A stretch of DNA of 64,000 bases from Sinimarinibacterium sp. NLF-5-8 (GCF_010092425.1 NZ_CP048030.1:496001-560000); one strand, 5' to 3'; positions 1 to 64,000 are shown, counted from the first letter of the stretch. The notes: generated by a model from the sequence alone, not told the origin. Numbers and translations are program-made.

Positions 1-622
1 CGACGTTCATCACGTTCAAAACAGCGACCGCACGGCTCTGCCGCTCAATGAACGGCTGATTCTTTAAGCAATCAGGGTTCTGGTGCTTTGGGATCGGCTT
101 TGAAAAGTCGTGCTGCGGCAACACTGCCTTACCCGGCACAGCCTTCAATACTTGCTGCGCCTTCGGAACTACCAAAGGCTGCATAGACCGAAAGCCCGCT
201 TGTACTTGCTTGATGTTCAGCAGGAACTGCTTGGACACGTTCAGCGGCATCACTGCCACCAACTCCAACACATCCCCTTCCACTGGAAGCGACCACATGC
301 CAGTGCGTGAGATATCGTTTTCGCCATGCTGGATGCCGTTGACGGTCAGCACTGTGCCTTCTGGCAGCATCGCTTGCGGGGCGTGAAAGCCCAGGCTCAA
401 AGCGTTGTTCACTTTTAAGCTATACGTCCACTGCGCTTGATCACCCGCCACGCTCCACGCACCATCGGTACGCGAGTCGATGTTGATTGCCAGCGGCGAC
501 GCATAGTGATGCGCAGGGGCGCGGGTCAGCGCCTTGGCAGGGGCGAAGGTGACGGTCTTGTCCGGTGCGGCCATTGCCAGCGACGGCAGCAGCAACGCTG
601 CGGCGATGAGAGTAGTACGCAT
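1..622 (-). CDS. GlyGly-CTERM-type trypsin-like protease, N-terminal part (runs off the left edge)
   Basis: The minus strand is open from an ATG at 622 to the window edge, giving 207 residues. The first 18 residues look like a Sec signal peptide ending at AMA. The rest aligns by eye along its whole length with the N-terminal half of the protease encoded at 930-2663, sharing for example IDSRTDGAWSV, GFHAPQ, LPEGTVLTVNG, RTGMWS, VQAGFR, NPDC and QSRAV. In that paralogue the stretch just precedes the catalytic His region, so the protease domain is expected off the left edge. The two genes diverge from a shared intergenic region and each has the island promoter motif. The secreted-protease assignment rests on the paralogue. 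Confidence 0.8.
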   Translation of the reverse strand, partial: MRTTLIAAALLLPSLAMAAPDKTVTFAPAKALTRAPAHHYASPLAINIDSRTDGAWSVAGDQAQWTYSLKVNNALSLGFHAPQAMLPEGTVLTVNGIQHGENDISRTGMWSLPVEGDVLELVAVMPLNVSKQFLLNIKQVQAGFRSMQPLVVPKAQQVLKAVPGKAVLPQHDFSKPIPKHQNPDCLKNQPFIERQSRAVAVLNVMNV

Positions 623-692
623 AGAGGCTCCCTGTTGTGTAGGTGTATTTGGTGTATTTGGCGGATTGTGATGGTTTTGTGTGTTCATGCCA

Positions 693-728
693 ACTCTAGC
701 GCCGCGTCACAGTTTGGGTTGTGGATAA
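693..728 (-). promoter_or_regulatory. Island promoter motif (TTATCCACA box plus TAGAGT), minus strand
   Basis: Read on the minus strand, TTATCCACAAC (728-718) is followed after 19 nt by TAGAGT (698-693), about 70 nt upstream of the start at 622. The box-spacer-TAGAGT pattern recurs before most island genes. TAGAGT resembles a sigma-70 -10 element, and TTATCCACA equals a DnaA-box consensus. Promoter function is inferred. Confidence 0.6.
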
Positions 729-814
729 GTCTCTCCCTGCTATCGCAGCGTCAGATGACTCTTTGGGTTGAGCGACAGCGAAACAAAAGAGTTATCCAAA
801 GCGAAGCGCCTCAA

Positions 815-855
815 GATAACTTATATGGTTTGCGCAGCAAAAGATGCAAGTTATC
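815..855 (+). repeat. Promoter-associated 41-nt palindrome, copy 1
   Basis: GATAACTT at the left end pairs with AAGTTATC at the right end, and an inner TTTGC/GCAAA stem surrounds the centre. The right arm overlaps the TTATCC of the promoter box at 851. Related copies lie at 17046, 18325, 18384 and 19378. Each copy except the last is preceded by a conserved segment of about 20 nt containing CCAAA-GCG-AGCGCCTC. Confidence 0.65.
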
Positions 856-886
856 CACAGGCAAATATCAATCAAAACACTAGAGT
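851..886 (+). promoter_or_regulatory. Island promoter motif upstream of the GlyGly-CTERM protease
   Basis: TTATCCACAGG at 851-861 is followed after 19 nt by TAGAGT at 881-886, 43 nt before the start codon at 930. It is part of the island-wide promoter family. The rest of 623-929 holds only this promoter, its divergent partner and the palindrome; I see no gene there. Confidence 0.6.
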
Positions 887-929
887 GGATATCTCAAATC
901 CATCACTGATTAAACACAGGGAACATATT

Positions 930-2663
930 ATGAACAACACCTTCAACAAAACGCTGATTGCAGCGGCTTTGGCATTACCGGCGCTTGGCTTTACTCAAGA
1001 TCGCATTATTAACTTTGCTCCGGCCAAGGCATTAAACAGCGCCCCCGCAGAACAGTTTGCCATGCCGATTGCGCAAGTTATTGACTCGCGCACCGATGGC
1101 GTGTGGACGGTTGAAAAAGACCTTGCCAAATGGACGTTTACCCTGCAAGTCAAAGGTGCAAAGAGCGTAGCCTTTCATGCGCCGGAGGTGAACCTGCCCG
1201 AAGGTACGGTATTGACCGCCAACGGTTTTGGGCACGGCTCCAATCGGATCACCCGCAGCGGCATGTGGTCGCATACGATGGAGGGCGATACGCTGGCATT
1301 GCAGGCGTTGGTGCCTTTGGCAAATTACAAAGACTTTGTGTTGGTCATTAAAGAAGTCCAGGCAGGGTTTCGTGAATCGCTGATGACGATTCAAAAGAAA
1401 GACATTGTTACCGCAAAAGCAGAGAAAGGGATTGAAGATATTCATAACCCCGATTGCTTCAAGGATAATGCCATCATTCAAAAGCAAAGCCGAGCAGTGA
1501 CCAAATTGCGTGTTCGCAATGCGTTTGCGTGCACAGGCACGGTGATGAATAACAGCCGTCAAGATGGGCGTTTGTTTATTTTAACGGCGGCGCATTGCGG
1601 TTTATCTACGGAAACGGTGCCCCGCCGCGCTGAAACCGAAGAAACTCAGCAGGAATTGGCAGAAAATGCAACATCAGTGGAGGCAGCTTTTCATTGGGTC
1701 GCCGCCTGTGGCGACAACACTCCGTTTGGAGCACAAGCTGGACGACCTGATGAGCGTCCCCACATCCTGGGCGGCGTTCACCGTGCGGGTTATCGTGACA
1801 TTTGGCTGTTGGAAATGGAGGGGGAAATTCAACCTCGTGCACCTTACAGTTGGTTGGCTGATCTCCCTGAGCACCCCCACCCCTTCTTTGCCGGTGTGGA
1901 TGCGGTGCTGGACGCCACGGCGGGCGTGCCACACCACACGCCTGCCTCCGAGCTTTTCAGCGTGACGCACGCGAACGGCCAGCGGCAGCGGTTTGGTAAG
2001 TTTGATGATGTCACTGTGTCCGCGCAGGCGAAGTTGTGGGAAGCCCGTGTGCCCGTTGAATACCAGCAATCATTCAACTTCGGTTCGTCTGGCGGATCGT
2101 TGGTTGATCAAGCCAACCGTGTATCAGGAGTCGTTTCAACGGGAGATGGGGCAATTGAGGACTTCCAACAACTCGCCGTTGCCTGGAACCGCAGCGCGGC
2201 CAACGAGGACGTTGCCCGCTGGCTGTTCCCCGACGCAGTGCCTGGGAAGGCACCGCTGACGCTGGCGGCGTATGACCCGCCTGCGGCTTGCGGCACGGCG
2301 GTCAACGGGGGGGCGATTACGGAAGGGCCGTGGCACAGTCAAGCCAAGTACGGCACGCTCTGCGAAGCGGAATGGATGGTGGACTATGCACGCGGTGCCA
2401 CCCCGGACGGCACGCAATACCGCTGGAAATGCGGCATTGCCGAAGGCGATCCTAATGGTGTGATGTGTACGCGCCCCAAAGCACCCACGGCAACGCCCGC
2501 ACCGACGCCCAAGCCGACTGCAACGCCCGCACCGACGCCCAAGCCGACAGCGGCACCGACAGCGGCACCGTCAGGTGATGGTGGCGGGGGCGGTGGTGGT
2601 TCGATGGGGCTAGGACTTGCCTTGCTGGGTCTGCTGGCCGTTGGGCGGCGGTTCAAGCGGTAA
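930..2663 (+). CDS. Secreted trypsin-like serine protease with GlyGly-CTERM tail
   Basis: The product is 577 residues, starting at the ATG at 930 behind AGGGAA; a longer reading from 768 lacks a signal peptide at its start. In order it has a signal peptide (about 1-23), an N-terminal region shared with the divergent paralogue, and a chymotrypsin-fold domain with the triad motifs TAAHC (His), RDIWLLEM (Asp) and GSSGGSL (Ser). A Cys-containing region follows, then a Pro/Thr/Ala stalk with repeated TPAPTPKPT, a run of seven Gly, one hydrophobic helix and a basic GRRFKR end. The last part is the GlyGly-CTERM sorting signal, which in other bacteria is processed by rhombosortase after type II secretion. 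No rhombosortase is in this window, so the host must supply it. Confidence 0.88.
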   Translation: MNNTFNKTLIAAALALPALGFTQDRIINFAPAKALNSAPAEQFAMPIAQVIDSRTDGVWTVEKDLAKWTFTLQVKGAKSVAFHAPEVNLPEGTVLTANGFGHGSNRITRSGMWSHTMEGDTLALQALVPLANYKDFVLVIKEVQAGFRESLMTIQKKDIVTAKAEKGIEDIHNPDCFKDNAIIQKQSRAVTKLRVRNAFACTGTVMNNSRQDGRLFILTAAHCGLSTETVPRRAETEETQQELAENATSVEAAFHWVAACGDNTPFGAQAGRPDERPHILGGVHRAGYRDIWLLEMEGEIQPRAPYSWLADLPEHPHPFFAGVDAVLDATAGVPHHTPASELFSVTHANGQRQRFGKFDDVTVSAQAKLWEARVPVEYQQSFNFGSSGGSLVDQANRVSGVVSTGDGAIEDFQQLAVAWNRSAANEDVARWLFPDAVPGKAPLTLAAYDPPAACGTAVNGGAITEGPWHSQAKYGTLCEAEWMVDYARGATPDGTQYRWKCGIAEGDPNGVMCTRPKAPTATPAPTPKPTATPAPTPKPTAAPTAAPSGDGGGGGGGSMGLGLALLGLLAVGRRFKR

Positions 2664-2683
2664 ACAGGCTGTTGCTGCAAGAA

Positions 2684-2714
2684 AACCCACTGGCTTTGGC
2701 CGGTGGGTTTTTTG
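2684..2714 (+). terminator. Rho-independent terminator of the shared ACCCAC stem family
   Basis: ACCCACTGGC and GGCCGGTGGGT form a stem followed by six T. The same stem core ends at least six other island cassettes. Confidence 0.8.
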
Positions 2715-2784
2715 TTTCGTGACACGCTGTGACAACAAGTGCAGACAAAACTATGGCTCATACGCTAGAGTGAGGACGAGCTAA

Positions 2785-2824
2785 TTGACATCCTCGCCGC
2801 CCTAAAGGACAGCGAAGATGTCAA
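2785..2824 (+). repeat. Strong hairpin resembling an IS200/IS605 end
   Basis: TTGACATC (2785-2792) pairs perfectly with GATGTCAA (2817-2824); inside are TCGC/GCGA and a CGCCCTAAAGGAC tip. This layout is typical of IS200/IS605-family ends, but no transposase is nearby. It lies between a TAGAGT hexamer (2766-2771) and the HTH-ImmA gene and may act as a leader structure. The spaces on either side (2715-2784) hold nothing else I can name. Confidence 0.4.
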
Positions 2825-3100
2825 CAAACACGACTGACTTGAAGAATGAGCACTCTCGCTTTGCAACCGACCGTCCTACGCTGGGCGCGCGAGCGCGCTG
2901 GCTTTGCTGTGGACGAGTATGCTGCGAAAGCTAAAGTCCGGCCTGAAAAGGTTTCTGAATGGGAGTCAACCGGCAAGTTGACCTTTGGTCAAATGGAGAC
3001 TTTGGCGCAATACACGCATACCCCCATCGGACATTTGTTCCTCAAGCTGAACCGCCCCGGGTTTTGCGGAGGCTCCAGTCTTTGAGAAAATGGAGCCCCT

Positions 3101-3424
3101 ATGAGCAAGCAGAACAAGTTTTCCCCTGAAGTCCGCGAACGCGCCGTACGCCTGGTGCAGGAGCATCGTGGCGAGTATCCGTCGCTGTGGGCGGCCGTCG
3201 AGTCCATTGCGCCGAAGATCGGTTGCGTGCCGACCACGCTGCTGGATTGGGTCAAGCGTAGCGAGATCGACAGCGGTACGCGTGACGGCATGACCACCAG
3301 CGAACGCGAGCGGATGAAGGCCTTGGAGCGAGAGAATAAAGAACTGCGCCGGGCCAACGAGATTCTGAAGTCGGCCAGTGCTTTTTTCGCCCAGGCGGCG
3401 CTCGACCGCGAACTGAAGAAGTAA
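3101..3424 (+). CDS. IS3-family transposase OrfA
   Basis: The product is 107 residues with an N-terminal helix-turn-helix of the transposase_8 type ([17 protein letters not shown]) and a C-terminal leucine-zipper-like helix ([18 protein letters not shown]). It binds the element's terminal repeats and is normally fused to OrfB by a -1 frameshift. The OrfB phase is open from at least 3382 onward, upstream of the orfA stop at 3424. Slippage could occur at the T6 run at 3382 or at the GAAGAAG near 3415. Confidence 0.9.
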
Positions 3425-3477
3425 ACGCCTATATCGACCGGCACCGGGACGTTTACGGGGTCGAGCCGATCTGCAAG

Positions 3478-4329
3478 GTGTTGCAGGTTGCCCCATCGGC
3501 GTATCGGCGTCATGCCGCCCGCCAACGACGTCCAGAACTGCGCAGTGCGCGCAGCCAGCGCGACGAGGGTTTGATGGCGCAGATTCGACGTGTCTGGCAA
3601 GCCAACATGCAGGTCTACGGCGTACGCAAGGTCTGGCATCAACTGCAGCGTGAAGGCATTGCCGTGGCCCGCTGCACGGTCGAACGTCTGATGCGTCGCC
3701 TGGGATTGCAGGGTGTGCGTCGGGGCAAGCGGGTGCGCACCACGATTGCTGACGGTTCGCAGGCCTGCCCGCTCGATCGCGTCAATCGCCACTTCCACGC
3801 GGACAGGCCCAATCAGTTATGGGTGTCGGACTTCACCTATGTGTCGACCTGGCAAGGCTGGCTGTATGTGGCCTTCGTCATTGACGTATTCGCCCGCCGC
3901 ATCGTCGGCTGGCGCGTGAGCAACACCATGAGTACAGACTTCGTGTTGGATGCCCTGGAACAGGCTCTGTATGACCGACGTCCCACCGACACCCTGACTC
4001 ACCATTCCGATCGAGGATCGCAATACGTGTCCATCCGCTATACCGAACGCCTGGCCGAGGCAGGCATCAAACCGTCCGTGGGTAGCCGCGGCGACAGCTA
4101 TGACAACGCCTTGGCTGAAACCATCAATGGGCTTTACAAGGCCGAATTGATTCATCGCCGAGCGCCCTGGAAAACCCGGGCTGCTGTGGAGTTGGCAACG
4201 TTGGAATGGGTCGCTTGGTACAACCATCAACGCCTGCTCGGGTCCATCGGGTATATTCCTCCTGCACAGGCGGAAGAACTCTATCACCGTACCCACTCTG
4301 ACGCTGTGCCGATGAACGCTGTACTTTAA
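3478..4329 (+). CDS. IS3-family transposase OrfB (DDE integrase domain)
   Basis: It carries an HTH_21 region (MQVYGVRKVWHQLQREG) and a retroviral-integrase-like core. The DDE residues are visible in VSDFTYVST, HHSDRGSQYVS and SYDNALAETINGLYKAE. The coordinates use the first listed GTG. The natural product is more likely the OrfAB fusion made by -1 frameshifting, because the same frame reads back as [27 protein letters not shown] before 3478, the expected start of this domain. The 3' end reaches to within 33 bp of the right inverted repeat. Confidence 0.9.
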   Translation: MLQVAPSAYRRHAARQRRPELRSARSQRDEGLMAQIRRVWQANMQVYGVRKVWHQLQREGIAVARCTVERLMRRLGLQGVRRGKRVRTTIADGSQACPLDRVNRHFHADRPNQLWVSDFTYVSTWQGWLYVAFVIDVFARRIVGWRVSNTMSTDFVLDALEQALYDRRPTDTLTHHSDRGSQYVSIRYTERLAEAGIKPSVGSRGDSYDNALAETINGLYKAELIHRRAPWKTRAAVELATLEWVAWYNHQRLLGSIGYIPPAQAEELYHRTHSDAVPMNAVL

Positions 4330-5314
4330 CCAAACAGCCTCCTCGATTCCCGGGGCGATTCAAGCAGCCGTTGCAAGAAAGGCTATCTGTTCCTGATTTT
4401 CGCACTGTTGGCGACCGTATTGTTGGCCCTCCCAGCCCGGATTTGCTCGACACCGTGCAAGCCATGCAGCGTCGGCAGGACTGGATGCGTGATGAGCTGA
4501 TTGAATTGGGGCATGAGCAACTGTCATTCGTTGGCAAGTTCAGCTTGAAAGATAATCCCGAAGATGTTGCTGCTGACATGCGGCGGCGTCTGGGACTGCA
4601 AGATCATTGGGCGGAGACGATGCCATCTTGGCAAGGCGCGCTGCGGGCGCTGCGCCTTCGAGTGCAAGACTTGGGTGTTCTCGTTGTGTTCAATGGTGTC
4701 GTTGGCAATAGCACTGACCGCACACTTGACCCCGATGAGTTTCGGGGGTTTGCGCTGTCTGATGTATACGCGCCGTTGATTTTTATTAACGCTGCCGACG
4801 CCAAGAGCGCCCAGATATTTACCTTTGCGCATGAATTAGCGCATTTGTGGCTGGGACTGGATGCTGTATCGGGGTTTGAAGCGACGCTGCCTGCGAATGA
4901 TAAAAGTGAGAAGTTTTGCAACCAGGTTGCAGCCGAGTTTTTGATTCCGTCCAAGGATTTTCCAAAAGCGTGGCGGGATGCGCAATCGACGAGTGATCCG
5001 TATGGGCAACTGGCCCGACAGTTTAAGGTCAGCCCGATTGTCGTGGCTCGGCGCGCTTTGGATTTAAGGTTCATTGCCCGTCATCAATTTTTCTCATTTT
5101 ATCGTGGGTATGTAGCGGCGGAAAGGCGGAACAGGAAGGCGTCACGCGGTGATTTTTTTGCCAGCCAGAATGTTCGCGTGGGCGAGCGTTTTGGCCGCGC
5201 TGTCATCACGGCGGCAAGGGAAGGACGGCTGCTTTACCGTGATGCGTTTCAGTTGCTTGGCTTTGGCGGTGCTACTTTCGATAAATTTGCTAAAAATATC
5301 GACGTGGTTTCCGA

Positions 5315-5839
5315 ATGAACTCTGCACCCAAAGCATCGCGGCGGATTTTTGTGTTGGATGCAGGTGTATTTATCCAATCTCACCGACACCACTATGCTTT
5401 CGATATTGTGCCGGGCTTTTGGAATACTTTATTGATCTACCATAATGCCGGAACCTTGGTGAGCATTGACCGGATCAAAAAAGAAGTCCTGAGCGGAGGA
5501 AAAGATGATGCACTCGAAGATTGGGTTAAAAACACTAGCCCTAAAACATTATGGGACACCACAAAGGAACCGAGAGTCGCGTCTATTTACGGGGACATGA
5601 TGGATTGGGTGCAGTCAAGCACTCACTATACCTCCGTAGCCAAGAGAATCTTTGCGACCAATGCTGACGGATGGGTAGCTGCGTATGCCAAAGTGCACGG
5701 ACTCACGCTTGTGACACATGAACAATTGAATGTTGAGAAGAAAAAAGAAGTGCCGCTACCTAATGTTTGTAAACAGTTTGACGTGAAATGGATGAATACG
5801 TTTGATATGTTGAGAAATCTGAACGTGCGGTTTAGTTAA
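5315..5839 (+). CDS. DUF4411 family protein (PIN-like, putative toxin)
   Basis: The product is 174 residues. It starts at an ATG overlapping the stop of the HTH-ImmA gene, so translation is coupled. An early acidic motif (FVLDAGVFIQ), a central DRIKKEV and late ATNADGWVAAYAKVHGLTLVTHE match the acidic-residue pattern of the PIN-like DUF4411 family, which is usually paired with an XRE-ImmA partner. A ribonuclease-type toxin role is inferred from family and context. With the partner gene broken by an IS, this gene may now be silent or uncoupled. The next 30 bp hold nothing recognisable. Confidence 0.75.
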   Translation: MNSAPKASRRIFVLDAGVFIQSHRHHYAFDIVPGFWNTLLIYHNAGTLVSIDRIKKEVLSGGKDDALEDWVKNTSPKTLWDTTKEPRVASIYGDMMDWVQSSTHYTSVAKRIFATNADGWVAAYAKVHGLTLVTHEQLNVEKKKEVPLPNVCKQFDVKWMNTFDMLRNLNVRFS

Positions 5840-5871
5840 GTTTCAAACAAAGCAAAGACGGTAATTATTCA

Positions 5872-5991
5872 CCCAAACCGGCACCGACAGCGGCGCCGTC
5901 AGGTGACGGCAGCGGGGGTGGGGGCGGGATGGGCTTGCTGTTCAGCCTGATCGGGCTGGGCATGGCGGGTCTGCGGCGGATGCGGCGGTAA
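5872..5991 (+). pseudogene. Orphan GlyGly-CTERM tail, remnant of a lost surface protein
   Basis: One open stretch reads PKPAPTAAPSGDG, a glycine run, MGLLFSLIGLGMAGL and RRMRR before a stop. This is a complete GlyGly-CTERM sorting tail with no protein in front of it. Both the tail and the terminator that follows closely match the 3' end of the protease gene at about 2540-2714. The body of a third GlyGly-CTERM gene was apparently replaced when the HTH-ImmA/DUF4411 pair arrived between the two copies. Confidence 0.75.
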
Positions 5992-6007
5992 GAGGTGGTC
6001 GCGTCAA

Positions 6008-6041
6008 GAAAACCCCTGGCTTTGGCTGGTGGGTTTTTTGT
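6008..6041 (+). terminator. Rho-independent terminator of the shared stem family
   Basis: AACCCCTGGC and GCTGGTGGGTT form an imperfect stem followed by six T. The sequence is a near copy of the terminator at 2684. Confidence 0.7.
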
Positions 6042-6051
6042 TGGAGAGAAG

Positions 6052-6109
6052 TTATCCACAAGGCATTATTCTTTGGAAAAACTAGAGTGCATCCAACATA
6101 CAGGATGCA
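6052..6109 (+). promoter_or_regulatory. Island promoter motif plus leader hairpin of rtcB
   Basis: TTATCCACAAG (6052-6062) precedes TAGAGT (6083-6088) by 20 nt. Directly after it, TGCATCC (6088-6094) and GGATGCA (6103-6109) form a 7-bp hairpin that would lie at the very 5' end of the rtcB transcript. The start codon is 15 nt further on. Confidence 0.55.
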
Positions 6110-6124
6110 CTGAAGAGAATTAAC

Positions 6125-7318
6125 ATGCCCATCGCACGGGAAATCAACAAAGGTCGAGTGCCAATCAAAATCTGGACGGATGACATTGAGTCCGCCGCGT
6201 TTGAGCAATTGACGGCTATGTCGCATCTGGACATTGTGCATCCGCATATTGCTGTGATGCCCGACGTTCACTTCGGGATCGGCGCAACTGTGGGTTCTGT
6301 CATCCCGACCCTTCGAGCCATTATCCCCGCTGCGGTTGGCGTCGATATTGGCTGTGGCATGTGTTACGCGCGGCTATCGCTTCGCGTTGAGCAACTGCCA
6401 GATAGCTTGAAGGCGGTGCGCGAGGCGATTGAAGACGCAGTGCCAGTGGGCTTCAACCAGCACGCGGAAGCTGCCAATACCAAGGCTTTGCAACCGCTGG
6501 TCAACGGGTTTAATCGGGTTCTGGAATTAGCGCCACAGATCAAAAGCATGATGCGCAATCCTGAGTCCACCATGCACCTGCAATGCGGCACGCTGGGCGG
6601 TGGTAATCATTTCATCGAACTGGTACACGACGAGCAGGGTAACGTAGGCGTCATGCTGCACAGCGGCTCACGCGGCATTGGCAACAACATTGGCCGCCAC
6701 TTCATTGAGCTGGCCAAGACGGAAATGGAGCGATTGGACAAGCGGCTGCCGTCGCGTGATCTGGCCTATCTGCGTGAGGGCACGGCATCCTACGATGATT
6801 ATTGTTTTGCGGTGGATTGGGCGCAGCAGTATGCGCGACTCAACCGCGAGATCATGATGCAGCTCGTACTGGGAGCGCTGGCAAAGGTTTTACCGCCGTT
6901 TGTGGTGACGGAAGAAGCGGTGAACTGTCACCACAACTATGTGAGCACTGAGCACCACTATGGACAGCATGTCCACGTCACCCGCAAGGGCGCAATCCGC
7001 GCGGGACTGGGTGAACTGGGGATCATCCCTGGCAGCATGGGCACGCGCAGCTATATCGTGCGCGGCAAGGGTAACTCGGAAAGCCTGTGCAGTTGCTCGC
7101 ATGGCGCGGGACGCCGATTGTCACGAGGCAAAGCCAAGAAAGTTTTTACCCAAGCCGACCTGGAAGCGCAAACGCAAGGCGTCGAGTGTCGAAAGGACGC
7201 CGGTGTTCTCGATGAAATCCCTGGCGCGTACAAGGATATTGATGTGGTGATGGCTCAACAAAGCGATCTGGTGGAGATCGTTCACACACTCAAGCAGTTG
7301 GTGTGCGTGAAGGGATGA
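6125..7318 (+). CDS. rtcB: RtcB family RNA-splicing ligase
   Basis: The 397 residues are close to the usual RtcB length. RtcB joins RNA 3'-phosphate or 2',3'-cyclic phosphate ends to 5'-OH ends using GTP and Mn2+, and repairs tRNA or rRNA cut by toxins. Metal-binding and active-site motifs are in order: MPDVHFG, VDIGCGM, LGGGNHFIE, HSGSRG, HHNYV and CSHGAGR, whose His is the guanylylated residue. It is a single-gene unit with its own promoter, 5' hairpin and terminator. There is no archease or RtcA nearby, so this is a stand-alone copy of the kind carried by phages and plasmids, plausibly countering host tRNA-cutting defences. Confidence 0.93.
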   Translation: MPIAREINKGRVPIKIWTDDIESAAFEQLTAMSHLDIVHPHIAVMPDVHFGIGATVGSVIPTLRAIIPAAVGVDIGCGMCYARLSLRVEQLPDSLKAVREAIEDAVPVGFNQHAEAANTKALQPLVNGFNRVLELAPQIKSMMRNPESTMHLQCGTLGGGNHFIELVHDEQGNVGVMLHSGSRGIGNNIGRHFIELAKTEMERLDKRLPSRDLAYLREGTASYDDYCFAVDWAQQYARLNREIMMQLVLGALAKVLPPFVVTEEAVNCHHNYVSTEHHYGQHVHVTRKGAIRAGLGELGIIPGSMGTRSYIVRGKGNSESLCSCSHGAGRRLSRGKAKKVFTQADLEAQTQGVECRKDAGVLDEIPGAYKDIDVVMAQQSDLVEIVHTLKQLVCVKG

Positions 7319-7333
7319 GTCTTGGTGAAGAAA

Positions 7334-7364
7334 AACCCCACTGAAAAAACAGTGGGGTTTTGTT
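7334..7364. terminator. Bidirectional terminator (shared stem family)
   Basis: CCCCACTG and CAGTGGGG flank an A6 loop, with A-rich sequence on the left and TTTTGTTTT on the right. It can end rtcB rightward and the small membrane operon leftward. Confidence 0.75.
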
Positions 7365-7484
7365 TTAATGAGCCTTTTTTTCCAGTTCAGAAAGGAATTT
7401 TTGGCCCTGCTTTGACGAGACAAAGCCGACCAAAGCCAGGAAGCTCATAAAACAGACGAGCACAATGAACGAGAAGTAGACCAT
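7365..7484 (-). CDS. Single-pass small membrane protein, 39 aa
   Basis: It starts at the ATG at 7484 behind a strong GGAGGAA ribosome site lying inside the end of the upstream gene. One hydrophobic helix (FSFIVLVCFMSFLALVGFV) is followed by a charged tail (KQGQKFLSELEKKAH). No family is recognised. It is the second gene of a two-gene leftward unit. The pair at 12643-12994 has the same plan: a two-helix protein followed by a 39-residue single-helix protein. Confidence 0.65.
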   Translation of the reverse strand: MVYFSFIVLVCFMSFLALVGFVSSKQGQKFLSELEKKAH

Positions 7485-7487
7485 GAC

Positions 7488-7745
7488 TTATTCCTCCAAG
7501 CCCAAATAAGCTAAAAACAAACCGAAAGCTAATCCGAGTAAGGCCAAACAAAGCCCTGCTGGATGAACATTCACATCGCACAGCGGCGCGATCAGCAATC
7601 CGCCTGACCCGACGAAGATCGTTTGACCAATGCTGCGCATCATTTCCCGCAAGTAAGTCGGATTGCGACCCTTTGCATAGGCACTTGCGGCTGCCGCAAT
7701 GATGCCGACTAACTTCTGCAACAACATTTGAAAGTCCAAATTCAT
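7488..7745 (-). CDS. Small membrane protein, 85 aa, two helices
   Basis: The ATG at 7745 has GGAG five bases upstream, which is why I prefer it to the longer reading from 7790. The N-terminal part is amphipathic with a short hydrophobic stretch (LVGIIAAAASAYA), the middle is basic (KGRNPTYLREMMR), and the C-terminal half is strongly hydrophobic (GLCLALLGLAFGLFLAYLGL). No family is recognised; a holin-like or membrane-stress role is possible but unproven. Its stop is 3 bp from the next start. An island promoter motif lies at 7825-7794 on the same strand. Confidence 0.65.
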   Translation of the reverse strand: MNLDFQMLLQKLVGIIAAAASAYAKGRNPTYLREMMRSIGQTIFVGSGGLLIAPLCDVNVHPAGLCLALLGLAFGLFLAYLGLEE

Positions 7746-7793
7746 TGTACTCCAAAGCAAACCCGTGAGCGGCGGGCGTGATGAACTCACGCA

Positions 7794-7825
7794 GCTCTAG
7801 ATCCAGCGTTTGGGATCGCCTGTGG
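7794..7825 (-). promoter_or_regulatory. Island promoter motif, minus strand
   Basis: On the minus strand CCACAGG (7825-7819) is followed after 19 nt by TAGAGC (7799-7794). The left half of the usual TTATCCACAGG box is degenerate here. It would drive the two small membrane protein genes. Confidence 0.45.
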
Positions 7826-7868
7826 CATGGCAGATTGCATCGCAACATTGCGTTTCGTTTGGCCGAAC

Positions 7869-7898
7869 AAAAAAGCTCACCCAAAAAAATGGGTGAGC
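7869..7898 (-). terminator. Rho-independent terminator
   Basis: GCTCACCC and GGGTGAGC pair perfectly around an A7-rich loop. On the minus strand the stem is followed by a T-run, so it ends the leftward gene at 7908-8036. Confidence 0.8.
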
Positions 7899-7907
7899 CT
7901 TGTGGGG

Positions 7908-8036
7908 TCAGCCAGCAAGAAACGCCAGCAAAACCCCGAACATCATTGCCGCCGCCACGCCCACAGCGAGCGCAGCGGCGGCCCCGGCCACGCCAACAAG
8001 CGTGACCAAAATCAGTAACACGATTTCCATAGCCAT
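7908..8036 (-). CDS. Tiny hydrophobic membrane protein, 42 aa
   Basis: An ATG at 8036 (or 8030, better spaced from GGGGA) opens a 42-codon frame that is almost entirely hydrophobic: EIVLLILVTLVGVAGAAAAL, then AVGVAAAMMFGVLLAFLAG. It has a leader hairpin of the island type upstream and a clean terminator downstream, which is why I accept so short a gene. Its function is unknown; single-helix or hairpin phage or toxin peptides look like this. Confidence 0.55.
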   Translation of the reverse strand: MAMEIVLLILVTLVGVAGAAAALAVGVAAAMMFGVLLAFLAG

Positions 8037-8081
8037 ATCCCCAAAAGCCCCGAGTCAGGGCGAAAGACTCGAAGGCTCTAG
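8037..8081 (-). promoter_or_regulatory. CTAGAG promoter hexamer and leader hairpin, minus strand
   Basis: On the minus strand CTAGAG (8081-8076) is followed by GAGTCTTTC, then GCCC-tgactcg-GGGC and TTTT, then the start region of the 42-residue gene. It shares the order GAG, TTTC, hairpin, T-run with the three plus-strand leaders at 8123, 13216 and 14013. Confidence 0.5.
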
Positions 8082-8122
8082 CGCCTGCCGCTTTGTATGG
8101 CCCGCAAAAAACGAACGCCGCG

Positions 8123-8178
8123 CTAGAGATGCCGAGTTATTCGCGCTACTCAGCGCTTTTGTCCAAGGAGGACACAAA
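8123..8178 (+). promoter_or_regulatory. CTAGAG hexamer, leader hairpin and SD hairpin
   Basis: CTAGAG (8123-8128) is followed by a GCGCT/AGCGC stem with loop ACTC (8143-8156) and a T4 run. Then GTCC (8161-8164) and GGAC (8170-8173) bracket the AAGGAG ribosome site. It could act as a small attenuator or as a translation switch. Covariation with the copies at 13216 and 14013 supports the stem. Confidence 0.55.
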
Positions 8179-8448
8179 ATGGCACACACAGTGACCTATT
8201 CAGTCAGCGAGGTCGTGAACCTCGCTGACTGCCGCGCTCTCTCAACCCGGCAAGAAATTTCCGGGCTGGGAGAAATCTCGCTTGTTCTTCCCTTCGGGGC
8301 GGAACAAGCGAGCGCCACCAAGCGCCGCGTCATGAGGGTGTTTGGTGGTTTGAAAACCACGCTGGGCGCAGATGCTGCGCTCGAGTGGCTGGGCGAGGTG
8401 CTGTCCGACTTTGAGGCGGTTAGCCGCCTCATCGGACAGAACAACTAA
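8179..8448 (+). CDS. Hypothetical protein, 89 aa, in a structured-RNA cassette
   Basis: It starts at an ATG behind AAGGAGGACACAAA. The protein is soluble and mixed-composition, beginning MAHTVTYSVSEVVNLADC and ending SRLIGQNN; I do not recognise the family. It is the first of three genes (8179, 13274, 14070) that share the leader hairpin, the SD context, the 3' ACGCGA/ATCGC structure and the terminator stem. A common regulatory regime is likely. Confidence 0.7.
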   Translation: MAHTVTYSVSEVVNLADCRALSTRQEISGLGEISLVLPFGAEQASATKRRVMRVFGGLKTTLGADAALEWLGEVLSDFEAVSRLIGQNN

Positions 8449-8453
8449 GACTC

Positions 8454-8496
8454 AGGCTGACGCGACAGCCTGCATCCAAGGGCACAAGCCCATCGC
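8454..8496 (+). ncRNA. 3' UTR structured element, copy 1 (putative pseudoknot)
   Basis: AGGCTG-ACGCGA-CAGCCT forms a 6-bp hairpin (8454-8471). A second stem GGGC/GCCC (8480-8491) is followed directly by ATCGC (8492-8496). The UCGC of the tail is complementary to the GCGA of the first loop. Loop and tail are invariant among three copies while both stems change with pairing kept. The element lies a few bases after the stop codon and before the terminator. Confidence 0.6.
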
Positions 8497-8506
8497 GCGT
8501 GTCACA

Positions 8507-8536
8507 AACCCACTGCTTTTTGCAGTGGGTTTTTCT
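8507..8536 (+). terminator. Rho-independent terminator of the shared stem family
   Basis: AACCCACTGC and GCAGTGGGTT form a perfect stem with a T5 loop, followed by TTTTC. Confidence 0.85.
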
Positions 8537-8599
8537 TTGGGCTGGCTGTTTGTGGCAGATACCGTAATCCCACACACGCCACATACTTTGTCTGAAAAT

Positions 8600-11536
8600 A
8601 TGAACCGAATCACTCATCACAGCATTGCCGCTGCCGCCGCCATCGTTTTTTGCGCGCCCGCAGCCTTCGCCCAATCCACTGTTCGCCTGTCCTCTGATCT
8701 GTATGTGGTGCCTGTTGGCACCTCTGAGGTCGCCGTCACCATCTCACGCCCCATCGCGGGCGCTGCCATCGGCGCGGTGGAACAGGTGTTTTATCGCACC
8801 CAGGAAGTGCACGGGCAACCCGGACAGGAGGCAGCGCTCGACGGTGTGCACTACATCGGGCGATCCGGCACCCTGACATGGGCTGAGGATGATTTTGCTG
8901 ACAAGACGGTCACGGTCAGTCTGCTCAACCGCAGCGGCATTACCCAGACTCATAGTTTCGGGTTCGCCCTGGAGGACGATCAGGGCAATCCGGTGGCCGC
9001 GCCCAGTACAGCGGAAATTCGCATCATGGGCACGCAGACCCAGCCCGCAGTCGTACAGTTGACCGCCGACACTTACAGCGTTGCCGTCAGCCAGAATGAG
9101 GCCGTCATCAATATCTCGCGGCGCAATACCGGCACCGCACCGGCTGCACAGATTTTTTATAAAACCCGCGATCTGACTGCCGCCGATGGTGTGCATTACC
9201 AGGGTCAGACCGGCACGATTGATTTTGCCGCCAACGACTTTGCGACCAAACAGATTCGGATTCCGATCCTGCACCGAGATCAAATCCTGAACACCCTGAA
9301 CTTTCAGGTGGAGTTGGTGGACGCCGTAGGCGAGCAGCTTGGCGCAACCACGCTGGCCCAGGTGCAGGTGCTGGGAACACTCGATGCCGGAGCGGGGCAG
9401 GCGCGGTTTGCGTCCAGCACGATTCGCCCCGCCGCGTCAGCCACCAGCGCAACGGTGGATGTGCTGCGAAGCAATGGCGGGCAGGGCAAGGCGACGGTAC
9501 GGGTCCGCACCGTGGACAGCCAGGGTCTGGTGAATCCACTGGATCAGACACTTGAGTTTGGCGACGGCCAGACCGGGCCGCTCAGTGTCACGATCACAGG
9601 TGTTGCGCCGCGTGAACAACGACAAACGCCTGTCGTCGTCACTCTTGAGCTTCTGGAAGCGCAGGGCTTTGAGCTGGGTCAGCCGAACACGGTGGATGTG
9701 GTCTTTGCCGAGCGTGAAGCTGATGCTGCGGCGGATCATACGTCCAGCACCGGCTTCGAGGTGCTGAGTCGCACAGTCGGCGCGGGTGCGACTCAGGCGG
9801 TGGGCATCGTCAATCGCACCAGCGCATCGGATCAGCCGTTGCGGATCAATTATGTGATCAGGGACGTGAGCAGCCAGGCGGGGGTGGACTATCCGGTTGG
9901 CGACGCATCCGGGGTGATCGAGTATGCCGCTGGTGAAACCGGCTTTAAGCAGATCGTGGTGAACCTGTCCAATCCCAATCGCACATCCAGCCGTCAGTTC
10001 GTGATCGAGCTGAGTTCCACCTCGGACGAACTGGATGCTTCCCGCGCGGAACAGACGGTGACGTTGCAGGCTACATCGCCTGATCAGCCGGGGCAGGTGG
10101 GCAGTATCCGCGTCGAAAGTCAAGGCGTGGTCCTGCGTAATCCAGATGTCACCAGCGTGACCATTCCGGTTTCGCGTAGCGGCCCATCGGACTCGTTGCC
10201 CGCCACGGTCAATTTCACGGCCAGCGGCAGTGCTGAACCGGGAACGGACTATGACGCCTCCACAGCGTCCGGCACGCTGTCGTGGAGCGCGGGCGACAAC
10301 TCGCTCAAGCTGGTCACGGTTGCATTGCTCAACCCTTCGGAGCCTCGCCCCACCCGCGACCTGGTGATCAGTTTCAGTGGTACGGGGGTTGTGCCGGGTG
10401 CCAATCGCTTTACCGCCACGCTGCCGCCCATTGTCGCGGATCAGCCTGCCGGAACAGGGGTCATTCGCTTTGACGATGTGGCCGTGCGGGTGCCGCATGA
10501 CGTATCTGAGGTCAATCTGGTGGTGGCGCGCGCGGGCACGAAGCCGCTGGCACCGGCAACGGTTTCGCTGCGCACCATCGACGGTGACAAGGCGATTGGC
10601 GGGCGGGATTTTCAGTCCACAGTCGAGCAATTGAGCTGGGGCCAGGATGAAACGGGCTTGCGTCAGATCGCCATCCCGATTTTGCGGACATCCGATCAAC
10701 CGCGCACGTTCACGGTCAAAATGACGGGCGACGGGGTGAATGCCGAGCAGTCCACGCTGACGGTCGTGCTTGCTGCCGCGCCTGCCGAGCCGGTTCCGAC
10801 CGCTGGCAGCGCCCGTTTTGCGCCCAGCCAGGTCACGATCCCGGCAACGGTCACGCGCTTCCCCATCACTGTGCTGCGCACCAGCGGACAAGGTGTTCTG
10901 GAAGTATTGGCCGTGCCGCAAACGCTGGGCATCCAGAACCCTGCGCAACAGGGCGTTGACTACGACATTGATCTGTCCAGCCGTACCTTGCGCTGGGAGG
11001 CGGGCGATCAGTCGCCCCGTGAAATCATGATCACGCGCCCGGCGCTGAGCGCCGGAGACAGCAGCTTTACGTTGAAGCTGGTCAAGGTCAACGGAGACAA
11101 TCTGCCCGGTGTCGATCCGGTACTGGTCACGATCCAGGGCACTCGTCATGTCCCGCCTGCCGACACGATCGGTTTTGTGGAGGCTCAAGGCAGTGTGGGC
11201 ATTCATGCGCCAGGGCAGACCTATCCCCTGGTGCTGCGCCGCCAGGGTGATCAGCCGGGTTCGGTGTCCGTGACGATCAGCGGCAGTGATGGCAGCGAAT
11301 ATCGCGTGGTGTGGAGCAATGGTGATTACGCGGATAAGACGGTGGTGGTGCGGTTGCCTGACCCTGCTTTTGAGCGCAATGGCAGCATCGTTTACACGAT
11401 CAATTTGCTCAATGATGATGCACGCACCAGCCAGAGCGTGTTTGAACTCAAGATCAAGAACGGCGGCGGCGGTGCAATGGGGCTGTGGTTGATGCCACTG
11501 GTCGCCCTGTTCGGACTGCGGCGACGCAAGCGTTAA
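8600..11536 (+). CDS. Calx-beta repeat surface protein with GlyGly-CTERM tail
   Basis: The product is 978 residues from the ATG at 8600; a longer reading from 8372 overlaps the previous gene and lacks a signal peptide. The signal peptide ends near AFAQ (about residue 26). About eight tandem domains of 105-115 residues follow, most with the Calx-beta pattern of a GVDY- or GVHY-type turn, then GTLxWxxGDxxxKxVxVxLL. The end reads NGGGGAMGLWLMPLVALFGL then RRRKR, a GlyGly-CTERM sorting tail. It is expected to be exported by type II secretion and held at or released from the surface; adhesion or Ca2+ binding is inferred from the fold. No TAGAGT motif is evident upstream; the space at 8537-8599 holds nothing I recognise. 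Confidence 0.85.
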   Translation: MNRITHHSIAAAAAIVFCAPAAFAQSTVRLSSDLYVVPVGTSEVAVTISRPIAGAAIGAVEQVFYRTQEVHGQPGQEAALDGVHYIGRSGTLTWAEDDFADKTVTVSLLNRSGITQTHSFGFALEDDQGNPVAAPSTAEIRIMGTQTQPAVVQLTADTYSVAVSQNEAVINISRRNTGTAPAAQIFYKTRDLTAADGVHYQGQTGTIDFAANDFATKQIRIPILHRDQILNTLNFQVELVDAVGEQLGATTLAQVQVLGTLDAGAGQARFASSTIRPAASATSATVDVLRSNGGQGKATVRVRTVDSQGLVNPLDQTLEFGDGQTGPLSVTITGVAPREQRQTPVVVTLELLEAQGFELGQPNTVDVVFAEREADAAADHTSSTGFEVLSRTVGAGATQAVGIVNRTSASDQPLRINYVIRDVSSQAGVDYPVGDASGVIEYAAGETGFKQIVVNLSNPNRTSSRQFVIELSSTSDELDASRAEQTVTLQATSPDQPGQVGSIRVESQGVVLRNPDVTSVTIPVSRSGPSDSLPATVNFTASGSAEPGTDYDASTASGTLSWSAGDNSLKLVTVALLNPSEPRPTRDLVISFSGTGVVPGANRFTATLPPIVADQPAGTGVIRFDDVAVRVPHDVSEVNLVVARAGTKPLAPATVSLRTIDGDKAIGGRDFQSTVEQLSWGQDETGLRQIAIPILRTSDQPRTFTVKMTGDGVNAEQSTLTVVLAAAPAEPVPTAGSARFAPSQVTIPATVTRFPITVLRTSGQGVLEVLAVPQTLGIQNPAQQGVDYDIDLSSRTLRWEAGDQSPREIMITRPALSAGDSSFTLKLVKVNGDNLPGVDPVLVTIQGTRHVPPADTIGFVEAQGSVGIHAPGQTYPLVLRRQGDQPGSVSVTISGSDGSEYRVVWSNGDYADKTVVVRLPDPAFERNGSIVYTINLLNDDARTSQSVFELKIKNGGGGAMGLWLMPLVALFGLRRRKR

Positions 11537-11555
11537 AACCTGAGTTGTGTGTGTA

Positions 11556-11589
11556 GGCCCTGCCGGGTTCGCTCGGTGGGGCTTTTTTG
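11556..11589 (+). terminator. Rho-independent terminator
   Basis: GGCCCTGCCGGG and CTCGGTGGGGC pair imperfectly around TTCG and are followed by T6. Its T-run abuts the next promoter box at 11587. Confidence 0.7.
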
Positions 11590-11624
11590 TCCACAGGCAA
11601 AACGCTCAGGCACAACGCTAGAGC
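11587..11624 (+). promoter_or_regulatory. Island promoter motif upstream of the ATP-grasp gene
   Basis: TTGTCCACAGG (11587-11597) precedes TAGAGC (11619-11624) by 21 nt, 28 nt before the ATG at 11653. One base of the DnaA-like box deviates. Confidence 0.5.
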
Positions 11625-11652
11625 GAAAGAACTTCTCGATTTTGGAACTCCC

Positions 11653-12504
11653 ATGCACCCCCCTTTGTGGATCGTTCACTCGCACCTGCTCACCATCAAT
11701 GATGAAGACAGCGGCCATGCGTTCTCGCGGGCGCTTGCCAAGCACCGCAATTTTCTGGTGGTCGGCGACCATGTGAGTGAGCGGCAGATCGACGCATTCA
11801 ACGAGTCCGAACAGCCGATCATCGCCTACGGCTCGATCCAGTTCATTCGCCAGTTTCAGCGATGGACGAAGGGGATCGTGCCTGGCAGTTATGCGCCGTT
11901 TGAGCGACTGCGCTATTCGAACGTCGCACCGCGCATGGTCGATGTGGGGTTGCTCAATGACAACTACCTGATGTTGCCGTGGTGCGAGGTCAAACGCGGC
12001 TGGAGCTGGCTTCTGACGGCAGCGCCGACCGGGGGTGAGCCGATGCCTGGGTTATTTGTTCGTCCCGATGCCAGCCACAAGCCGTTTGCTGGGCAGGTGT
12101 TTGCCACATATCCGCATACGCAAGGCCGCGAGATCGACGACACGACGTTGTGTGTTTTTGCGCCTGCGAAACGGCTGGAAGCCGAATACCGGGTGGTCAT
12201 TGCCAATCGCCAGGTGGTGACGGCGAGCCAATACATGCAGGACGGTGAGCCTTGCGTGCAGCCGTTCGAGATCGAAAGCGACCCTGAAACGCTGGGATTG
12301 GCACAGCGGATCGCTGAGATGCCCTGGCAGCCGGATATCTGCTATACCGCAGACATTGGCTTGTGGGAAGGCCACCCGAAGCTGATCGAGATCAACAGCT
12401 TTTCCTGTGCGGGCCTGTACGCCTGCGATTACGCAAAAATCATTGAGGCGGTCAGCCACGCGGCAATGCTTGAATATACAGGGGCGTTGACGCTGGAAGA
12501 TTGA
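11653..12504 (+). CDS. ATP-grasp domain protein (phage-type, DUF4343-like)
   Basis: The product is 283 residues from the ATG at 11653 with GGAAC upstream; the longer reading from 11587 runs through the promoter motif. The C-terminal half resembles an ATP-grasp core: a conserved GLFVRPDASHKPFAGQVF segment, LEAEYRVVIANRQVVTASQY, and the metal-binding end IGLWEGHPKLIEINSFSCAGLY. Members of this family occur in phages and plasmids and are thought to make an amide or peptide-like bond; the substrate is unknown. It is a single-gene unit. Confidence 0.75.
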   Translation: MHPPLWIVHSHLLTINDEDSGHAFSRALAKHRNFLVVGDHVSERQIDAFNESEQPIIAYGSIQFIRQFQRWTKGIVPGSYAPFERLRYSNVAPRMVDVGLLNDNYLMLPWCEVKRGWSWLLTAAPTGGEPMPGLFVRPDASHKPFAGQVFATYPHTQGREIDDTTLCVFAPAKRLEAEYRVVIANRQVVTASQYMQDGEPCVQPFEIESDPETLGLAQRIAEMPWQPDICYTADIGLWEGHPKLIEINSFSCAGLYACDYAKIIEAVSHAAMLEYTGALTLED

Positions 12505-12598
12505 GGATTTGGTCGTGATCGCCTTTCGATGCCAACGAATCGGGTTTCGCGCAGCAGACCCTATGAGCCTGTCAACTTGTGTGGAATTAAGGCAAAAG

Positions 12599-12628
12599 AA
12601 AAACCCACTGAAAAAATCAGTGGGTTTT
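12599..12628. terminator. Bidirectional terminator (shared stem family)
   Basis: AAAACCCACTGA and TCAGTGGGTTTT are nearly perfect complements. It ends the ATP-grasp gene rightward and the small membrane pair leftward. Confidence 0.8.
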
Positions 12629-12642
12629 GGTGGGGGGGGTAC

Positions 12643-12762
12643 TCAGTTTTTCGATTCGGATGCCTTTCGGTCAGCGTCCATTGACTTGCTGACCGTGACC
12701 AGCAGCCCAAAGAACGCGAGTACAAGCATCCCCATGATGGGGCCAACGACCGAAAAGTCCAT
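12643..12762 (-). CDS. Single-pass small membrane protein, 39 aa (second copy of the pair plan)
   Basis: It starts at the ATG at 12762 behind AAAGGAGATTGAG. One hydrophobic helix (VVGPIMGMLVLAFFGLLVTV) precedes a charged tail (SKSMDADRKASESKN). The length equals that of the 39-residue protein at 7365-7484, and it too is the second gene of a leftward pair, though I see no close sequence identity. Its function is unknown. Confidence 0.6.
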   Translation of the reverse strand: MDFSVVGPIMGMLVLAFFGLLVTVSKSMDADRKASESKN

Positions 12763-12763
12763 C

Positions 12764-12994
12764 TCAATCTCCTTTTTGCAGCCCGAATGAACACATCTTA
12801 GCGCCAATGATGAACGCAAAAAAAGATGCGACGACGCCAGCAACCGGCACAATCTTTGCCCCAAACAGCGGAGCAAACATCAAGGCCACTGATGCTGCGA
12901 CCAGGCTTTTGCCAAAGTCTAACATCAATTTTCGCCATTTCACCTGGTCGAAGCCGTCGATGTGATCTCTCACGGCCTGGACAACAACAGACAA
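12764..12994 (-). CDS. Small membrane protein, 76 aa, two helices
   Basis: The likely start is TTG at 12994 with AGGA five bases upstream; no in-frame ATG is available near it. The N-terminal part is soluble and charged (VRDHIDGFDQVKWRKLMLDF). Two hydrophobic segments follow (SLVAASVALMFAPLFGA and VPVAGVVASFFAFIIGA). The stop falls within the ribosome site of the next gene, so the two are coupled. It parallels the 85-residue protein at 7488-7745. Function is unknown. The space upstream (12995-13131) has no recognised promoter motif on this strand. Confidence 0.55.
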   Translation of the reverse strand: MSVVVQAVRDHIDGFDQVKWRKLMLDFGKSLVAASVALMFAPLFGAKIVPVAGVVASFFAFIIGAKMCSFGLQKGD

Positions 12995-13131
12995 AAAATC
13001 CTGAGCATCGAAAACCCCCTTGAATAAGCTCAGAAGCTCTCGCGGGGCGGCGAAGAATTATTTTTGGTGACTGGTTGGGCGAAGGAGGCGCGACGGTGCG
13101 GGCTGAACTTCATCGTTTGCCTAGAGGGGAA

Positions 13132-13189
13132 GTCAACCACCCCACCCTGAAGGATGGGGCTTGTTGGGAAACCAATAAGCCAGGTTGAC
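13132..13189 (+). repeat. IS200/IS605-end-like hairpin
   Basis: GTCAACC (13132-13138) and GGTTGAC (13183-13189) form an outer pair. Inside, CCCCACCC-TGAA-GGATGGGG forms a strong hairpin. The string GTCAACCACCCC followed by a C-rich/TGAA/G-rich hairpin is characteristic of IS200/IS605 ends. No tnpA or tnpB is present, so it is a relic or a hijacked structure. Confidence 0.45.
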
Positions 13190-13215
13190 GAACACCCTAA
13201 AAATCCTGGCGTGAC

Positions 13216-13273
13216 CTAGAGCGTGCGAGTTTTTCTTTCGCCCGCTCAGGGCTTTTTTGTCCAGGAGGACATC
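13216..13273 (+). promoter_or_regulatory. CTAGAG hexamer, leader hairpin and SD hairpin
   Basis: CTAGAG (13216-13221) is followed by GAG and a T-rich stretch, then GCCC-GCTCA-GGGC (13240-13252) and T6. TGTCC-AGGA-GGACA (13258-13271) places the ribosome site in a second hairpin. It is related to the leaders at 8123 and 14013. Confidence 0.55.
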
Positions 13274-13843
13274 ATGGCACAAGTTCACAATCTCGTTTCC
13301 CCCGCCACCGCCACCGCCACCGGCGCCCACGCGCCGGGGGTAAAACTCGATGCGGGTAAACCCCGCATGGAGCTGGTGTTCGGCGGCTTTGCCGCCGCCA
13401 TCAAGGGGCTGCAAGGCTTCCCCGCCTTGTACGGGCACCCAGTAGACCGGCTCTTGGCCGGGGTTCTGCGGCACCTGGCGCACCCTGGCGACGAGCCGCT
13501 GTACGCGGCAGCCGGGGCCGCCATTGGCGCCCTTGAGGCGCTCGAGCGGTCGCTGGGCGGGGCGCCTGGCATGGGTGTCGGGCATGACATGGCGCTGGCA
13601 CTCCCCCGCGCATTTCTAGCGGTGGGGCAAGTCGCCACTTTCGGAGCGCAGAAGTATTCCGATGGCGGCTGGCGCACCGTGCCGGATGGCGTGCGGCGTT
13701 ACCGCGACGCGGCCTACCGGCACCTGCTCAAATCTCGCATTGAAGAATGCGATGAAGAAAGCGGCTTGCCGCATCTGGCGCACCTGGCGTGGAACATGCT
13801 CGCGGTTTTGGAGCTGTCCATCGCAAAGGAGCGAGGCGAGTAA
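13274..13843 (+). CDS. DUF5664 / dATP-dGTP diphosphohydrolase N-terminal domain-like phage protein
   Basis: The product is 189 residues from the ATG at 13274 behind CAGGAGGACATC. Diagnostic segments are VKLDAGKPRMELVFGGF near the N-terminus, VATFGAQKYSDGGWRTVPDG, RYRDAAYRHLL and ESGLPHLAHLAWNMLAVLEL. These match the phage family annotated as dATP/dGTP diphosphohydrolase N-terminal domain (DUF5664), a MazG-like helical fold acting on nucleotides. A role in shaping the dNTP pool for the element is plausible. It is the second structured-RNA cassette. Confidence 0.75.
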   Translation: MAQVHNLVSPATATATGAHAPGVKLDAGKPRMELVFGGFAAAIKGLQGFPALYGHPVDRLLAGVLRHLAHPGDEPLYAAAGAAIGALEALERSLGGAPGMGVGHDMALALPRAFLAVGQVATFGAQKYSDGGWRTVPDGVRRYRDAAYRHLLKSRIEECDEESGLPHLAHLAWNMLAVLELSIAKERGE

Positions 13844-13850
13844 CACCTTG

Positions 13851-13897
13851 GGGCTGACGCGACAGCCTTATCACCCAAGTGGATTTATCCACATCGC
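13851..13897 (+). ncRNA. 3' UTR structured element, copy 2 (putative pseudoknot)
   Basis: GGGCTG-ACGCGA-CAGCCT (13851-13868, one G-U pair), then GTGG-atttat-CCAC (13879-13892), then ATCGC (13893-13897). It has the same order and the same invariant loop and tail as the copies at 8454 and 14489, with different stem sequences. Confidence 0.6.
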
Positions 13898-13967
13898 AGC
13901 CAGGTGCTGGTTATCAAGGGAGTAGCAACCCTCGGTAACACACAACAGTCCTGGTCATCGGCATCCA

Positions 13968-13998
13968 AACCCCACTGGTTTTTCCAGTGGGGTTTTTC
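13968..13998 (+). terminator. Rho-independent terminator of the shared stem family
   Basis: AACCCCACTGG and CCAGTGGGGTT are perfect complements followed by T-rich sequence. The TAGAGC of the next unit lies 16 nt beyond it. Confidence 0.85.
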
Positions 13999-14012
13999 TT
14001 TGGGGCAAGACG

Positions 14013-14069
14013 CTAGAGCAGGGGAGATTTTTCGCCCCGCTCAGGGTTTGTTTCCAAAGGAGGACATTT
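14013..14069 (+). promoter_or_regulatory. CTAGAG hexamer and leader hairpin
   Basis: CTAGAG (14013-14018) is followed by GAGATTTTTCG, CCC-GCTCA-GGG (14036-14046) and TTTGTTT, then AAAGGAGGACA. The second hairpin around the ribosome site is weak here (TCC/GGA). Confidence 0.5.
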
Positions 14070-14480
14070 TTGGAAAAAATTGCTGTCCGGGTAGTTGGAG
14101 AACTACCCAAGGATAGCTTCGCCCACTTTGCGCTTGTTGCGCAACGTGGAAACACTTATTTCATACGCGAAGCGTATGAAGTAGGGCACTGGATCGAGGC
14201 TGCCTACGGGGACTTTGCCCGTTTTTTTGGCAGCCGCGACGAAGTGAAGGCGCCATATGAAACCCTCCGTGTACTGGATGGTTCCATGTGGGAGCTGGAC
14301 AAGCGCGATGTCATGGCGCTGTCCCAGTCAGTCACCTTCACGCATTACGACCGCGTGACCGCATCCGTCTGCCACAAATCGCAGGTGGTCAAAGATGGTC
14401 ATGCGCGTAAGGCGTGCGCGCAGGTGATTGAAAAAGCCCTGTCCCTGTCGGACCGGGTTTTTCTCGCCTTTCTGGCGTAG
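14070..14480 (+). CDS. Hypothetical protein, 136 aa, TTG start
   Basis: The frame opens at TTG 14070, ideally spaced from AAAGGAGGACA; there is no ATG nearby, so TTG is the probable start. The protein is soluble, beginning MEKIAVRVVGELPKDSFAHF, with a basic C-terminal part and ending FLAFLA. No family is recognised. It is the third cassette with leader hairpin, 3' ACGCGA structure and shared terminator. Confidence 0.7.
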   Translation: MEKIAVRVVGELPKDSFAHFALVAQRGNTYFIREAYEVGHWIEAAYGDFARFFGSRDEVKAPYETLRVLDGSMWELDKRDVMALSQSVTFTHYDRVTASVCHKSQVVKDGHARKACAQVIEKALSLSDRVFLAFLA

Positions 14481-14488
14481 CTATCTCG

Positions 14489-14534
14489 AAGCCGACGCGA
14501 CGGCTTTGTCTCTCAGCGGCTTTTGCCGCATCGC
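14489..14534 (+). ncRNA. 3' UTR structured element, copy 3 (putative pseudoknot)
   Basis: AAGCCG-ACGCGA-CGGCTT (14489-14506), then GCGGC-tttt-GCCGC (14516-14529), then ATCGC (14530-14534). Both stems differ in sequence from the other copies but remain fully paired. This is the strongest covariation evidence in the set. Confidence 0.65.
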
Positions 14535-14549
14535 ACCCACCCACCAACC

Positions 14550-14580
14550 AACCCACTGCTTTTTTGCAGTGGGTTTTTTC
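14550..14580 (+). terminator. Rho-independent terminator of the shared stem family
   Basis: AACCCACTGC and GCAGTGGGTT form a perfect stem with a T6 loop, followed by T4. Confidence 0.85.
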
Positions 14581-14599
14581 ATGTGCGGCCATAAAACAC

Positions 14600-14636
14600 T
14601 TATGCACAGGGGATTTTCGGGACGTTTTTCTAGAGT
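14600..14636 (+). promoter_or_regulatory. Island promoter motif upstream of the adenine methylase
   Basis: TTATGCACAGG (14600-14610) precedes TAGAGT (14631-14636) by 20 nt. Only four bases (GTTC) separate TAGAGT from the ATG at 14641, so a transcript from a normal -10 spacing would be leaderless or nearly so. Confidence 0.6.
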
Positions 14637-14640
14637 GTTC

Positions 14641-15483
14641 ATGAGCACACAAGTTAAACATCCGCCGCTGCGTTATCACGGTTCCAAGTGGCAGATTGCC
14701 GACTGGATCATTGAGCGTCTTGCCCCTCACTTTACTTATGTTGAGCCATTCGGTGGCGGCGCATCGGTCCTGCTGCGTAAACCCGTGAGTGCGGCTGAGG
14801 TCTACAACGATCTGGACGGCGAGATCACCAACTTCTTCCGCGTTTTGCGCAATGACCGCGACGAACTTTTGCGCAAGCTATTTTTGACCCCGTACTCGCG
14901 CGACGAGTACGACGCCTGTTTTGCACTGGCTCGATCCGGCACTGTCACCGATACGCTGGAAAAAGCCCGTTTGACGGCTGTGATTTCCTATCAGGCACTC
15001 ACATCGGCGGGCGTCACGCGCGCCTCAAAACCGGGCTGGCGCTGTTGGGCCAAGCCTGGCTGGGGGCAAACCCCGATGGACTACTGGAAGCTGCTGGAAG
15101 ATCGCCTGTTGCCGGTCGCCGAGCGTCTGCGGGCGGTGGTCATCGAAAACCGTCCTGCGCTTGATGTCATTAGCGCCTACGACAACGACCAAGCCTTGCA
15201 CTACATCGACCCGCCATACCTTGCCAGCACGCGCTCCGAGGGGCTGGGCAGCTATCGCCATGAGATGAGCGATGAAGATCACATCAGTCTTGCCAGAACG
15301 CTGCACAACGTCAAGGGCATGGTGATGGTCAGCGGCTATGACAGCGACTTGTACCAGGAGTTGTACAAAGGCTGGAACAAGCAGGCGACCCAATCAGCGG
15401 TTGAAGGCCGCAATCAAAGGGTGGAGTGCATCTGGCTCAATCCCAGGCTTTCGAGATTGTCCACACAGCCGAGGCTGTTCTGA
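14641..15483 (+). CDS. DNA adenine methylase, D12 (Dam-like) class
   Basis: The product is 280 residues from the ATG at 14641. It begins PPLRYHGSKWQIADWI, then EPFGGGASV (SAM-binding motif I, about residue 35) and HYIDPPYL (catalytic motif IV, DPPY at about 190). This is the order of the D12 class of N6-adenine methyltransferases. No restriction endonuclease lies beside it, so it is an orphan, as on phages and plasmids that mask their DNA from host restriction. It is followed by two overlapping genes (TGATG, then ATGATG) that form an operon with it. Confidence 0.88.
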   Translation: MSTQVKHPPLRYHGSKWQIADWIIERLAPHFTYVEPFGGGASVLLRKPVSAAEVYNDLDGEITNFFRVLRNDRDELLRKLFLTPYSRDEYDACFALARSGTVTDTLEKARLTAVISYQALTSAGVTRASKPGWRCWAKPGWGQTPMDYWKLLEDRLLPVAERLRAVVIENRPALDVISAYDNDQALHYIDPPYLASTRSEGLGSYRHEMSDEDHISLARTLHNVKGMVMVSGYDSDLYQELYKGWNKQATQSAVEGRNQRVECIWLNPRLSRLSTQPRLF

Positions 15484-15665
15484 TGAACGCTTTTGTGAAT
15501 CGAATCACGAGCTATCTGTTTGACCGGCGCCTGACGCCGTGGGCCTGTCTGTCCATTTGGACAGGTACGAATATGCTGATCTACGAGTTGTACCTGACGG
15601 GTTTTTTCATTTTGATAGCAGGGGCGGCGGTTGAAGAAATCGTGACCCGTGGGCGTCGCCCATGA
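15483..15665 (+). CDS. Small membrane protein, 60 aa
   Basis: The ATG at 15483 shares a base with the methylase stop (TGATG), implying translational coupling. The protein has one clear hydrophobic helix (ELYLTGFFILIAGAAV) and perhaps a second weaker one (ACLSIWTGTNMLIY), with a basic end (RGRRP). No family is recognised. The ribosome site is internal to the methylase gene. Confidence 0.6.
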   Translation: MNAFVNRITSYLFDRRLTPWACLSIWTGTNMLIYELYLTGFFILIAGAAVEEIVTRGRRP

Positions 15666-16156
15666 TGGAAAAACTCGCCCAACGGCTGATCCACCAGGCC
15701 GCAAAGCGTCCCCCCGATTTTGTCGTCAAAAGTCAAAGCGGGGATTACCTGCGTCGCTGGTGGCTGCTGCCGCGCAATCGGCTTTTCAATGTCTATCTGC
15801 ATCAGATTGTCGGTGACGATGACGACCGCGCCCTGCACGACCATCCGTGGCTCAACATCAGTCTCATTCTTTCGGGGGGCTATACCGAGGTGTTGCCAAC
15901 CCGCCAAAGCCAGCCGCCTCGCGCCGATTTCGAGCCGGGCGGCACCTGCCGCGTGTCTCGCAAGCCCGGCGATCTGGTGTTTCGTCTGGGGCGCACCCGG
16001 CACCGGCTTGAGATCGACCGGGGTGAGGCGTGGACGCTCTTCATCACCGGCTTCAACTACCGCCGCTGGGGCTTTTGGTGTGCCAAAGGCTGGGTGTTCT
16101 GGCAAGACTTCGTGGACCCGACCGATCCCGGCAGGCAAGGGAAGGGGTGCGCCTGA
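15662..16156 (+). CDS. Cupin-like phage/plasmid protein, 164 aa
   Basis: Two in-frame ATGs (15662 and 15665) overlap the stop of the preceding gene, so the three genes from 14641 form one operon. The core carries RALHDHPWLNISLILSGGY (metal-binding HDH of cupin motif 1), KPGDLVFRLGRTRHRLEI (motif 2) and a Trp-rich end (RRWGFWCAKGWVFWQDF). It is probably a single-domain metal-binding cupin of the kind found in prophages; substrate and reaction are unknown. Confidence 0.7.
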   Translation: MMEKLAQRLIHQAAKRPPDFVVKSQSGDYLRRWWLLPRNRLFNVYLHQIVGDDDDRALHDHPWLNISLILSGGYTEVLPTRQSQPPRADFEPGGTCRVSRKPGDLVFRLGRTRHRLEIDRGEAWTLFITGFNYRRWGFWCAKGWVFWQDFVDPTDPGRQGKGCA

Positions 16157-16165
16157 CCCGGTGCT

Positions 16166-16316
16166 GCACCTCGAAGTGAGTGAAACGAGCGAAGAGCGCG
16201 CAGTGAGCGCAGCGAGTACAACGAGCGCAGCACCTCGTAGCGAAGCGGATAGCGCGCAGTGAGCGCAGCGAACGAAGCACCTCGAAGCGAGTGCAACGAG
16301 CGGAGAGCGCGCACGA
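16166..16316 (+). repeat. Degenerate GC-rich repeats
   Basis: GCACCTCG recurs at 16166, 16230 and 16277, and a block containing AGCGCGCAGTGAGCGCAGCG recurs about 56 nt apart. GAGCG, GCGAAGCG and CGAGTG words fill the space between. It does not read as a gene in any frame. The words resemble the CGAAGCGCCTC prefix of the promoter-associated palindromes. The rest of 16157-16442 shows nothing else. Confidence 0.5.
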
Positions 16317-16442
16317 ATGCAATGGTGGGTTGTTTGCGGCATCTGCCCGCGACCTGCTGTGTTCGTCGTTTTTCAGCTTCACCAAACAGCGGCTGCCGTG
16401 GGGCAAGCCCCACACCCCAAAGGGGGTAACAGGCTGAACGTC

Positions 16443-16479
16443 TTATCCACAGCCTGTTTTTTTTCGGTTTTCCTAGAGT
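16443..16479 (+). promoter_or_regulatory. Island promoter motif upstream of the DUF3268 gene
   Basis: TTATCCACAGC (16443-16453) precedes TAGAGT (16474-16479) by 20 nt, with a T8 run in the spacer. The start codon is 33 nt downstream. Confidence 0.6.
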
Positions 16480-16511
16480 GTGCATACGATTTTTTCGAGG
16501 TGTGACGCTTG

Positions 16512-16925
16512 ATGTCCATGAAATCTGGGATGCGCAGGCCGACAGTCAAACGCATGTGGTGCTGCGGATGTGATAAGCCAGTGATCGCGCGACTCACCGA
16601 TGGTTCAGAGGTGTATCCGAGGCGGCCAGACCTTGCTGATTTGCCTTTCTGGAAGTGCGATGCTTGCCAGAACTACGTTGGCTGCCATCACCAAACCCGA
16701 AACCGGACGAAGCCGTTGGGCGCGATTCCATCGCCGGAGATTCGCAACGCTCGCAAGCACATTCACGCGATCCTCGATCCCATGTGGAAAAGCGGTCAAT
16801 GGAAACGCAAATTGCTCTACGAGCGGATCAGCTTTGAGCTTGGGTACGAATACCACACTGCACATTTGCGGTCGCTCGACGAGGCGAGGACGGTGTACAG
16901 GATCATCAAGCGCATGAGGCAGTGA
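16512..16925 (+). CDS. DUF3268 zinc-finger family phage protein
   Basis: The product is 137 residues from the ATG at 16512 (GAGG about 11 nt upstream). Paired cysteines appear as WCCGCDKP and WKCDACQNYVGCH, followed by PLGAIPSPEIRNARKHIHAILDPMWK, which matches the zinc-finger DUF3268 family of phages and plasmids. The C-terminal half is helical and basic. Nucleic-acid binding is likely; no precise role is known. It is a single-gene unit. Confidence 0.75.
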   Translation: MSMKSGMRRPTVKRMWCCGCDKPVIARLTDGSEVYPRRPDLADLPFWKCDACQNYVGCHHQTRNRTKPLGAIPSPEIRNARKHIHAILDPMWKSGQWKRKLLYERISFELGYEYHTAHLRSLDEARTVYRIIKRMRQ

Positions 16926-17045
16926 TCCATGTCCTTTCACGGCGGGATCACAACTGCCCAAATCTTTACGCCCGCGCTGCAATTAGGTACATTGTACCTA
17001 GCTCATGGATCGCGCATGGCACTTATCCAAAGCGTAGCGCCTCGA

Positions 17046-17086
17046 GATAGCTTGCAGGTTTTGCGTAGCAAAAGATGCGAGTTATC
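17046..17086 (+). repeat. Promoter-associated palindrome, copy 2
   Basis: GATAGCTTGCA pairs imperfectly with TGCGAGTTATC, with a TTTTGC/GCAAAA inner stem. It overlaps the promoter box that starts at 17082. The prefix TTATCCAAAGCGTAGCG precedes it. Confidence 0.6.
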
Positions 17087-17118
17087 AACAGGCGGTTCTG
17101 TGCCCATTTTTCTAGAGT
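17082..17118 (+). promoter_or_regulatory. Island promoter motif
   Basis: TTATCAACAGG (17082-17092) precedes TAGAGT (17113-17118) by 20 nt. It drives the two-gene unit 17160-18241. Confidence 0.6.
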
Positions 17119-17159
17119 GGATGTCACGCGATCAATGTCAATTTTAAGGAGATTTTGCA

Positions 17160-17762
17160 ATGGCGATTGCAATCAAAATGGAAGGCTTCAACTTTGTGGT
17201 TACGGGCCTGCCGGAAGATCAAGCCGAAAAGGTGGTGGATGCGCTGGAGGAGGCAGGGGTTGGGCGTATCTGGCAGTCCTGGGATGGCAGCGAGGCCGAA
17301 TACAGTGCGTTGGTCAGCCGTGTGATTTGGGATGGCAGCGAGGCCGAATACAGTGCGTTGGTCAGCCGTGTGATTGCGGGCGATGTGGCGTCAGCTTGCG
17401 CCCCGATCATCGCGCATCTGGAAGGCATTGGCCTATCGCTGGATTGGGAGCAACCCTTTTTGGAACCGGGTGATGATGGGGACGAGTATTTCGTTTCAGT
17501 GGATGCCTATGACGATCTGCCGGATGCCGTAGCCGAGAAGGCGAGTGCCTATTGGGACGGCATCAAGGATTCCATCGCTGACATTGAGGACGCTACCAAG
17601 CGGTTGATTGATCTGCTCAAGGCGCAGGAGCTTGATTCTGCTGAGGCGTTGGCACATGAGATTTTTTATCATGCTTGCGAGCTTTTGGTGGATGCCCCGG
17701 AATATCGCGGCATTGAGGAACGTATCGCGCTGATCCGGCTGCTCAAGGAGGCGTTTGCTTGA
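17160..17762 (+). CDS. Hypothetical acidic protein with a fresh in-frame duplication, 200 aa
   Basis: It starts at the ATG at 17160 behind AAGGAGATTTTGC. The protein is acidic and mostly helical, and no family is recognised. Residues around 41-72 contain WDGSEAEYSALVSRVI twice in a row. The underlying 48-bp DNA unit is exactly duplicated, so this is a recent slippage or recombination event that keeps the frame. The stop overlaps the TTG start of the next gene. Confidence 0.75.
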   Translation: MAIAIKMEGFNFVVTGLPEDQAEKVVDALEEAGVGRIWQSWDGSEAEYSALVSRVIWDGSEAEYSALVSRVIAGDVASACAPIIAHLEGIGLSLDWEQPFLEPGDDGDEYFVSVDAYDDLPDAVAEKASAYWDGIKDSIADIEDATKRLIDLLKAQELDSAEALAHEIFYHACELLVDAPEYRGIEERIALIRLLKEAFA

Positions 17763-18241
17763 ACATCAGACCGATCACATCCATCACTGACCCGCGTTTG
17801 CTTGGCGTGGTGGATGTTGTCCGCGCCTCGTTCCCCAACCCCGCGCCTGGATTCGAGGCGCAAGGTTTTGCGCAAGGTTTTCATGATCTGACGGCTCGCC
17901 GCAACACTTGCCCGGACAGCGAAGTATCCGAGGTGGATGCGGCGTTCATTGATCTGGCGTTGTCGATGCCGCTGCCCGATTATGCGCAGTGGCTCAGGAT
18001 GGATCGCGGGGGCGATTATCACGGTCGCTCCTTCCAGGCTGTTTTGTGGGGCGTGATGAGGGCTGCTGACCTGACTGCGGCGCAGGCCGGTGAGCTGATC
18101 GGCGTCAAGGATCGTGCGATTCGGCGTTGGCTGGAGCCGGTGGGGACTGCCGGACATCGGCAGATGCCGTATGCCGCCTGGTTCACCTTGCTCACCAAGC
18201 TGCGGGTGCAGGGGCGCCTGGGCACGCTCAAGCGTTCCTGA
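17759..18241 (+). CDS. Hypothetical protein with helix-turn-helix-like segment, 160 aa
   Basis: The probable start is TTG 17759 overlapping the upstream stop (TTGA), with AAGGAGG eight bases before; no ATG fits. The segment LTAAQAGELIGVKDRAIRRW reads as a helix-turn-helix, preceded by SFQAVLWGVMRA. It may be a phage-type regulator. It is the second gene of a coupled pair and is followed by a terminator. Confidence 0.65.
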   Translation: MNIRPITSITDPRLLGVVDVVRASFPNPAPGFEAQGFAQGFHDLTARRNTCPDSEVSEVDAAFIDLALSMPLPDYAQWLRMDRGGDYHGRSFQAVLWGVMRAADLTAAQAGELIGVKDRAIRRWLEPVGTAGHRQMPYAAWFTLLTKLRVQGRLGTLKRS

Positions 18242-18262
18242 ACCTGTTTGTGCCCACCAATG

Positions 18263-18288
18263 ACCCGGCGTGAAATGCCGGGTTTTTT
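18263..18288 (+). terminator. Rho-independent terminator
   Basis: ACCCGGC-gtgaaat-GCCGGGT is followed by T6. Confidence 0.85.
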
Positions 18289-18324
18289 GTGAAGGCCGGT
18301 TGATCCAAAAGCGAAGCGCCTCGA

Positions 18325-18365
18325 GATGATTCGTATGGTTTGCGAAGCAAGACACGCGAGTTATC
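18325..18365 (+). repeat. Promoter-associated palindrome, copy 3 (degenerate)
   Basis: GATGATTCGTATG and CACGCGAGTTATC pair with several mismatches around a TTTGC/GCAA centre. It sits in tandem with the next copy, each preceded by a CCAAA-GCG segment. Confidence 0.55.
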
Positions 18366-18383
18366 CAAAGCGCAGCGCCTCAA

Positions 18384-18424
18384 GATAACTTATATGGTTT
18401 GCGCAGCAAAACATATAAGTTATC
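18384..18424 (+). repeat. Promoter-associated palindrome, copy 4 (perfect arms)
   Basis: GATAACTTATATG (18384-18396) and CATATAAGTTATC (18412-18424) are exact complements, with inner TTTGC/GCAAA arms and a 3-nt centre. The right arm overlaps the promoter box starting at 18420. Confidence 0.75.
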
Positions 18425-18456
18425 AACAGGCAATTCCGTGACGCTTTTTCTAGAGT
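18420..18456 (+). promoter_or_regulatory. Island promoter motif upstream of the second methyltransferase
   Basis: TTATCAACAGG (18420-18430) precedes TAGAGT (18451-18456) by 20 nt. As with the methylase at 14641, exactly four bases (GTGC) separate TAGAGT from the ATG. Confidence 0.6.
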
Positions 18457-18460
18457 GTGC

Positions 18461-19225
18461 ATGGACACTCAAGATCAACTGCATCAAATCCGATTGGCCG
18501 ATGGCCTGGTTACGCTGTATCGCGGCGATTGCAACAGTGCTGCCGTACAGACCCATCACTTCGACGCGCTGATTTCCGACCCGCCCTATGGCATGAACTA
18601 CGTCAGCACGCACCGCGATGGGCGTGACAAGACGACGGCCTTTGGGCGTTACATCAAAGGAGAGTCTTTTGCGCCGATCCACGGCGACGACAAGCCTTTT
18701 GACCCGACGCCGTGGGTGACGCTGGCCGGTAGTCGTCCTTGCGTGCTGTGGGGCGCTAACTACTTCTCGGATCGCTTGCCTGCAAACGGTCACTGGATGA
18801 TCTGGGACAAGCGCGAGGGCAATCGACCCAATGATCAGGCCGACTGCGAAATGGCCTGGTCGAATCTCAAAGGCCCGCCGCGCCTGTTTTCCCATCTGTG
18901 GATTGGCCTGTGCCGTCGCGGGGAAGAAAACCTGTCCACGGGTGCGCGCAAGTTGCATCCCAATCAAAAGCCGGTTGCCTTGATGGACTGGCTGCTCGAC
19001 CAATGCAAGCTCAAGGAGGGTGATACGGTGCTTGATCCCTTCATGGGTAGTGCCAGCCTGGGGGTTGCGTGCGTGCGCCGTGGCATCCGTTATATCGGCT
19101 GCGAGATCAGCCATGAGTATTTTGAAGTGGCCCGCAACCGTCTGGAACAGGAAATCGGCAAGTCGGGACGGGGTTTTGTGCAGCCACAGGCCGCATGGGA
19201 CAGCCCGCAAGTGAGTTTGTTTTGA
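18461..19225 (+). CDS. DNA methyltransferase (N4-cytosine or N6-adenine, beta-type motif order)
   Basis: The product is 254 residues from the ATG at 18461. ISDPPYGMNYVS (motif IV, about residue 41) comes before VLDPFMGSASLGVACVRRG (motif I, about 193) and YIGCEISHEYFEVARNRL, the beta order of amino-methyltransferases. KLHPNQKPVALMDWLLDQ between them is the usual bridging motif. No specificity subunit or restriction enzyme is adjacent. It is an orphan enzyme likely to protect or mark the element. It has its own promoter and terminator. Confidence 0.88.
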   Translation: MDTQDQLHQIRLADGLVTLYRGDCNSAAVQTHHFDALISDPPYGMNYVSTHRDGRDKTTAFGRYIKGESFAPIHGDDKPFDPTPWVTLAGSRPCVLWGANYFSDRLPANGHWMIWDKREGNRPNDQADCEMAWSNLKGPPRLFSHLWIGLCRRGEENLSTGARKLHPNQKPVALMDWLLDQCKLKEGDTVLDPFMGSASLGVACVRRGIRYIGCEISHEYFEVARNRLEQEIGKSGRGFVQPQAAWDSPQVSLF

Positions 19226-19228
19226 TCA

Positions 19229-19278
19229 AAAAGCGCGGCAAACCCCGCCGTGAATGACGGGGTTTACCGCGCTTTTTT
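19229..19278 (+). terminator. Long rho-independent terminator
   Basis: AAAAAGCGCGG and CCGCGCTTTTTT flank AAACCCCG/CGGGGTTT, giving a stem of nearly 20 bp with a T6 tail. Confidence 0.9.
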
Positions 19279-19301
19279 GATCAAATGAAGATTTAATGAT
19301 T

Positions 19302-19372
19302 ATCACCGTGAAGGCGCGCAAGGTGGGCAAGGCGGAATTGGGCGAAGTCGCCAAGGACTACCGGGTGTTGTC
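19302..19372 (+). pseudogene. Truncated duplicate of the 3' end of the 19475-20167 gene
   Basis: These 71 bp match 20084-20154 with only two differences and would encode ITVKARKVGKAELGEV and AKDYRVLS. No start or upstream coding part exists. A 22-bp sequence that also lies downstream of the intact gene (20218-20239) sits immediately to its left (19280-19301). This looks like the footprint of a tandem duplication followed by deletion. Confidence 0.8.
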
Positions 19373-19377
19373 AATGC

Positions 19378-19445
19378 CTTATATGGTTTTACGCAGCAAA
19401 ACATGCGAGTTATCAACAGTCGGTTCTCACCCGTCTGGCTAGAGG
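19378..19445 (+). promoter_or_regulatory. Island promoter motif with partial palindrome
   Basis: A right-hand part of the 41-nt palindrome (19378-19414) leads into TTATCAACAGT (19410-19420), and TAGAGG follows at 19440-19445 after 19 nt. The start codon is 29 nt beyond. Confidence 0.5.
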
Positions 19446-19474
19446 TCGATGTACCGTCCCAACCCGATTTGGCA

Positions 19475-20167
19475 ATGACTCCACTGATTCGTGAAATGTC
19501 CCGTTTGGCAGGCGCAGATGTCCTGCAATCCTCGATGTGGTTCGATTGCGGACATTGGCAGCCTCACGCTCAGTCCGAATGGGCCTTGCTGCATTGCCCG
19601 TTGCCTTATGCGCGCTGTGCGATCTGTGGCTACGATCTGGATGGCACCAAGCTGCTGTTGATGGCCGTCGAGACGGGTGATCGCACAATCGCGGTAGCCT
19701 CCTGGCTGATCGGGGCGGCTGGCGCTGTGCGCAATCCGATGGTTCTGGTGCACCGCGAGGCCGCTGGCGTGCGCATCGAAGCCGAGGACGCTCACGCACC
19801 TGTCCAGCAAGTCCAGGTCACTGCCAGGTTCGTCAGAGCCTGTCTTGGGGCATTTCTCGCCAATACTCATTTCACCGGCTATCAGCCACAGATCGAGCGT
19901 TTGAGCTATACGGATCGGAAACGCATGGCGAAGGGCAAGGCCCCGCTCCGATTTGATTGGCACACGGTGGTGCTGGGCGCACAGACACCCATCAAGCCCA
20001 AGGATGCGCCTGGCGGCACTCACGCCAGCCCCAGACTTCACGACCGTCGTGCGCACCTGCGGCGCTTGCCGGACGGTCGCCTGATCACCGTGAAGGCGTG
20101 CAAGGTGGGCAAGGCGGAATTGGGCGAAGTCTCCAAGGACTACCGGGTGTTGTCGGGGCAGACTTGA
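19475..20167 (+). CDS. Hypothetical phage/plasmid protein, 230 aa
   Basis: It starts at the ATG at 19475; the longer reading from 19403 runs through the promoter motif. Two cysteine pairs near the N-terminus (WFDCGHW and PYARCAICGYDL) suggest metal binding. The C-terminal segment SPRLHDRRAHLRRLPDGRLI, then TVKACKVGKAELGEVSKDYRV, is a motif I associate with uncharacterised phage proteins. No function can be given. Part of its 3' end is duplicated upstream. Confidence 0.7.
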   Translation: MTPLIREMSRLAGADVLQSSMWFDCGHWQPHAQSEWALLHCPLPYARCAICGYDLDGTKLLLMAVETGDRTIAVASWLIGAAGAVRNPMVLVHREAAGVRIEAEDAHAPVQQVQVTARFVRACLGAFLANTHFTGYQPQIERLSYTDRKRMAKGKAPLRFDWHTVVLGAQTPIKPKDAPGGTHASPRLHDRRAHLRRLPDGRLITVKACKVGKAELGEVSKDYRVLSGQT

Positions 20168-20220
20168 GCGGCAAGCTAGGCGCCTCATGTTTTTTGGCAT
20201 GGATACCGTCAGTTCACATC

Positions 20221-20267
20221 AAATGAAGATTTAATGATTTCCGTTAAATGAACCTTTGATGATTTCC
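20221..20267 (+). repeat. Two iterons upstream of the partition genes
   Basis: AAATGAA-N6-ATGATTTCC occurs at 20221-20242 and again at 20246-20267, a 25-bp period. A further partial copy lies at 19283-19301. Direct repeats in this position match the centromere/operator arrangement of type Ib (ParF-ParG-like) partition loci, where the ribbon-helix-helix protein binds. Confidence 0.65.
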
Positions 20268-20294
20268 TCAAAAGTCACAACCAAGGACAGATAC

Positions 20295-20945
20295 ATGAAA
20301 ACGATTGCCGTGTTGAACCAAAAGGGCGGGGCGGGCAAAACCACCATTGCCACGCACCTTGCGCGCGGGTTGCAACTGATGGAGCACGATGTTTTGCTGG
20401 TGGACTCTGATCCGCAAGGCAGCGCGCGTGACTGGGCTGCGGTACGGGAATCGCAACCCTTATCGGTGGTCGGCATTGACCGCCCAACCATTGAGCGTGA
20501 TCTCAAGAACATCGCCAAAAAGGATTACGTCATCATCGACGGCGCACCCCAGGCGCATGATCTGGCGATGTCTGCGATCAAGGCGGCGGATATGGTACTG
20601 ATTCCGGTGCAGCCGTCCCCTTATGATGTCTGGGCGACCTCAGACTTGGTTGATCTGGTCAAGCAGCGCATGGAAGTCACTGATGGCGCGCTACAGGCCG
20701 CCTTTGTGGTGTCGCGGGCGATCAAGGGCACCCGCATTGGCAATGATGTCATCGACGCCCTCAAGGGCTACGACTTGCCGGTTTTGAAAACACGGATCAC
20801 CCAGCGCGTGATTTATCCGGTCAGCGCCTCGGAGGGCACGACTGCGATGGACAGTGAGGCCAACAGCGAGGCGGCCAAAGAGATGATGTTGCTGACCCGC
20901 GAGATCGCGGCGCTGTTCTCGGACGCGCTCGATCTGGCGGCTTGA
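20295..20945 (+). CDS. parA: ParA-family partition ATPase (short, ParF-like)
   Basis: The product is 216 residues from the ATG at 20295. It has the deviant Walker A KGGAGKTT (residues 10-17), a Walker A'-like DSDPQGSARDW and Walker B-like YVIIDGAPQ. There is no N-terminal HTH, as in type Ib ParA/ParF proteins, which segregate plasmids with a small ribbon-helix-helix partner. The next gene fits that partner and iterons lie just upstream. Its presence says the island can, or once could, exist as an extrachromosomal replicon. Confidence 0.92.
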   Translation: MKTIAVLNQKGGAGKTTIATHLARGLQLMEHDVLLVDSDPQGSARDWAAVRESQPLSVVGIDRPTIERDLKNIAKKDYVIIDGAPQAHDLAMSAIKAADMVLIPVQPSPYDVWATSDLVDLVKQRMEVTDGALQAAFVVSRAIKGTRIGNDVIDALKGYDLPVLKTRITQRVIYPVSASEGTTAMDSEANSEAAKEMMLLTREIAALFSDALDLAA

Positions 20946-20962
20946 GTCAGGGAGGCTTGGCA

Positions 20963-21181
20963 ATGACCGGAAAAGTATTTGGAATGAACGCAGGCCGCCC
21001 CAGCAGCCGTAAAACGCCTGTCAGCCTGTCCGACTTGAAGGATGTTCGCCCCCAGGTTCGGCTTAACGTGGACATGGATCAGGCGCTTTTCAAGCGATTG
21101 AAGATGTTTGCTGCCAGCAAGGGTGTCAGCATTCGCTCGCTGATCTGTGAGCAGGTCGAACTGATGCTGGATCAGGACTAA
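20963..21181 (+). CDS. Ribbon-helix-helix partner of ParA (ParG/ParB-like)
   Basis: The product is 72 residues from the ATG at 20963 behind GGGAGG. A basic flexible N-terminus (GMNAGRPSSRKTP) leads to a strand (PQVRLNVDMDQAL), then helices FKRLKMFAASKG and IRSLICEQVELML, the RHH/Arc fold. A gene of this size directly after a short ParA is the usual centromere-binding protein, whose N-terminal tail stimulates the ATPase and which represses the operon. Confidence 0.8.
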   Translation: MTGKVFGMNAGRPSSRKTPVSLSDLKDVRPQVRLNVDMDQALFKRLKMFAASKGVSIRSLICEQVELMLDQD

Positions 21182-21205
21182 AGGCCAAAACCGCGTAGGA
21201 TTAAC

Positions 21206-21236
21206 ACGCCTCGCCAGCAATGTCGAGGCGTTTTTT
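21206..21236 (+). terminator. Rho-independent terminator after the partition genes
   Basis: ACGCCTCG and CGAGGCGT pair around a 10-nt loop and are followed by T6. Confidence 0.85.
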
Positions 21237-21266
21237 GTGTGTGCGCGCGCCCCGTCAAACAAAAGT

Positions 21267-21290
21267 TTGGCGCCAATGTTGGCGCCAATG
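21267..21290 (+). repeat. Tandem TTGGCGCCAATG pair near the attachment site
   Basis: The 12-mer TTGGCGCCAATG, itself containing the palindrome TTGGCGCCAA, occurs twice back to back about 125 bp from the tRNA scar. It could be a recombination-directionality or integrase arm site. The remaining 21291-21414 shows no gene or motif I can name. Confidence 0.4.
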
Positions 21291-21414
21291 TACCTGAAAA
21301 GCTGTCTTTTTCTGTCCCTCATTGACCATATCTTGTCCCTTGTTGTTCCGTGATGTAGAATAAAAACAGAGCTTTAGCGGGGTTGGATGGCACTGTACAG
21401 ACGGGCGGGATTGC

Positions 21415-21460
21415 TCTGTTAATCAGCGGGTCACTGGTTCGAGTCCAGTTCGCGGAGCCA
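21415..21460 (+). other. 3' half of tRNA-Asn (GTT), probable att site at the island end
   Basis: From the anticodon loop CTGTTAA onward, the sequence has the 3' anticodon-stem strand, variable loop, a perfect T arm (ACTGG-TTCGAGT-CCAGT), the 3' acceptor strand TCGCGGA, discriminator G and encoded CCA. The preceding bases cannot supply the 5' anticodon stem, D arm or acceptor strand, so it is not a complete tRNA. This is the duplicated 3' tRNA segment expected at one end of an element integrated in tRNA-Asn; the complete gene should lie beyond the left edge of the window. Confidence 0.82.
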
Positions 21461-21467
21461 AAAATTC

Positions 21468-21497
21468 AAAAAGCCACCTCGTCGGGTGGCTTTTTTA
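21468..21497 (+). terminator. Rho-independent terminator after the tRNA scar
   Basis: AAAAGCCACC and GGTGGCTTTT form a stem with T6. It was probably the original terminator of the chromosomal tRNA-Asn gene. Confidence 0.8.
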
Positions 21498-21594
21498 TTG
21501 GGGTATGGTTTTTTCAACATGACCGCGCGGATTTTTCAAGGCAAAAGCGATCCGGCGGCGATGCGTGTTCAATTTTGAGTAAGGGAGAGTTCCG

Positions 21595-21933
21595 ATGCGG
21601 CGATTGAGTCTGTGGGCGCAATGGGTCGGCGTTTTGGCTCATGGCGCCTTGTTGCTGCTGCTGGTGCTCAGGGGGTCGGTGCTGGCTTACTGCGCGGCGG
21701 CGATCCTGCTGATCCCGCTGCCGGGCTTGTTGCGCGGGCGGCGCTATACCTACCAGTGGGCGAGTATGTTGCTGGCAATCTATTGCGCGCTGTGGCTTGC
21801 CGAGATGTGGAGCAACCTCCCGGGGCGCGCGGCGGCGTTGCTGCTGGCGTCCTTGAGTGCTGTGGAGTTTGTCAGTCTGGTGCTGTTTGTTCGTCTGCAG
21901 GATCGAGAACGGCATGGGCAAACGGCAGGGTGA
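21595..21933 (+). CDS. DUF2069 family inner-membrane protein
   Basis: The product is 112 residues behind GGGAGAG. Four hydrophobic helices are visible (GVLAHGALLLLLVLRGSV, YCAAAILLIPLPGLL, ASMLLAIYCALWLAEMW and AALLLASLSAVEFVSLVLF). Length and the central GRRYTYQWASM motif fit DUF2069. It converges on hda and their 3' ends overlap by about 60 bp. Function is unknown. Confidence 0.8.
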   Translation: MRRLSLWAQWVGVLAHGALLLLLVLRGSVLAYCAAAILLIPLPGLLRGRRYTYQWASMLLAIYCALWLAEMWSNLPGRAAALLLASLSAVEFVSLVLFVRLQDRERHGQTAG

Positions 21934-22561
21934 TGCGGCGTTTGGCGCGTAATGCGTTGTGATCGAGCTGGTCGAGCGCATGGAGCAGGCTGCCGGTATC
22001 GCGGGGCAGGGTATTGAGTAGCCAGCGGGTGACATCCTGCGGCAGATTGAAGCCACGATGATGGGCGCGCAGTTGCAGCAGTTCTGCACGATGCTGGTCG
22101 TCCAGTGGCTTGAGGCCAAAGACCAGGCATTGCTGCAAACGCGTGGTCAGATCGGGAAGTGCTGCGCGGCTGTGTTCGGGCGCGCGGTTCAGGGCGATCA
22201 CATAGCGTCCACCGTTGACGCGCACGGCATCGAGTGTCCGCAGCAAGGCAATGCACCACCGGCGTTGATCGAGAATGGTGTCGGTGTCATCGATGAACAA
22301 GGTGCTGCTGTTCTCGTAGCCGCCAAGGACATCGACCCCGGCGTCGTACAGCTGGTCCAGTGGCAGATAGGCCCCGCGATGCGCCCGGCAACTGGCCTGC
22401 AACAGATGGCTGCGACCGCTGCCGGGGGCGCCGAAGATGACGACCGGCTGTGTCAGCTCCTGGAGTGCGCGCACCGCATCGAGATTGGGGCCGGCGTAAT
22501 AGCTGTCGAAGCTGGCGGTGTCGCGCAGTTGAACGGGCAGGGCAAGTTGGGCGCCTTTCAT
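21872..22561 (-). CDS. hda: Hda, regulatory inactivator of DnaA
   Basis: The product is 229 residues with a DnaA-like AAA+ domain. Hda bound to the sliding clamp makes DnaA hydrolyse ATP and so prevents re-initiation. The N-terminus holds a clamp-binding motif (QLALPVQL), followed by FDSYYAG, the P-loop GAPGSGRSHLL, Walker B TLFIDDTD and a sensor region with GLKPLDDQHR. Its ATG overlaps the stop of the transporter gene upstream (ATGA), so the two are co-transcribed. Confidence 0.92.
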   Translation of the reverse strand: MKGAQLALPVQLRDTASFDSYYAGPNLDAVRALQELTQPVVIFGAPGSGRSHLLQASCRAHRGAYLPLDQLYDAGVDVLGGYENSSTLFIDDTDTILDQRRWCIALLRTLDAVRVNGGRYVIALNRAPEHSRAALPDLTTRLQQCLVFGLKPLDDQHRAELLQLRAHHRGFNLPQDVTRWLLNTLPRDTGSLLHALDQLDHNALRAKRRITLPFAHAVLDPADEQTAPD

Positions 22562-23670
22562 GAGGAGCGATCGGCGGGAGGATGCCTGGCTGTTTCATCC
22601 GTGATGGACGGCGCGCCTTCCTGGTAGAGCGTGCTGTGCAGCCATTGCTTTTTGGCATGGCGGAGCAAAACCGCAATGGCTGCCGAGCCTGGCAGGGCCA
22701 GCAGCAGGCCGACGAAACCGAACAGCTGACCCCCTGCCATCAGGCCGAAGATCACCGCAACCGGATGCAGGCCGATCTTGTCGCCGACCAGTGAGGGCGT
22801 CAGCCACCAGCCTTCGACGATCTGGCCGATGCCAAAGACAATGACGATGCCGATCAGCGGCAACAGCGATTGCTCCTGCACCAGCATCGCCAACGCCGCA
22901 GCCACAAAGCCGACGGCAAAGCCGAGATAAGGCACAAAGCTGAGCATTCCCGCCATTACGCCGATGACCAGTGCCAGTTTGAGTCCGGCCAGTGCCAGCC
23001 CGGTGCTGTACAGCAGTGACAGCAGCAGCATCACCGTCAGCTGGCCGCGCAGGAACGAACCCATCACCTGATCGGTTTCCTGTGCGATCTGGCGGACTTT
23101 GGGCAGCAGGCGCGGTGGGATCATTCTGGCGACCCAGTCCACCAGATTGTCCCAGTCGCGCAGCAGGTAAAAGCTGACGATGGGGATCAGCAGCAGATTG
23201 GCGATCGTGGTGGCAAAGGCCGCGCCGGACTGGGAGACCTGTGCCCAGACGATGCCGGCCAGATTACCGGCGCTGCTCCAATGCTGGCTGACGATATCCT
23301 TGAGCCCCTGTCCGTCCAGACGGATGCCTGCAGGCAGGGCAATACCGAGCCGGGGCAGGCCGTTGTCCTGGAGCCAGATCAGCCAGTCGGGAATGTTTTT
23401 CAGAAGCACGATCGATTGCTGATACAGCATCGGTGCAATCAGTCCCAGCGCAATCATGCTGATCAGCGTCAGCCCGAGGAAGACCACCACCACGCCCAGT
23501 GTGCGCGACAGCCCCCAGCGTTGCAGGCGATCGACGATCGGATCGCCGAGGTAGGCCAGCCCCGCGCCGATCAGAAACGGACTGAGGATGGGGCTGAGCA
23601 AGGTGAAGAACACCAGCAGGCCGATGCCTGCGGCATACCACGGCCAGTGCTGGCGCAGATGGGGCGTCAT
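22558..23670 (-). CDS. AI-2E family transporter (PerM-like)
   Basis: The product is 370 residues from the ATG at 23670; the longer reading from 23946 lies over the neighbouring DUF2066 gene. About eight membrane helices are visible, with the family's PIVSFYLLRDWDNL motif and a C-terminal set including GIGQIVEGWWLTPSLVGDKIG. The family includes TqsA and PerM, putative efflux permeases. It stands between DUF2066 and hda, overlapping both by four bases, a conserved gammaproteobacterial arrangement. Confidence 0.88.
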   Translation of the reverse strand: MTPHLRQHWPWYAAGIGLLVFFTLLSPILSPFLIGAGLAYLGDPIVDRLQRWGLSRTLGVVVVFLGLTLISMIALGLIAPMLYQQSIVLLKNIPDWLIWLQDNGLPRLGIALPAGIRLDGQGLKDIVSQHWSSAGNLAGIVWAQVSQSGAAFATTIANLLLIPIVSFYLLRDWDNLVDWVARMIPPRLLPKVRQIAQETDQVMGSFLRGQLTVMLLLSLLYSTGLALAGLKLALVIGVMAGMLSFVPYLGFAVGFVAAALAMLVQEQSLLPLIGIVIVFGIGQIVEGWWLTPSLVGDKIGLHPVAVIFGLMAGGQLFGFVGLLLALPGSAAIAVLLRHAKKQWLHSTLYQEGAPSITDETARHPPADRSS

Positions 23671-24296
23671 GGGGCTGCCGATGCGCGATAGTCGAGGGTG
23701 AGATCGGGAGAGTTTACGCGCAGATGCAGCGCTGGATGCTGCGCCAGTGCGCGCCGCAACTGCGGATCGCCGCCATCGACCCGAACCTGCAATTGCGCGC
23801 GCGAAGCATGCGCCGATTCGGTGCTGATGCGTTGCACGCCGGGGATGCCATCGAGCGCACGCAGAGCCTGCAGATAATCGCGCGCGCTGTGCAGGCCATC
23901 GAGGGTGACGCGCACATCTGCGGTATTGCCGGCGAGGATGCCCCATACCGGCAGGTGTGCGGCGCGGAGGCTGCGCTCCAGTGCGGCACCGTCAAACCCG
24001 GCCGCCAGCATCAGCCCCCGTTCGGGATCGTTGATGTAACCGACTTGCTGAACCAGTCGCGGCGCCTGGGCGATGACGCCCTCGGCTTCGGCAACGGCGT
24101 CGGCGCCGCTGATACGCTCGATCACTTGTGCCAATGCCTGCTGCAGTGCGGCACTGCGTTGTTCCGGCGATTGATCTGCCACCGAAACCTGCGCCCGATA
24201 AGCCTCGGTGCTGCCGCGCGTCTGCGCCCATGCCGCAGGGCCGCCGAAGACAATGCAGGCCACCGCGATACACAAATTGGGGATAAAGCGTTTCAT
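23667..24296 (-). CDS. DUF2066 domain exported protein
   Basis: The product is 209 residues starting at MKRFIPNLCIAVACIVFGG with a signal peptide ending near AAWAQ. The body contains RSAALQQALAQVIERISG and LVQQVGYI, typical of DUF2066 proteins usually found between purM and hda. Function is unknown. It diverges from purM across about 90 bp and its stop overlaps the next ATG. Confidence 0.82.
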   Translation of the reverse strand: MKRFIPNLCIAVACIVFGGPAAWAQTRGSTEAYRAQVSVADQSPEQRSAALQQALAQVIERISGADAVAEAEGVIAQAPRLVQQVGYINDPERGLMLAAGFDGAALERSLRAAHLPVWGILAGNTADVRVTLDGLHSARDYLQALRALDGIPGVQRISTESAHASRAQLQVRVDGGDPQLRRALAQHPALHLRVNSPDLTLDYRASAAP

Positions 24297-24388
24297 ATGC
24301 CGAATTATCCAGGGAACCCCGCTAAAATGACAGCCAAGCCATTCACTTTTCAGGCGCGCGCGCCTTTTCATTCAAGAGTTGCCCAACC

Positions 24389-25432
24389 ATGAGTAAACAA
24401 GCCGGTCTGACCTATCGCGATGCAGGCGTCGATATCGATGCAGGCGACGCCCTGGTGGATGACATCAAAAAAATCGTCAAGTCCACACAGCGGCCCGAAG
24501 TCCTGGCGGGCGTGGGCGGCTTTGGCGCGCTGGTGGGTTTGCCCAAAAAATACAAGGAACCGATTCTGGTCAGTGGCACCGATGGCGTTGGCACCAAGCT
24601 GATGCTGGGGATTGAAACCGAGCGCATCGAAGGGCTGGGGCAAGATCTGGTGGGCATGTGCGCCAACGACGTGCTGGTGTCGGGTGCCGAGCCGCTGTTT
24701 TTTTTGGACTATTACGCCACTGGCAAGCTGGAAACCGCAGTGGCGGCACAAGTGGTCAGAGGCATCGCGCGCGGCTGCAAGCTCTCGGGTTGTGCCCTGG
24801 TGGGCGGCGAAACGGCCGAAATGCCGGGCATGTATCCGCCGGGTGACTTCGACCTCGCCGGTTTTTGTGTGGGCGTGGTTGAAAAGAAAAAAATCATCAA
24901 CGGCAAGCGCATCAAAAAAGGCGATGTGCTGATTGCGTTGCCCTCCAGCGGCCCGCATTCCAATGGCTACTCACTGGTGCGGCGGATTCTGGAGCTGCGC
25001 AAGAATCACAACCCGCTGGCGCAACCCATCGGCAAGGGCACACTGCTGGATGCGCTGATGGCGCCCACCACCTTGTATGCCAAGCCGGTGCTCGGCCTGC
25101 TGGCGTCTGGCGTTGATGTGCGCGGCATGTCGCACATCACCGGCGGTGGATTGCCCGGTAACATTCCGCGCTGCTTCCCCGATGGCGTGGGGGCGGTCAT
25201 CGACACGCAAAGCTGGAAAGTGCCGGAAGTATTCAACTGGCTGCAGCAAGCCGGCGGCATCGAAACCGACGAAATGCGCCGCGTCTTCAACTGCGGTGTG
25301 GGCTTCGTCATCATCGTGCCGCGCCTGCAGGCTGACCGAGCCCTTGAAGTGCTCAGGAAGGCCAAGGCCAAACCGTGGATTTTGGGTGAAATGGTGGCCT
25401 CGGATACGCCGGAAGACGTGCGCTTCGCATGA
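24389..25432 (+). CDS. purM: Phosphoribosylformylglycinamidine cyclo-ligase
   Basis: The 347 residues match the usual length of AIR synthetase, which closes the imidazole ring in step 5 of purine synthesis using ATP. Seen motifs are [12 protein letters not shown] at the start, [20 protein letters not shown] and [10 protein letters not shown]. Its TGA overlaps the ATG of purN. Confidence 0.96.
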
Positions 25433-26097
25433 GCGCGCGCATTGTTGTTTTGATCTCCGGGCGCGGGCGCAATCTGCAGGCGCTGATCGACGCTTGTGCC
25501 TCGGGTTTGATTGACGGGCAGGTCGTTGCCGTGATCAGCAACCACGCCGAAGCGGGTGGTCTGGCGCGCGCGCGCGCAGCCGGCATCCCCGCCCTTGCCC
25601 TGTCTCACCGCGATTTTGCCAGCCGTGAAGCCTTTGACGCGGCGCTGATCGAGCGCATCGACCCTTACCAGCCCAACATCGTTGCGCTGGCCGGTTTCAT
25701 GCGGATCCTGACGCCTGCGTTTGTCGGTCATTATCTTGGGCGCATGGTCAACATCCACCCTTCGCTGTTACCTAAATATCCGGGGCTGCACACCCACCAG
25801 CGCGCGCTCGAAGCCGGGGATCGCAAGCATGGGGCGACGGTGCATTTTGTCACCGCCGAACTCGACGGCGGCCCCGCCATCATTCAGGGGCAGTTCACCG
25901 TAGATGCGCAGGATACGGCGGACACTTTGGCGGATCGGGTCATGCAAACCATTGAATTACATATCTACCCGCAGGCGCTGGCATGGCTGGCCGCAGGGCA
26001 GGTGCGCCTCGACGGTGCGCGCGCAGCGTTCGCCAACGGTCACCCGGCACCGCTGATCTGGGATGCCGGACAGGAGGCACCGCCATGCGCGGCCTGA
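25429..26097 (+). CDS. purN: Phosphoribosylglycinamide formyltransferase
   Basis: The product is 222 residues. It uses 10-formyl-THF to formylate GAR in step 3 of purine synthesis. [30 protein letters not shown] and [20 protein letters not shown] (with the catalytic His and Asn region) are clear. It overlaps purM by four bases and the next gene by 13, so it sits in an operon. Confidence 0.95.
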
Positions 26098-26795
26098 CCT
26101 CATGGCTGGGCGTATGGCTGCTGATTGGCAGCAGCGGTGCCGTACAAGGAGCAGAAACCATGCAGGCACGCAGTGATCATTACACCGTGGAGTGGAGCGG
26201 CATCTCGCTGGGCGAAGGCACCATCAGTCTTGAAAAGGCCGAAGGCGAGAATTGCTATCGCTACAGCTCAACCACCAACCCCGTTGCCGTGGTGCGCTGG
26301 ACTTATGGCTCACCCGCCGAGCACAGCACGTTTTGCATCCAGGACGGTCAACTGCGCGCGCGCAGCTTTACCTATACAAATGACAAGCGCAGCAAAGACA
26401 GTTTTGTGCTGGATTTTGACTGGGACAAAAAACAGGTGCACACCGCCTATCGCGGCCAAAGCACCACCCGCGAGCTGCCGGCAATCGCCTATGACCGCCT
26501 CAGCATCCGTCAGGCCGTGCGTCTGTGGGTGCTGGCGTATCTGGACGGCAAAGCGTCGGCAGAGGCCGAGTTTGTCATGGTCGATGACGACCGCATCAAG
26601 CCCTATCGCTTTGCCATAGGCGCGCGCGAAAACGTTGTCGTCGGCAAGCAAACCATTGAAGCCTTGCGGGTTGACCGGATCGACGAACGCCGGCCGCACC
26701 ACTACTGGCTCGACCCCGCGCGCGACTATGTGCCGGTAAAGATCGAGCAGCTCAAAGACGGCAAGGTCGAACTGCGGATGCAGATCAAGCCGTAA
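26085..26795 (+). CDS. DUF3108 domain exported protein
   Basis: The product is 236 residues from the ATG at 26085 behind CAGGAGGCACC. A signal peptide ([20 protein letters not shown]) is followed by a beta-rich domain with [27 protein letters not shown] and [18 protein letters not shown], the DUF3108 signature. It is often next to purN in gammaproteobacteria. It is probably periplasmic with an unknown role. Confidence 0.82.
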
Positions 26796-26817
26796 AACCC
26801 GCCAACCGGAGCGCGCG

Positions 26818-28008
26818 ATGAGCAAACCGCAGTTTGACTGGCAAGACCCGCTGTTGCTGGATGCCTTGCTCAGCCCTGAAGAACGCATGGCGCAAACCGC
26901 CGCGCGCGCGTTTGCGCAAACCTGTCTGGCGCCGCGTCTGCCCGGGATGTTTCGTCAATCCAATATCGACCGCGGGATTTACCTTGAGATGGGCGCGCGC
27001 GGTTTGCTCGGGGCGACTTTGCCCGCCGAATACGGCGGCGCGGCGATGAATCAAGTCAGTTACGGGCTGATCGCGCGCGAAGTGGAGCGCATCGACTCCG
27101 GTTTTCGCTCCATGCTCTCGGTGCAATCATCGCTGGTGATGCTGCCGATTTTTCTCTACGGCACCGAGGATCAAAAGCAGCACTATCTGCCGCAACTGGC
27201 CAGCGGGCAGTGGGTGGGCAGCTTTGCCCTGACCGAACCCGATCACGGCTCCGATCCCGGTGCCATGCAAACCCGCGCCGAACGCACGCCCGGCGGCTAC
27301 AAACTCAGCGGCAGCAAAACCTGGATTACCAACGCGCCGTTTGCTGATGTGTTGATCATCTGGGCCAAGCTGCGCGAGATCGACGGCAGTCAAAGCGTGC
27401 GCGGCTTCATCATCGAGCGCGCGCTGGCGCAAAACCTCAGTACGCCGGTGATCGAAGGCAAAGTCGGCCTGCGCACCTCGGTCACCGGCATGGTGATGAT
27501 GGACGGCGTGTTTGTGCCGGAAGAAAACCTGCTGCCGCTGGCCAAAGGCTTTAAAGCCCCGTTTACCTGCTTAAACTCCGCGCGCTATGGCATTGCCTGG
27601 GGCGCGCTGGGCGCCGCCGAGGACTGCTGGCACACCGCGCGCCAATATGTGATCGACCGCAAGCAGTTTGGTCGCCCTTTGGCCGCAACCCAACTGGTGC
27701 AGAAAAAACTGGCCGATATGCAAACCGAAGTCACCCTCGGCCTGCACGCCTGCCTGCAACTGGGGCGGCTCAAGGATCAGGGTGTGGATGCGCCGGAGAT
27801 GGTATCGCTGCTCAAGCGCAATTCCTGCGGCAAGGCGCTGGAGATTGCCCGCCACGCGCGCGACATGCTGGGCGGCAACGGCATTTCTGATGAGTTTGGC
27901 ATCGCCCGCCATCTGGTCAATCTGGAAGTGGTCAACACCTACGAAGGCACCCACGACATTCACGCGCTGATTCTGGGGCGCGCGCAAACCGGATTCGCCG
28001 CTTTTTGA
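26818..28008 (+). CDS. gcdH: Glutaryl-CoA dehydrogenase
   Basis: The product is 396 residues. It oxidatively decarboxylates glutaryl-CoA to crotonyl-CoA with FAD, in lysine, tryptophan and aromatic breakdown. The start [72 protein letters not shown] and the catalytic Glu in [20 protein letters not shown] are characteristic of GcdH rather than of other acyl-CoA dehydrogenases. A 22-bp gap separates it from the DUF3108 gene. Confidence 0.92.
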
Positions 28009-28093
28009 GCGCGCACTGGCGCAGCGGCGGTTGCAATCCGGCGCAATCGGCTTAAAAGTTGGGGTCTATTTTGCGGCCACACAGGACACAACA

Positions 28094-29905
28094 ATGAGCC
28101 CATCCGGGGAGACCATCAAAGCGCGCGATCTGCTGCGCGGCGTCATCAAAACCGCACCCGACGTGCTGACCCTGAACAAAGGGTTATTCAACCTGCTCAC
28201 CGTTAAGCCCGACAGCCCCTCGTCGATTGGCCTGATGCTGCAACGCTGGGCGCAAAAGCAGCCGCAGCACACGGCGCTGCTGTTTGAAGATCGTCGCTGG
28301 ACTTACGCCGAGCTCAACGCCTGGGCCAACCGCATCGCCGCCGTTTTGCGCGCGCAAGGCATCCAAAAAGGCGACAAGGTGGCGATCTTGATGGACAACC
28401 GCGCCGAGGTGCTGGCCTGCGCCGCCGCCGTGGTCAAACTCGGCGCCGTTGCCGGCATGATCAACCACCAGCAGCGCGGCGACGTGCTCGCGCACAGCCT
28501 CAAGTTGACCCATTCCAAAGCCATGATCATTGGCGAGGAATGTATTGATGCCCTGCAAGGCGCGGGCTTTGGCCCCGATCAGCAGCCCGACATCGCCTGG
28601 CTGTGGGAGGGCGACGCCGAAGCGCCCGAAGGCTGGCTCGACCTGCGCGCGCGCAGCGACGAAGCCAGCGCCATGAATCCGCCGGAAACCGCGCGCGTGA
28701 CCATGCGCGACCCGTGTTTTTACATCTTCACCTCCGGCACCACCGGCCTGCCCAAAGCCTCGGTGATGACCCATTACCGCTGGGCGCGCGGTATGGCGGG
28801 TCTGGGACAAATGACCATGCGGCTGAAAAATGACGACGTGTTCTATTGCTGCCTGCCGCTGTATCACAACAACGCGCTGACCGTGTCCTGGGGCGCGGTG
28901 ATGGGCGCGGGCTGCACGCTGGCGCTGTCGCGCAAGTTCTCCGCCTCACGCTTTTGGGACGAGATTCGCCGCTTTGATGCCACCGCGTTTTCTTACATCG
29001 GTGAGTTGCTGCGCTACTTGCTCAACAAGCCCGAAACCCCGAACGACCGCAATCACCGCGTGCGGGTGATCACCGGCAATGGTTTGCGGCCTGAGTTGTG
29101 GGATGCCTTCCAGCAGCGTTTTGGCATTGAGCACATCAGCGAGTTTTATGGTGCCAGCGAAAGCAATCTGGCCTTTGCCAACGGCTTTGGTCTGAACAAA
29201 ACCGCCGGTTTTTGCCCGCTGCCGTTTGCCATCGTCGAGTTCGATGCCGACGAAGAGAAGCCCGTCCGCAACGCCAAAGGCTTCATGAAAAAGGTCAAAC
29301 GCGGCGGCGTTGGCCTGCTGATTACCGAGATCACCGACCGCGCGCCGTTTGATGGCTACACCGACAAAAAAGCCGGTGAAGCCAAGCTGCTGCGCGACGT
29401 GTTCAAAAAAGGCGATTGCTGGTTTAACACCGGCGATCTCATCCGCGATCAGGGCTATCGTCACATTCAGTTTGTTGATCGCGTTGGCGACACCTTCCGC
29501 TGGAAAGGCGAAAACGTCGCCACCACCGAGGTTGAAGCCGCACTCAACCGCTTTGAAGGCATTGAACAGGCCGTGGTTTACGGCGTTGAAATCCCCGGCG
29601 CCGATGGTCGTGCCGGCATGGCGGCGCTGACCCTGGCCGAAGGGGTGACGTTTGACGGCGCGGCGCTGGCCGAACATCTCACCACGGCTTTACCGGCCTA
29701 CGCGGTGCCGCTGTTCATTCGCCTCAAGGCCGAGCAGCAAACCACCGGCACCTTCAAGTTCCGCAAGGTTGACCTCAAGCGCGAAGCCTTTGACCCGGCG
29801 CAGATCGACGAGCCGCTGTATGTGCTGGCCGATCGCAGCAAAGGCTACGAGCCCCTCAGTGCCGGAATTTTCAGCCAGATCCAGGGCGGGCAATTGCGGC
29901 TATAA
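28094..29905 (+). CDS. Long-chain acyl-CoA synthetase (FadD6/FATP-like, AMP-binding)
   Basis: The product is 603 residues from the ATG at 28094 with AGGA upstream. Adenylation motifs are clear: YIFTSGTTGLPKASVMTHYR, EFYGASESN and DTFRWKGENVATTEVE, and the C-terminal TGTFKFRKVDLKREAFDP is typical of the very-long-chain/fatty-acid-transport subfamily. It activates fatty acids to CoA thioesters with ATP, presumably feeding the dehydrogenases downstream. Confidence 0.88.
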   Translation: MSPSGETIKARDLLRGVIKTAPDVLTLNKGLFNLLTVKPDSPSSIGLMLQRWAQKQPQHTALLFEDRRWTYAELNAWANRIAAVLRAQGIQKGDKVAILMDNRAEVLACAAAVVKLGAVAGMINHQQRGDVLAHSLKLTHSKAMIIGEECIDALQGAGFGPDQQPDIAWLWEGDAEAPEGWLDLRARSDEASAMNPPETARVTMRDPCFYIFTSGTTGLPKASVMTHYRWARGMAGLGQMTMRLKNDDVFYCCLPLYHNNALTVSWGAVMGAGCTLALSRKFSASRFWDEIRRFDATAFSYIGELLRYLLNKPETPNDRNHRVRVITGNGLRPELWDAFQQRFGIEHISEFYGASESNLAFANGFGLNKTAGFCPLPFAIVEFDADEEKPVRNAKGFMKKVKRGGVGLLITEITDRAPFDGYTDKKAGEAKLLRDVFKKGDCWFNTGDLIRDQGYRHIQFVDRVGDTFRWKGENVATTEVEAALNRFEGIEQAVVYGVEIPGADGRAGMAALTLAEGVTFDGAALAEHLTTALPAYAVPLFIRLKAEQQTTGTFKFRKVDLKREAFDPAQIDEPLYVLADRSKGYEPLSAGIFSQIQGGQLRL

Positions 29906-29943
29906 ACCGCGCGCGCTCTGCGTTTGCTTTTAATTTACTTTCA

Positions 29944-29969
29944 CCGCGCGCACTGCGCGCGGTTTTTTT
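29944..29969 (+). terminator. Rho-independent terminator
   Basis: CCGCGCGC-ACT-GCGCGCGG is followed by T7, about 40 bp after the synthetase stop. Confidence 0.9.
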
Positions 29970-30005
29970 CACCTTGTTACATCTGCACAGCCATTTTTTG
30001 AATAC

Positions 30006-30473
30006 ATGAACATCAAAATCGACGCCGATCGCCATCTCGACATCGCCACCCCCTTTGCCCGCGCGCGCGCCAGCGTCAGCGATGTTGCCGCAGTGATGCG
30101 GCGCTTTCCCAAGATTCGCGACTTTCAGGCGCAGGGCGGGGATGTCTATCTGGCACGGATGGAGCCGATCAGCTCGCAGCGCGCCAACATCTCGCATGAA
30201 GTCAGCTTTGCCGGTGCCTACAGCGCCGATGCCGAACAAGGCGTCTTGCAATGGCGGGCGGTCAAAGGCAAGGGCAATGCCCAGCTCAATGGCCGCTTGC
30301 AGTTGATTGACCTGGGCGCGCGCGGCACGCAGCTGCGCTTGAGTGTGACCGGCGAGCTTCAAGACGTGCCGGTGCCGTTGTTGTTTCGTCCCGTTGCGGG
30401 CACCTTCATTCAGGCCAAGTTCGGCGCACTGATCGATGGCTTTTTGGAAGCCACCGGCGACGCGCTGGCCTGA
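30006..30473 (+). CDS. SRPBCC/START-like family protein
   Basis: The product is 155 residues. It starts with a strand (IKIDADRHLDIATPFARARASVSDVAAVMRRFP is the opening region) and ends with a long helix (FIQAKFGALIDGFLEATGDAL), the order of the SRPBCC ligand-binding fold. Its place between an acyl-CoA synthetase and acyl-CoA dehydrogenases suggests a lipid-binding helper role, which is inference. Confidence 0.65.
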   Translation: MNIKIDADRHLDIATPFARARASVSDVAAVMRRFPKIRDFQAQGGDVYLARMEPISSQRANISHEVSFAGAYSADAEQGVLQWRAVKGKGNAQLNGRLQLIDLGARGTQLRLSVTGELQDVPVPLLFRPVAGTFIQAKFGALIDGFLEATGDALA

Positions 30474-30541
30474 CGCGCGTTATAAAGGGGCGATCCAGAG
30501 CGTTTTGACTTTCAACCATTCACTTTTCAGGAGAGCCGGGT

Positions 30542-31879
30542 ATGGCATCCGACGATCGGCGAGATGATCTCGCCAACAAGGCCACGCGGCTGGGACTGCG
30601 CGCGGTCAACCGTTTTGCGGGCTTGCCGATTGTGGACAAGCTGGGGCTGCGCAAACCCGCCGAAAAGATTTTGTATGAAGGCACGCGCCTCGGTTTTCAG
30701 GGCGCCAGCGTACTCGCGCGCAGCGTTGGCAAGGCGCAAAAACTGGTGGCTCCCGCGCGCCCCGAGGCCAGTCGCAGCGCCGGTTTGTTTGACCTGACGC
30801 CCACCGACGATCAGCAAATGCTGCGCGAAGCCGCTGCGGACTTTGCCACCGAACAACTGCGCCCCGCCGCACTGGCCGCCGACAGTGCCTGCGCTGCGCC
30901 CGCGCAAGTGCTCGAAGGCATCGACAGCCTCGGCATCGCCTCGCTGTCGATCCCCGAAGCCTTTGGCGGTATTGGCAGCGCGCGCTCGGCTGTCACTCAC
31001 ACCCTGATTTATGAAGCCCTCGCCCACGGCGATATGAGCTTGGCCGTGGCCGGGCTGGCGCCCACGGCGGTGGCGCACGCGCTGGTGCTGTGGGGCGATC
31101 CGGCGCAGCAAGCGATGTATCTGCCCGCATTTGCCGGTGAAAAAATGCCGGTGGCGGCGCTGGCAATCACCGAACCACACGCCCTGTTTGACCCGCTGGC
31201 GCTGCAAACCCGCGCGCGCAAAGACGGCAACGACTACATCATCAGCGGCGTCAAGGCGCTGGTGCCGCGCGCTGATCAGGCCGAGCTGCTGATTGTTGCC
31301 GCCACGGTGGAAGAACTAGGCCCGGCGCTGTTCTTGATTGAAGGCGGACGCAAAGGCGTCAGCTTTAGCGCTGAACCGGCGATGGGGCTGCGCGCGGCCA
31401 GTACCCAGCGGCTACATCTGGACAAGGTGCGCGTGCCCAAATCGGCATTGCTGGCGGGCGATGACGTCATGGTTTACCGCGAATGTCTGCGCCTGTCGCG
31501 TCTGGGCTGGTGCGCGCTGGTGTGTGGCACCGCGCAGGCGGCGCTGGACTACGTCATTCCCTACGTCAACGAGCGCAGCGCCTTTGGCGAGCCGATCAGT
31601 CACCGTCAATCGGTGGCGTTTACCGTGGCCAACATCGGCATCGAACTCGAAGGCATGCGCCTGGCCACCTGGCGCGCCGCCAGCCGCGCCGAACAGGGGC
31701 TGGACTTTGCCCATGCCACGGCGCTGGCGCGCCGCTTGTGCGCCGACAAGGGCATGCAGATCGGCTCCGATGCGGTGCAGCTGTTGGGCGGCCACGGCTT
31801 CATCAAAGAGCATCCGGTGGAACGCTGGTACCGCGACCTGCGCGCGGCGGCCTTCATGGACGGCGTGGTGCTGGTTTAA
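30542..31879 (+). CDS. Acyl-CoA dehydrogenase family protein lacking the usual C-terminal catalytic Glu
   Basis: The product is 445 residues behind AGGAGAGCC. About 80 N-terminal residues precede the dehydrogenase fold, which begins at TPTDDQQMLREAAADF. The middle domain has ALAITEPHALFDPLALQTRA, and the end reads GHGFIKEHPVERWYRDLRAA then AFMDGVVLV. The familiar EGT segment carrying the catalytic Glu in most family members is absent, replaced by MDGV near the stop. Paired with the next gene, it may be the non-catalytic or differently placed half of a heteromer. Confidence 0.82.
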   Translation: MASDDRRDDLANKATRLGLRAVNRFAGLPIVDKLGLRKPAEKILYEGTRLGFQGASVLARSVGKAQKLVAPARPEASRSAGLFDLTPTDDQQMLREAAADFATEQLRPAALAADSACAAPAQVLEGIDSLGIASLSIPEAFGGIGSARSAVTHTLIYEALAHGDMSLAVAGLAPTAVAHALVLWGDPAQQAMYLPAFAGEKMPVAALAITEPHALFDPLALQTRARKDGNDYIISGVKALVPRADQAELLIVAATVEELGPALFLIEGGRKGVSFSAEPAMGLRAASTQRLHLDKVRVPKSALLAGDDVMVYRECLRLSRLGWCALVCGTAQAALDYVIPYVNERSAFGEPISHRQSVAFTVANIGIELEGMRLATWRAASRAEQGLDFAHATALARRLCADKGMQIGSDAVQLLGGHGFIKEHPVERWYRDLRAAAFMDGVVLV

Positions 31880-31894
31880 CGCGAGGAAAAATCG

Positions 31895-33115
31895 ATGATT
31901 AACTTGGAAACCCCGAAAAAGTTTCGTGTGCTGGTCGATCAGGCGCATCAGGTCGCGCGCGAAATCTTCCGCCCCAACTCGCGCCGCTACGATCTGGCCG
32001 AACACGAATATCCCAAAGAGCTGGACATGCTCGGCGCGCTGCTCGACGGCATGAATGCCGGCGGCGGTGAAGGTGCCGGTGCCGCGGGCGTGCGCCGCAG
32101 CAAAATTGCCGACGATGGCGTCAACCGCAACGGCAGCAATATGTCCACCGTCCTCGGCACCCTCGAACTGTGCTGGGGCGACGTCGGCTTTTTGCTCAGC
32201 ATGCCGCGCCAGGGCTTGGGCAACTCCGCCATTGCCAGCGTTGCCACCGATGAGCAGCTCGCGCGCTTCAAAGGCAAATGGGCGGCGATGGCGATCACCG
32301 AACCCGGCTGCGGCTCCGACTCCGCTGCCATTCGCACCACCGCGCGCCTGGACGGCGATCATTACGTCTTGAATGGCAGCAAAATCTTCGTCACCGCCGG
32401 TGATCGCGCCGATCTGGTGGTGGTCTGGGCCACGCTCGATCGCAACATCGGTCGCGCCGCAATCAAATCCTTTGTGGTGGAAAAAGGCACGCCCGGCTTT
32501 GACGTGGTGCGGCTTGAACACAAACTCGGCATCCGCGCTTCCGACACTGTGGTTTTTGCCCTCACCGACGTGCGCGTGCCCAAGGAAAACCTGCTGGGCG
32601 ACCCCGAAATCAATGTTGAAAAAGGCTTTGCCGGGGTCATGCAAACCTTTGACAACACCCGCCCGCTGGTCGCCGCCATGGCGCTCGGGCTGGCGCGCGC
32701 CTGTCTGGAAGAAACCCGCAAAGTGCTGACCCAGGCCGGCATTGAGCTGGACGACGACCGCCCGACGCTGACCCAGTCCGCTGCCGCCTATGAACTGCAA
32801 CGGCTGGAAGCCGATTATGAATCCGCGCGCTTGCTCACCCTGCAAGCCGCATGGATGGCCGACAACCGCAAACCCAACTCCCTGCAAGCCTCCATGGCCA
32901 AGGCCAAGGCCGGACGCAGTTGCGTGGACATTGCCCTCAAATGCGTCGAACTCTGCGGCACGCTGGGTTACGCCGAAGGCATCGACGGCGCCGGCCTGCT
33001 GGAAAAATGGGCGCGCGATGCCAAGATTCTGGACATCTTTGAAGGCACCCAACAAATCCAGCAACTGATCGTCGCGCGGCGCTTGCTGGGCAAGAGCTCG
33101 GCGGAGTTGAAGTAA
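31895..33115 (+). CDS. Acyl-CoA dehydrogenase
   Basis: The product is 406 residues starting 15 bp after the previous gene, behind CGAGGAAAAATCG. AMAITEPGCGSDSAAIRTTA (FAD/substrate loop), LNGSKIFVTAGDRADLVVVW and LEKWARDAKILDIFEGTQQI (catalytic Glu) are intact. It oxidises acyl-CoA to enoyl-CoA with transfer to ETF. It is the second of a tandem pair, probably one transcript with the SRPBCC protein. Confidence 0.88.
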   Translation: MINLETPKKFRVLVDQAHQVAREIFRPNSRRYDLAEHEYPKELDMLGALLDGMNAGGGEGAGAAGVRRSKIADDGVNRNGSNMSTVLGTLELCWGDVGFLLSMPRQGLGNSAIASVATDEQLARFKGKWAAMAITEPGCGSDSAAIRTTARLDGDHYVLNGSKIFVTAGDRADLVVVWATLDRNIGRAAIKSFVVEKGTPGFDVVRLEHKLGIRASDTVVFALTDVRVPKENLLGDPEINVEKGFAGVMQTFDNTRPLVAAMALGLARACLEETRKVLTQAGIELDDDRPTLTQSAAAYELQRLEADYESARLLTLQAAWMADNRKPNSLQASMAKAKAGRSCVDIALKCVELCGTLGYAEGIDGAGLLEKWARDAKILDIFEGTQQIQQLIVARRLLGKSSAELK

Positions 33116-34070
33116 ATGACCGCCACTGCCAGCGCGCGCAATCCGATTCCCAAACACGATCAGATCCGCGCGCCGGCGTTGGCGTTGATCGCTGAAAAAG
33201 GCCCGCTGAAATACCGTGATCTGGAGCAGCCCCTGGCCGCCCACTTTGGCCTGACGCCAGAGCAAGTCGCACAGGAATACGATTCCGGCAACGGCAAGAT
33301 TTTTCTCGATCGCATCAGCTGGGCGCTGAGTTATATGAATGCCGTAGGCCTGCTGTACAAGCCCGCGCGCGGTCTGTACGCCGTCACCGAACTCGGACAG
33401 CAAAAGCTCAAGCACCCCGAAAGCCTCAGTGCTTTTGTGGATCAGTCATTTGGCCAAATCCAAAAGCAAAAAAGACAGCAAGCGCATGACGCGCGCGCCG
33501 GTCCTGATCTCGACCCGTACCGACCTGACCCCGCAAGAAGAACTGTATGAGTCGGCTCAAAAAATCCGCGAGGCGCGCTATCAAGAACTGATCGACGTGA
33601 TGGTGTCCAAAACCCCGCGCGAGTTTGAAAAACTGGTGGTGTTGCTACTGCAAAAAATGGGCTACGGCGGTGAAATCACCCAATCCGGCATGCTCACGCC
33701 CTACCGCAACGATGGCGGGGTTGACGGCATCATCAAAGAAGACGTGCTCGGCTTTGGCCGTATTTACATTCAGGCCAAACGCTACGCCCCTGAGAACAGC
33801 GTCGGGCGGCCCGAGGTGCAAACCTTTGTCGGCGCATTGGCCGTGGCGCAATCCAGCAAAGGCGTGTTCATCACCACCTCCAGCTTCTCCAAAGGCGCGC
33901 GCGAATACGCCGCCAGCCTCAACCAAAACCCCACGCTGATTTTGATCGACGGTCAAAAACTCGCCGAGTATCTGTACGAATACGGCGTCGGCATGCAGGT
34001 AGAACACACCATCCAGATCAAAAAGCTGGACAGCGAGTTTTGGGACGCCATGGATAACGAGCCGGGTTAA
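33116..34070 (+). pseudogene. Mrr-like restriction endonuclease, frameshifted
   Basis: The first frame (from ATG 33116) encodes a winged-helix Mrr_N-like domain to SAFVDQSFGQIQKQK. The rest lies one frame over (to the stop at 34070): TPREFEKLVVLLLQKMGYGG, then DGGVDGII and IYIQAKRYAPENSVGRPEVQ, the PD-(D/E)xK nuclease core of Mrr. The shift maps to the six-A run at 33469-33474; five A would restore one reading frame of about 317 codons. Mrr cuts methylated foreign DNA. It may be a real pseudogene, a phase-variable tract, or a sequencing error. Confidence 0.8.
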
Positions 34071-34207
34071 AACAGCCTCATCGCGAGGGTTGGGTTGGGG
34101 CTGAACCGGCACAAAGGCGTGCCTCATCAGACACCCGTGTGTTGCGCGCCAGCGCGCCGCCGCAGGCGAGGCGGAGACGCCACCCCGCAAAAATTACGTT
34201 TTGACGT

Positions 34208-34860
34208 GGGCGCCGCTTGAGCCGCGAAGCTGTGCTTGATGCGCGCGTAAAGCCCTCCTACGGCCATCACTGAAGGCTTGGATGGATTCCGGCGTTCGCC
34301 GGAATGACGGAAAGTGCCGTCATCCTTGCGAAAGCAAGGATCCAGTACTCGGATTCGGCCATTCACTGAAGGCTTTTCTGGATTGCGGCGTTCGCCGCAA
34401 TGACGGGGGATTTGAATGGCGGTTGTGGTTCGATTTGCGCGCCGATTCGCGCCTGAAGCCGCTCCCACGAAAGGCCACCGATTATGTGAGGTTCCTACGG
34501 GTGATTGCTGTTTGGGCGCGGCTTGAGCCGCGAAGCTGTGCTTGATGCGCGCGTAAAGCCCTCCTGCGGCCATCACTGAAGGCTTGGATGGATTCCGGCG
34601 TTCGCCGGAATGACGGAAAATGTCGTCATCCTTGCGCACGCAAGGATCCAGCCCCCGGGTTCGGCCATTCACTGAAGGCTTTTCTGGATTGCGGCTTTCG
34701 CCACAATGACGGTGGATTTGAATGGCAGTTGTGGTTTGATTTGCGTGCCGATTCGCGGCTGAAGCCGCTCCCACGAAAGGCCAGCGGTTGTGGGCGCGGC
34801 TTGAGCCGCGAATGGCTGCGCGGGGCTGAAGGCTATAGAAGCCAGCGGTTATGGGCGCGA
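34208..34860. repeat. Tandem intergenic repeats (about 306-bp unit, two and a bit copies)
   Basis: GGGCGC-GCTTGAGCCGCGAA starts at 34208, 34514 and about 34795. Each unit contains two palindromes, TTCCGGCGTTCGCCGGAA and CATCCTTGCG-N-GCAAGGATC, plus TCACTGAAGGCTT and GCTCCCACGAAAGGCC words. The short open frames here are artefacts of the repeats. The same family, in the opposite orientation, lies at 44.5 and 60.1 kb. The rest of 34071-34904 holds no gene. Confidence 0.85.
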
Positions 34861-34904
34861 CGCCCTCGCACGATGGTTTGAGGGTGCGCGTCGGCGGGTT
34901 TTGT

Positions 34905-35666
34905 TCAGGCGCCGTAAGTTTTGCGCAGGTATTGAATGATCTTGGCCGACTCGAACATTTCAACGCCGGTATTCGGATCGATCAAAAACGGCACTTGCAC
35001 CACACCGGTGCGTTCGGCCAGTTGGGTGCGGTTGCGGCTGGTGTTCATCGGCGCTTTGAGCAGACGGTCGCGGATCGCCGGCGGGCCCATGTCGCTCATC
35101 CGGGCTTTGGCGGTGTTGCGCAGGGTGTAGGGCAGTTCCAGTTCGCTCATCACCTCGCGCACCAGACGGGCGTAGGGGCTGGCTTCAAAGCTGTACAGCT
35201 CCAGTGCCTGTTCCGGCGCTTTGGAAGGCTGCGCGCGCATGCCGCGCGTTGGGCGCACGGCGCTGGCGGCCATGCTGCTGATCAGGTGCAGCGGGCGCCT
35301 CAGGGCGTGGGTGGCGGGGTCGCGCTGGCCGTAGGTTTGTTGCAGGTAGGCGATGATGTCTTGCGATTCGTACAGCTGCACGCCGGTGTTGTCGTCCACC
35401 AAAAACGGCACTTGCAGTTTACCGCCGGTGGCTTGCAGCTCGTCACGGAAGCGGCTGCCGCCTTTGGGGCAGGGCAGGATCATCACGTCCAGATCAAGTT
35501 CGGAGAGGGCTTCGCGCACCAGGCGGCAGTAAGGGCAGCCTTCAAATTCGTACAGCTTGAGCAGTTTTTCGGGCTGCTGCGGTGCCGGGCGCGTGCTCAT
35601 GCTGCCGCGCCACAGGGCGGCGGTGCTGGTCAGTAGCGAACGGGCCACTTCAAGGTTGTGCGACAT
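34905..35666 (-). CDS. Double glutathione-S-transferase N-terminal (thioredoxin-fold) domain protein
   Basis: The product is 253 residues. Two copies of the GST-N/glutaredoxin-like fold stand in tandem: the first has LYEFEGCPYCRLVREALSEL and VPFLVDDNTGVQLYES, the second LYSFEASPYARLVREVMSEL and VPFLIDPNTGVEMFES. The first keeps the CPYC redox pair while the second has SPYA, so only one can do dithiol chemistry. There is no helical GST-C domain. It lies 29 bp after purH on the same strand and may be co-transcribed. Confidence 0.82.
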   Translation of the reverse strand: MSHNLEVARSLLTSTAALWRGSMSTRPAPQQPEKLLKLYEFEGCPYCRLVREALSELDLDVMILPCPKGGSRFRDELQATGGKLQVPFLVDDNTGVQLYESQDIIAYLQQTYGQRDPATHALRRPLHLISSMAASAVRPTRGMRAQPSKAPEQALELYSFEASPYARLVREVMSELELPYTLRNTAKARMSDMGPPAIRDRLLKAPMNTSRNRTQLAERTGVVQVPFLIDPNTGVEMFESAKIIQYLRKTYGA

Positions 35667-35695
35667 GTGAAGGCTCCAGAGCGTGAACGAGGGGA

Positions 35696-37258
<1,563 letters not shown>

Positions 37259-37350
37259 GGCGGTTGTCAGGGGGTTCTCGGGCAGGACAGGGGCGTCAGC
37301 GGCTGTGGCACAGCAGCTTGCAGGGGTGGATGAAAATCAGCGGCGGAAGG

Positions 37351-37641
37351 TTATGGGTCGAGTGGCATCCCGAACTTGTGCTGATCGGGGTCGATGGCGT
37401 GCTCTTTGAGTTTTTTGCGCAAGGTGGCGCGGTTCAGGCCCAGAACTTCGGCGGCGCGCGATTGATTGCCGTGGCAGTAATGCAAGGTGGCCTTGAGCAG
37501 CGGCGGCTCCACCTGGCTGAGAAACATCTCATAGAGGTTTTTCGGCACATGGCCGTCGAGCGTGCGGAAGAAATCTTCCATTGATTCCTTGACCGACAGG
37601 CCCAAGGGTTTGACGTCAGAACCACGATGATGCAAAGCCAT
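37351..37641 (-). CDS. fis: DNA-binding protein Fis
   Basis: The product is 96 residues. The conserved C-terminal half (ATLHYCHGNQSRAAEVLGLN, then RATLRKKLKE) holds the helix-turn-helix, and SMEDFFRTLDGHVPKNLYEM the dimer helix. Fis bends DNA and regulates rRNA, growth-phase genes and recombination. It lies 92 bp upstream of purH and downstream of prmA. Confidence 0.94.
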   Translation of the reverse strand: MALHHRGSDVKPLGLSVKESMEDFFRTLDGHVPKNLYEMFLSQVEPPLLKATLHYCHGNQSRAAEVLGLNRATLRKKLKEHAIDPDQHKFGMPLDP

Positions 37642-37849
37642 AAGGAAAACCTCACCGTCACGCCGGCTGCGTGTTCGAAACGCGCGTGTTGCGTTTCGTC
37701 AATTGAGCAAAGGGGCACAAACAAGGGGGGCGGGCATGATACTCGCGCCACTGTTCTGGCGACAACGCGAGGTGCGCAGGCATGCCCTGAAATGAATTGA
37801 GAGTCCGCGTTAAAAGGTGCGGACAATCTGCTGAAAACAGCACAGAACT

Positions 37850-38728
37850 TCAGCGCCGCAGGGCATGGATGCGAGTCCATCCCTCACGGTTGGCGTCGGG
37901 GGCAAAATCAAAATACGGCGCATAGGCTGCGCGCACTTCATCGACCTGGCGGTCGAGCAGCCCGGCCAGCACCAGATCGCCGCCGGTGGCGGTGGTTCCG
38001 GCCAGAAGGGGCGCCAGCGCGATCAGCGGGTTGGTGAGGATGTTGGCCACCACAACGTCGGCAGCAAACGATTCAAAATCATTGGGTTGCATTACGGTCA
38101 GGCGTTCGGCGACGCCGTTGTCGGCGGCGTTGGCGCGGCTGGCGGTGAGTGCTTGCGGATCGATGTCCACGCCAATCGCGCGTTCGGCACCCAGCAGCAG
38201 CGCGGCGATGGCGAGCACGCCGGAGCCGCAGCCGTAGTCGAGCACGGTTTTGCCGCGCAGATCCTGACTGGCCAGCCAGTCCAGACACAGCGAGGTGGTG
38301 GGATGGGTGCCGGTGCCAAACGCAAGGCCAGGGTCGAGTTTGAGCACGATGGCATCGGCCTGGGTGATCTCACCGAGTTTTTCATGCGGAGCAACCCACA
38401 GGCGCGCACCGAATTTCATCACCGGACAGTCCTTGAGCCAGACCCGCACCCAGTCCTGATCCTCGATGCGCTGCTGCTCAAAGCGTGCGCTGGCGCCATC
38501 GGGCAGCAGTTCGCGCAAGGCCGCTGTGATCGGGGTCAGATCGCTGTCCTCGGCAAACAGGCCAACGGTGACGGTGTGCTTCCACAGCGGTGTTTCGCCC
38601 GGCGCAGGCTCTAAAACGGGATCGTCCACGGCATCGACGAAACTGACCGCGCCGGCGTTGTGCGACAGCAGAATTTCTTCTGCAAATTCAGGGTGTTTTG
38701 AAAAAACGCGCAGTTGCAGCCAGGCCAT
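37850..38728 (-). CDS. prmA: Ribosomal protein L11 methyltransferase
   Basis: The product is 292 residues from the ATG at 38728; a longer reading to 39292 overlaps the neighbouring protease gene antisense to frame and is rejected. The N-terminal substrate domain starts MAWLQLRVFSKHPEFAEEIL. The methyltransferase part has AFGTGTHPTTSLCLDWL, TVLDYGCGSGVLAIAALLLG and VVANILTNPLIALAPLL, which are PrmA hallmarks. The 208 bp to fis hold no gene. Confidence 0.94.
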   Translation of the reverse strand: MAWLQLRVFSKHPEFAEEILLSHNAGAVSFVDAVDDPVLEPAPGETPLWKHTVTVGLFAEDSDLTPITAALRELLPDGASARFEQQRIEDQDWVRVWLKDCPVMKFGARLWVAPHEKLGEITQADAIVLKLDPGLAFGTGTHPTTSLCLDWLASQDLRGKTVLDYGCGSGVLAIAALLLGAERAIGVDIDPQALTASRANAADNGVAERLTVMQPNDFESFAADVVVANILTNPLIALAPLLAGTTATGGDLVLAGLLDRQVDEVRAAYAPYFDFAPDANREGWTRIHALRR

Positions 38729-38810
38729 GATCGGGTTTGCGAAAGTCAGACGGGCGCGCATTGTACGCGCGCGCGCCAAACGTGGACGGTGGGCAGGCCG
38801 CCGCAGCGGG

Positions 38811-40274
38811 TCAGGGGCGCTGATCCAGAGGCCGCCAGTTGCTGGGCAGGCGGTCGCGCACCTCGCGGCGTTTGGCGAGAAGGCGCGCGCGCTGTTTGTC
38901 GTCGAGATCGGGCAGGCGCAAACCCGCGTCGATCTGCGCCAGTGCCAGACCGGCATCGCCGCGCAGGAATAAAAACTGGGCCATCTGGAACGAGGATTCT
39001 GCGAGATTGCCGCTCTCGCGCGCGGCCTGTGCCAGCAGCCGGTAGGTTTGCAACGGGGTGCCATAAGCCGGATCGCCGCTGAGCAGCAGTTGGCGCGCGC
39101 GGTCGCTCTGGCCGCTGCTGAGCAGCGCCTCGGCGTAGGCCAGCCGTGCCGGTGCGCTGCGCGGAAAGGCTTTGACGGTGCGTTCCAGGGTTGCCACGGC
39201 ACGCTGTTTTTGCCCTTGTTCCAGATAGAGCTGCCCCAGCAGGAGCTGGATGTTGACCTGTGCCGGGTACTGTTCGGCGAGGCGTTCGGCAAGCGTGAGC
39301 GCGCGCGCGGCTTGTCCCATCTGGCTCAGGGCAAAGGCCAGGCCGTATTGGTTGGCGCTGTTGCCTGGATCGTTGCGCAGACGGGCTTCAAAATCGCTGA
39401 CCGCCTGGCTGGGCAGATCGGCGGCCAGAACCCGGGTGCGCGCGCGCATCAGTTCAAACTCCAGCGACGGGGTGAGCTTGACCGGCGGCAGGCTGTCGGC
39501 GCGCGCGCGCGCCTCGGCAATGCGATTGGTGCTCAGGGGATGGGTTCGCAGGATTTCCGGCGTGCCGCTGCCGTACAGACGTGATTGCTGGCTGATTTTC
39601 TGAAAAAAACTGGCCATGCCGTTGGGGTCGAATCCGGCCTTGGCCATGGTCTGGATACCAATGCGATCGGCTTCTTGCTCATGCGCGCGGGTAAAGCTGA
39701 CCTGGCGCTGGTAATTGAGCGTTTGTCCCACCGACAGCGCGCCGATGATCACGTCCGGGTCGGCCGATCCGGCGATGATGGCGGCCAGTACCGCCAGCCA
39801 GGTGGCGATGGTGGCGACTTCGGTGTCCTGCGCGGTACGGGCGATGTGGCGCTGGGTGACGTGCGCCAGCTCGTGCCCCATGACCCCGGCGACTTCGCTT
39901 TCGTTTTCGGCGGCCAGCAGCAATCCGGCGTTGAAGCCGATATAGCCGCCGGGCAGGGCAAAGGCGTTGATGCGGTCATCCTTGACCAGAAAAAAAGTGA
40001 GCTGCGGCGGACGGGTGGCGCTGCTGGCGGCGAGTTTCCAGCCGATGCTGGTGATGTAATCGGCCAGCTCCGGGTCTTCGAGCACATATTCGCCGCCATA
40101 GAGTTGCCCCATCACGCGCGCGCCGAGTTCACGCTCCTGCATCGGCGACAGGGTGTTGTCGGCGGGTTCACCGATATAGGGCAGGTCAATCACCACAGAC
40201 GGCGTGGTCACCGCTGCAACGGTGCTGCTCCAGAGGGTTGCCGCCGCGATCCAGCTGAGTTGGGAGATGCGCAT
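38811..40274 (-). CDS. bepA: BepA-like periplasmic M48 metalloprotease with TPR repeats
   Basis: The product is 487 residues from the ATG at 40274, with a signal peptide (ISQLSWIAAATLWSSTVAAV). The M48 zinc site is GHELAHVTQRH with downstream HEQEADRIG. The C-terminal half has TPR-like repeats (NQYGLAFALSQMGQAARALT, VNIQLLLGQLYLEQGQKQRA). BepA repairs or removes misassembled outer-membrane proteins such as LptD. Confidence 0.88.
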   Translation of the reverse strand: MRISQLSWIAAATLWSSTVAAVTTPSVVIDLPYIGEPADNTLSPMQERELGARVMGQLYGGEYVLEDPELADYITSIGWKLAASSATRPPQLTFFLVKDDRINAFALPGGYIGFNAGLLLAAENESEVAGVMGHELAHVTQRHIARTAQDTEVATIATWLAVLAAIIAGSADPDVIIGALSVGQTLNYQRQVSFTRAHEQEADRIGIQTMAKAGFDPNGMASFFQKISQQSRLYGSGTPEILRTHPLSTNRIAEARARADSLPPVKLTPSLEFELMRARTRVLAADLPSQAVSDFEARLRNDPGNSANQYGLAFALSQMGQAARALTLAERLAEQYPAQVNIQLLLGQLYLEQGQKQRAVATLERTVKAFPRSAPARLAYAEALLSSGQSDRARQLLLSGDPAYGTPLQTYRLLAQAARESGNLAESSFQMAQFLFLRGDAGLALAQIDAGLRLPDLDDKQRARLLAKRREVRDRLPSNWRPLDQRP

Positions 40275-40302
40275 GACGCAGCCTGCGTGAGGAGTGAATA
40301 AA

Positions 40303-40322
40303 ACCCGGCGCGCGCGCCGGGT
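40303..40322 (-). terminator. Rho-independent terminator after psd
   Basis: ACCCGGCGCG and CGCGCCGGGT form a perfect 10-bp palindrome; on the minus strand it is followed by TTTATT. It separates psd from the bepA-like gene. Confidence 0.75.
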
Positions 40323-40332
40323 GAGCGAGGGG

Positions 40333-41298
40333 TTAGAGCGTTGTCGGCGGGGTGGGGTTCCCTGCATCGGGTTCGGTTGCATTTTCAGCGGTTTTGCGGA
40401 GCGGCTGATTGCGCGCGCGCCATTGGCCGAGTGCCTGTCCCATGCGCACGGCTTGGCCGGGTGCCAGATCGGGCTGCCAGTTCACGGCATCGGCTTCGGT
40501 CAACAGAATGACGGTGGAACCCATATTGAAGCGCCCCAGTTCCTCGGCGCGATCCAGCGTCACGGTGTTGGTGGGCTGGTAATGAATGGGTTCGCCGCGC
40601 AGATGCGGCGGGCTGATGCAGCCGGCCCAGACGGTTTCAATGGAGCCGACGAACAGCGCGCCGACCAGGGTCACGCCAACGTCACCGGCAGCGGTGTCAA
40701 AGATTGCATTGACACGCTCGTTGCGCGCAAACAGCTTGGGCATCGCGCGCGCGGTGGCGGCGTTGACTGAGAACAAACGACCCGGCACATACGACCAGCG
40801 CTTGAGCGTGCCGGCAATCGGCATGTGAATGCGGTGGTAGTTGTAGGGCGCCAGGTAGATCGTGCAGAAGCGCCCGTGCATGAACTTGAGCGCAGCTTTT
40901 TCATCGCCGCCGAGCAAATCCAGCACCGAGTAACGATGCCCCTTGGCCTGAAAAACCAGCCCTTCTTCAATCTCACCAAACTGGCTGATGGTGCCATCCA
41001 CCGGCGAGACAAAGGTTTGCGCATCGTCCGGCAGCGGGCGCGCGCCGGGTTGCAGGGCGCGGGTAAAAAAGTGATTGAAGCTTTCGTACTGCTGCGGGTA
41101 ATTGAACTGCGCCTCGGACAGGTCGATCTTGAATCCGCGCATGAACAGTTTGATCAGCGCGTTCTTGAAGCCATCGTGGCGGATGCGGCTGAGTCTGAAG
41201 ATCAGTGTGGACAGCCAGCGCGTTGGCAGCATCCATTGCAACAGCACAAATGCGCGATCGCCGATGTGGGCCTGGGAGGGTTCCGGGACGGGATTCAT
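40333..41298 (-). CDS. psd: Phosphatidylserine decarboxylase proenzyme
   Basis: The product is 321 residues. It converts phosphatidylserine to phosphatidylethanolamine at the inner membrane. TFVSPVDGTISQFGEI, KGHRYSVLDLLGG, YLAPYNYHRIHMPIAG and the self-cleavage region FNMGSTVILL (cleavage at Gly-Ser yields the pyruvoyl group) are present. Its ATG overlaps the stop of the copper chaperone gene. Confidence 0.94.
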   Translation of the reverse strand: MNPVPEPSQAHIGDRAFVLLQWMLPTRWLSTLIFRLSRIRHDGFKNALIKLFMRGFKIDLSEAQFNYPQQYESFNHFFTRALQPGARPLPDDAQTFVSPVDGTISQFGEIEEGLVFQAKGHRYSVLDLLGGDEKAALKFMHGRFCTIYLAPYNYHRIHMPIAGTLKRWSYVPGRLFSVNAATARAMPKLFARNERVNAIFDTAAGDVGVTLVGALFVGSIETVWAGCISPPHLRGEPIHYQPTNTVTLDRAEELGRFNMGSTVILLTEADAVNWQPDLAPGQAVRMGQALGQWRARNQPLRKTAENATEPDAGNPTPPTTL

Positions 41299-41768
41299 GG
41301 GGAGACCCGCACGGTAAACGCTGCATCCACGCGGTGATCGCCACAGTGCAGCGTGAGGGTGCTGGTGTCACCGGCCTTGAGCGCGCGCGCAGGGTGCATC
41401 AGCATCAGATGATTGCCGCCGGGCGCCAGCGTTGCGCTGCCGTTGGCAGGCACCATCAGCGCCTCCAGCGCAGCCATTTTTGCCATGCCATCGTGCATCT
41501 GGCTTTGATGCAGCTCGACGCGGGCAAAATCCGCTGCGCTGACCGCCGTGCACTCGATCGGGGTGGCACTGGCGTTGTGCAGCGTGGCGTAGCCCGCCAG
41601 CATCATCGCGCCGGCAGGGGCTTCACGAATCCAGGCATTGGTGATGCTCAGTGCCGCATCGCTGTGGTCAGGCGTGGCGGCGACCGTATCAGGGGGCGTG
41701 CCTTTGCAGGCCGCCAGACTGCCGAGCAGCGCCAGCGCTGCCGCAGAACGTAAACAAAAAAGCTTCAC
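41295..41768 (-). CDS. PCu(A)C copper chaperone lipoprotein
   Basis: The product is 157 residues. A lipoprotein signal (LALLGSLAACKG, lipobox LAAC) precedes the PCuAC fold with its copper ligands in HQSQMHDGMAKM and GGNHLMLMHP. It delivers Cu(I) to the CuA centre of cytochrome oxidase, acting with the SCO protein encoded next door. Confidence 0.9.
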   Translation of the reverse strand: MKLFCLRSAAALALLGSLAACKGTPPDTVAATPDHSDAALSITNAWIREAPAGAMMLAGYATLHNASATPIECTAVSAADFARVELHQSQMHDGMAKMAALEALMVPANGSATLAPGGNHLMLMHPARALKAGDTSTLTLHCGDHRVDAAFTVRVSP

Positions 41769-42395
41769 TTAAAGGGACTCCAGTAATTTGCGTAAATCCT
41801 GACTCAGCACATCCACGCGCAGCGGCGGCGTGAAGTATCCGGCGATCCGGCCTTGCGGGTCGATCAGGATCAGGGCCGAAGAATGATCCATGCTGTAGCT
41901 GTCATCGGTCTTGCCCGGCACCTTCACATACGCCACACCCAGAGCCTGCGCGATGTTGCGCAGCGCCGGCTCGGTCGTGGTCGCGGCTTTGAAATCGGGG
42001 TTGAAATAGCTCACATAGCGTTTGAGCAGTTCGGGGGTATCGCGCTCGGGGTCGATCGACAGCAGCAGCACCCGCAGTTTTTGCGCCTTGGGATCCACCT
42101 GTTGCTGCACCTGATTGAGCAGCGCCAGTGTGGTCGGGCAGACATCCGGGCAATAGGTAAAGCCGGGAAAGATCAACGTCCAGTGGTCGCGCAGCCAGGC
42201 GTTATCGAGCGTGGCACCGTTTTCGTCGGTCAGCGCCAGGCTTGGCAGCGCGCGCGGGGTTTGCAGCAACGTCCCGGCGTCGATGCGCACGGTCTTGGGC
42301 GTATTCAGCCAGGCTGCGGCGAGGACACCGCCGATCAGCGCCAGCGCCGCCAGCAGCACGGTGAGCAATTGTTTGTTTGCAGAGGATTGAGACAC
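41769..42395 (-). CDS. SCO1/SenC family cytochrome oxidase assembly protein
   Basis: About 208 residues from a GTG at 42395 (AAGGA about 12 nt upstream), or 230 from the ATG at 42461, which has no membrane anchor at its start. A membrane anchor (LLTVLLAALALIGGVLAAAW) is followed by a thioredoxin fold with GFTYCPDVCPTTL (copper CxxxC), LSIDPERDTPELLKRY and SYSMDHSSALILIDPQGRI with the conserved His. It works with PCu(A)C in CuA site assembly. Confidence 0.9.
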   Translation of the reverse strand: MSQSSANKQLLTVLLAALALIGGVLAAAWLNTPKTVRIDAGTLLQTPRALPSLALTDENGATLDNAWLRDHWTLIFPGFTYCPDVCPTTLALLNQVQQQVDPKAQKLRVLLLSIDPERDTPELLKRYVSYFNPDFKAATTTEPALRNIAQALGVAYVKVPGKTDDSYSMDHSSALILIDPQGRIAGYFTPPLRVDVLSQDLRKLLESL

Positions 42396-42510
42396 AGCCG
42401 GCAAGAGTCCTTGAAAATAGGCGCCGTTTGGCGCGTGTTGGGCAGGCAAAGCATAATGCACGGCTCATTATCCCATAGCCACGCTCACGAGCACTTTTGA
42501 TAAGGCTGCC

Positions 42511-43404
42511 ATGACCACCGATACCGACGCCCTGCGCAGCGTGCGCGATCTCATCCGCTGGGGCGCCAGCCGCTTCAACGAAAACCAGCTGGTTTTTGGC
42601 CACGGCACCGATAACGCGCTGGACGAGGCGTTTTATCTGGTGCTGCACGCGCTGCATCTGCCCACCAACCTGCCCACGGTTTATCTGGAAGCCAGCGTCA
42701 CCGCGCGCGAACGCGAAGCGGTGCTCAAGCTGCTCAAGCTGCGGATCAGTTCACGCAAGCCCGCCGCGTATTTGTTGGGCGAGATCGACTTTGCCGGACT
42801 CACTTTCAACGTGGACGAACGGGTGCTGGTGCCGCGCTCACCGATTGGCGAAATCATCGATCGCGGCTACGAGCCGTGGCTGCCGCGCGCGCCCGAACGG
42901 ATTTTGGATTTGTGCACCGGCAGCGGCTGCATCGGTATTGCCAGCGCCTTGTTGTTTGACCAGGCGCAAGTCGATTTGGCCGACTTGAGCAGCGGCGCAC
43001 TGGCAGTGGCGCGCAGCAACATCAAAAAATACGAGTTGGATGCCCGCGTGCGCGCGCTCAAATCCGACGTTTATCAAGGACTGGAGGGCGCGCGCTACGA
43101 CCTGATTGTGACCAATCCGCCGTATGTGCCCGCCGCCGATTGCAACGCCATGGCCGCCGAGTTTAAAAACGAGCCGCGCATGGCGCTGGAAGCGGGCAAC
43201 GATGGCATGGACATCGTTGCCCGCATTCTGGCCGGTGCCTGCGATCATTTGACCGACGATGGCGTGCTGATCTGCGAAGTAGGCGGTAGCGTTGCCGAGT
43301 TTGAGGCGCGCTGGCCGCGTCTGCCGGTCACCTGGGTTGAGTTTGAACGCGGCGGCGATGGCGTGTTTGTCATCAACCGTGCCGCCTTGCAGGAAGCACT
43401 TTGA
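42511..43404 (+). CDS. prmB: Ribosomal protein L3 glutamine N5-methyltransferase
   Basis: The product is 297 residues. [21 protein letters not shown] and the [14 protein letters not shown] region are specific to PrmB rather than Prm[34 protein letters not shown] and [18 protein letters not shown] form the SAM and Gln-binding sites (NPPY). It is followed directly by aroC. Confidence 0.94.
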
Positions 43405-43405
43405 T

Positions 43406-44506
43406 ATGTCTGGAAACTCCTTTGGCCGTTTATTCACCGTCACCAGCTTTGGCGAAAGCCACGGCGCCGGCATCGGCTGCATCGTCGATGGCTGCCCGCC
43501 GGGACTGGCGTTGTCCGAGGCCGATATTCAGCCCGATCTGGATCGGCGCAAACCCGGCACCTCCAAATACGTCACCCAACGCAAGGAAGGCGATCAGGTC
43601 GAGATTTTGTCCGGCGTGTTTGAAGGTCAAACCACCGGCACACCGATTGCGCTGCTGATCCGCAACACCGACCAGCGCAGCTACGACTACGAAAAGATCA
43701 AGCAGGTCTTTCGCCCCAATCACGCCGACTATCCCTACATCCAGAAATACGGCATCCGCGACCATCGCGGCGGGGGGCGCTCCAGCGCGCGCGAAACCGC
43801 CGTGCGCGTTGCCGCCGGTGCCATTGCCAAAAAATACCTGCGCGAACGTCTGGGCATTGAAGTGCGCGGCTGCATCGAACAGGTCGGCGCCATTCACTGC
43901 GCGCAAAGCGACTGGGCGGCGGTGAACCAAAACCCGTTTTTCTGCGCCGACCCCGCGCGCGTACCGGAGCTGGAACAGTTCATCACTGCGCTGCGCGAAC
44001 AGGGCGACTCCATCGGCGCGAAGCTATATGTGGAAGCCACCAACGTGCCGCCCGGTCTGGGCGAGCCGGTGTTTGATCGCCTGGATGCCGACCTTGCCCA
44101 CGCGCTGATGTCGATCAACGCCGTCAAAGGCGTTGAAATTGGCGACGGCATGGCGGTTGCCCACATGCGCGGCACCGAACACCGCGACGAGCTGTCGCCG
44201 CAAGGCTTTTTAGCCAACCACTCCGGCGGCATCGCTGGCGGTATTTCCACCGGCCAAACCGTTTACGCGCGCTACGCGATCAAACCCACCTCCAGCATCA
44301 CCACGCCGGGGCGCAGCATCGACGAAGCGGGCGAAGCCGTGGACATGCGCACCACGGGCCGCCACGACCCCTGCGTGGGGTTGCGCGCCACCCCGGTCGC
44401 CGAGGCGATGATGGCGCTGGTGCTGATCGACCACTACCTGCGCAACCGCGCGCAAAACGCCGACGTGAACCCCGGCACCCCCCAAATCCCCGGCACCGCC
44501 CCATAG
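43406..44506 (+). CDS. aroC: Chorismate synthase
   Basis: The product is 366 residues from the ATG at 43406, two bases after the prmB stop. It makes chorismate from EPSP with reduced FMN. The start [57 protein letters not shown] and [18 protein letters not shown] are diagnostic. Confidence 0.96.
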
Positions 44507-44516
44507 GACACCCGAA

Positions 44517-44930
44517 ACAGTCATTCCGGTCAAATCCCTCCCGTCATTGCGGCGAATGCTCAGAATCCATCCAAGCCTTCGGTGATGACCACAGGCGCGG
44601 AACTGGATCCTTGCGTGCGCAAGGATGACGGCACTTTCCGTCATTCCGGCAAATGCTCAGAATCCATCCAAGCCTTCAATGATGACCACAGGCACGGAAC
44701 TGGATCCTTGCGTGCGCAAGGATGACGACACTTTCCGTCATTCCGGCGAATGCTCAGAATCCATGCAAGCCTTCGGTGAATGGCCGAACCCGGGGGCTGG
44801 ATCCTTGCTTTCGCAAGGATGACGGCTGTAGGGCTTCAGCCGCGAATCGAATGCGCAAATCGAACCACAACCGCCATTCAAATCCACCCCGGCCTTGTAT
44901 TGCGCGCCGCATCTGCAGAACCGTATTGGT
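44517..44930. repeat. Intergenic repeat cluster, opposite orientation
   Basis: GGATCCTTGCGTGCGCAAGG and TTCCGTCATTCCGG units recur about every 100 bp (around 44603, 44702 and 44802), with AGAATCCATCCAAGCCTTC words between. It is the inverse-orientation relative of the cluster at 34.2 kb. No gene lies in 44507-44947. Confidence 0.8.
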
Positions 44931-44947
44931 GCCCGTTAAAATGGCGG

Positions 44948-46132
44948 ATGGATAAGCCTTATGCCGCGCATCGTCCACTGTCGCGCGCGCGCCTGCATGC
45001 GCATTTGTCGTCGTTTTACTTTTTTTATTACGCCACGGTGGGGGCGTTCATGCCGTACTGGGCGCCGTACTTGCGTGAGCGCGGGTTTACGGCGGTGCAA
45101 ATGGGTACGGCGTTTGCGTTGATGGGTGCAACGCGCGCGGTGCTGCCGATCGTGTGGGGCTGGTGGGCCGATGCCACCGGCAAGCGCATCCAGCTGATCC
45201 GCTGGGCCAGCGTGTGTGCACTGCTCACGTTTATGGCCATCCCTTTTGTTGACGGTATTTTTTGGGTGGGGGGCTTGATGCTGGCTTACACCCTGTTCTG
45301 GCATGCGCTGTTGCCGCAGTTTGAGGTGGTCACGCTCAACCACTTGCAGCGCAGCGGAGGGGATTACAGCCGCATCCGGCTGTGGGGCAGTGTTGGTTTC
45401 ATCATCACGGTCATGGGGCTGGGGGTGGTGCTCGACATCACCGGCATTCTCTGGCTGCCGTGGCTGGTGGGCAGTTTTTGGCTGGGGATGGCGGTTTCGA
45501 CCTGGCTGGTGCCCGAAGCCGCCGAGCCGGTGATTGCAGAAGGCGCGCGCGTGCCGATGGCTCAGGTTTTAAAACAACCGCAGGTGCTGGCGCTGTTGCT
45601 GGCGTGCTTTTGCTCACAACTGAGCTTTGCGCCGTATTACAACTTTTTTACCTTGTACCTGGAGCATCACCACTACAGCCGCAGCTTTGCCGGGGTGCTG
45701 TGGTCGGTTGGGGTGGTGGCCGAAATAGGCCTTTTTTTGGTGATTGGCCGCGCCATGGGTCGCTACGGGCTGCGCAACATCCTGCTGCTGGCGCTGGCAA
45801 CCACGGCGCTGCGCTGGCTGCTGATTGCCGCCATGGTCGATAGCCTTGCCGTGCTGCTGCTGACCCAGTTATTGCATGCCACCAGCTTTGGTGCCTATCA
45901 CGCCGCCGCCGTGATGTATGTGCAGCGCCTGTTTCCCGGTGCGCTGCAAGGGCGCGGGCAGGCGGTTTACAACGCCGTGGCCTATGGACTGGGCGGCAGC
46001 ATTGGCAGCTTGGCCGGTGGCGTGTTGTGGGATCGGCTATCGCCCGAGGCGGTGTATTACGCCGCTGCGTTGGTGGCGCTGATCGGCAGCCTGATCGTGT
46101 GGCGCGGCTTGCCGCGCGCGCTCAATGCCTAG
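44948..46132 (+). CDS. MFS transporter (MFS_1-like, PPP/HcaT-type)
   Basis: The product is 394 residues from the ATG at 44948; a longer reading begins within the repeat cluster. Twelve hydrophobic segments are apparent. It begins HAHLSSFYFFYYATVGAFMP, then YWAPYLRERGFTAVQMGTAF, with the loop GWWADATGKR and RLWGSVGFIITVMGLG, as in the 3-phenylpropionate transporter group. The substrate is unknown. Confidence 0.82.
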   Translation: MDKPYAAHRPLSRARLHAHLSSFYFFYYATVGAFMPYWAPYLRERGFTAVQMGTAFALMGATRAVLPIVWGWWADATGKRIQLIRWASVCALLTFMAIPFVDGIFWVGGLMLAYTLFWHALLPQFEVVTLNHLQRSGGDYSRIRLWGSVGFIITVMGLGVVLDITGILWLPWLVGSFWLGMAVSTWLVPEAAEPVIAEGARVPMAQVLKQPQVLALLLACFCSQLSFAPYYNFFTLYLEHHHYSRSFAGVLWSVGVVAEIGLFLVIGRAMGRYGLRNILLLALATTALRWLLIAAMVDSLAVLLLTQLLHATSFGAYHAAAVMYVQRLFPGALQGRGQAVYNAVAYGLGGSIGSLAGGVLWDRLSPEAVYYAAALVALIGSLIVWRGLPRALNA

Positions 46133-46146
46133 TGGAACCCAGGCGG

Positions 46147-46563
46147 TTATTTCCAGCACTCATCCCCGCCACCGCTTTCGCGCGCGCCGGAACTTTTGAG
46201 CACCAGTTTGCCGCAGGCGTCCCCCGTCATGCTGCCGGTGGGTACGGCTTGCAGCACATAGGCACTGAGTGAGGGCGTTCCCACAAAGCTGATGTTGTAG
46301 CGAGCGGCGCCACTGGCCGGCGCTTTGCTCAGGCTGGCCGGCAGCGCCGCGCCCACATAAGTATCGTTGCTGCTGTAATAGCGCTGCATGAACAACGCCG
46401 CCTCCGCCAGCACCGCGCGCGCCTCGGCACGCTGGCCGCGCTTCACATACGCGGTGTAATTGGGATAAGCGATGCTGGCGAGAATGCCGACAATGGCGAC
46501 GGTGATCATCAGCTCGATCAAGGTAAACCCGGTTGCGCGCGCGCGCGTTCGATCAAATCTCAT
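46147..46563 (-). CDS. pilE: Type IV pilus pilin-like protein PilE
   Basis: The product is 138 residues. The prepilin peptidase site [20 protein letters not shown] with Glu at +5 is followed by [20 protein letters not shown], typical of PilE minor pilins. A Cys pair near the C-terminus (DACGK, DECWK) closes a D-loop. It is the last gene of the leftward pilus operon. Confidence 0.9.
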
Positions 46564-46566
46564 GTT

Positions 46567-49500
46567 TTATTCCTCCAATTGACGCCACCACCAGCGCGCG
46601 GGCGGCGGGATTGGCACACAAACCATCATATTTCCGGCTGTCGCCCCCTGAACACTGACAAGCTTGGAGCTGGGGCCGCAGGGACTATTGACAGAACAAT
46701 CGCCCGCTTCAAGGCAGGGGCGCTCGGTGAGGATGACGTCGCGGCCATCCCAGTTGCCTTCAACACCGGCGACGGCAGTGTCTTTTTCGGGGCTGCCATC
46801 GCCATTGCCGGGTTGACCACTATCATTTTCAGATGTGATTTTGCCGTCGCCGCTGGTATCAAACATCGGCTCATCGGGCATTGCGCCGTTGATGGGGTCG
46901 ATGAGCATATTGAAGCCAACGCCAGAGCTGGTGTTGTCGCAAGGGTTGATGGTGCCACTGGAGGAGGGCGACATGGTTTCCAGCAGCACAAAACCAAACA
47001 GGGTTTGTGCGGGCAGTATGCTGCGCTGACCTGACGCAAGGGTCAGGGGCAGTGTCCAGCCGCGATGGGTTGCCCAGTTCAATGGTTTGGTTTCGATTTG
47101 AAAGTAACTGGCACCGCCTGCGCCAGAAACCCGTTTGGATTCAAATTTTTGTTCGACAATAGTTGCATCGTTATTGGCCACCGTGGTCGCCTCACTGTCC
47201 CAGACAAACACATCCTGCGCATTTTTGATCAGCTTTTGCTGATCCCACACGGCATAAATCGCCTGTGATGCGGTGTCCATCTGATCGCCTTCGTCATAAA
47301 ACTTGCCGGTGCCGAGCACCACCATGCTGCCTCCCAACGGGTGGGCAACGGCTTGTGGTGCGGCGGTGATGGGCTGACCCGAACTGGTTGTGAACAAAGG
47401 CTGTCCTGAAAAACTGACGCCCCATGCGTTGCTGCTGCTGGACGAAAGATCAAATTTCCATAGCTTGCCCTTGAGATCGCCTGCATAAGCGCCGGTGATG
47501 ACCTGGTTGGCGTCACGGATCAGGTAAACCCCGCCCAGGCCATTGTTGCTGTCGTTGGAGACGGTAATTTTTTTGATGACAGCGCCGGTTTGCAGGTTGA
47601 TGACGAAAAGTCGGGCCTTGCCGTCATTGCTGTAGGGGCCATTGCCAACAACGGCGACGAATGTCCCGTCCTGCAATCTTCCGATGGCGGCAGCAGACAT
47701 GACATAACCCAGATCGGCGTCGCTGCTGTCATCCAGCTCCCAGAGCACGGTACTGGCATCGGGGGCGCTCATATTGGTGACATCAAGCGCAAACAGCGCG
47801 CGCCCGCCTGCACCCGTAGAGCCGACGACCACGTTTTTCCATGCGCCGCCCCAATAGGCATCGCCTTCGGTGAGTTGACCGTCAACGTAATAGCGGTGGC
47901 CGTAAGAAGGCGAGGTGAGTGCCCCCAAACCGCCCAGCAAGCTGCCGGGAATAAAGGCAAAACGTTCGCTGCCGTCACTGTCGGCAAAGGCGTGCAACAT
48001 GCCATCGTTGCCGCCGATCATCACGATCCCCTCGCGCGCCTTTTTGCTGGCGAGAAAAGTCTTGTAGCTCCCGCGCCCGGCGCTGCCGGCGGGGAGCAAG
48101 TTGTATTGCTGATCAACCAGACCTTTGATGAAGATCGGCTGGGAGTTGACAAAATCGCCCAATATCGATTGGCGGCTGCGCAAGGTACCGCCTGCCAGTG
48201 TGCGGTCGCCCCGCAAAAAGTTGACCCAGGTATTGTTGTTGGGGCCGCCGAGCGTGGATTTTTCGGTGGCACTCAAATTGTCCCATTTGAACTCTTTGGC
48301 TTTGGGAGAGCCATTGTGCGTGCCCAGCCAGATGTTGCGATTGGCATGTGCGGGTAATTTTTCAACAGCACTCCATTGCATCAAGCCCTGCTGCCCCAGC
48401 TCATCCAGCGTGTAGGCCTTGACATCACCCGTCCAGATGCCGGTGTTGTATTCCGGCACATATTTGCGGTTGCCCGCTTGCAGCGTGGACGCCGCTGCGG
48501 CCACGCCGCCCTCGCTGGCATTGCGCACGATGATGTCGGCCAGTACCGAAGACAGCGCCTGGGCAAACTGATCAGGGTCTTTGGCGCTCAAATACTCACC
48601 ACGGCTGTTGACAGCGGCGTGCCAGAGGTCATCCACTGCGGTGTTGGTATCGGCTTTGGGTTCCGGCCACGATTTGGTTCCGGTTTCGATTTTTTTCAGG
48701 TCATCATCGGCTTCGGGATCGGGGTCGTGGAACAAGGTGCCATCCACCCCCAAGCCGACGGTGAAGTTGACCATGTGTTGCCAAAACGCCGGGTTTTTGC
48801 CATCGGGCGGCACACGGTTGGCCAAATCAGGGCGCAGGTCGCGGTTCCAGTAATACATGGCCACGTCGGCCAGTGTGCCGGTGTGGCTGTCTTTGTAGGG
48901 ATTGCCCGGCGTGTAAGTAAATGACTGCCCCGCAGGGCCGGTAATGGTGGGGCCAGCGGTACCATCGACGTTGCCCGTTGGAGCACCTCCTGTTTGGCTA
49001 AGACCTGTGGGATGGCTGCCGGAGGCAGCATCGCCGTTCCAATAGCCGTCGGTCATTAAAATGTGATAGCTCTTGCGGCATTCCAGTTGGGGCGCGCGGT
49101 CATCGGTGCCGGGGGTGTTGCCCCAGGGGCCTTTGTTGTCGGTTCGGGTGTAATAACGCCCCACATCATCCATTGCGCGGCGCAGTGGCGTGCCGCCAGT
49201 GGCGGGAGCCTTATGCAGCCAGTCAAAAAACGCTTGTCGATCGCTGCCGGCAAAGCGGCGCACGCCGCGCTGAATGGTTTTGCTATTGGTGCCGTCAATG
49301 CTGGTGTTGGTGGTTTGGTTAATACGCCCATAACCTATGCGCATGGCTTCTTCTTGAGCGGCAAATGCGCGGCTGGCAGCGCCGATGGCGGTAAAGTGGC
49401 GGGTGCGGTAATAGGTAAACCAGTTGGCAAAGTTTTGATATTCCTGCGCTTTGGTGCAACTGCGGCCATCACCTGCTGCGGGCGCACAATCGTCACGGCC

Positions 49501-50538
49501 TTCACCGCGCGCGATACCGCTGTTGGGCAGTTCATCAATGAAAACCGCCTGAAAATTGGCGGCATTGTTCATGCCATTGGTTTTATCACCGATGTAGTTG
49601 TAATAACTGGCGGGATAAAAGTTTTCAGCGATGGTTTCTTTTTTCTCACATTTGCCGCTGCTGTAAGTCAGCGGAGATTCCACGTCGCTGCGGGTGGCTA
49701 ACAGTTCGCAACTGGGTTGGTCTTTGAGCGTGGCAGTACATCCGCTGTTGCTGGCCCAGGTTCCACCGGTCAGGTTTGTACAGTCGGCTTTCTTTGTTGC
49801 TGAAAGATTGCAGCGGTTACTGGACCAACTGCCGCCAAAGGTTGAGCAGTACGCTTGTGTCACGCTTGAATAAGTTGCCACTGTATTGACTTTGTCGGCG
49901 ATCGTTCCACAAGTCGAAGGTGTGCGATTGGACACACTGCTGCCATTGGGGGTGGTGGTGTTATCCGATCGGCACCAAGTGACGCCGGATGGATTTTGCT
50001 TGCCCATCAGGTTTGCAGTTTTGGCATTGCTGCCACTACGCACCATCGGGTCGAGCCATGCAGCACTGGGCGGGGCGTCGGGGAACTGTGAGCCATCGCC
50101 GTTATACCAGGGGCGGTAGCGAATCTCCGGATTGTAATAAATCGTGTTGTACGCCGATGAGCGCATCCGCGCAGAGGTGAGGTCGATCGCGCGGTCATCG
50201 TTGCCGCGACGGGTGACAAAGACCCGTGCACTGCCGCTGACGCTGGTGCCAAAGGTTGAATCATCCGTGGGGTAAAACGTCAGCAGCCAGCGGTTGTTGC
50301 CGGAGACGCCCGAGTCATTGTTTGCAATCTCATCCGGCATGAATCGCCACGCCATGGAGCCGGAATCGTCAAAGGTAAAAACGATGTTGGGCTCGGCGGT
50401 GTTGCCTGAGCGGGTCAAAAGCGGCACCTGGGCAGGCGCATCGGCTGCCAGAGCGGGCGGGCTGGCAAGGCCGCCGAGCAGGCTGATGCAAAGGCCGAGG
50501 AGGGCTGTGGCAAAGGGGCGGGAGGTGGCGTTTGTCAT
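46567..50538 (-). CDS. pilY1: PilY1-like pilus tip adhesin
   Basis: The product is 1323 residues with a signal peptide (LLGLCISLLGGLASPPALAA). An N-terminal von Willebrand-like domain carries the MIDAS FTFDDSGSM. The C-terminal part is a PQQ-like beta-propeller, including VMIGGNDGMLHAFAD, GKARLFVINLQTGAVIKKIT and GAYAGDLKGKLWKFDLSS. PilY1 caps the pilus with minor pilins and affects extension and surface sensing. It lies between pilX and pilE. Confidence 0.9.
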   Translation of the reverse strand: MTNATSRPFATALLGLCISLLGGLASPPALAADAPAQVPLLTRSGNTAEPNIVFTFDDSGSMAWRFMPDEIANNDSGVSGNNRWLLTFYPTDDSTFGTSVSGSARVFVTRRGNDDRAIDLTSARMRSSAYNTIYYNPEIRYRPWYNGDGSQFPDAPPSAAWLDPMVRSGSNAKTANLMGKQNPSGVTWCRSDNTTTPNGSSVSNRTPSTCGTIADKVNTVATYSSVTQAYCSTFGGSWSSNRCNLSATKKADCTNLTGGTWASNSGCTATLKDQPSCELLATRSDVESPLTYSSGKCEKKETIAENFYPASYYNYIGDKTNGMNNAANFQAVFIDELPNSGIARGEGRDDCAPAAGDGRSCTKAQEYQNFANWFTYYRTRHFTAIGAASRAFAAQEEAMRIGYGRINQTTNTSIDGTNSKTIQRGVRRFAGSDRQAFFDWLHKAPATGGTPLRRAMDDVGRYYTRTDNKGPWGNTPGTDDRAPQLECRKSYHILMTDGYWNGDAASGSHPTGLSQTGGAPTGNVDGTAGPTITGPAGQSFTYTPGNPYKDSHTGTLADVAMYYWNRDLRPDLANRVPPDGKNPAFWQHMVNFTVGLGVDGTLFHDPDPEADDDLKKIETGTKSWPEPKADTNTAVDDLWHAAVNSRGEYLSAKDPDQFAQALSSVLADIIVRNASEGGVAAAASTLQAGNRKYVPEYNTGIWTGDVKAYTLDELGQQGLMQWSAVEKLPAHANRNIWLGTHNGSPKAKEFKWDNLSATEKSTLGGPNNNTWVNFLRGDRTLAGGTLRSRQSILGDFVNSQPIFIKGLVDQQYNLLPAGSAGRGSYKTFLASKKAREGIVMIGGNDGMLHAFADSDGSERFAFIPGSLLGGLGALTSPSYGHRYYVDGQLTEGDAYWGGAWKNVVVGSTGAGGRALFALDVTNMSAPDASTVLWELDDSSDADLGYVMSAAAIGRLQDGTFVAVVGNGPYSNDGKARLFVINLQTGAVIKKITVSNDSNNGLGGVYLIRDANQVITGAYAGDLKGKLWKFDLSSSSSNAWGVSFSGQPLFTTSSGQPITAAPQAVAHPLGGSMVVLGTGKFYDEGDQMDTASQAIYAVWDQQKLIKNAQDVFVWDSEATTVANNDATIVEQKFESKRVSGAGGASYFQIETKPLNWATHRGWTLPLTLASGQRSILPAQTLFGFVLLETMSPSSSGTINPCDNTSSGVGFNMLIDPINGAMPDEPMFDTSGDGKITSENDSGQPGNGDGSPEKDTAVAGVEGNWDGRDVILTERPCLEAGDCSVNSPCGPSSKLVSVQGATAGNMMVCVPIPPPARWWWRQLEE

Positions 50539-50562
50539 AGCTTTGGCCTCAAGAACAACGCA

Positions 50563-51228
50563 CTACAGAATACTGCGCACGGTGGATTGCACCCAGGCCT
50601 GTGCCTGGGCGCCGCCCACATCGTTGTTGGGGGTGTAGCCGCGCGCGGTGATGCGGAAAAAAAACAGGTAGTCAGAGCTGATGCCCCGGCTTTGCGGGGT
50701 GATGGCGTCGGCGCTGGGGGGCGTGTCGCCAAACAGTTCGTCGTAGGACATACGGCGGATCAGGCATTGCGGCGCGCTCTGGTAGGCGATGGTGCCGCCC
50801 AGAACGGCGGCGGGGACGGTCTGGCCGTGGGTGTTCCAGTTGGCTTCGGTCTGCCATTCGGTGGTGATGGTGTTGTCGTTGAGTGCCAGCACCGGCAGGG
50901 TGGTGACGTTTTGCTCGCACCAGCGCAGCGCCAGCTCGGCGGCTTCCAGCGCCAGATTTTGCGCGCGCAGGTTGTAGGCGATGCGGTCGGAGTTGGTGGC
51001 GTTGCGCGCGGCAATGACGGAGCCAAAGGCCAGTACGGCCAGCATGATCAGGGCAATCAGCAGGGTGACGCCGCTTTGCGCGCGCGCTGGCGTTGAGTGT
51101 TGGCCTGAGCGTTGGCTTGAGTATTGGTTTGTTTGGCCGCGCGCGCGCGCGCTTGCATGACGCGCCCCGTGCCCTGTGCCATTAGCGGGGGCGAGTGGGG
51201 GATAGGGCAGGTGAAGGTCGGAGCGCAT
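50563..51228 (-). CDS. pilX: Type IV pilus minor pilin PilX
   Basis: About 221 residues; a GTG at 51231 and the ATG at 51228 both follow GCGAGG, and I use the ATG. An unusually long pre-region of about 50 residues precedes the transmembrane helix SGVTLLIALIMLAVLAFGSV. The helix lacks the Glu at +5, as is usual for PilX. The downstream segment AARNATNSDRIAYNLRAQNL, then ALEAAELALRWCE, matches the PilX_N family. Confidence 0.85.
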   Translation of the reverse strand: MRSDLHLPYPPLAPANGTGHGARHASARARGQTNQYSSQRSGQHSTPARAQSGVTLLIALIMLAVLAFGSVIAARNATNSDRIAYNLRAQNLALEAAELALRWCEQNVTTLPVLALNDNTITTEWQTEANWNTHGQTVPAAVLGGTIAYQSAPQCLIRRMSYDELFGDTPPSADAITPQSRGISSDYLFFFRITARGYTPNNDVGGAQAQAWVQSTVRSIL

Positions 51229-51240
51229 CACGGGCCTCGC

Positions 51241-52128
51241 TTACATGACGGCTGCGCGGTTGCGCAGGGTGACGGTGGTGCTGACGGCGCGGCGGATGAT
51301 GCCGTCGGTAATGGTTTGTGTGGTGCCGCCGCAGTCCACGTAGGTTTCGTTTTTGTCGGCGCTGGGTTGGCTGCCGCGCATGATCAGGCAGACGCGGATG
51401 CTGGTGACGGCGCACCACGACACCACCGCAGGGTCAGGGTCGCCGCAGGTGGCGGTGGTGAACTGGTTGGCGCGGACGTAGCGGGTGATGTTGCCGGTGT
51501 AGAGCGGCAGGTCGTAGATGATGGGTTTGCCGGCAGGCGGGGCGCCGCGCAGTGCAGAGATGCCGTATTCCAGGTGCATGGATTCAACATTGCGGATGAT
51601 GGCTTCGGCGGTTTGATTGCCGTTGCCGCCGTTGCCACGGCACATCAGGGAGAGGATTTTTTGGGTGGTGGATTCGTCAATGTAAAAGCGGTTGTAGATC
51701 CAGGCGTTGGGGGTGGTCATGGCGTTGCCGATGCAGTCGTCGCGCAAGTCGCCGGGGCGGTAGCGGATGGCGATGCTGTCGTTGCCGGTGCCGGTTTTGC
51801 AGGCGAGGCTGTCAAAGTCTGAGGTGACACTTGTAAATCCGTTGCGACAGCCTTTGATCACTTGCAGCGGCGGCTCCATCGCAGGAATGGGGCTGTCGGG
51901 TTCGTAGTAGCCGGTCATGCGCAGTTGATTGGCGAGCAGGTTGAGGGCGATTTGCCCATCTTCGGCGAGTTGGGCCTGGGAGTCTTGGCGTTTGCCGGTG
52001 AGGCTGGTGCCGAGCACGGTGGTGAGCACCGCGCCGATGATCAGAGCGCCGATGAGCATGGAGACCATCAGCTCAACCAGGGTGACGCCGCTTTGCGGCG
52101 CGCGCGCGCGCTCAAGGGTGAGGCTCAT
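51241..52128 (-). CDS. pilW: Type IV pilus minor pilin PilW
   Basis: The product is 295 residues. The prepilin site is SGVTLVELMVSMLIGALIIG (Glu at +5). The family segment AEDGQIALNLLANQLRMTGY follows. It overlaps pilV by four bases (ATGA). Confidence 0.9.
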   Translation of the reverse strand: MSLTLERARAPQSGVTLVELMVSMLIGALIIGAVLTTVLGTSLTGKRQDSQAQLAEDGQIALNLLANQLRMTGYYEPDSPIPAMEPPLQVIKGCRNGFTSVTSDFDSLACKTGTGNDSIAIRYRPGDLRDDCIGNAMTTPNAWIYNRFYIDESTTQKILSLMCRGNGGNGNQTAEAIIRNVESMHLEYGISALRGAPPAGKPIIYDLPLYTGNITRYVRANQFTTATCGDPDPAVVSWCAVTSIRVCLIMRGSQPSADKNETYVDCGGTTQTITDGIIRRAVSTTVTLRNRAAVM

Positions 52129-52619
52129 AGGGCAACCCTCAAGGCAATGCAGCGCGCGTTGGCGTTGGCACCGGCGCCGGTGCAGGTTTTGGTGGCGCCG
52201 TCTTTGTCGTCATCGGGATCGGTCCACATCACCCAGATGTTGCGGGCGTTGCCATCGTTGGTGATGCGGATGAAGCCGCCAGGCAGTGCCTGGCGCGCGC
52301 GGTTGCGGACTTCGGCAAGGTCGCGCGCGGCCATTTCGGCGGCGGTGCAGTTGCTGTTGGCGCAGGCCGGAACCGATTCTGTTGGGGAGGTTGCACTGTA
52401 GTTTTGGGTGTACTGGTAATTGCCGGGCAGATTGGCGCGCATGCGATCGGCAATTTCAACGGCAATGTCGGCGGCAATGCCTTGGCTTTGCGCCATTTTG
52501 CTGAACTTGAGCGCGTTGCCGTAAAGCAGGGTCGCGGCCATGATCGCGCCGGAGGTCAGTACCACGGCAATCAGAACTTCAAGCAGGCTGGTGCCGCCTT
52601 GTGCGTGGGGCTTTAGCAC
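52125..52619 (-). CDS. pilV: Type IV pilus minor pilin PilV
   Basis: The product is 164 residues from a GTG at 52619 with a perfect AAGGAGG seven bases upstream; a much longer frame upstream is antisense or out-of-frame over fimT and rejected. The prepilin helix is GGTSLLEVLIAVVLTSGAIM, followed by AATLLYGNALKFSKMAQSQG as in PilV. The start overlaps the fimT stop. Confidence 0.85.
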   Translation of the reverse strand: MLKPHAQGGTSLLEVLIAVVLTSGAIMAATLLYGNALKFSKMAQSQGIAADIAVEIADRMRANLPGNYQYTQNYSATSPTESVPACANSNCTAAEMAARDLAEVRNRARQALPGGFIRITNDGNARNIWVMWTDPDDDKDGATKTCTGAGANANARCIALRVAL

Positions 52620-53182
52620 GGGTTGGCCTCCTTGGTTGCGTAGGTGTTGCCGGTGGAGTTGACGGTGAGCTTTTGGCTGGCCTTGATGTACAGGGCATCG
52701 GTGCTGGGCAGCGGCGGCATGATCGAAAAGCTGGATTGCCCGCCGCCCGCCAGACCGTTGCCTTTGAAGGCGATGCGATTTTTGCCGCCACAGAAGTAGA
52801 TGCCGCCGCTGTTGCTGAAGGCGGGCTGTTGGTGCAGCACGTTTGCCGACGTGACTGCGCCGGTGCCGGTGGGATCGAGAAAAATGATCCAGCCGTCTTT
52901 CCATTGGTTGCCACTGCACGCCATGTTGGGGCAGATGCTGACGCGCGCGCCGTGTTTGATGGCCTCGGCGCGGGTCAGGCGCAGGGCGCCTGCCAGGGCG
53001 CTGAGCTGGCTGTTGACGGCGCGCGAGGCCGTCAGGCTTTTGAAGCTTGGAATGGCAATGGCCAGCACGACTGCGAGGATGGCGATGGTGATCATGGCTT
53101 CCAGCAGGGTAAAGCCGCCGTGCCCCCTGTGGTGGATGCGGGGCGTCAAGGGTGCGGCAGTGGCGGGGCTGGATCTGGACAT
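52613..53182 (-). CDS. fimT: FimT/GspH-type pseudopilin
   Basis: The product is 189 residues. The prepilin site is GGFTLLEAMITIAILAVVLA with Glu at +5, then SRAVNSQLSALAGALRLTRA then EAIKHGARVSIC, the GspH/FimT signature. It is the first gene of the leftward operon fimT-pilV-pilW-pilX-pilY1-pilE. Confidence 0.88.
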   Translation of the reverse strand: MSRSSPATAAPLTPRIHHRGHGGFTLLEAMITIAILAVVLAIAIPSFKSLTASRAVNSQLSALAGALRLTRAEAIKHGARVSICPNMACSGNQWKDGWIIFLDPTGTGAVTSANVLHQQPAFSNSGGIYFCGGKNRIAFKGNGLAGGGQSSFSIMPPLPSTDALYIKASQKLTVNSTGNTYATKEANPC

Positions 53183-53510
53183 GGAATGACGCTACGCAAT
53201 GTGCTGCAGGGCTGCGCTGTGGAGCAGACAGGTGGTTGCGGTCATGGGGATGAGCGGTGTTGACACAAAGGCGGTTGCGGACGGCGGACGTGGGGCGGGC
53301 AAGGATGTTGAGGCTAGCACATGTGTGGCGCTGGCGGCAGGGGGACGACAATCGTGGATTTGATTGCAAATGGCATGTAAATCAAGGCTCTGTGATGGGC
53401 TTGGAGCCGCTGCCTGATTCTGGCTGGACAGGCCTTGGAGGGCGCTGGCCGGGGGCGGTGGCCATGCCGGAGGTGCGGATATGGACGGGGTTGTGACCCA
53501 TGCACAAAAA

Positions 53511-53525
53511 ATGAATATGATTCAT
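53511..53525. promoter_or_regulatory. Inverted repeat, candidate TetR operator
   Basis: ATGAAT-ATG-ATTCAT is a perfect 6-bp inverted repeat about 35-50 bp upstream of the TetR-family gene, a usual place for autoregulation. The rest of 53183-53553 contains no gene; an AT-rich stretch near 53355-53390 may carry promoters. Confidence 0.45.
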
Positions 53526-53559
53526 AATTCGGCACTGGCTCGTCGATCCTGACGTGGAA

Positions 53560-54279
53560 ATGGGGACAAAAGAACGTAAACAGCGGCAGTTCGAGAAGCG
53601 TGAGCGTCAATTTCTGGACGCGGCGCGCGAGTTGATCGCGTCCGATGGGTTGCTCAGCCTGCAGGTCAGCAAGGTTGCCGATCGCTGTGAGTACGCCGTT
53701 GGCACGCTGTATCAGCATTTCAGCAGCAAGGAAGATCTGTTGCTGACGCTGACCACGGTGCAAACCCAGGATCATCTGGAGCTGTTTCAGCAGGTTGCCC
53801 AGTGGCAGGCGCCGACGCGCGACCGGATGTTTGCGATTGCGGTGGCGGATATGGTTTTTGTCCACCGTTATCCCGACCACTTCAGGATTGCGCAGTATGC
53901 GCTGTGCGAGGTGGTGTGGAAGGCGGCTTCCGATGTGCGCCGGCAGGAGTTTCTGGAGGCGTCCAACGAGGTGGCGATGCTGGTGCGCCAGATTGTTTGT
54001 GATGCGGTTGCCGCAGGCGATCTGCAACTCAATCGGATGACGGCCGATGAGGTGTGTGCGGGGTTGTGGTCGCTGACGTATGGCACCCACAATCTGGTTC
54101 ATGCCGATGGTGTGCTGGGCATGTTCAGTGCCGATGATGCGTACCGGCTGATGTGCCGTCATGTGCAATTGATGCTCAATGGTCTGGGCTGGCTGCCGCT
54201 GCGCGATCCTGCCGATCATGCGGCGACCGAACATTTGATCGAAAAAATTCAATATGAGGTTTTTCATGACCCGACGTAA
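53560..54279 (+). CDS. TetR/AcrR family repressor of the efflux operon
   Basis: About 239 residues from the ATG at 53560 (a GTG at 53554 is also possible). The N-terminal HTH reads FLDAARELIASDGLLSLQVS, then KVADRCEYAVGTLYQHFSSK, the TetR pattern. The ligand domain is variable. It overlaps the start of the TolC-like gene, so repressor and pump are one operon, and a palindrome lies upstream. The ligand is unknown. Confidence 0.85.
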   Translation: MGTKERKQRQFEKRERQFLDAARELIASDGLLSLQVSKVADRCEYAVGTLYQHFSSKEDLLLTLTTVQTQDHLELFQQVAQWQAPTRDRMFAIAVADMVFVHRYPDHFRIAQYALCEVVWKAASDVRRQEFLEASNEVAMLVRQIVCDAVAAGDLQLNRMTADEVCAGLWSLTYGTHNLVHADGVLGMFSADDAYRLMCRHVQLMLNGLGWLPLRDPADHAATEHLIEKIQYEVFHDPT

Positions 54280-55615
54280 ACAAGGCGCGCGCCCAGGCGC
54301 GCGCGTGGTCGGCTGGACGCTGGCTGTTGCGGTGGCGCTGGGTGCGGTACCCGCTCAGGCCTCGCTGACGATTTCAGAGGCGATCGAACGCGCTGCCGAG
54401 CATGATCCGCAGTGGGCTGCGGCCTATACGCAGATGCTCGCGGAACGGGAGCAGGGGGCGCAGGATCGGGCCACGCTGATGCCTTCGGTCACGCTGCGCG
54501 GCAGTGGTGGCTATACGGCGGCGGATTCGGAGTTTGTGTTTGGCTCGGAAAAGGACAGCTATCCGACCTGGGGCGCCAGCATCGAGGCGCGCCAGCCGAT
54601 TCTGCGCATGGACTGGAGCGCGCGCCGTGATCGTGCCGCGTTCAGTGACGATCGTGCGCTGGAAAAGCTGCAACAGGCGCAGATCGAGTTTATAGCGCGC
54701 GTTGCCCAGCGTTATTTGCAGGCGTTGCAGGCGCAGGATCAGTTGGCCTTGACGCGCGCCGAGTCGGCGACGCTGGAACAATCACTGGACGATGTGCGCA
54801 AGCGTTACGAGGTTGAATTGGTGCCCGGCACCGATCTCAAAGAGGCGCAGGCGCAGTTTGACCTTTCGCGCGCGCAGGTGATCCAGGCCGAAGCACAGCT
54901 GGAACACAGTTTTGATGCGTTGGCGGAGTTGACCGGTGCCTTTGCTGCGCCACTGCCGCATCTTAAAAACCAGATCGTGTTGCCGCCGCTGCCGGCCACT
55001 TCGGTGGATGACTGGATTGCCCTGCAAAAAACCCGCAGTCCCGTGCTCAAGATGGCCGAATATGACGTGGCGGTTGCACAGACGCAGGTCAAGGCGCGCA
55101 AGGCCGAGGCTTTGCCGGTGGCCGATCTGGTGGCCACGGCCACCAACAATGATGCGCATCGCTCGGCGATGGGGGCCAAGCAGCGGGAGGCCAGGATCGG
55201 CGTTGAGCTGAGCGTGCCGCTGTATGCCGGTGGCGGCAATCAGAGCCGTGTGCGTCAGGCCCTGGCACAGGCGCAAAGTGCCGAGTTTGAACAGCAGCGG
55301 CTGATCTTGCAGATGGAGCGCGATCTGCGGGGCGAGTTTCGTGATTATCAGGCTGCGCAGATCAGTGTGCAGGCGCTGGAGATGGGGCTGGATTCGGCGC
55401 GCGCCGCACAGAAAGCCACCCACGCCGGCTATGACGCCGGAACCCGGACGATCATCGATGTGCTGGATGCCAAGCGCCGGGTTGCCCAGGCCGAGCGTGA
55501 CCTGAACCAGATGCGTTATCAGCTGCTCACCCATCTGCTGTTGTTGCAGGCCGGTGCCGGGACGCTGGATCACGCCATGATTCCGGTGCTTGAGGCGATG
55601 TTCGAGGCGCCATGA
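54266..55615 (+). CDS. TolC family outer-membrane efflux protein
   Basis: The product is 449 residues; I choose the ATG at 54266, which has GAGG six bases upstream, over the one at 54254. A signal peptide ends near VPAQA. Two repeats of the OEP family follow, with ISEAIERAAEHDPQWAAAYT, YEVELVPGTDLKEAQAQFDL and AGTRTIIDVLDAKRRVAQAE. It forms the outer-membrane channel for the pump encoded downstream. Confidence 0.9.
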   Translation: MTRRKQGARPGARVVGWTLAVAVALGAVPAQASLTISEAIERAAEHDPQWAAAYTQMLAEREQGAQDRATLMPSVTLRGSGGYTAADSEFVFGSEKDSYPTWGASIEARQPILRMDWSARRDRAAFSDDRALEKLQQAQIEFIARVAQRYLQALQAQDQLALTRAESATLEQSLDDVRKRYEVELVPGTDLKEAQAQFDLSRAQVIQAEAQLEHSFDALAELTGAFAAPLPHLKNQIVLPPLPATSVDDWIALQKTRSPVLKMAEYDVAVAQTQVKARKAEALPVADLVATATNNDAHRSAMGAKQREARIGVELSVPLYAGGGNQSRVRQALAQAQSAEFEQQRLILQMERDLRGEFRDYQAAQISVQALEMGLDSARAAQKATHAGYDAGTRTIIDVLDAKRRVAQAERDLNQMRYQLLTHLLLLQAGAGTLDHAMIPVLEAMFEAP

Positions 55616-55670
55616 GCCCGGCGGCAAAAACAACAAAACAGGCAAAGCCGATCACTGATTGAGAAAAAAT

Positions 55671-56846
55671 ATGACCTTCAAGCGCTTGCTGATCATGCTC
55701 ATCCCCACCGTGCTGGTATTTGGTGCGGTGTTTGGCATGAAATGGTTTGGAAACAAGATGATGGTGCAGTTTCTGGCCAATATGCCGGTGACGCCTGCCA
55801 CCGTCAGCGTGGCCGATGTGCAGGTGGTGCGCTGGGCGCATCATCTGGATGCAACCGGAACCTTCAACGCGGTGCTGGGGGCGGATTTGTCCACCGAAGT
55901 GGGGGGCATCGTCACTGCGCTGCATTTTGAATCGGGCGATCACGTTCGCGCGGGGCAGCTGCTGGTGTCGCTGGATGCGGTGGCCGAGCAGGGCGAGCTT
56001 GAGCGTCTCAAGGCGCAGGCGCAGCTCTCCGAGCTCAACCGCAGCCGCCGCGCCAGGCTGTATCAGCTCAAATCCATTTCCAGGGCGGATTACGATCTGG
56101 CCGAGGCGCAGGCAGCGGCCAGTCAGGCGGCGGTTGCCGCACAACAGGGGCGGCTGGCGCAAAAGCAGATCCGTGCGCCGTTTTCCGGGGTGCTGGGGAT
56201 TCGTCAGGTGAGCCTGGGGCAGTATGTGGCTGCGGGTGTGCCGATGGTGACGCTGCAAGCCCAGGATCCGATCAATCTGGACTTTATGTTGCCCGAGCAG
56301 TACGGCGGCCAGATTCATGCCGGGTTTGCCGTGCAGGTGCGTGTGGATGCCGCCCCCGATCGTGTATTCGACGGCAAGGTTCTGGCGGTGGAGCCGCGTG
56401 TGGATGCAGGCACTCATAATTTTGTCGTGCGCGCGCGCGTTGGCAACGCGGAGGGTGCCTTGCGTCCCGGCCAGTTTGGGCGGGTGCAGTTGCAGATGCC
56501 GGGCGAGCGTGAGGTGATGATCGTGCCGCGCACGGCGATCCGCTATACCTCGACGGGTGCCGAGGTGTTTCTGGCGCAGGATCTTCCGGCTGAAAAAATC
56601 AAGGCACTCGAAGAGGCGCCGAAGATGCCGGGCGCGCCGGAGGGGGCAATCGCCAGACAGTTGGCGATCAGCAAGCCGGTGACGCTGGGTGACAGTCGCG
56701 GTGATTTTGTCGTTGTCGAAGGGCTGCATGCCGACGATCGGGTGATTACCTCAGGGTTGCTCAAGCTGCGCAATGAATATCCGATTCTGATCAATAACGA
56801 TTTAGCGCCTGCGGTCAAGCTTGATCCGCAGACCCCCCAGACTTGA
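55671..56846 (+). CDS. RND efflux periplasmic adaptor (membrane fusion protein)
   Basis: The product is 391 residues. An N-terminal anchor (LLIMLIPTVLVFGAVFGMKW) precedes lipoyl halves (GADLSTEVGGIVTALHFESG, QIRAPFSGVLGIRQVSLGQY) around a coiled hairpin (ELERLKAQAQLSELNRSRRA), then beta-barrel segments. It links the inner-membrane pump to the TolC channel. Confidence 0.9.
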   Translation: MTFKRLLIMLIPTVLVFGAVFGMKWFGNKMMVQFLANMPVTPATVSVADVQVVRWAHHLDATGTFNAVLGADLSTEVGGIVTALHFESGDHVRAGQLLVSLDAVAEQGELERLKAQAQLSELNRSRRARLYQLKSISRADYDLAEAQAAASQAAVAAQQGRLAQKQIRAPFSGVLGIRQVSLGQYVAAGVPMVTLQAQDPINLDFMLPEQYGGQIHAGFAVQVRVDAAPDRVFDGKVLAVEPRVDAGTHNFVVRARVGNAEGALRPGQFGRVQLQMPGEREVMIVPRTAIRYTSTGAEVFLAQDLPAEKIKALEEAPKMPGAPEGAIARQLAISKPVTLGDSRGDFVVVEGLHADDRVITSGLLKLRNEYPILINNDLAPAVKLDPQTPQT

Positions 56847-56878
56847 TGCGCGCGTGACAGAAAACAATAAGGTGCCCC

Positions 56879-59800
56879 ATGCATTTCACTGACATTTTTA
56901 TCAAACGCCCGGTATTGGCCACGGTGGTCAGCCTGGTGATTCTGCTGCTGGGTTTGCGCGCCGGGGTTGATTTGACCGTGCGCGAGTATCCGGAACTGCA
57001 AAACGCGCAGATCAATGTTTCGGTGGCGTATCCGGGTGCCGAAGCCGAGCTGATGGATGGCTTTGTGACGACGCCGCTGGAACGTGAAATTGCCTCCGCG
57101 GATGGCATCGATTTTATGACCTCAACGACCACGCAGGGCATTGCCACGATCACCGTGAACCTGCGTCTGGACAAGGATCCCAACGAGGCGATGACGGAAA
57201 TATCGGCCAAGATCAACAAGCTGCGAAATCAGCTGCCGGATGGCTCCGAAGATCCGATCATCGAGGTGGCAGAAGGCGGCGGTACGGCGGCGATGTATAT
57301 GTCGTTCTACTCGCAGGTTCTGGATAAGAGCCAGGTCACCGATTATCTGCTGCGCATCGTGCAGCCGCAGCTGGCAACGATTCCGGGCATTGAAACCGCC
57401 AATATCATCGGTTCGCGCACTTATGCGATGCGCATCTGGCTCAAGCCGGATCGGCTCGCTGCGCATAACCTGACAGCGGGTGAAGTCTATGCACGCATCC
57501 GCCAGCAGAACGTGCTGTCGGCGGTGGGTGAGATCAAGGGCAACTATGTGCGCATCGGCTTGTCTGCGCGCACCGATATGCGCAATGTCGAGGATTTCAG
57601 GAAACTGGTGCTGGTGCAAAGCGGCGACGACACCGTGCGTCTGGGGGATGTGGCCGACATCGTGCTGGGTGCCGAGGACTACGATGGTGGCGCCGGATGG
57701 AACGGCGAGCCTGCGGTGTTCATGGCCATTCAGGCGCGTCCTGAAGCCAACGTGCTGGAAGTCACGGAACAGGTGCGGCAGTTGTGGCCGAGCATTGTGG
57801 GCGCACTGCCTGAAGGGCTGGAGGCGATCATCGGTTACGACAGCACCGAATACATCCGCGAGGCCATCGGTGAGGTCAAGAAAACCCTGATCGAGGCCGT
57901 GGTGATCGTCATCGTGGTGATTTTCCTGTTTTTGGGGTCGGTGCGCAGCTCCATCATCCCGGCGGTGACGGTGCCGCTGTCGCTGGTGGGCGCGCTGTTC
58001 ATCATGCTGGTGATGGGGTACTCGATCAATTTGCTGACGCTGCTGGCGATGGTGCTGGCGATTGGCATGGTGGTGGACGACGCGATCATCGTGCTGGAAA
58101 ACATTCACCGACACATTGAAGAAGGCATGGAGCCGATGGCCGCCGCCACCAAGGGCGCGCGCGAACTGGTGGGGCCGGTGATTGCGATGACGATCACGCT
58201 GATGTCGGTCTATGCGCCGATCGGCTTTTTGACCGGCATCACCGGCAAGCTGTTCAGCGAGTTTGCCTTTACGCTGGCGGGCTCGGTGCTGATCTCCGGC
58301 GTCATTGCATTGACGCTCACACCGATGATGTGCGCGCGCATCCTCAAGCCCACGCAGGGCTCTGATGGCGAGGTCAACAAACTCGCGCAGTGGCTGGATG
58401 CACGTTTTGACAGCCTGCGGCACGGCTACAAACGCCGCCTCGGCAGCGCGCTGAACACGCATCATGTGATTGGCCTGTTTGGGGCGATCGTGCTGGTGTC
58501 GTGCTATTTCCTGTATGTGGCCACGCCGAGCGAGCTGGCACCGGCGGAGGATTTTGGCTTTGCGTTTTCGATCAACGAAGTCGATGGCTATGCCTCACCG
58601 GAATATCTGGAAGAACAGTTCCAGGAAGCACAGCGCATCACCATGCAAGACCCTGATCTGAAAAATATTTTCACATTCAGTCTGTCCACCGGCAGCGTGA
58701 CCAATACCGGCTTCATGGGATTGGTGATGAAGGAATGGCGCAACCGCAAGCGCAGCACACAAGCCGTTCTCAACGATCTGCAGCACAAACTGGCGAGCAT
58801 TCCCGGCCTGCGCTGGACCGGCATTCAGCCGCCTGCGTTGCCGACGCCAGGGCAGGGGTATCCGGTTGAGTTTGTCATCAAGTCCACCGCCGGGCCGCAG
58901 GCACTGGCCGATGTTGGCGATGCGGTCATGGAAAAGGCCAACGCCACCCGCAAGTTCTTCATCATTTTGTCCAAGCTCAATATCGATCGGCCGGAAACGC
59001 GGATCCATATCGACCGTGACAAGGCCGCAGCACTGGGCGTGGACATGAGCCAGCTTTCGCTGGATCTGGCGGCGCTGCTGGCCGGCGGCGAAGTCAACCG
59101 CTTTTCCTACGACAGCCGCTCGTACAAGGTGATTCAGCAGGTGGATCGTGCCGACCGCATCAATCCGCAGCAGCTTGAGGGCTACTACACCCGCGCGCGC
59201 AATGGCGAGTTGATCCCGCTGTCAACGCTGGTCACGCTTGAAAACCGCACCACCCCGCGCGCCATCGAGCACTTTCAGCAGCTCAATTCCAATACCCTGG
59301 TTGCCGTGCCGCGCCCCGACATTCCCCAGGGAGAGGCGCTGGCGATTCTGGAACAAGCCTTTGCCGACGTGGCGCCCGCAGGTTTTCAGATCGACTACGG
59401 CGGCACCTCGCGCCAGTTCAAGCAGGAAGGCTCGGCGCTGGCCACGACGTTCTTCTTTGCGTTGATCATCATCTACCTGGTGCTGGCCGCGCAGTTTGAA
59501 TCGTTCCGCGATCCGCTGATCATGCTGGTCAGCGTGCCGATGTCGATTTGTGGCGCGCTGCTGGTCATCAACATCCTTGCGATTCTCAATGGCATGCAGC
59601 TCACCAGCTTCCCCGGCATGACCTTGAACATCTATACCCAGGTGGGTCTGGTGACCCTGATCGGGGTGATTTCAAAGCACGGCATCCTGATCGTGGAGTT
59701 TGCCAACAAGCTGCAAGAGCAAGGCATGAGCAAGCGTGAGGCGATTGAAGAAGCCGCAGCCATTCGCTTGCGCCCGGTGCTGATGACCACAGCCGCGCTG

Positions 59801-59980
59801 GTGGTGGCGATGATTCCGCTGCTGATGGCCGATGGCCCCGGCGCCGGTTCGCGCTTTGCCATCGGTGTGGTGATTGGTGCCGGGATGACCATTGGCACCC
59901 TGTTCACGCTGTATGTGGTGCCGGCGATGTATCTGTACCTGGGGCGCGATCGCGCGGCACAGGCCACCACCGCTGGATGA
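56879..59980 (+). CDS. RND efflux pump inner-membrane permease (HAE1/AcrB family)
   Basis: The product is 1033 residues, a typical length. It starts MHFTDIFIKRPVLATVVSLV. The proton-relay helix reads LAIGMVVDDAIIVLENIHRH with the conserved Asp pair; the second-half helix region reads GVISKHGILIVEFANKLQEQ. Twelve helices and two large periplasmic loops are evident. Substrate cannot be told from sequence. It ends the TetR-TolC-MFP-RND operon. Confidence 0.92.
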   Translation: MHFTDIFIKRPVLATVVSLVILLLGLRAGVDLTVREYPELQNAQINVSVAYPGAEAELMDGFVTTPLEREIASADGIDFMTSTTTQGIATITVNLRLDKDPNEAMTEISAKINKLRNQLPDGSEDPIIEVAEGGGTAAMYMSFYSQVLDKSQVTDYLLRIVQPQLATIPGIETANIIGSRTYAMRIWLKPDRLAAHNLTAGEVYARIRQQNVLSAVGEIKGNYVRIGLSARTDMRNVEDFRKLVLVQSGDDTVRLGDVADIVLGAEDYDGGAGWNGEPAVFMAIQARPEANVLEVTEQVRQLWPSIVGALPEGLEAIIGYDSTEYIREAIGEVKKTLIEAVVIVIVVIFLFLGSVRSSIIPAVTVPLSLVGALFIMLVMGYSINLLTLLAMVLAIGMVVDDAIIVLENIHRHIEEGMEPMAAATKGARELVGPVIAMTITLMSVYAPIGFLTGITGKLFSEFAFTLAGSVLISGVIALTLTPMMCARILKPTQGSDGEVNKLAQWLDARFDSLRHGYKRRLGSALNTHHVIGLFGAIVLVSCYFLYVATPSELAPAEDFGFAFSINEVDGYASPEYLEEQFQEAQRITMQDPDLKNIFTFSLSTGSVTNTGFMGLVMKEWRNRKRSTQAVLNDLQHKLASIPGLRWTGIQPPALPTPGQGYPVEFVIKSTAGPQALADVGDAVMEKANATRKFFIILSKLNIDRPETRIHIDRDKAAALGVDMSQLSLDLAALLAGGEVNRFSYDSRSYKVIQQVDRADRINPQQLEGYYTRARNGELIPLSTLVTLENRTTPRAIEHFQQLNSNTLVAVPRPDIPQGEALAILEQAFADVAPAGFQIDYGGTSRQFKQEGSALATTFFFALIIIYLVLAAQFESFRDPLIMLVSVPMSICGALLVINILAILNGMQLTSFPGMTLNIYTQVGLVTLIGVISKHGILIVEFANKLQEQGMSKREAIEEAAAIRLRPVLMTTAALVVAMIPLLMADGPGAGSRFAIGVVIGAGMTIGTLFTLYVVPAMYLYLGRDRAAQATTAG

Positions 59981-60079
59981 GCAGACCGCAGGCGTCGCCG
60001 CCCCCGCGCGGCGGCGCGCTGTCGCGCGGCACGATGATGTTTGATGCGAGCAATCGCGCGCGCAAATCGAACGACAACC

Positions 60080-60400
60080 GCCCTTCAAATCCCCCGTCAT
60101 TGCGGCGAAAGCCGCAATCCAGAAAAGCCTTCAGTGAATAGCCGAATCCGGGCACTGGATCCTTGCGTGCGCAAGGATGACGACACCTTCCGTCATTCCG
60201 GCGAATGCTCAGAATCCGTCCAAGCCTTTAGTGATGACCGCAGCCACGAAACTGAATCCTTGCTTGCACAAGGATGACGGCTGGAGGGCTTTGTGCGTGA
60301 ATCGGTGCCAAATCGAACAGCAGCCGCCATTCACAAATCCGCCCCGCTTGCGGCGGCGTGCTGTCGCGCGGCACGATGATGTTTGATGCGAGGGGCGCGA
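60080..60400. repeat. Intergenic repeat cluster, third site
   Basis: It contains CCGTCATTGCGGCGAAAGCC, AGAAAAGCCTTCAGTGAATA, GGATCCTTGCGTGCGCAAGG and TTCCGTCATTCCGG, the same words and order as the cluster at 44.5 kb. A GCGGCGCGCTGTCGCGCGGC-type segment with ACGATGATGTTTGATGCGAG occurs on both sides (about 60011-60050 and 60351-60390), flanking the repeats. No gene lies in 59981-60449. Confidence 0.8.
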
Positions 60401-60449
60401 GTTGATCTCGCGCCTCAACACGGTTAAGGCGCAGCAGACGCCGAACCTG

Positions 60450-61880
60450 TCACGGTTTCAGGCACACGTACTTGATCTGCAGGTAATCCTCCATGCCGTA
60501 TTTGGAGCCTTCGCGGCCAAAGCCGGAGGCTTTGATGCCGCCGAAAGGCGCAACGGTGGTGGAGACGGCGCCGCTGTTGACGCCGACGATGCCGACTTGC
60601 AGTTGTTCGGCCACGCGCCAGATGCGCCCCACGTCGCGCGCGTAGAAGTAGCCGGCAAGGCCAAATTCGGTGTCGTTGGCCTGGTTGATGACGTCGGCTT
60701 CGCCGCTGAAGCGAAACACCGGCGCCAGTGGGCCAAAGGTTTCTTCGCGTGCCAGCAGCATACAGGCGCGCGCGCCGCTGATCACGGTGGGTTCAAAAAA
60801 GGTGCCGCCAAGGGCGTGACGGTGGCCGCCGCAGTGGATGGTGGCGCCTTGAGCCAGCGCGTCGTTTAAATGGCTTTCGACTTTTTCCACGGCGGCGGTG
60901 TCGATCAGCGGGCCAATTTCAACACCAGCCTGAGTGCCGTTGCCGACCTTGAGCGCGCGCGTGGCAATGGTGAGTTTTTCAACAAACGCATCGTGAATCG
61001 TGTCCTGGGCGTAGATGCGGTTGGCGCAGATGCAGGTTTGTCCGGCATTGCGGAACTTGGATTGGATGACGCCGGTGACGGCGGCGTCCAGATCGGCATC
61101 GTCAAACACAATAAAGGGCGCATTGCCGCCGAGTTCCAGGCTGAGTTTTTTAACCGTGGGCGCGCACTGGGCGTAGAGCTGGCTGCCGACCTGGGTGGAG
61201 CCGGTAAACGAGAGCTTGCGTACTCGTGGGTTTTGCGTGAGCTCGCCGCCGATGTCTTGCGCGCTGCCGGTGATGATGTTGATCAGCCCTGCAGGAAAAC
61301 CGGCTTGTTCGGCCAGCACACCCAGCGCCAGTGCGGAGAAGGGGGTTTGTGAGGCGGGCTTGATGACTACGCCGCAGCCTGCGGCCAGTGCTGGGCCGAT
61401 TTTGCGGGTGATCATTGCCGCCGGAAAGTTCCACGGGGTAATCACGGCGACCACGCCGACGGGCTGTTTGAGCGCAAGAATGCGCATGTCGGCACTGTGA
61501 GCGGGGATGACGTCGCCATAGCCGCGCCGGGCTTCTTCGGCAAACCATTCGATAAAGCTGGCGGCGTAGGCAATTTCACCGCGCGCCTCGGCCAGCGGTT
61601 TGCCCTGTTCGGCGGTGAGCAGGGCGGCGAGGGCGTCTTGGTTGGCCATCATCAGCTCAAACAATTTGCGCAGTTTTTGGCTGCGCACATGCGCGGGCTC
61701 TTGTGCCCAGTCTTGCATGGCGTGATGGGCGGCGTTGATGGCGTCCTGCGTGTGTGCGCGCCCCAGTTTGGGCACGCGGCCAACGGTGCTGCCATCGGCG
61801 GGGTTTTTGACGGTGATCCAGGCGTCGGCGCTGATCCATTGGCCGTTGATGAAACAGGCTTCGCGTTTGACGTTGTGCAT
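60450..61880 (-). CDS. gabD: NAD(P)-dependent succinate-semialdehyde dehydrogenase
   Basis: The product is 476 residues. The GabD-like marks are FIEWFAEEARRGYGDVIPAH, TPWNFPAAMITRKIGPALAA, LELGGNAPFIVFDDADLDAA (catalytic Glu) and NAGQTCICANRIYAQ (catalytic Cys). It oxidises succinate semialdehyde, or a related short semialdehyde, to the acid. It diverges from the carboxylase operon. Confidence 0.88.
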   Translation of the reverse strand: MHNVKREACFINGQWISADAWITVKNPADGSTVGRVPKLGRAHTQDAINAAHHAMQDWAQEPAHVRSQKLRKLFELMMANQDALAALLTAEQGKPLAEARGEIAYAASFIEWFAEEARRGYGDVIPAHSADMRILALKQPVGVVAVITPWNFPAAMITRKIGPALAAGCGVVIKPASQTPFSALALGVLAEQAGFPAGLINIITGSAQDIGGELTQNPRVRKLSFTGSTQVGSQLYAQCAPTVKKLSLELGGNAPFIVFDDADLDAAVTGVIQSKFRNAGQTCICANRIYAQDTIHDAFVEKLTIATRALKVGNGTQAGVEIGPLIDTAAVEKVESHLNDALAQGATIHCGGHRHALGGTFFEPTVISGARACMLLAREETFGPLAPVFRFSGEADVINQANDTEFGLAGYFYARDVGRIWRVAEQLQVGIVGVNSGAVSTTVAPFGGIKASGFGREGSKYGMEDYLQIKYVCLKP

Positions 61881-61972
61881 TTGCGGGTTTTCCTTGCCGC
61901 TGCGCGCGCGGCGGATGAAAAATCAAAAATACCGATTCGGTTAAATGGGGATTGCGTGCATAATCGGCTTAT

Positions 61973-61985
61973 TGAGTCTGACTCA
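61973..61985. promoter_or_regulatory. Palindrome in the divergent promoter region, candidate operator
   Basis: TGAGT-CTG-ACTCA is a perfect inverted repeat within the 120-bp gap between gabD and the carboxylase gene, 16 bp before the latter's ATG. It may bind the regulator of one or both units. The regulator is not in the window. Confidence 0.4.
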
Positions 61986-62000
61986 CAAGCGTGATTGGAA

Positions 62001-63626
62001 ATGACGATTATTGAATCCAGAATTGATTCCACCAGCCCGCAGTTTGCGCGCAATCGGCAAGGGATGCTGACCTGTATTGAGGCCTGGCGCGCGGTTGAGG
62101 CCAAGGGGCGCGCAGAAGAAGCAGCCAAGCAGGCGCGCTTTGACAAGCGTGGGCAGTTGTTGCCGCGCGCGCGGGTGCAGCTTTTGCTGGATCGCGGGGC
62201 GCCGTGGCTGGAGCTGTCTACCGTGGCCGGTTACAAAATGCACGATGACAAGGACGGCTCGCTGGCAGGTGGTAACACCATTGCCGGGATTGGTTACGTT
62301 GAAGGCGTGCGCTGCATGATCAACGCCAGCAACTCCGCGATCAAAGGCGGCACGATGACGCCGATGGGCGTGCAAAAAGGGCTGCGGATTCAGGAGATTG
62401 CCTTGCAGCAAAAGCTGCCGGTGGTGTCGTTGATCGAATCCGGCGGCGCCAATTTGCTGTATCAGGCCGAGGTGTTCATCCCCGGCGGGCGCACTTTTGC
62501 CAATCAATGCCGTCTGTCGGCGGCGGGTATTCCGCAGGTCACGGTGGTGCATGGCTCGTCCACCGCGGGCGGCGCTTACATGCCGGGCTTGTCGGACTAC
62601 GTGATCATGGTGCGCAAGCAGGCCAAGGTGTTTTTGGCCGGGCCACCGCTGCTCAAGGCCGCAACCGGCGAGATTGCGATTGACGAGGATTTGGGCGGTG
62701 CCGAAATGCACGCTGGCATCCCCGGCACCACCGAGTTTTTAGCCGAAAACGATGCTGACGGCATTCGCCTGGCGCGCGAGGTGATGCGCAGCCTCAACTG
62801 GAATGCCCAAAAACCGGCGCTGGCACTGCAAAGCGCGCGCGCGCCGCTGTACGACATTGACGAGCTTTGTGGCGTGGCCTCGCCCGATTATCGCCAGCCG
62901 TATGACTGCCGCGAGGTGATCGCGCGCCTGGTGGATGGCTCCGAGTTTTTGGAGTTCAAGGCCGATTACGACAACCAGACCATCTGCGGGCGCGCGGTGC
63001 TGCAGGGCCACGCCATTGGCATCATTTCCAACAACGGGCCGATTACCACCCAGGGCGCAACCAAGGCCGGGCAGTTCATCCAGCTGTGCTGTCAGGCCAA
63101 TATCCCGATTGTTTATTTAATGAATACAACGGGTTATATGGTTGGCAGTGAAAGCGAGCAGGGCGGCATCGTCAAGCACGGCTCCAAAATGATTCAGGCG
63201 GTGGCCAATGCCACGGTGCCGCAAATCACCATTGTTATGGGTGGCTCGTTTGGCGCGGGCAACTACGGCATGTGCGGGCGCGGCTTTGGACCGCACTTTA
63301 TTTTTGCCTGGCCGAATTCGCGCACCTCGGTGATGGGCGGCGAACAGGCTGCGGGCGTCATGGACATCATCACCCGCGAAAAATGGCGCAAGCAGGGTAA
63401 AACCCTGAGCGAAGCCGACGAAAAAATGCTGGGCATGTTCCGGCAAAAAATCATTGATCAGTTTGAGGCCGAATCCCACGCGCTGGCGGCCAGCGCGCGC
63501 CTGTTTGACGATGGCCTGATTGACCCGCGCGACACCCGCAACGTGCTCGGCCTGTGCCTGTCGGTGTGCCGTGAGGCGCAGCAGCGTGCGGTGTTTGGCA
63601 ACAGCTTTGGCGTGGCGCGGCTCTAA
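62001..63626 (+). CDS. Acyl-CoA carboxylase, carboxyltransferase (beta) subunit
   Basis: The product is 541 residues from the ATG at 62001. The two crotonase-like halves of biotin carboxyltransferases are clear: [60 protein letters not shown] and [20 protein letters not shown]. It transfers CO2 from biotin to an acyl-CoA. The family includes methylcrotonyl-, geranyl- and propionyl-CoA carboxylases; I cannot decide the substrate. The biotin carboxylase gene follows 14 bp later. Confidence 0.85.
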
Positions 63627-63640
63627 CGCGCGCGGTGAGA

Positions 63641-64000
63641 ATGACGATGACAACAAATCAACGATTTAACAGCGTTTTAGTCGCCAATCGCGGCGAGATC
63701 GCGGTGCGGATTTTGCGCGGCGCGCGCGCGCTGGGGTATGCCACCGTGGCGGTTTACAGCGAAGCCGATCGCGACGCCCTGCATGTGCGTCAGGCCGACC
63801 GCGCGGTGTGCATAGGCGCGGCAGCGGCGGCGGAGTCTTACTTAAATATTGAGCAAATCCTGTACGCCGCGCGCGTCAGCGGGGCGCAGGCGATTCATCC
63901 CGGCTACGGCTTTTTATCGGAGCGCGCGGAGTTTGCGCGCGCGGTGCAAGAGGCCGGTTTGATCTTCATCGGCCCCGATGCAGACGCCATTGATGCCATG
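63641..64000 (+). CDS. Biotin carboxylase subunit of the acyl-CoA carboxylase (cut at the right edge)
   Basis: 120 codons are visible from the ATG at 63641 (another in-frame ATG at 63647). [40 protein letters not shown] and [20 protein letters not shown] are the N-terminal biotin-carboxylase domain. The ATP-grasp part and any biotin-carrier domain lie outside the window. It is the partner of the preceding gene. Confidence 0.92.

Follow-up and report, generated by a model that had tools for sequence, protein, structure and literature searches.

The locus and its island

The window, a stretch of 64,000 nucleotides from the genome of Sinimarinibacterium sp. NLF-5-8, contains three genes that carry the same short candidate RNA element directly behind their stop codons and the same type of leader in front of their start codons (Table 1). 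Pattern search and a covariance model together place six copies of the element in the genome, at 408752(-), 424282(+), 431608(-), 504447(+), 509844(+) and 510482(+). Three of the six lie within the window, and all six are inside a single island (~362-515 kb). The six proteins encoded in front of them have no detectable similarity to one another, and the protein of gene 3 has no tblastn match in plasmids. Near copy 1 the island carries an RtcB RNA ligase gene (PF01139, E=4e-121; window 6125-7318), and an IS200/IS605-type-like end (CCACCCCACCCTGAAGGATGGGGCTT) occupies window 13133-13190, just 5' of the gene 2 leader.

Table 1. Genes, leaders, 3' elements and terminators in the window (positions from the first nucleotide of the window).
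Feature	Position	Strand	Description
Second leader of the same type, opposite strand	7744..7800	-	its genes lack the 3' element
Leader of the same type	8020..8081	-	precedes a 42-aa ORF lacking the 3' element
Gene 1 leader	8123..8178	+	CTAGAG box, hairpin GCGCT-ACTC-AGCGC then U-run, Shine-Dalgarno hairpin TGTCC-AAGGA-GGACA
Gene 1	8179..8448	+	89 aa; no family in Pfam, PHROGs or NCBIfam
Copy 1	8453..8497	+	whole 3' element
Copy 1, stem 1	8453-8459/8466-8472	+	CAGGCTG/CAGCCTG
Copy 1, loop	8460-8465	+	ACGCGA
Copy 1, linker	8473-8479	+	
Copy 1, stem 2	8480-8483/8488-8491	+	GGGC/GCCC
Copy 1, tail	8492-8497	+	ATCGCG; 5-bp pseudoknot possible
Terminator after copy 1	8506..8532	+	intrinsic
Gene 2 leader	13216..13273	+	CTAGAG box, hairpin GCCC-GCTCA-GGGC then U-run, Shine-Dalgarno hairpin TGTCC-AGGA-GGACA
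Gene 2	13274..13843	+	189 aa; dATP/dGTP diphosphohydrolase N-terminal domain (PF18909, E=1.4e-24)
Copy 2	13849..13897	+	whole 3' element
Copy 2, stem 1	13849-13856/13863-13870	+	TGGGGCTG/CAGCCTTA
Copy 2, loop	13857-13862	+	ACGCGA
Copy 2, stem 2	13879-13883/13888-13892	+	GTGGA/TCCAC
Copy 2, tail	13893-13897	+	ATCGC
Terminator after copy 2	13967..13995	+	intrinsic; ~70 nt 3' of the element
Gene 3 leader	14013..14069	+	CTAGAG box, hairpin GCCC-CGCTCA-GGGT, Shine-Dalgarno region with a weaker hairpin
Gene 3	14070..14480	+	136 aa, TTG start; no known family
Copy 3	14487..14534	+	whole 3' element
Copy 3, stem 1	14487-14494/14501-14508	+	CGAAGCCG/CGGCTTTG
Copy 3, loop	14495-14500	+	ACGCGA
Copy 3, stem 2	14516-14520/14525-14529	+	GCGGC/GCCGC
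Copy 3, tail	14530-14534	+	ATCGC
Terminator after copy 3	14550..14575	+	intrinsic

The island is marked by a composite sequence, TTATCMACAG-N19-CTAGAG, in which a DnaA-box-like 9-mer stands at the place of a -35 box. The genome contains 35 such composites, 34 of them at 362.7-515.4 kb; among the 369 genomes sampled from the class, a single other one has it, at one site. In the 8-kb bins that flank the island both the CTAGAG box and the TTATCMACA 9-mer are absent. The composite, which occurs in the window at 851-885, 16443-16478, 17082-17117, 18420-18455 and 19410-19444, may represent an island-specific promoter type. The island encodes F-type TraC and TraG, the former closest (38%) to TraC of large Variovorax and Halomonas plasmids, and from these transfer genes we infer an integrated conjugative element or plasmid. 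Other residents of the island include a TnpB-like ORF (genome 449460-450521). A related series of ORFs starting MQTF..HxF, with hexapeptide-like repeats, is found at genome 396-416 kb (L114) and in L001, and many of these ORFs are preceded by a TTATCMACAG..CTAGAG promoter of their own. Repeats resembling attC also appear to be present around 407 kb, as read from the sequence.

The shared 5' leader

The leader is common to all six genes that bear the element, and consists of the CTAGAG box, a short hairpin whose loop includes CUC, a U-run in most cases, and a hairpin that contains the Shine-Dalgarno sequence. Both hairpins vary in their stems: the small one reads GCGCU/AGCGC, GCCCU/AGGGC and others, and that with the Shine-Dalgarno sequence also changes (UGUCC/GGACA, GCACC/GGUGC), its loop being AGGA in all but one of the six leaders. 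The genes with this leader encode ArdC (PF08401/PF18818), a YqaJ-type recombinase, the dATP/dGTP diphosphohydrolase-like protein and small ORFs, with ardC among those framed by leader and 3' element alike. At least four other island genes, the YqaJ recombinase gene among them, have a leader of the same type and no 3' element (besides the two in Table 1, such leaders lie at L119 1476-1543, minus strand, and at genome 447317), and the element is therefore not an obligatory companion of the leader. Direct pairing between leader and element was considered and rejected, as the duplex energies of the six cognate pairs were no better than those of shuffles.

Structure of the 3' element

A preliminary description, which covered the three window copies but neither the leader, nor the other three copies, nor the surrounding island, had reported a first stem of 6 bp with an invariant loop ACGCGA, a linker, a second stem and an invariant tail ATCGC, a few bases behind three unrelated genes. 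The places of the copies, the order of their parts and their 3' UTR position all hold. A descriptor that requires ACGCGA as a hexaloop on a stem of five or more base pairs, followed by a hairpin directly 5' of ATCGC, matches the window three times and never in 100 dinucleotide-preserving shuffles. The bare motif ACGCGA..ATCGC is not rare (7 observed, 3.1 expected), so the significance comes from the structure. The length of the first stem had to be corrected, since on RNA folding each copy has a stem of 7-8 bp whose basal pairs include G-U.

The element begins 4, 5, 6, 5, 5 and 5 nt behind the stop codon in the six copies, and its distance to the terminator varies from <15 to ~70 nt. With the former spacing fixed and the latter variable, the element holds its place relative to the ORF, which fits a job directed to the ORF rather than to termination.

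A covariance model (R1) was built from five copies, with the copy at 431608 left out. It scores all six at 58-79 bits, the next-best match in the 3.2 Mb genome reaching 18 bits. The copy left out (431608-431662, minus strand) has the loop ACACGA and the tail ATCGTGT, against ACGCGA and ATCGC elsewhere. The claimed invariance of loop and tail is thus true of the window copies and fails in this sixth one, in which both change together.

Covariation was assessed on an alignment of the six copies whose fit took in the two nested stems but not the pseudoknot, with the pairs of the latter written in. Over 18 pairs, 96.2% of the pair cells are formed and seven pairs are changed on both sides, values that none of 500 shuffles reach, with few independent events behind them because all copies are paralogues in one genome. 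When the partner was slid by 1-3 columns, the covariation signal was lost in all of the slid structures. At its base, stem 1 has U-A in three copies and C-G in another two, and one pair of stem 2 occurs as U-A, G-C and C-G. The covarying character of both stems, as first described, is in this way supported. G-U pairs are also conserved (column pair 7-26 in 5/5, 8-25 in 4/6); in DNA or in the antisense strand the same positions would be mismatched, which points to sense RNA.

The same description had suggested that the loop pairs with the tail, and the support for this comes from outside the window. All six copies allow the pairs 16-54 to 19-51. The first of these, 16-54, is G-C except in the copy at 431608, which has A-U and in which a loop G to A change is matched by a tail C to T change (ACACGA with ATCGT), so that pairing is kept. 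This is a single compensatory event, and a matching pair would arise by chance at roughly 1 in 15 by our estimate. The geometry read from the sequence is standard for a pseudoknot: the two stems abut directly, loop 1 has 1-2 nt and the third loop is long. The best reading of the element is thus a predicted H-type pseudoknot with a stem 1 of 7-8 bp, a stem 2 of 4-6 bp formed by hexaloop and tail, and an extra hairpin within the third loop.

Search for relatives

The preliminary description knew of no named family with this layout and proposed a search of Rfam and of phage and plasmid genomes with a covariance model. No relative emerged there or in related genomes. R1 found nothing beyond chance in the sampled genomes of the family (58), order (85), class (369) and phylum (398; overlapping sets, >800 related genomes), or in six plasmids with a related TraC. 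Exact patterns in GTDB contigs and viral contigs (IMG/VR) gave chance matches only, and blastn against phages and plasmids likewise returned nothing beyond chance. The weak model matches in relatives, at ~20-30 bits, are GC-rich and, where inspected, resemble coding sequence; one in L111, considered as a homologue, was rejected as marginal and chance-like.

In Rfam 15 no element matches a family at its gathering score, and permissive scans of the elements gave only sub-threshold hits with unrelated names. The only Rfam match of the window is an ALIL frameshift pseudoknot (RF01497, 104 bits) at 3379-3495, in an IS3-family transposase gene. A literature search found no description of such an element. 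As no known RNA family matches, the element looks like a new 3'-end RNA module, and it is so far known from one genome.

Possible functions of the element

A 3' roadblock or a protein handle are most likely the modes in which an element of this kind would act. The explanation that we favour, tentatively and with less than even confidence, is that of a new 3'-UTR pseudoknot module belonging to an island regulon that includes ardC, and acting as a roadblock to 3' exonucleases. The pseudoknot would close, on the 3' side, an RNA frame with two ends, made up of structured leader, single ORF, pseudoknot and terminator; within the one integrated conjugative island, this frame encloses accessory genes that are unrelated to one another. 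Once the last ribosome has left, the pseudoknot would fold directly behind the stop codon and stop 3'-to-5' exonucleases that have already removed the terminator hairpin, and the whole ORF would stay translatable for longer.

A handle for a protein or small RNA would account for the sequence facts almost as well. In this reading a single factor of the island or the host would recognise the pseudoknot on all six mRNAs and govern the stability or translation of the whole set, the 5' leader serving as a second control point; we hold this to be possible, if on the unlikely side. The sequences GACRCGAC, the CCAA-type linker and AUCG are nearly constant beyond what pairing needs, and both ends are common to one class of unrelated genes, yet such constancy could equally reflect recent ancestry. 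No candidate partner emerged: tblastn with the E. coli sequences, a weak test, found no CsrA, Hfq or ProQ relative in the island. The sequence facts behind the roadblock are equally predicted by a role in protein binding, which counts against the roadblock as the sole reading.

It is improbable, in our judgement, that the element addresses the terminating ribosome, with the pseudoknot at the mRNA entry while the stop codon occupies the A site, slowing release, recycling or reinitiation, or giving readthrough in the manner of viral readthrough pseudoknots. The 4-6 nt spacing in all six copies despite unrelated ORFs speaks for this, and recoding pseudoknots sit several nucleotides 3' of the recoding site (PMC3835772), yet the spacing may simply be inherited with the 3' unit. 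Stop-codon readthrough itself was rejected: it would add no common extension to the proteins, as copy 1 meets a stop after three codons and copy 3 reads the element in another frame, UAA, UAG and UGA serve alike, and no open, conserved extension frame is found.

The copies could also lack any function as RNA and be mere common flanking sequence that recombination among gene cassettes has spread. The copies at window 13849 and genome 408752 are indeed nearly identical over ~60 nt, from the stop codon to past the tail, and similar terminators stand behind many island genes. Neutral DNA, however, would not keep 96% of its pairs with seven changed on both sides, and what the six copies have in common lies mainly in the part that folds, which leaves this explanation decidedly improbable. 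Least credible of all is a function at the level of DNA, whether as an integron attC site, as a palindrome of the REP or MITE kind, or as a hairpin that single-stranded DNA forms during transfer. In its favour, cassette ORFs are likewise followed closely by attC sites, and the island looks conjugative and seems to have the repeats near 407 kb. Against it, the element always stands in sense orientation behind a gene and has the conserved G-T mismatches in its DNA form. An attC site was rejected because the surroundings of all copies lack RYYYAAC and the element itself lacks GTTRRRY, the sole GTTRRRY lying 114 nt downstream of one copy.

A broader and rather doubtful proposal is that a matched 5' switch and 3' pseudoknot, the latter at a constant distance from the stop codon, mark a whole class of unrelated genes and are read by one dedicated factor or by the terminating ribosome. 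If true, this would be a two-ended post-transcriptional regulon from a mobile element, which to our knowledge has not been described in bacteria; structured bacterial 3'-UTR elements common to unrelated genes have themselves, as far as we know, rarely been described. The pseudoknot and common leader on ardC and other genes offer a small, testable module of post-transcriptional control of accessory genes by a mobile element, and a possible tool for mRNA stabilisation.

Comparison with known systems

H-type pseudoknots with a hairpin in loop 3 are known, for example, from preQ1-II riboswitches. The element resembles these in the order of stem 1, loop-tail stem 2 and inserted hairpin, and differs in its place, as preQ1-II is a 5' ligand switch and the element lies behind a stop codon and before a terminator, with no Rfam model match. 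The pseudoknot antitoxin RNAs ToxI and AntiQ occur as tandem repeats before a toxin gene. They share with the element the character of small repeated pseudoknots on mobile elements, whereas the element is present as one copy behind each of six different genes, and no ToxN-type toxin was found, in a search run without a positive control.

Viral recoding pseudoknots also stand a few nucleotides behind a stop codon (PMC3835772); the element, in contrast, has no conserved reading frame behind the stop. The 3' UTRs of icaR and hbs are functional bacterial 3' UTRs with a proposed regulatory role, which pair with their own 5' UTR (PMC7821165), unlike the element, whose pairing with the leader does not exceed that of shuffles.

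A further likeness is to the establishment regulons of the conjugative plasmids pLS20 and p576, in which one regulatory sequence (EGeRS1/EGeRS2) is repeated before ardC and other unrelated accessory genes of a single conjugative element, as described in the portion of PMC8708921 available. In the island the same leader likewise precedes the genes for ArdC, YqaJ, the dGTP-diphosphohydrolase-like protein and small ORFs, alongside F-type TraC and TraG. Hosts and sequences differ, and in that portion of PMC8708921 the repeated sequence is upstream only, with no shared 3' RNA element described. By this analogy, the genes framed by leader and pseudoknot are best read as a putative regulon of accessory genes, comparable to these two establishment regulons.
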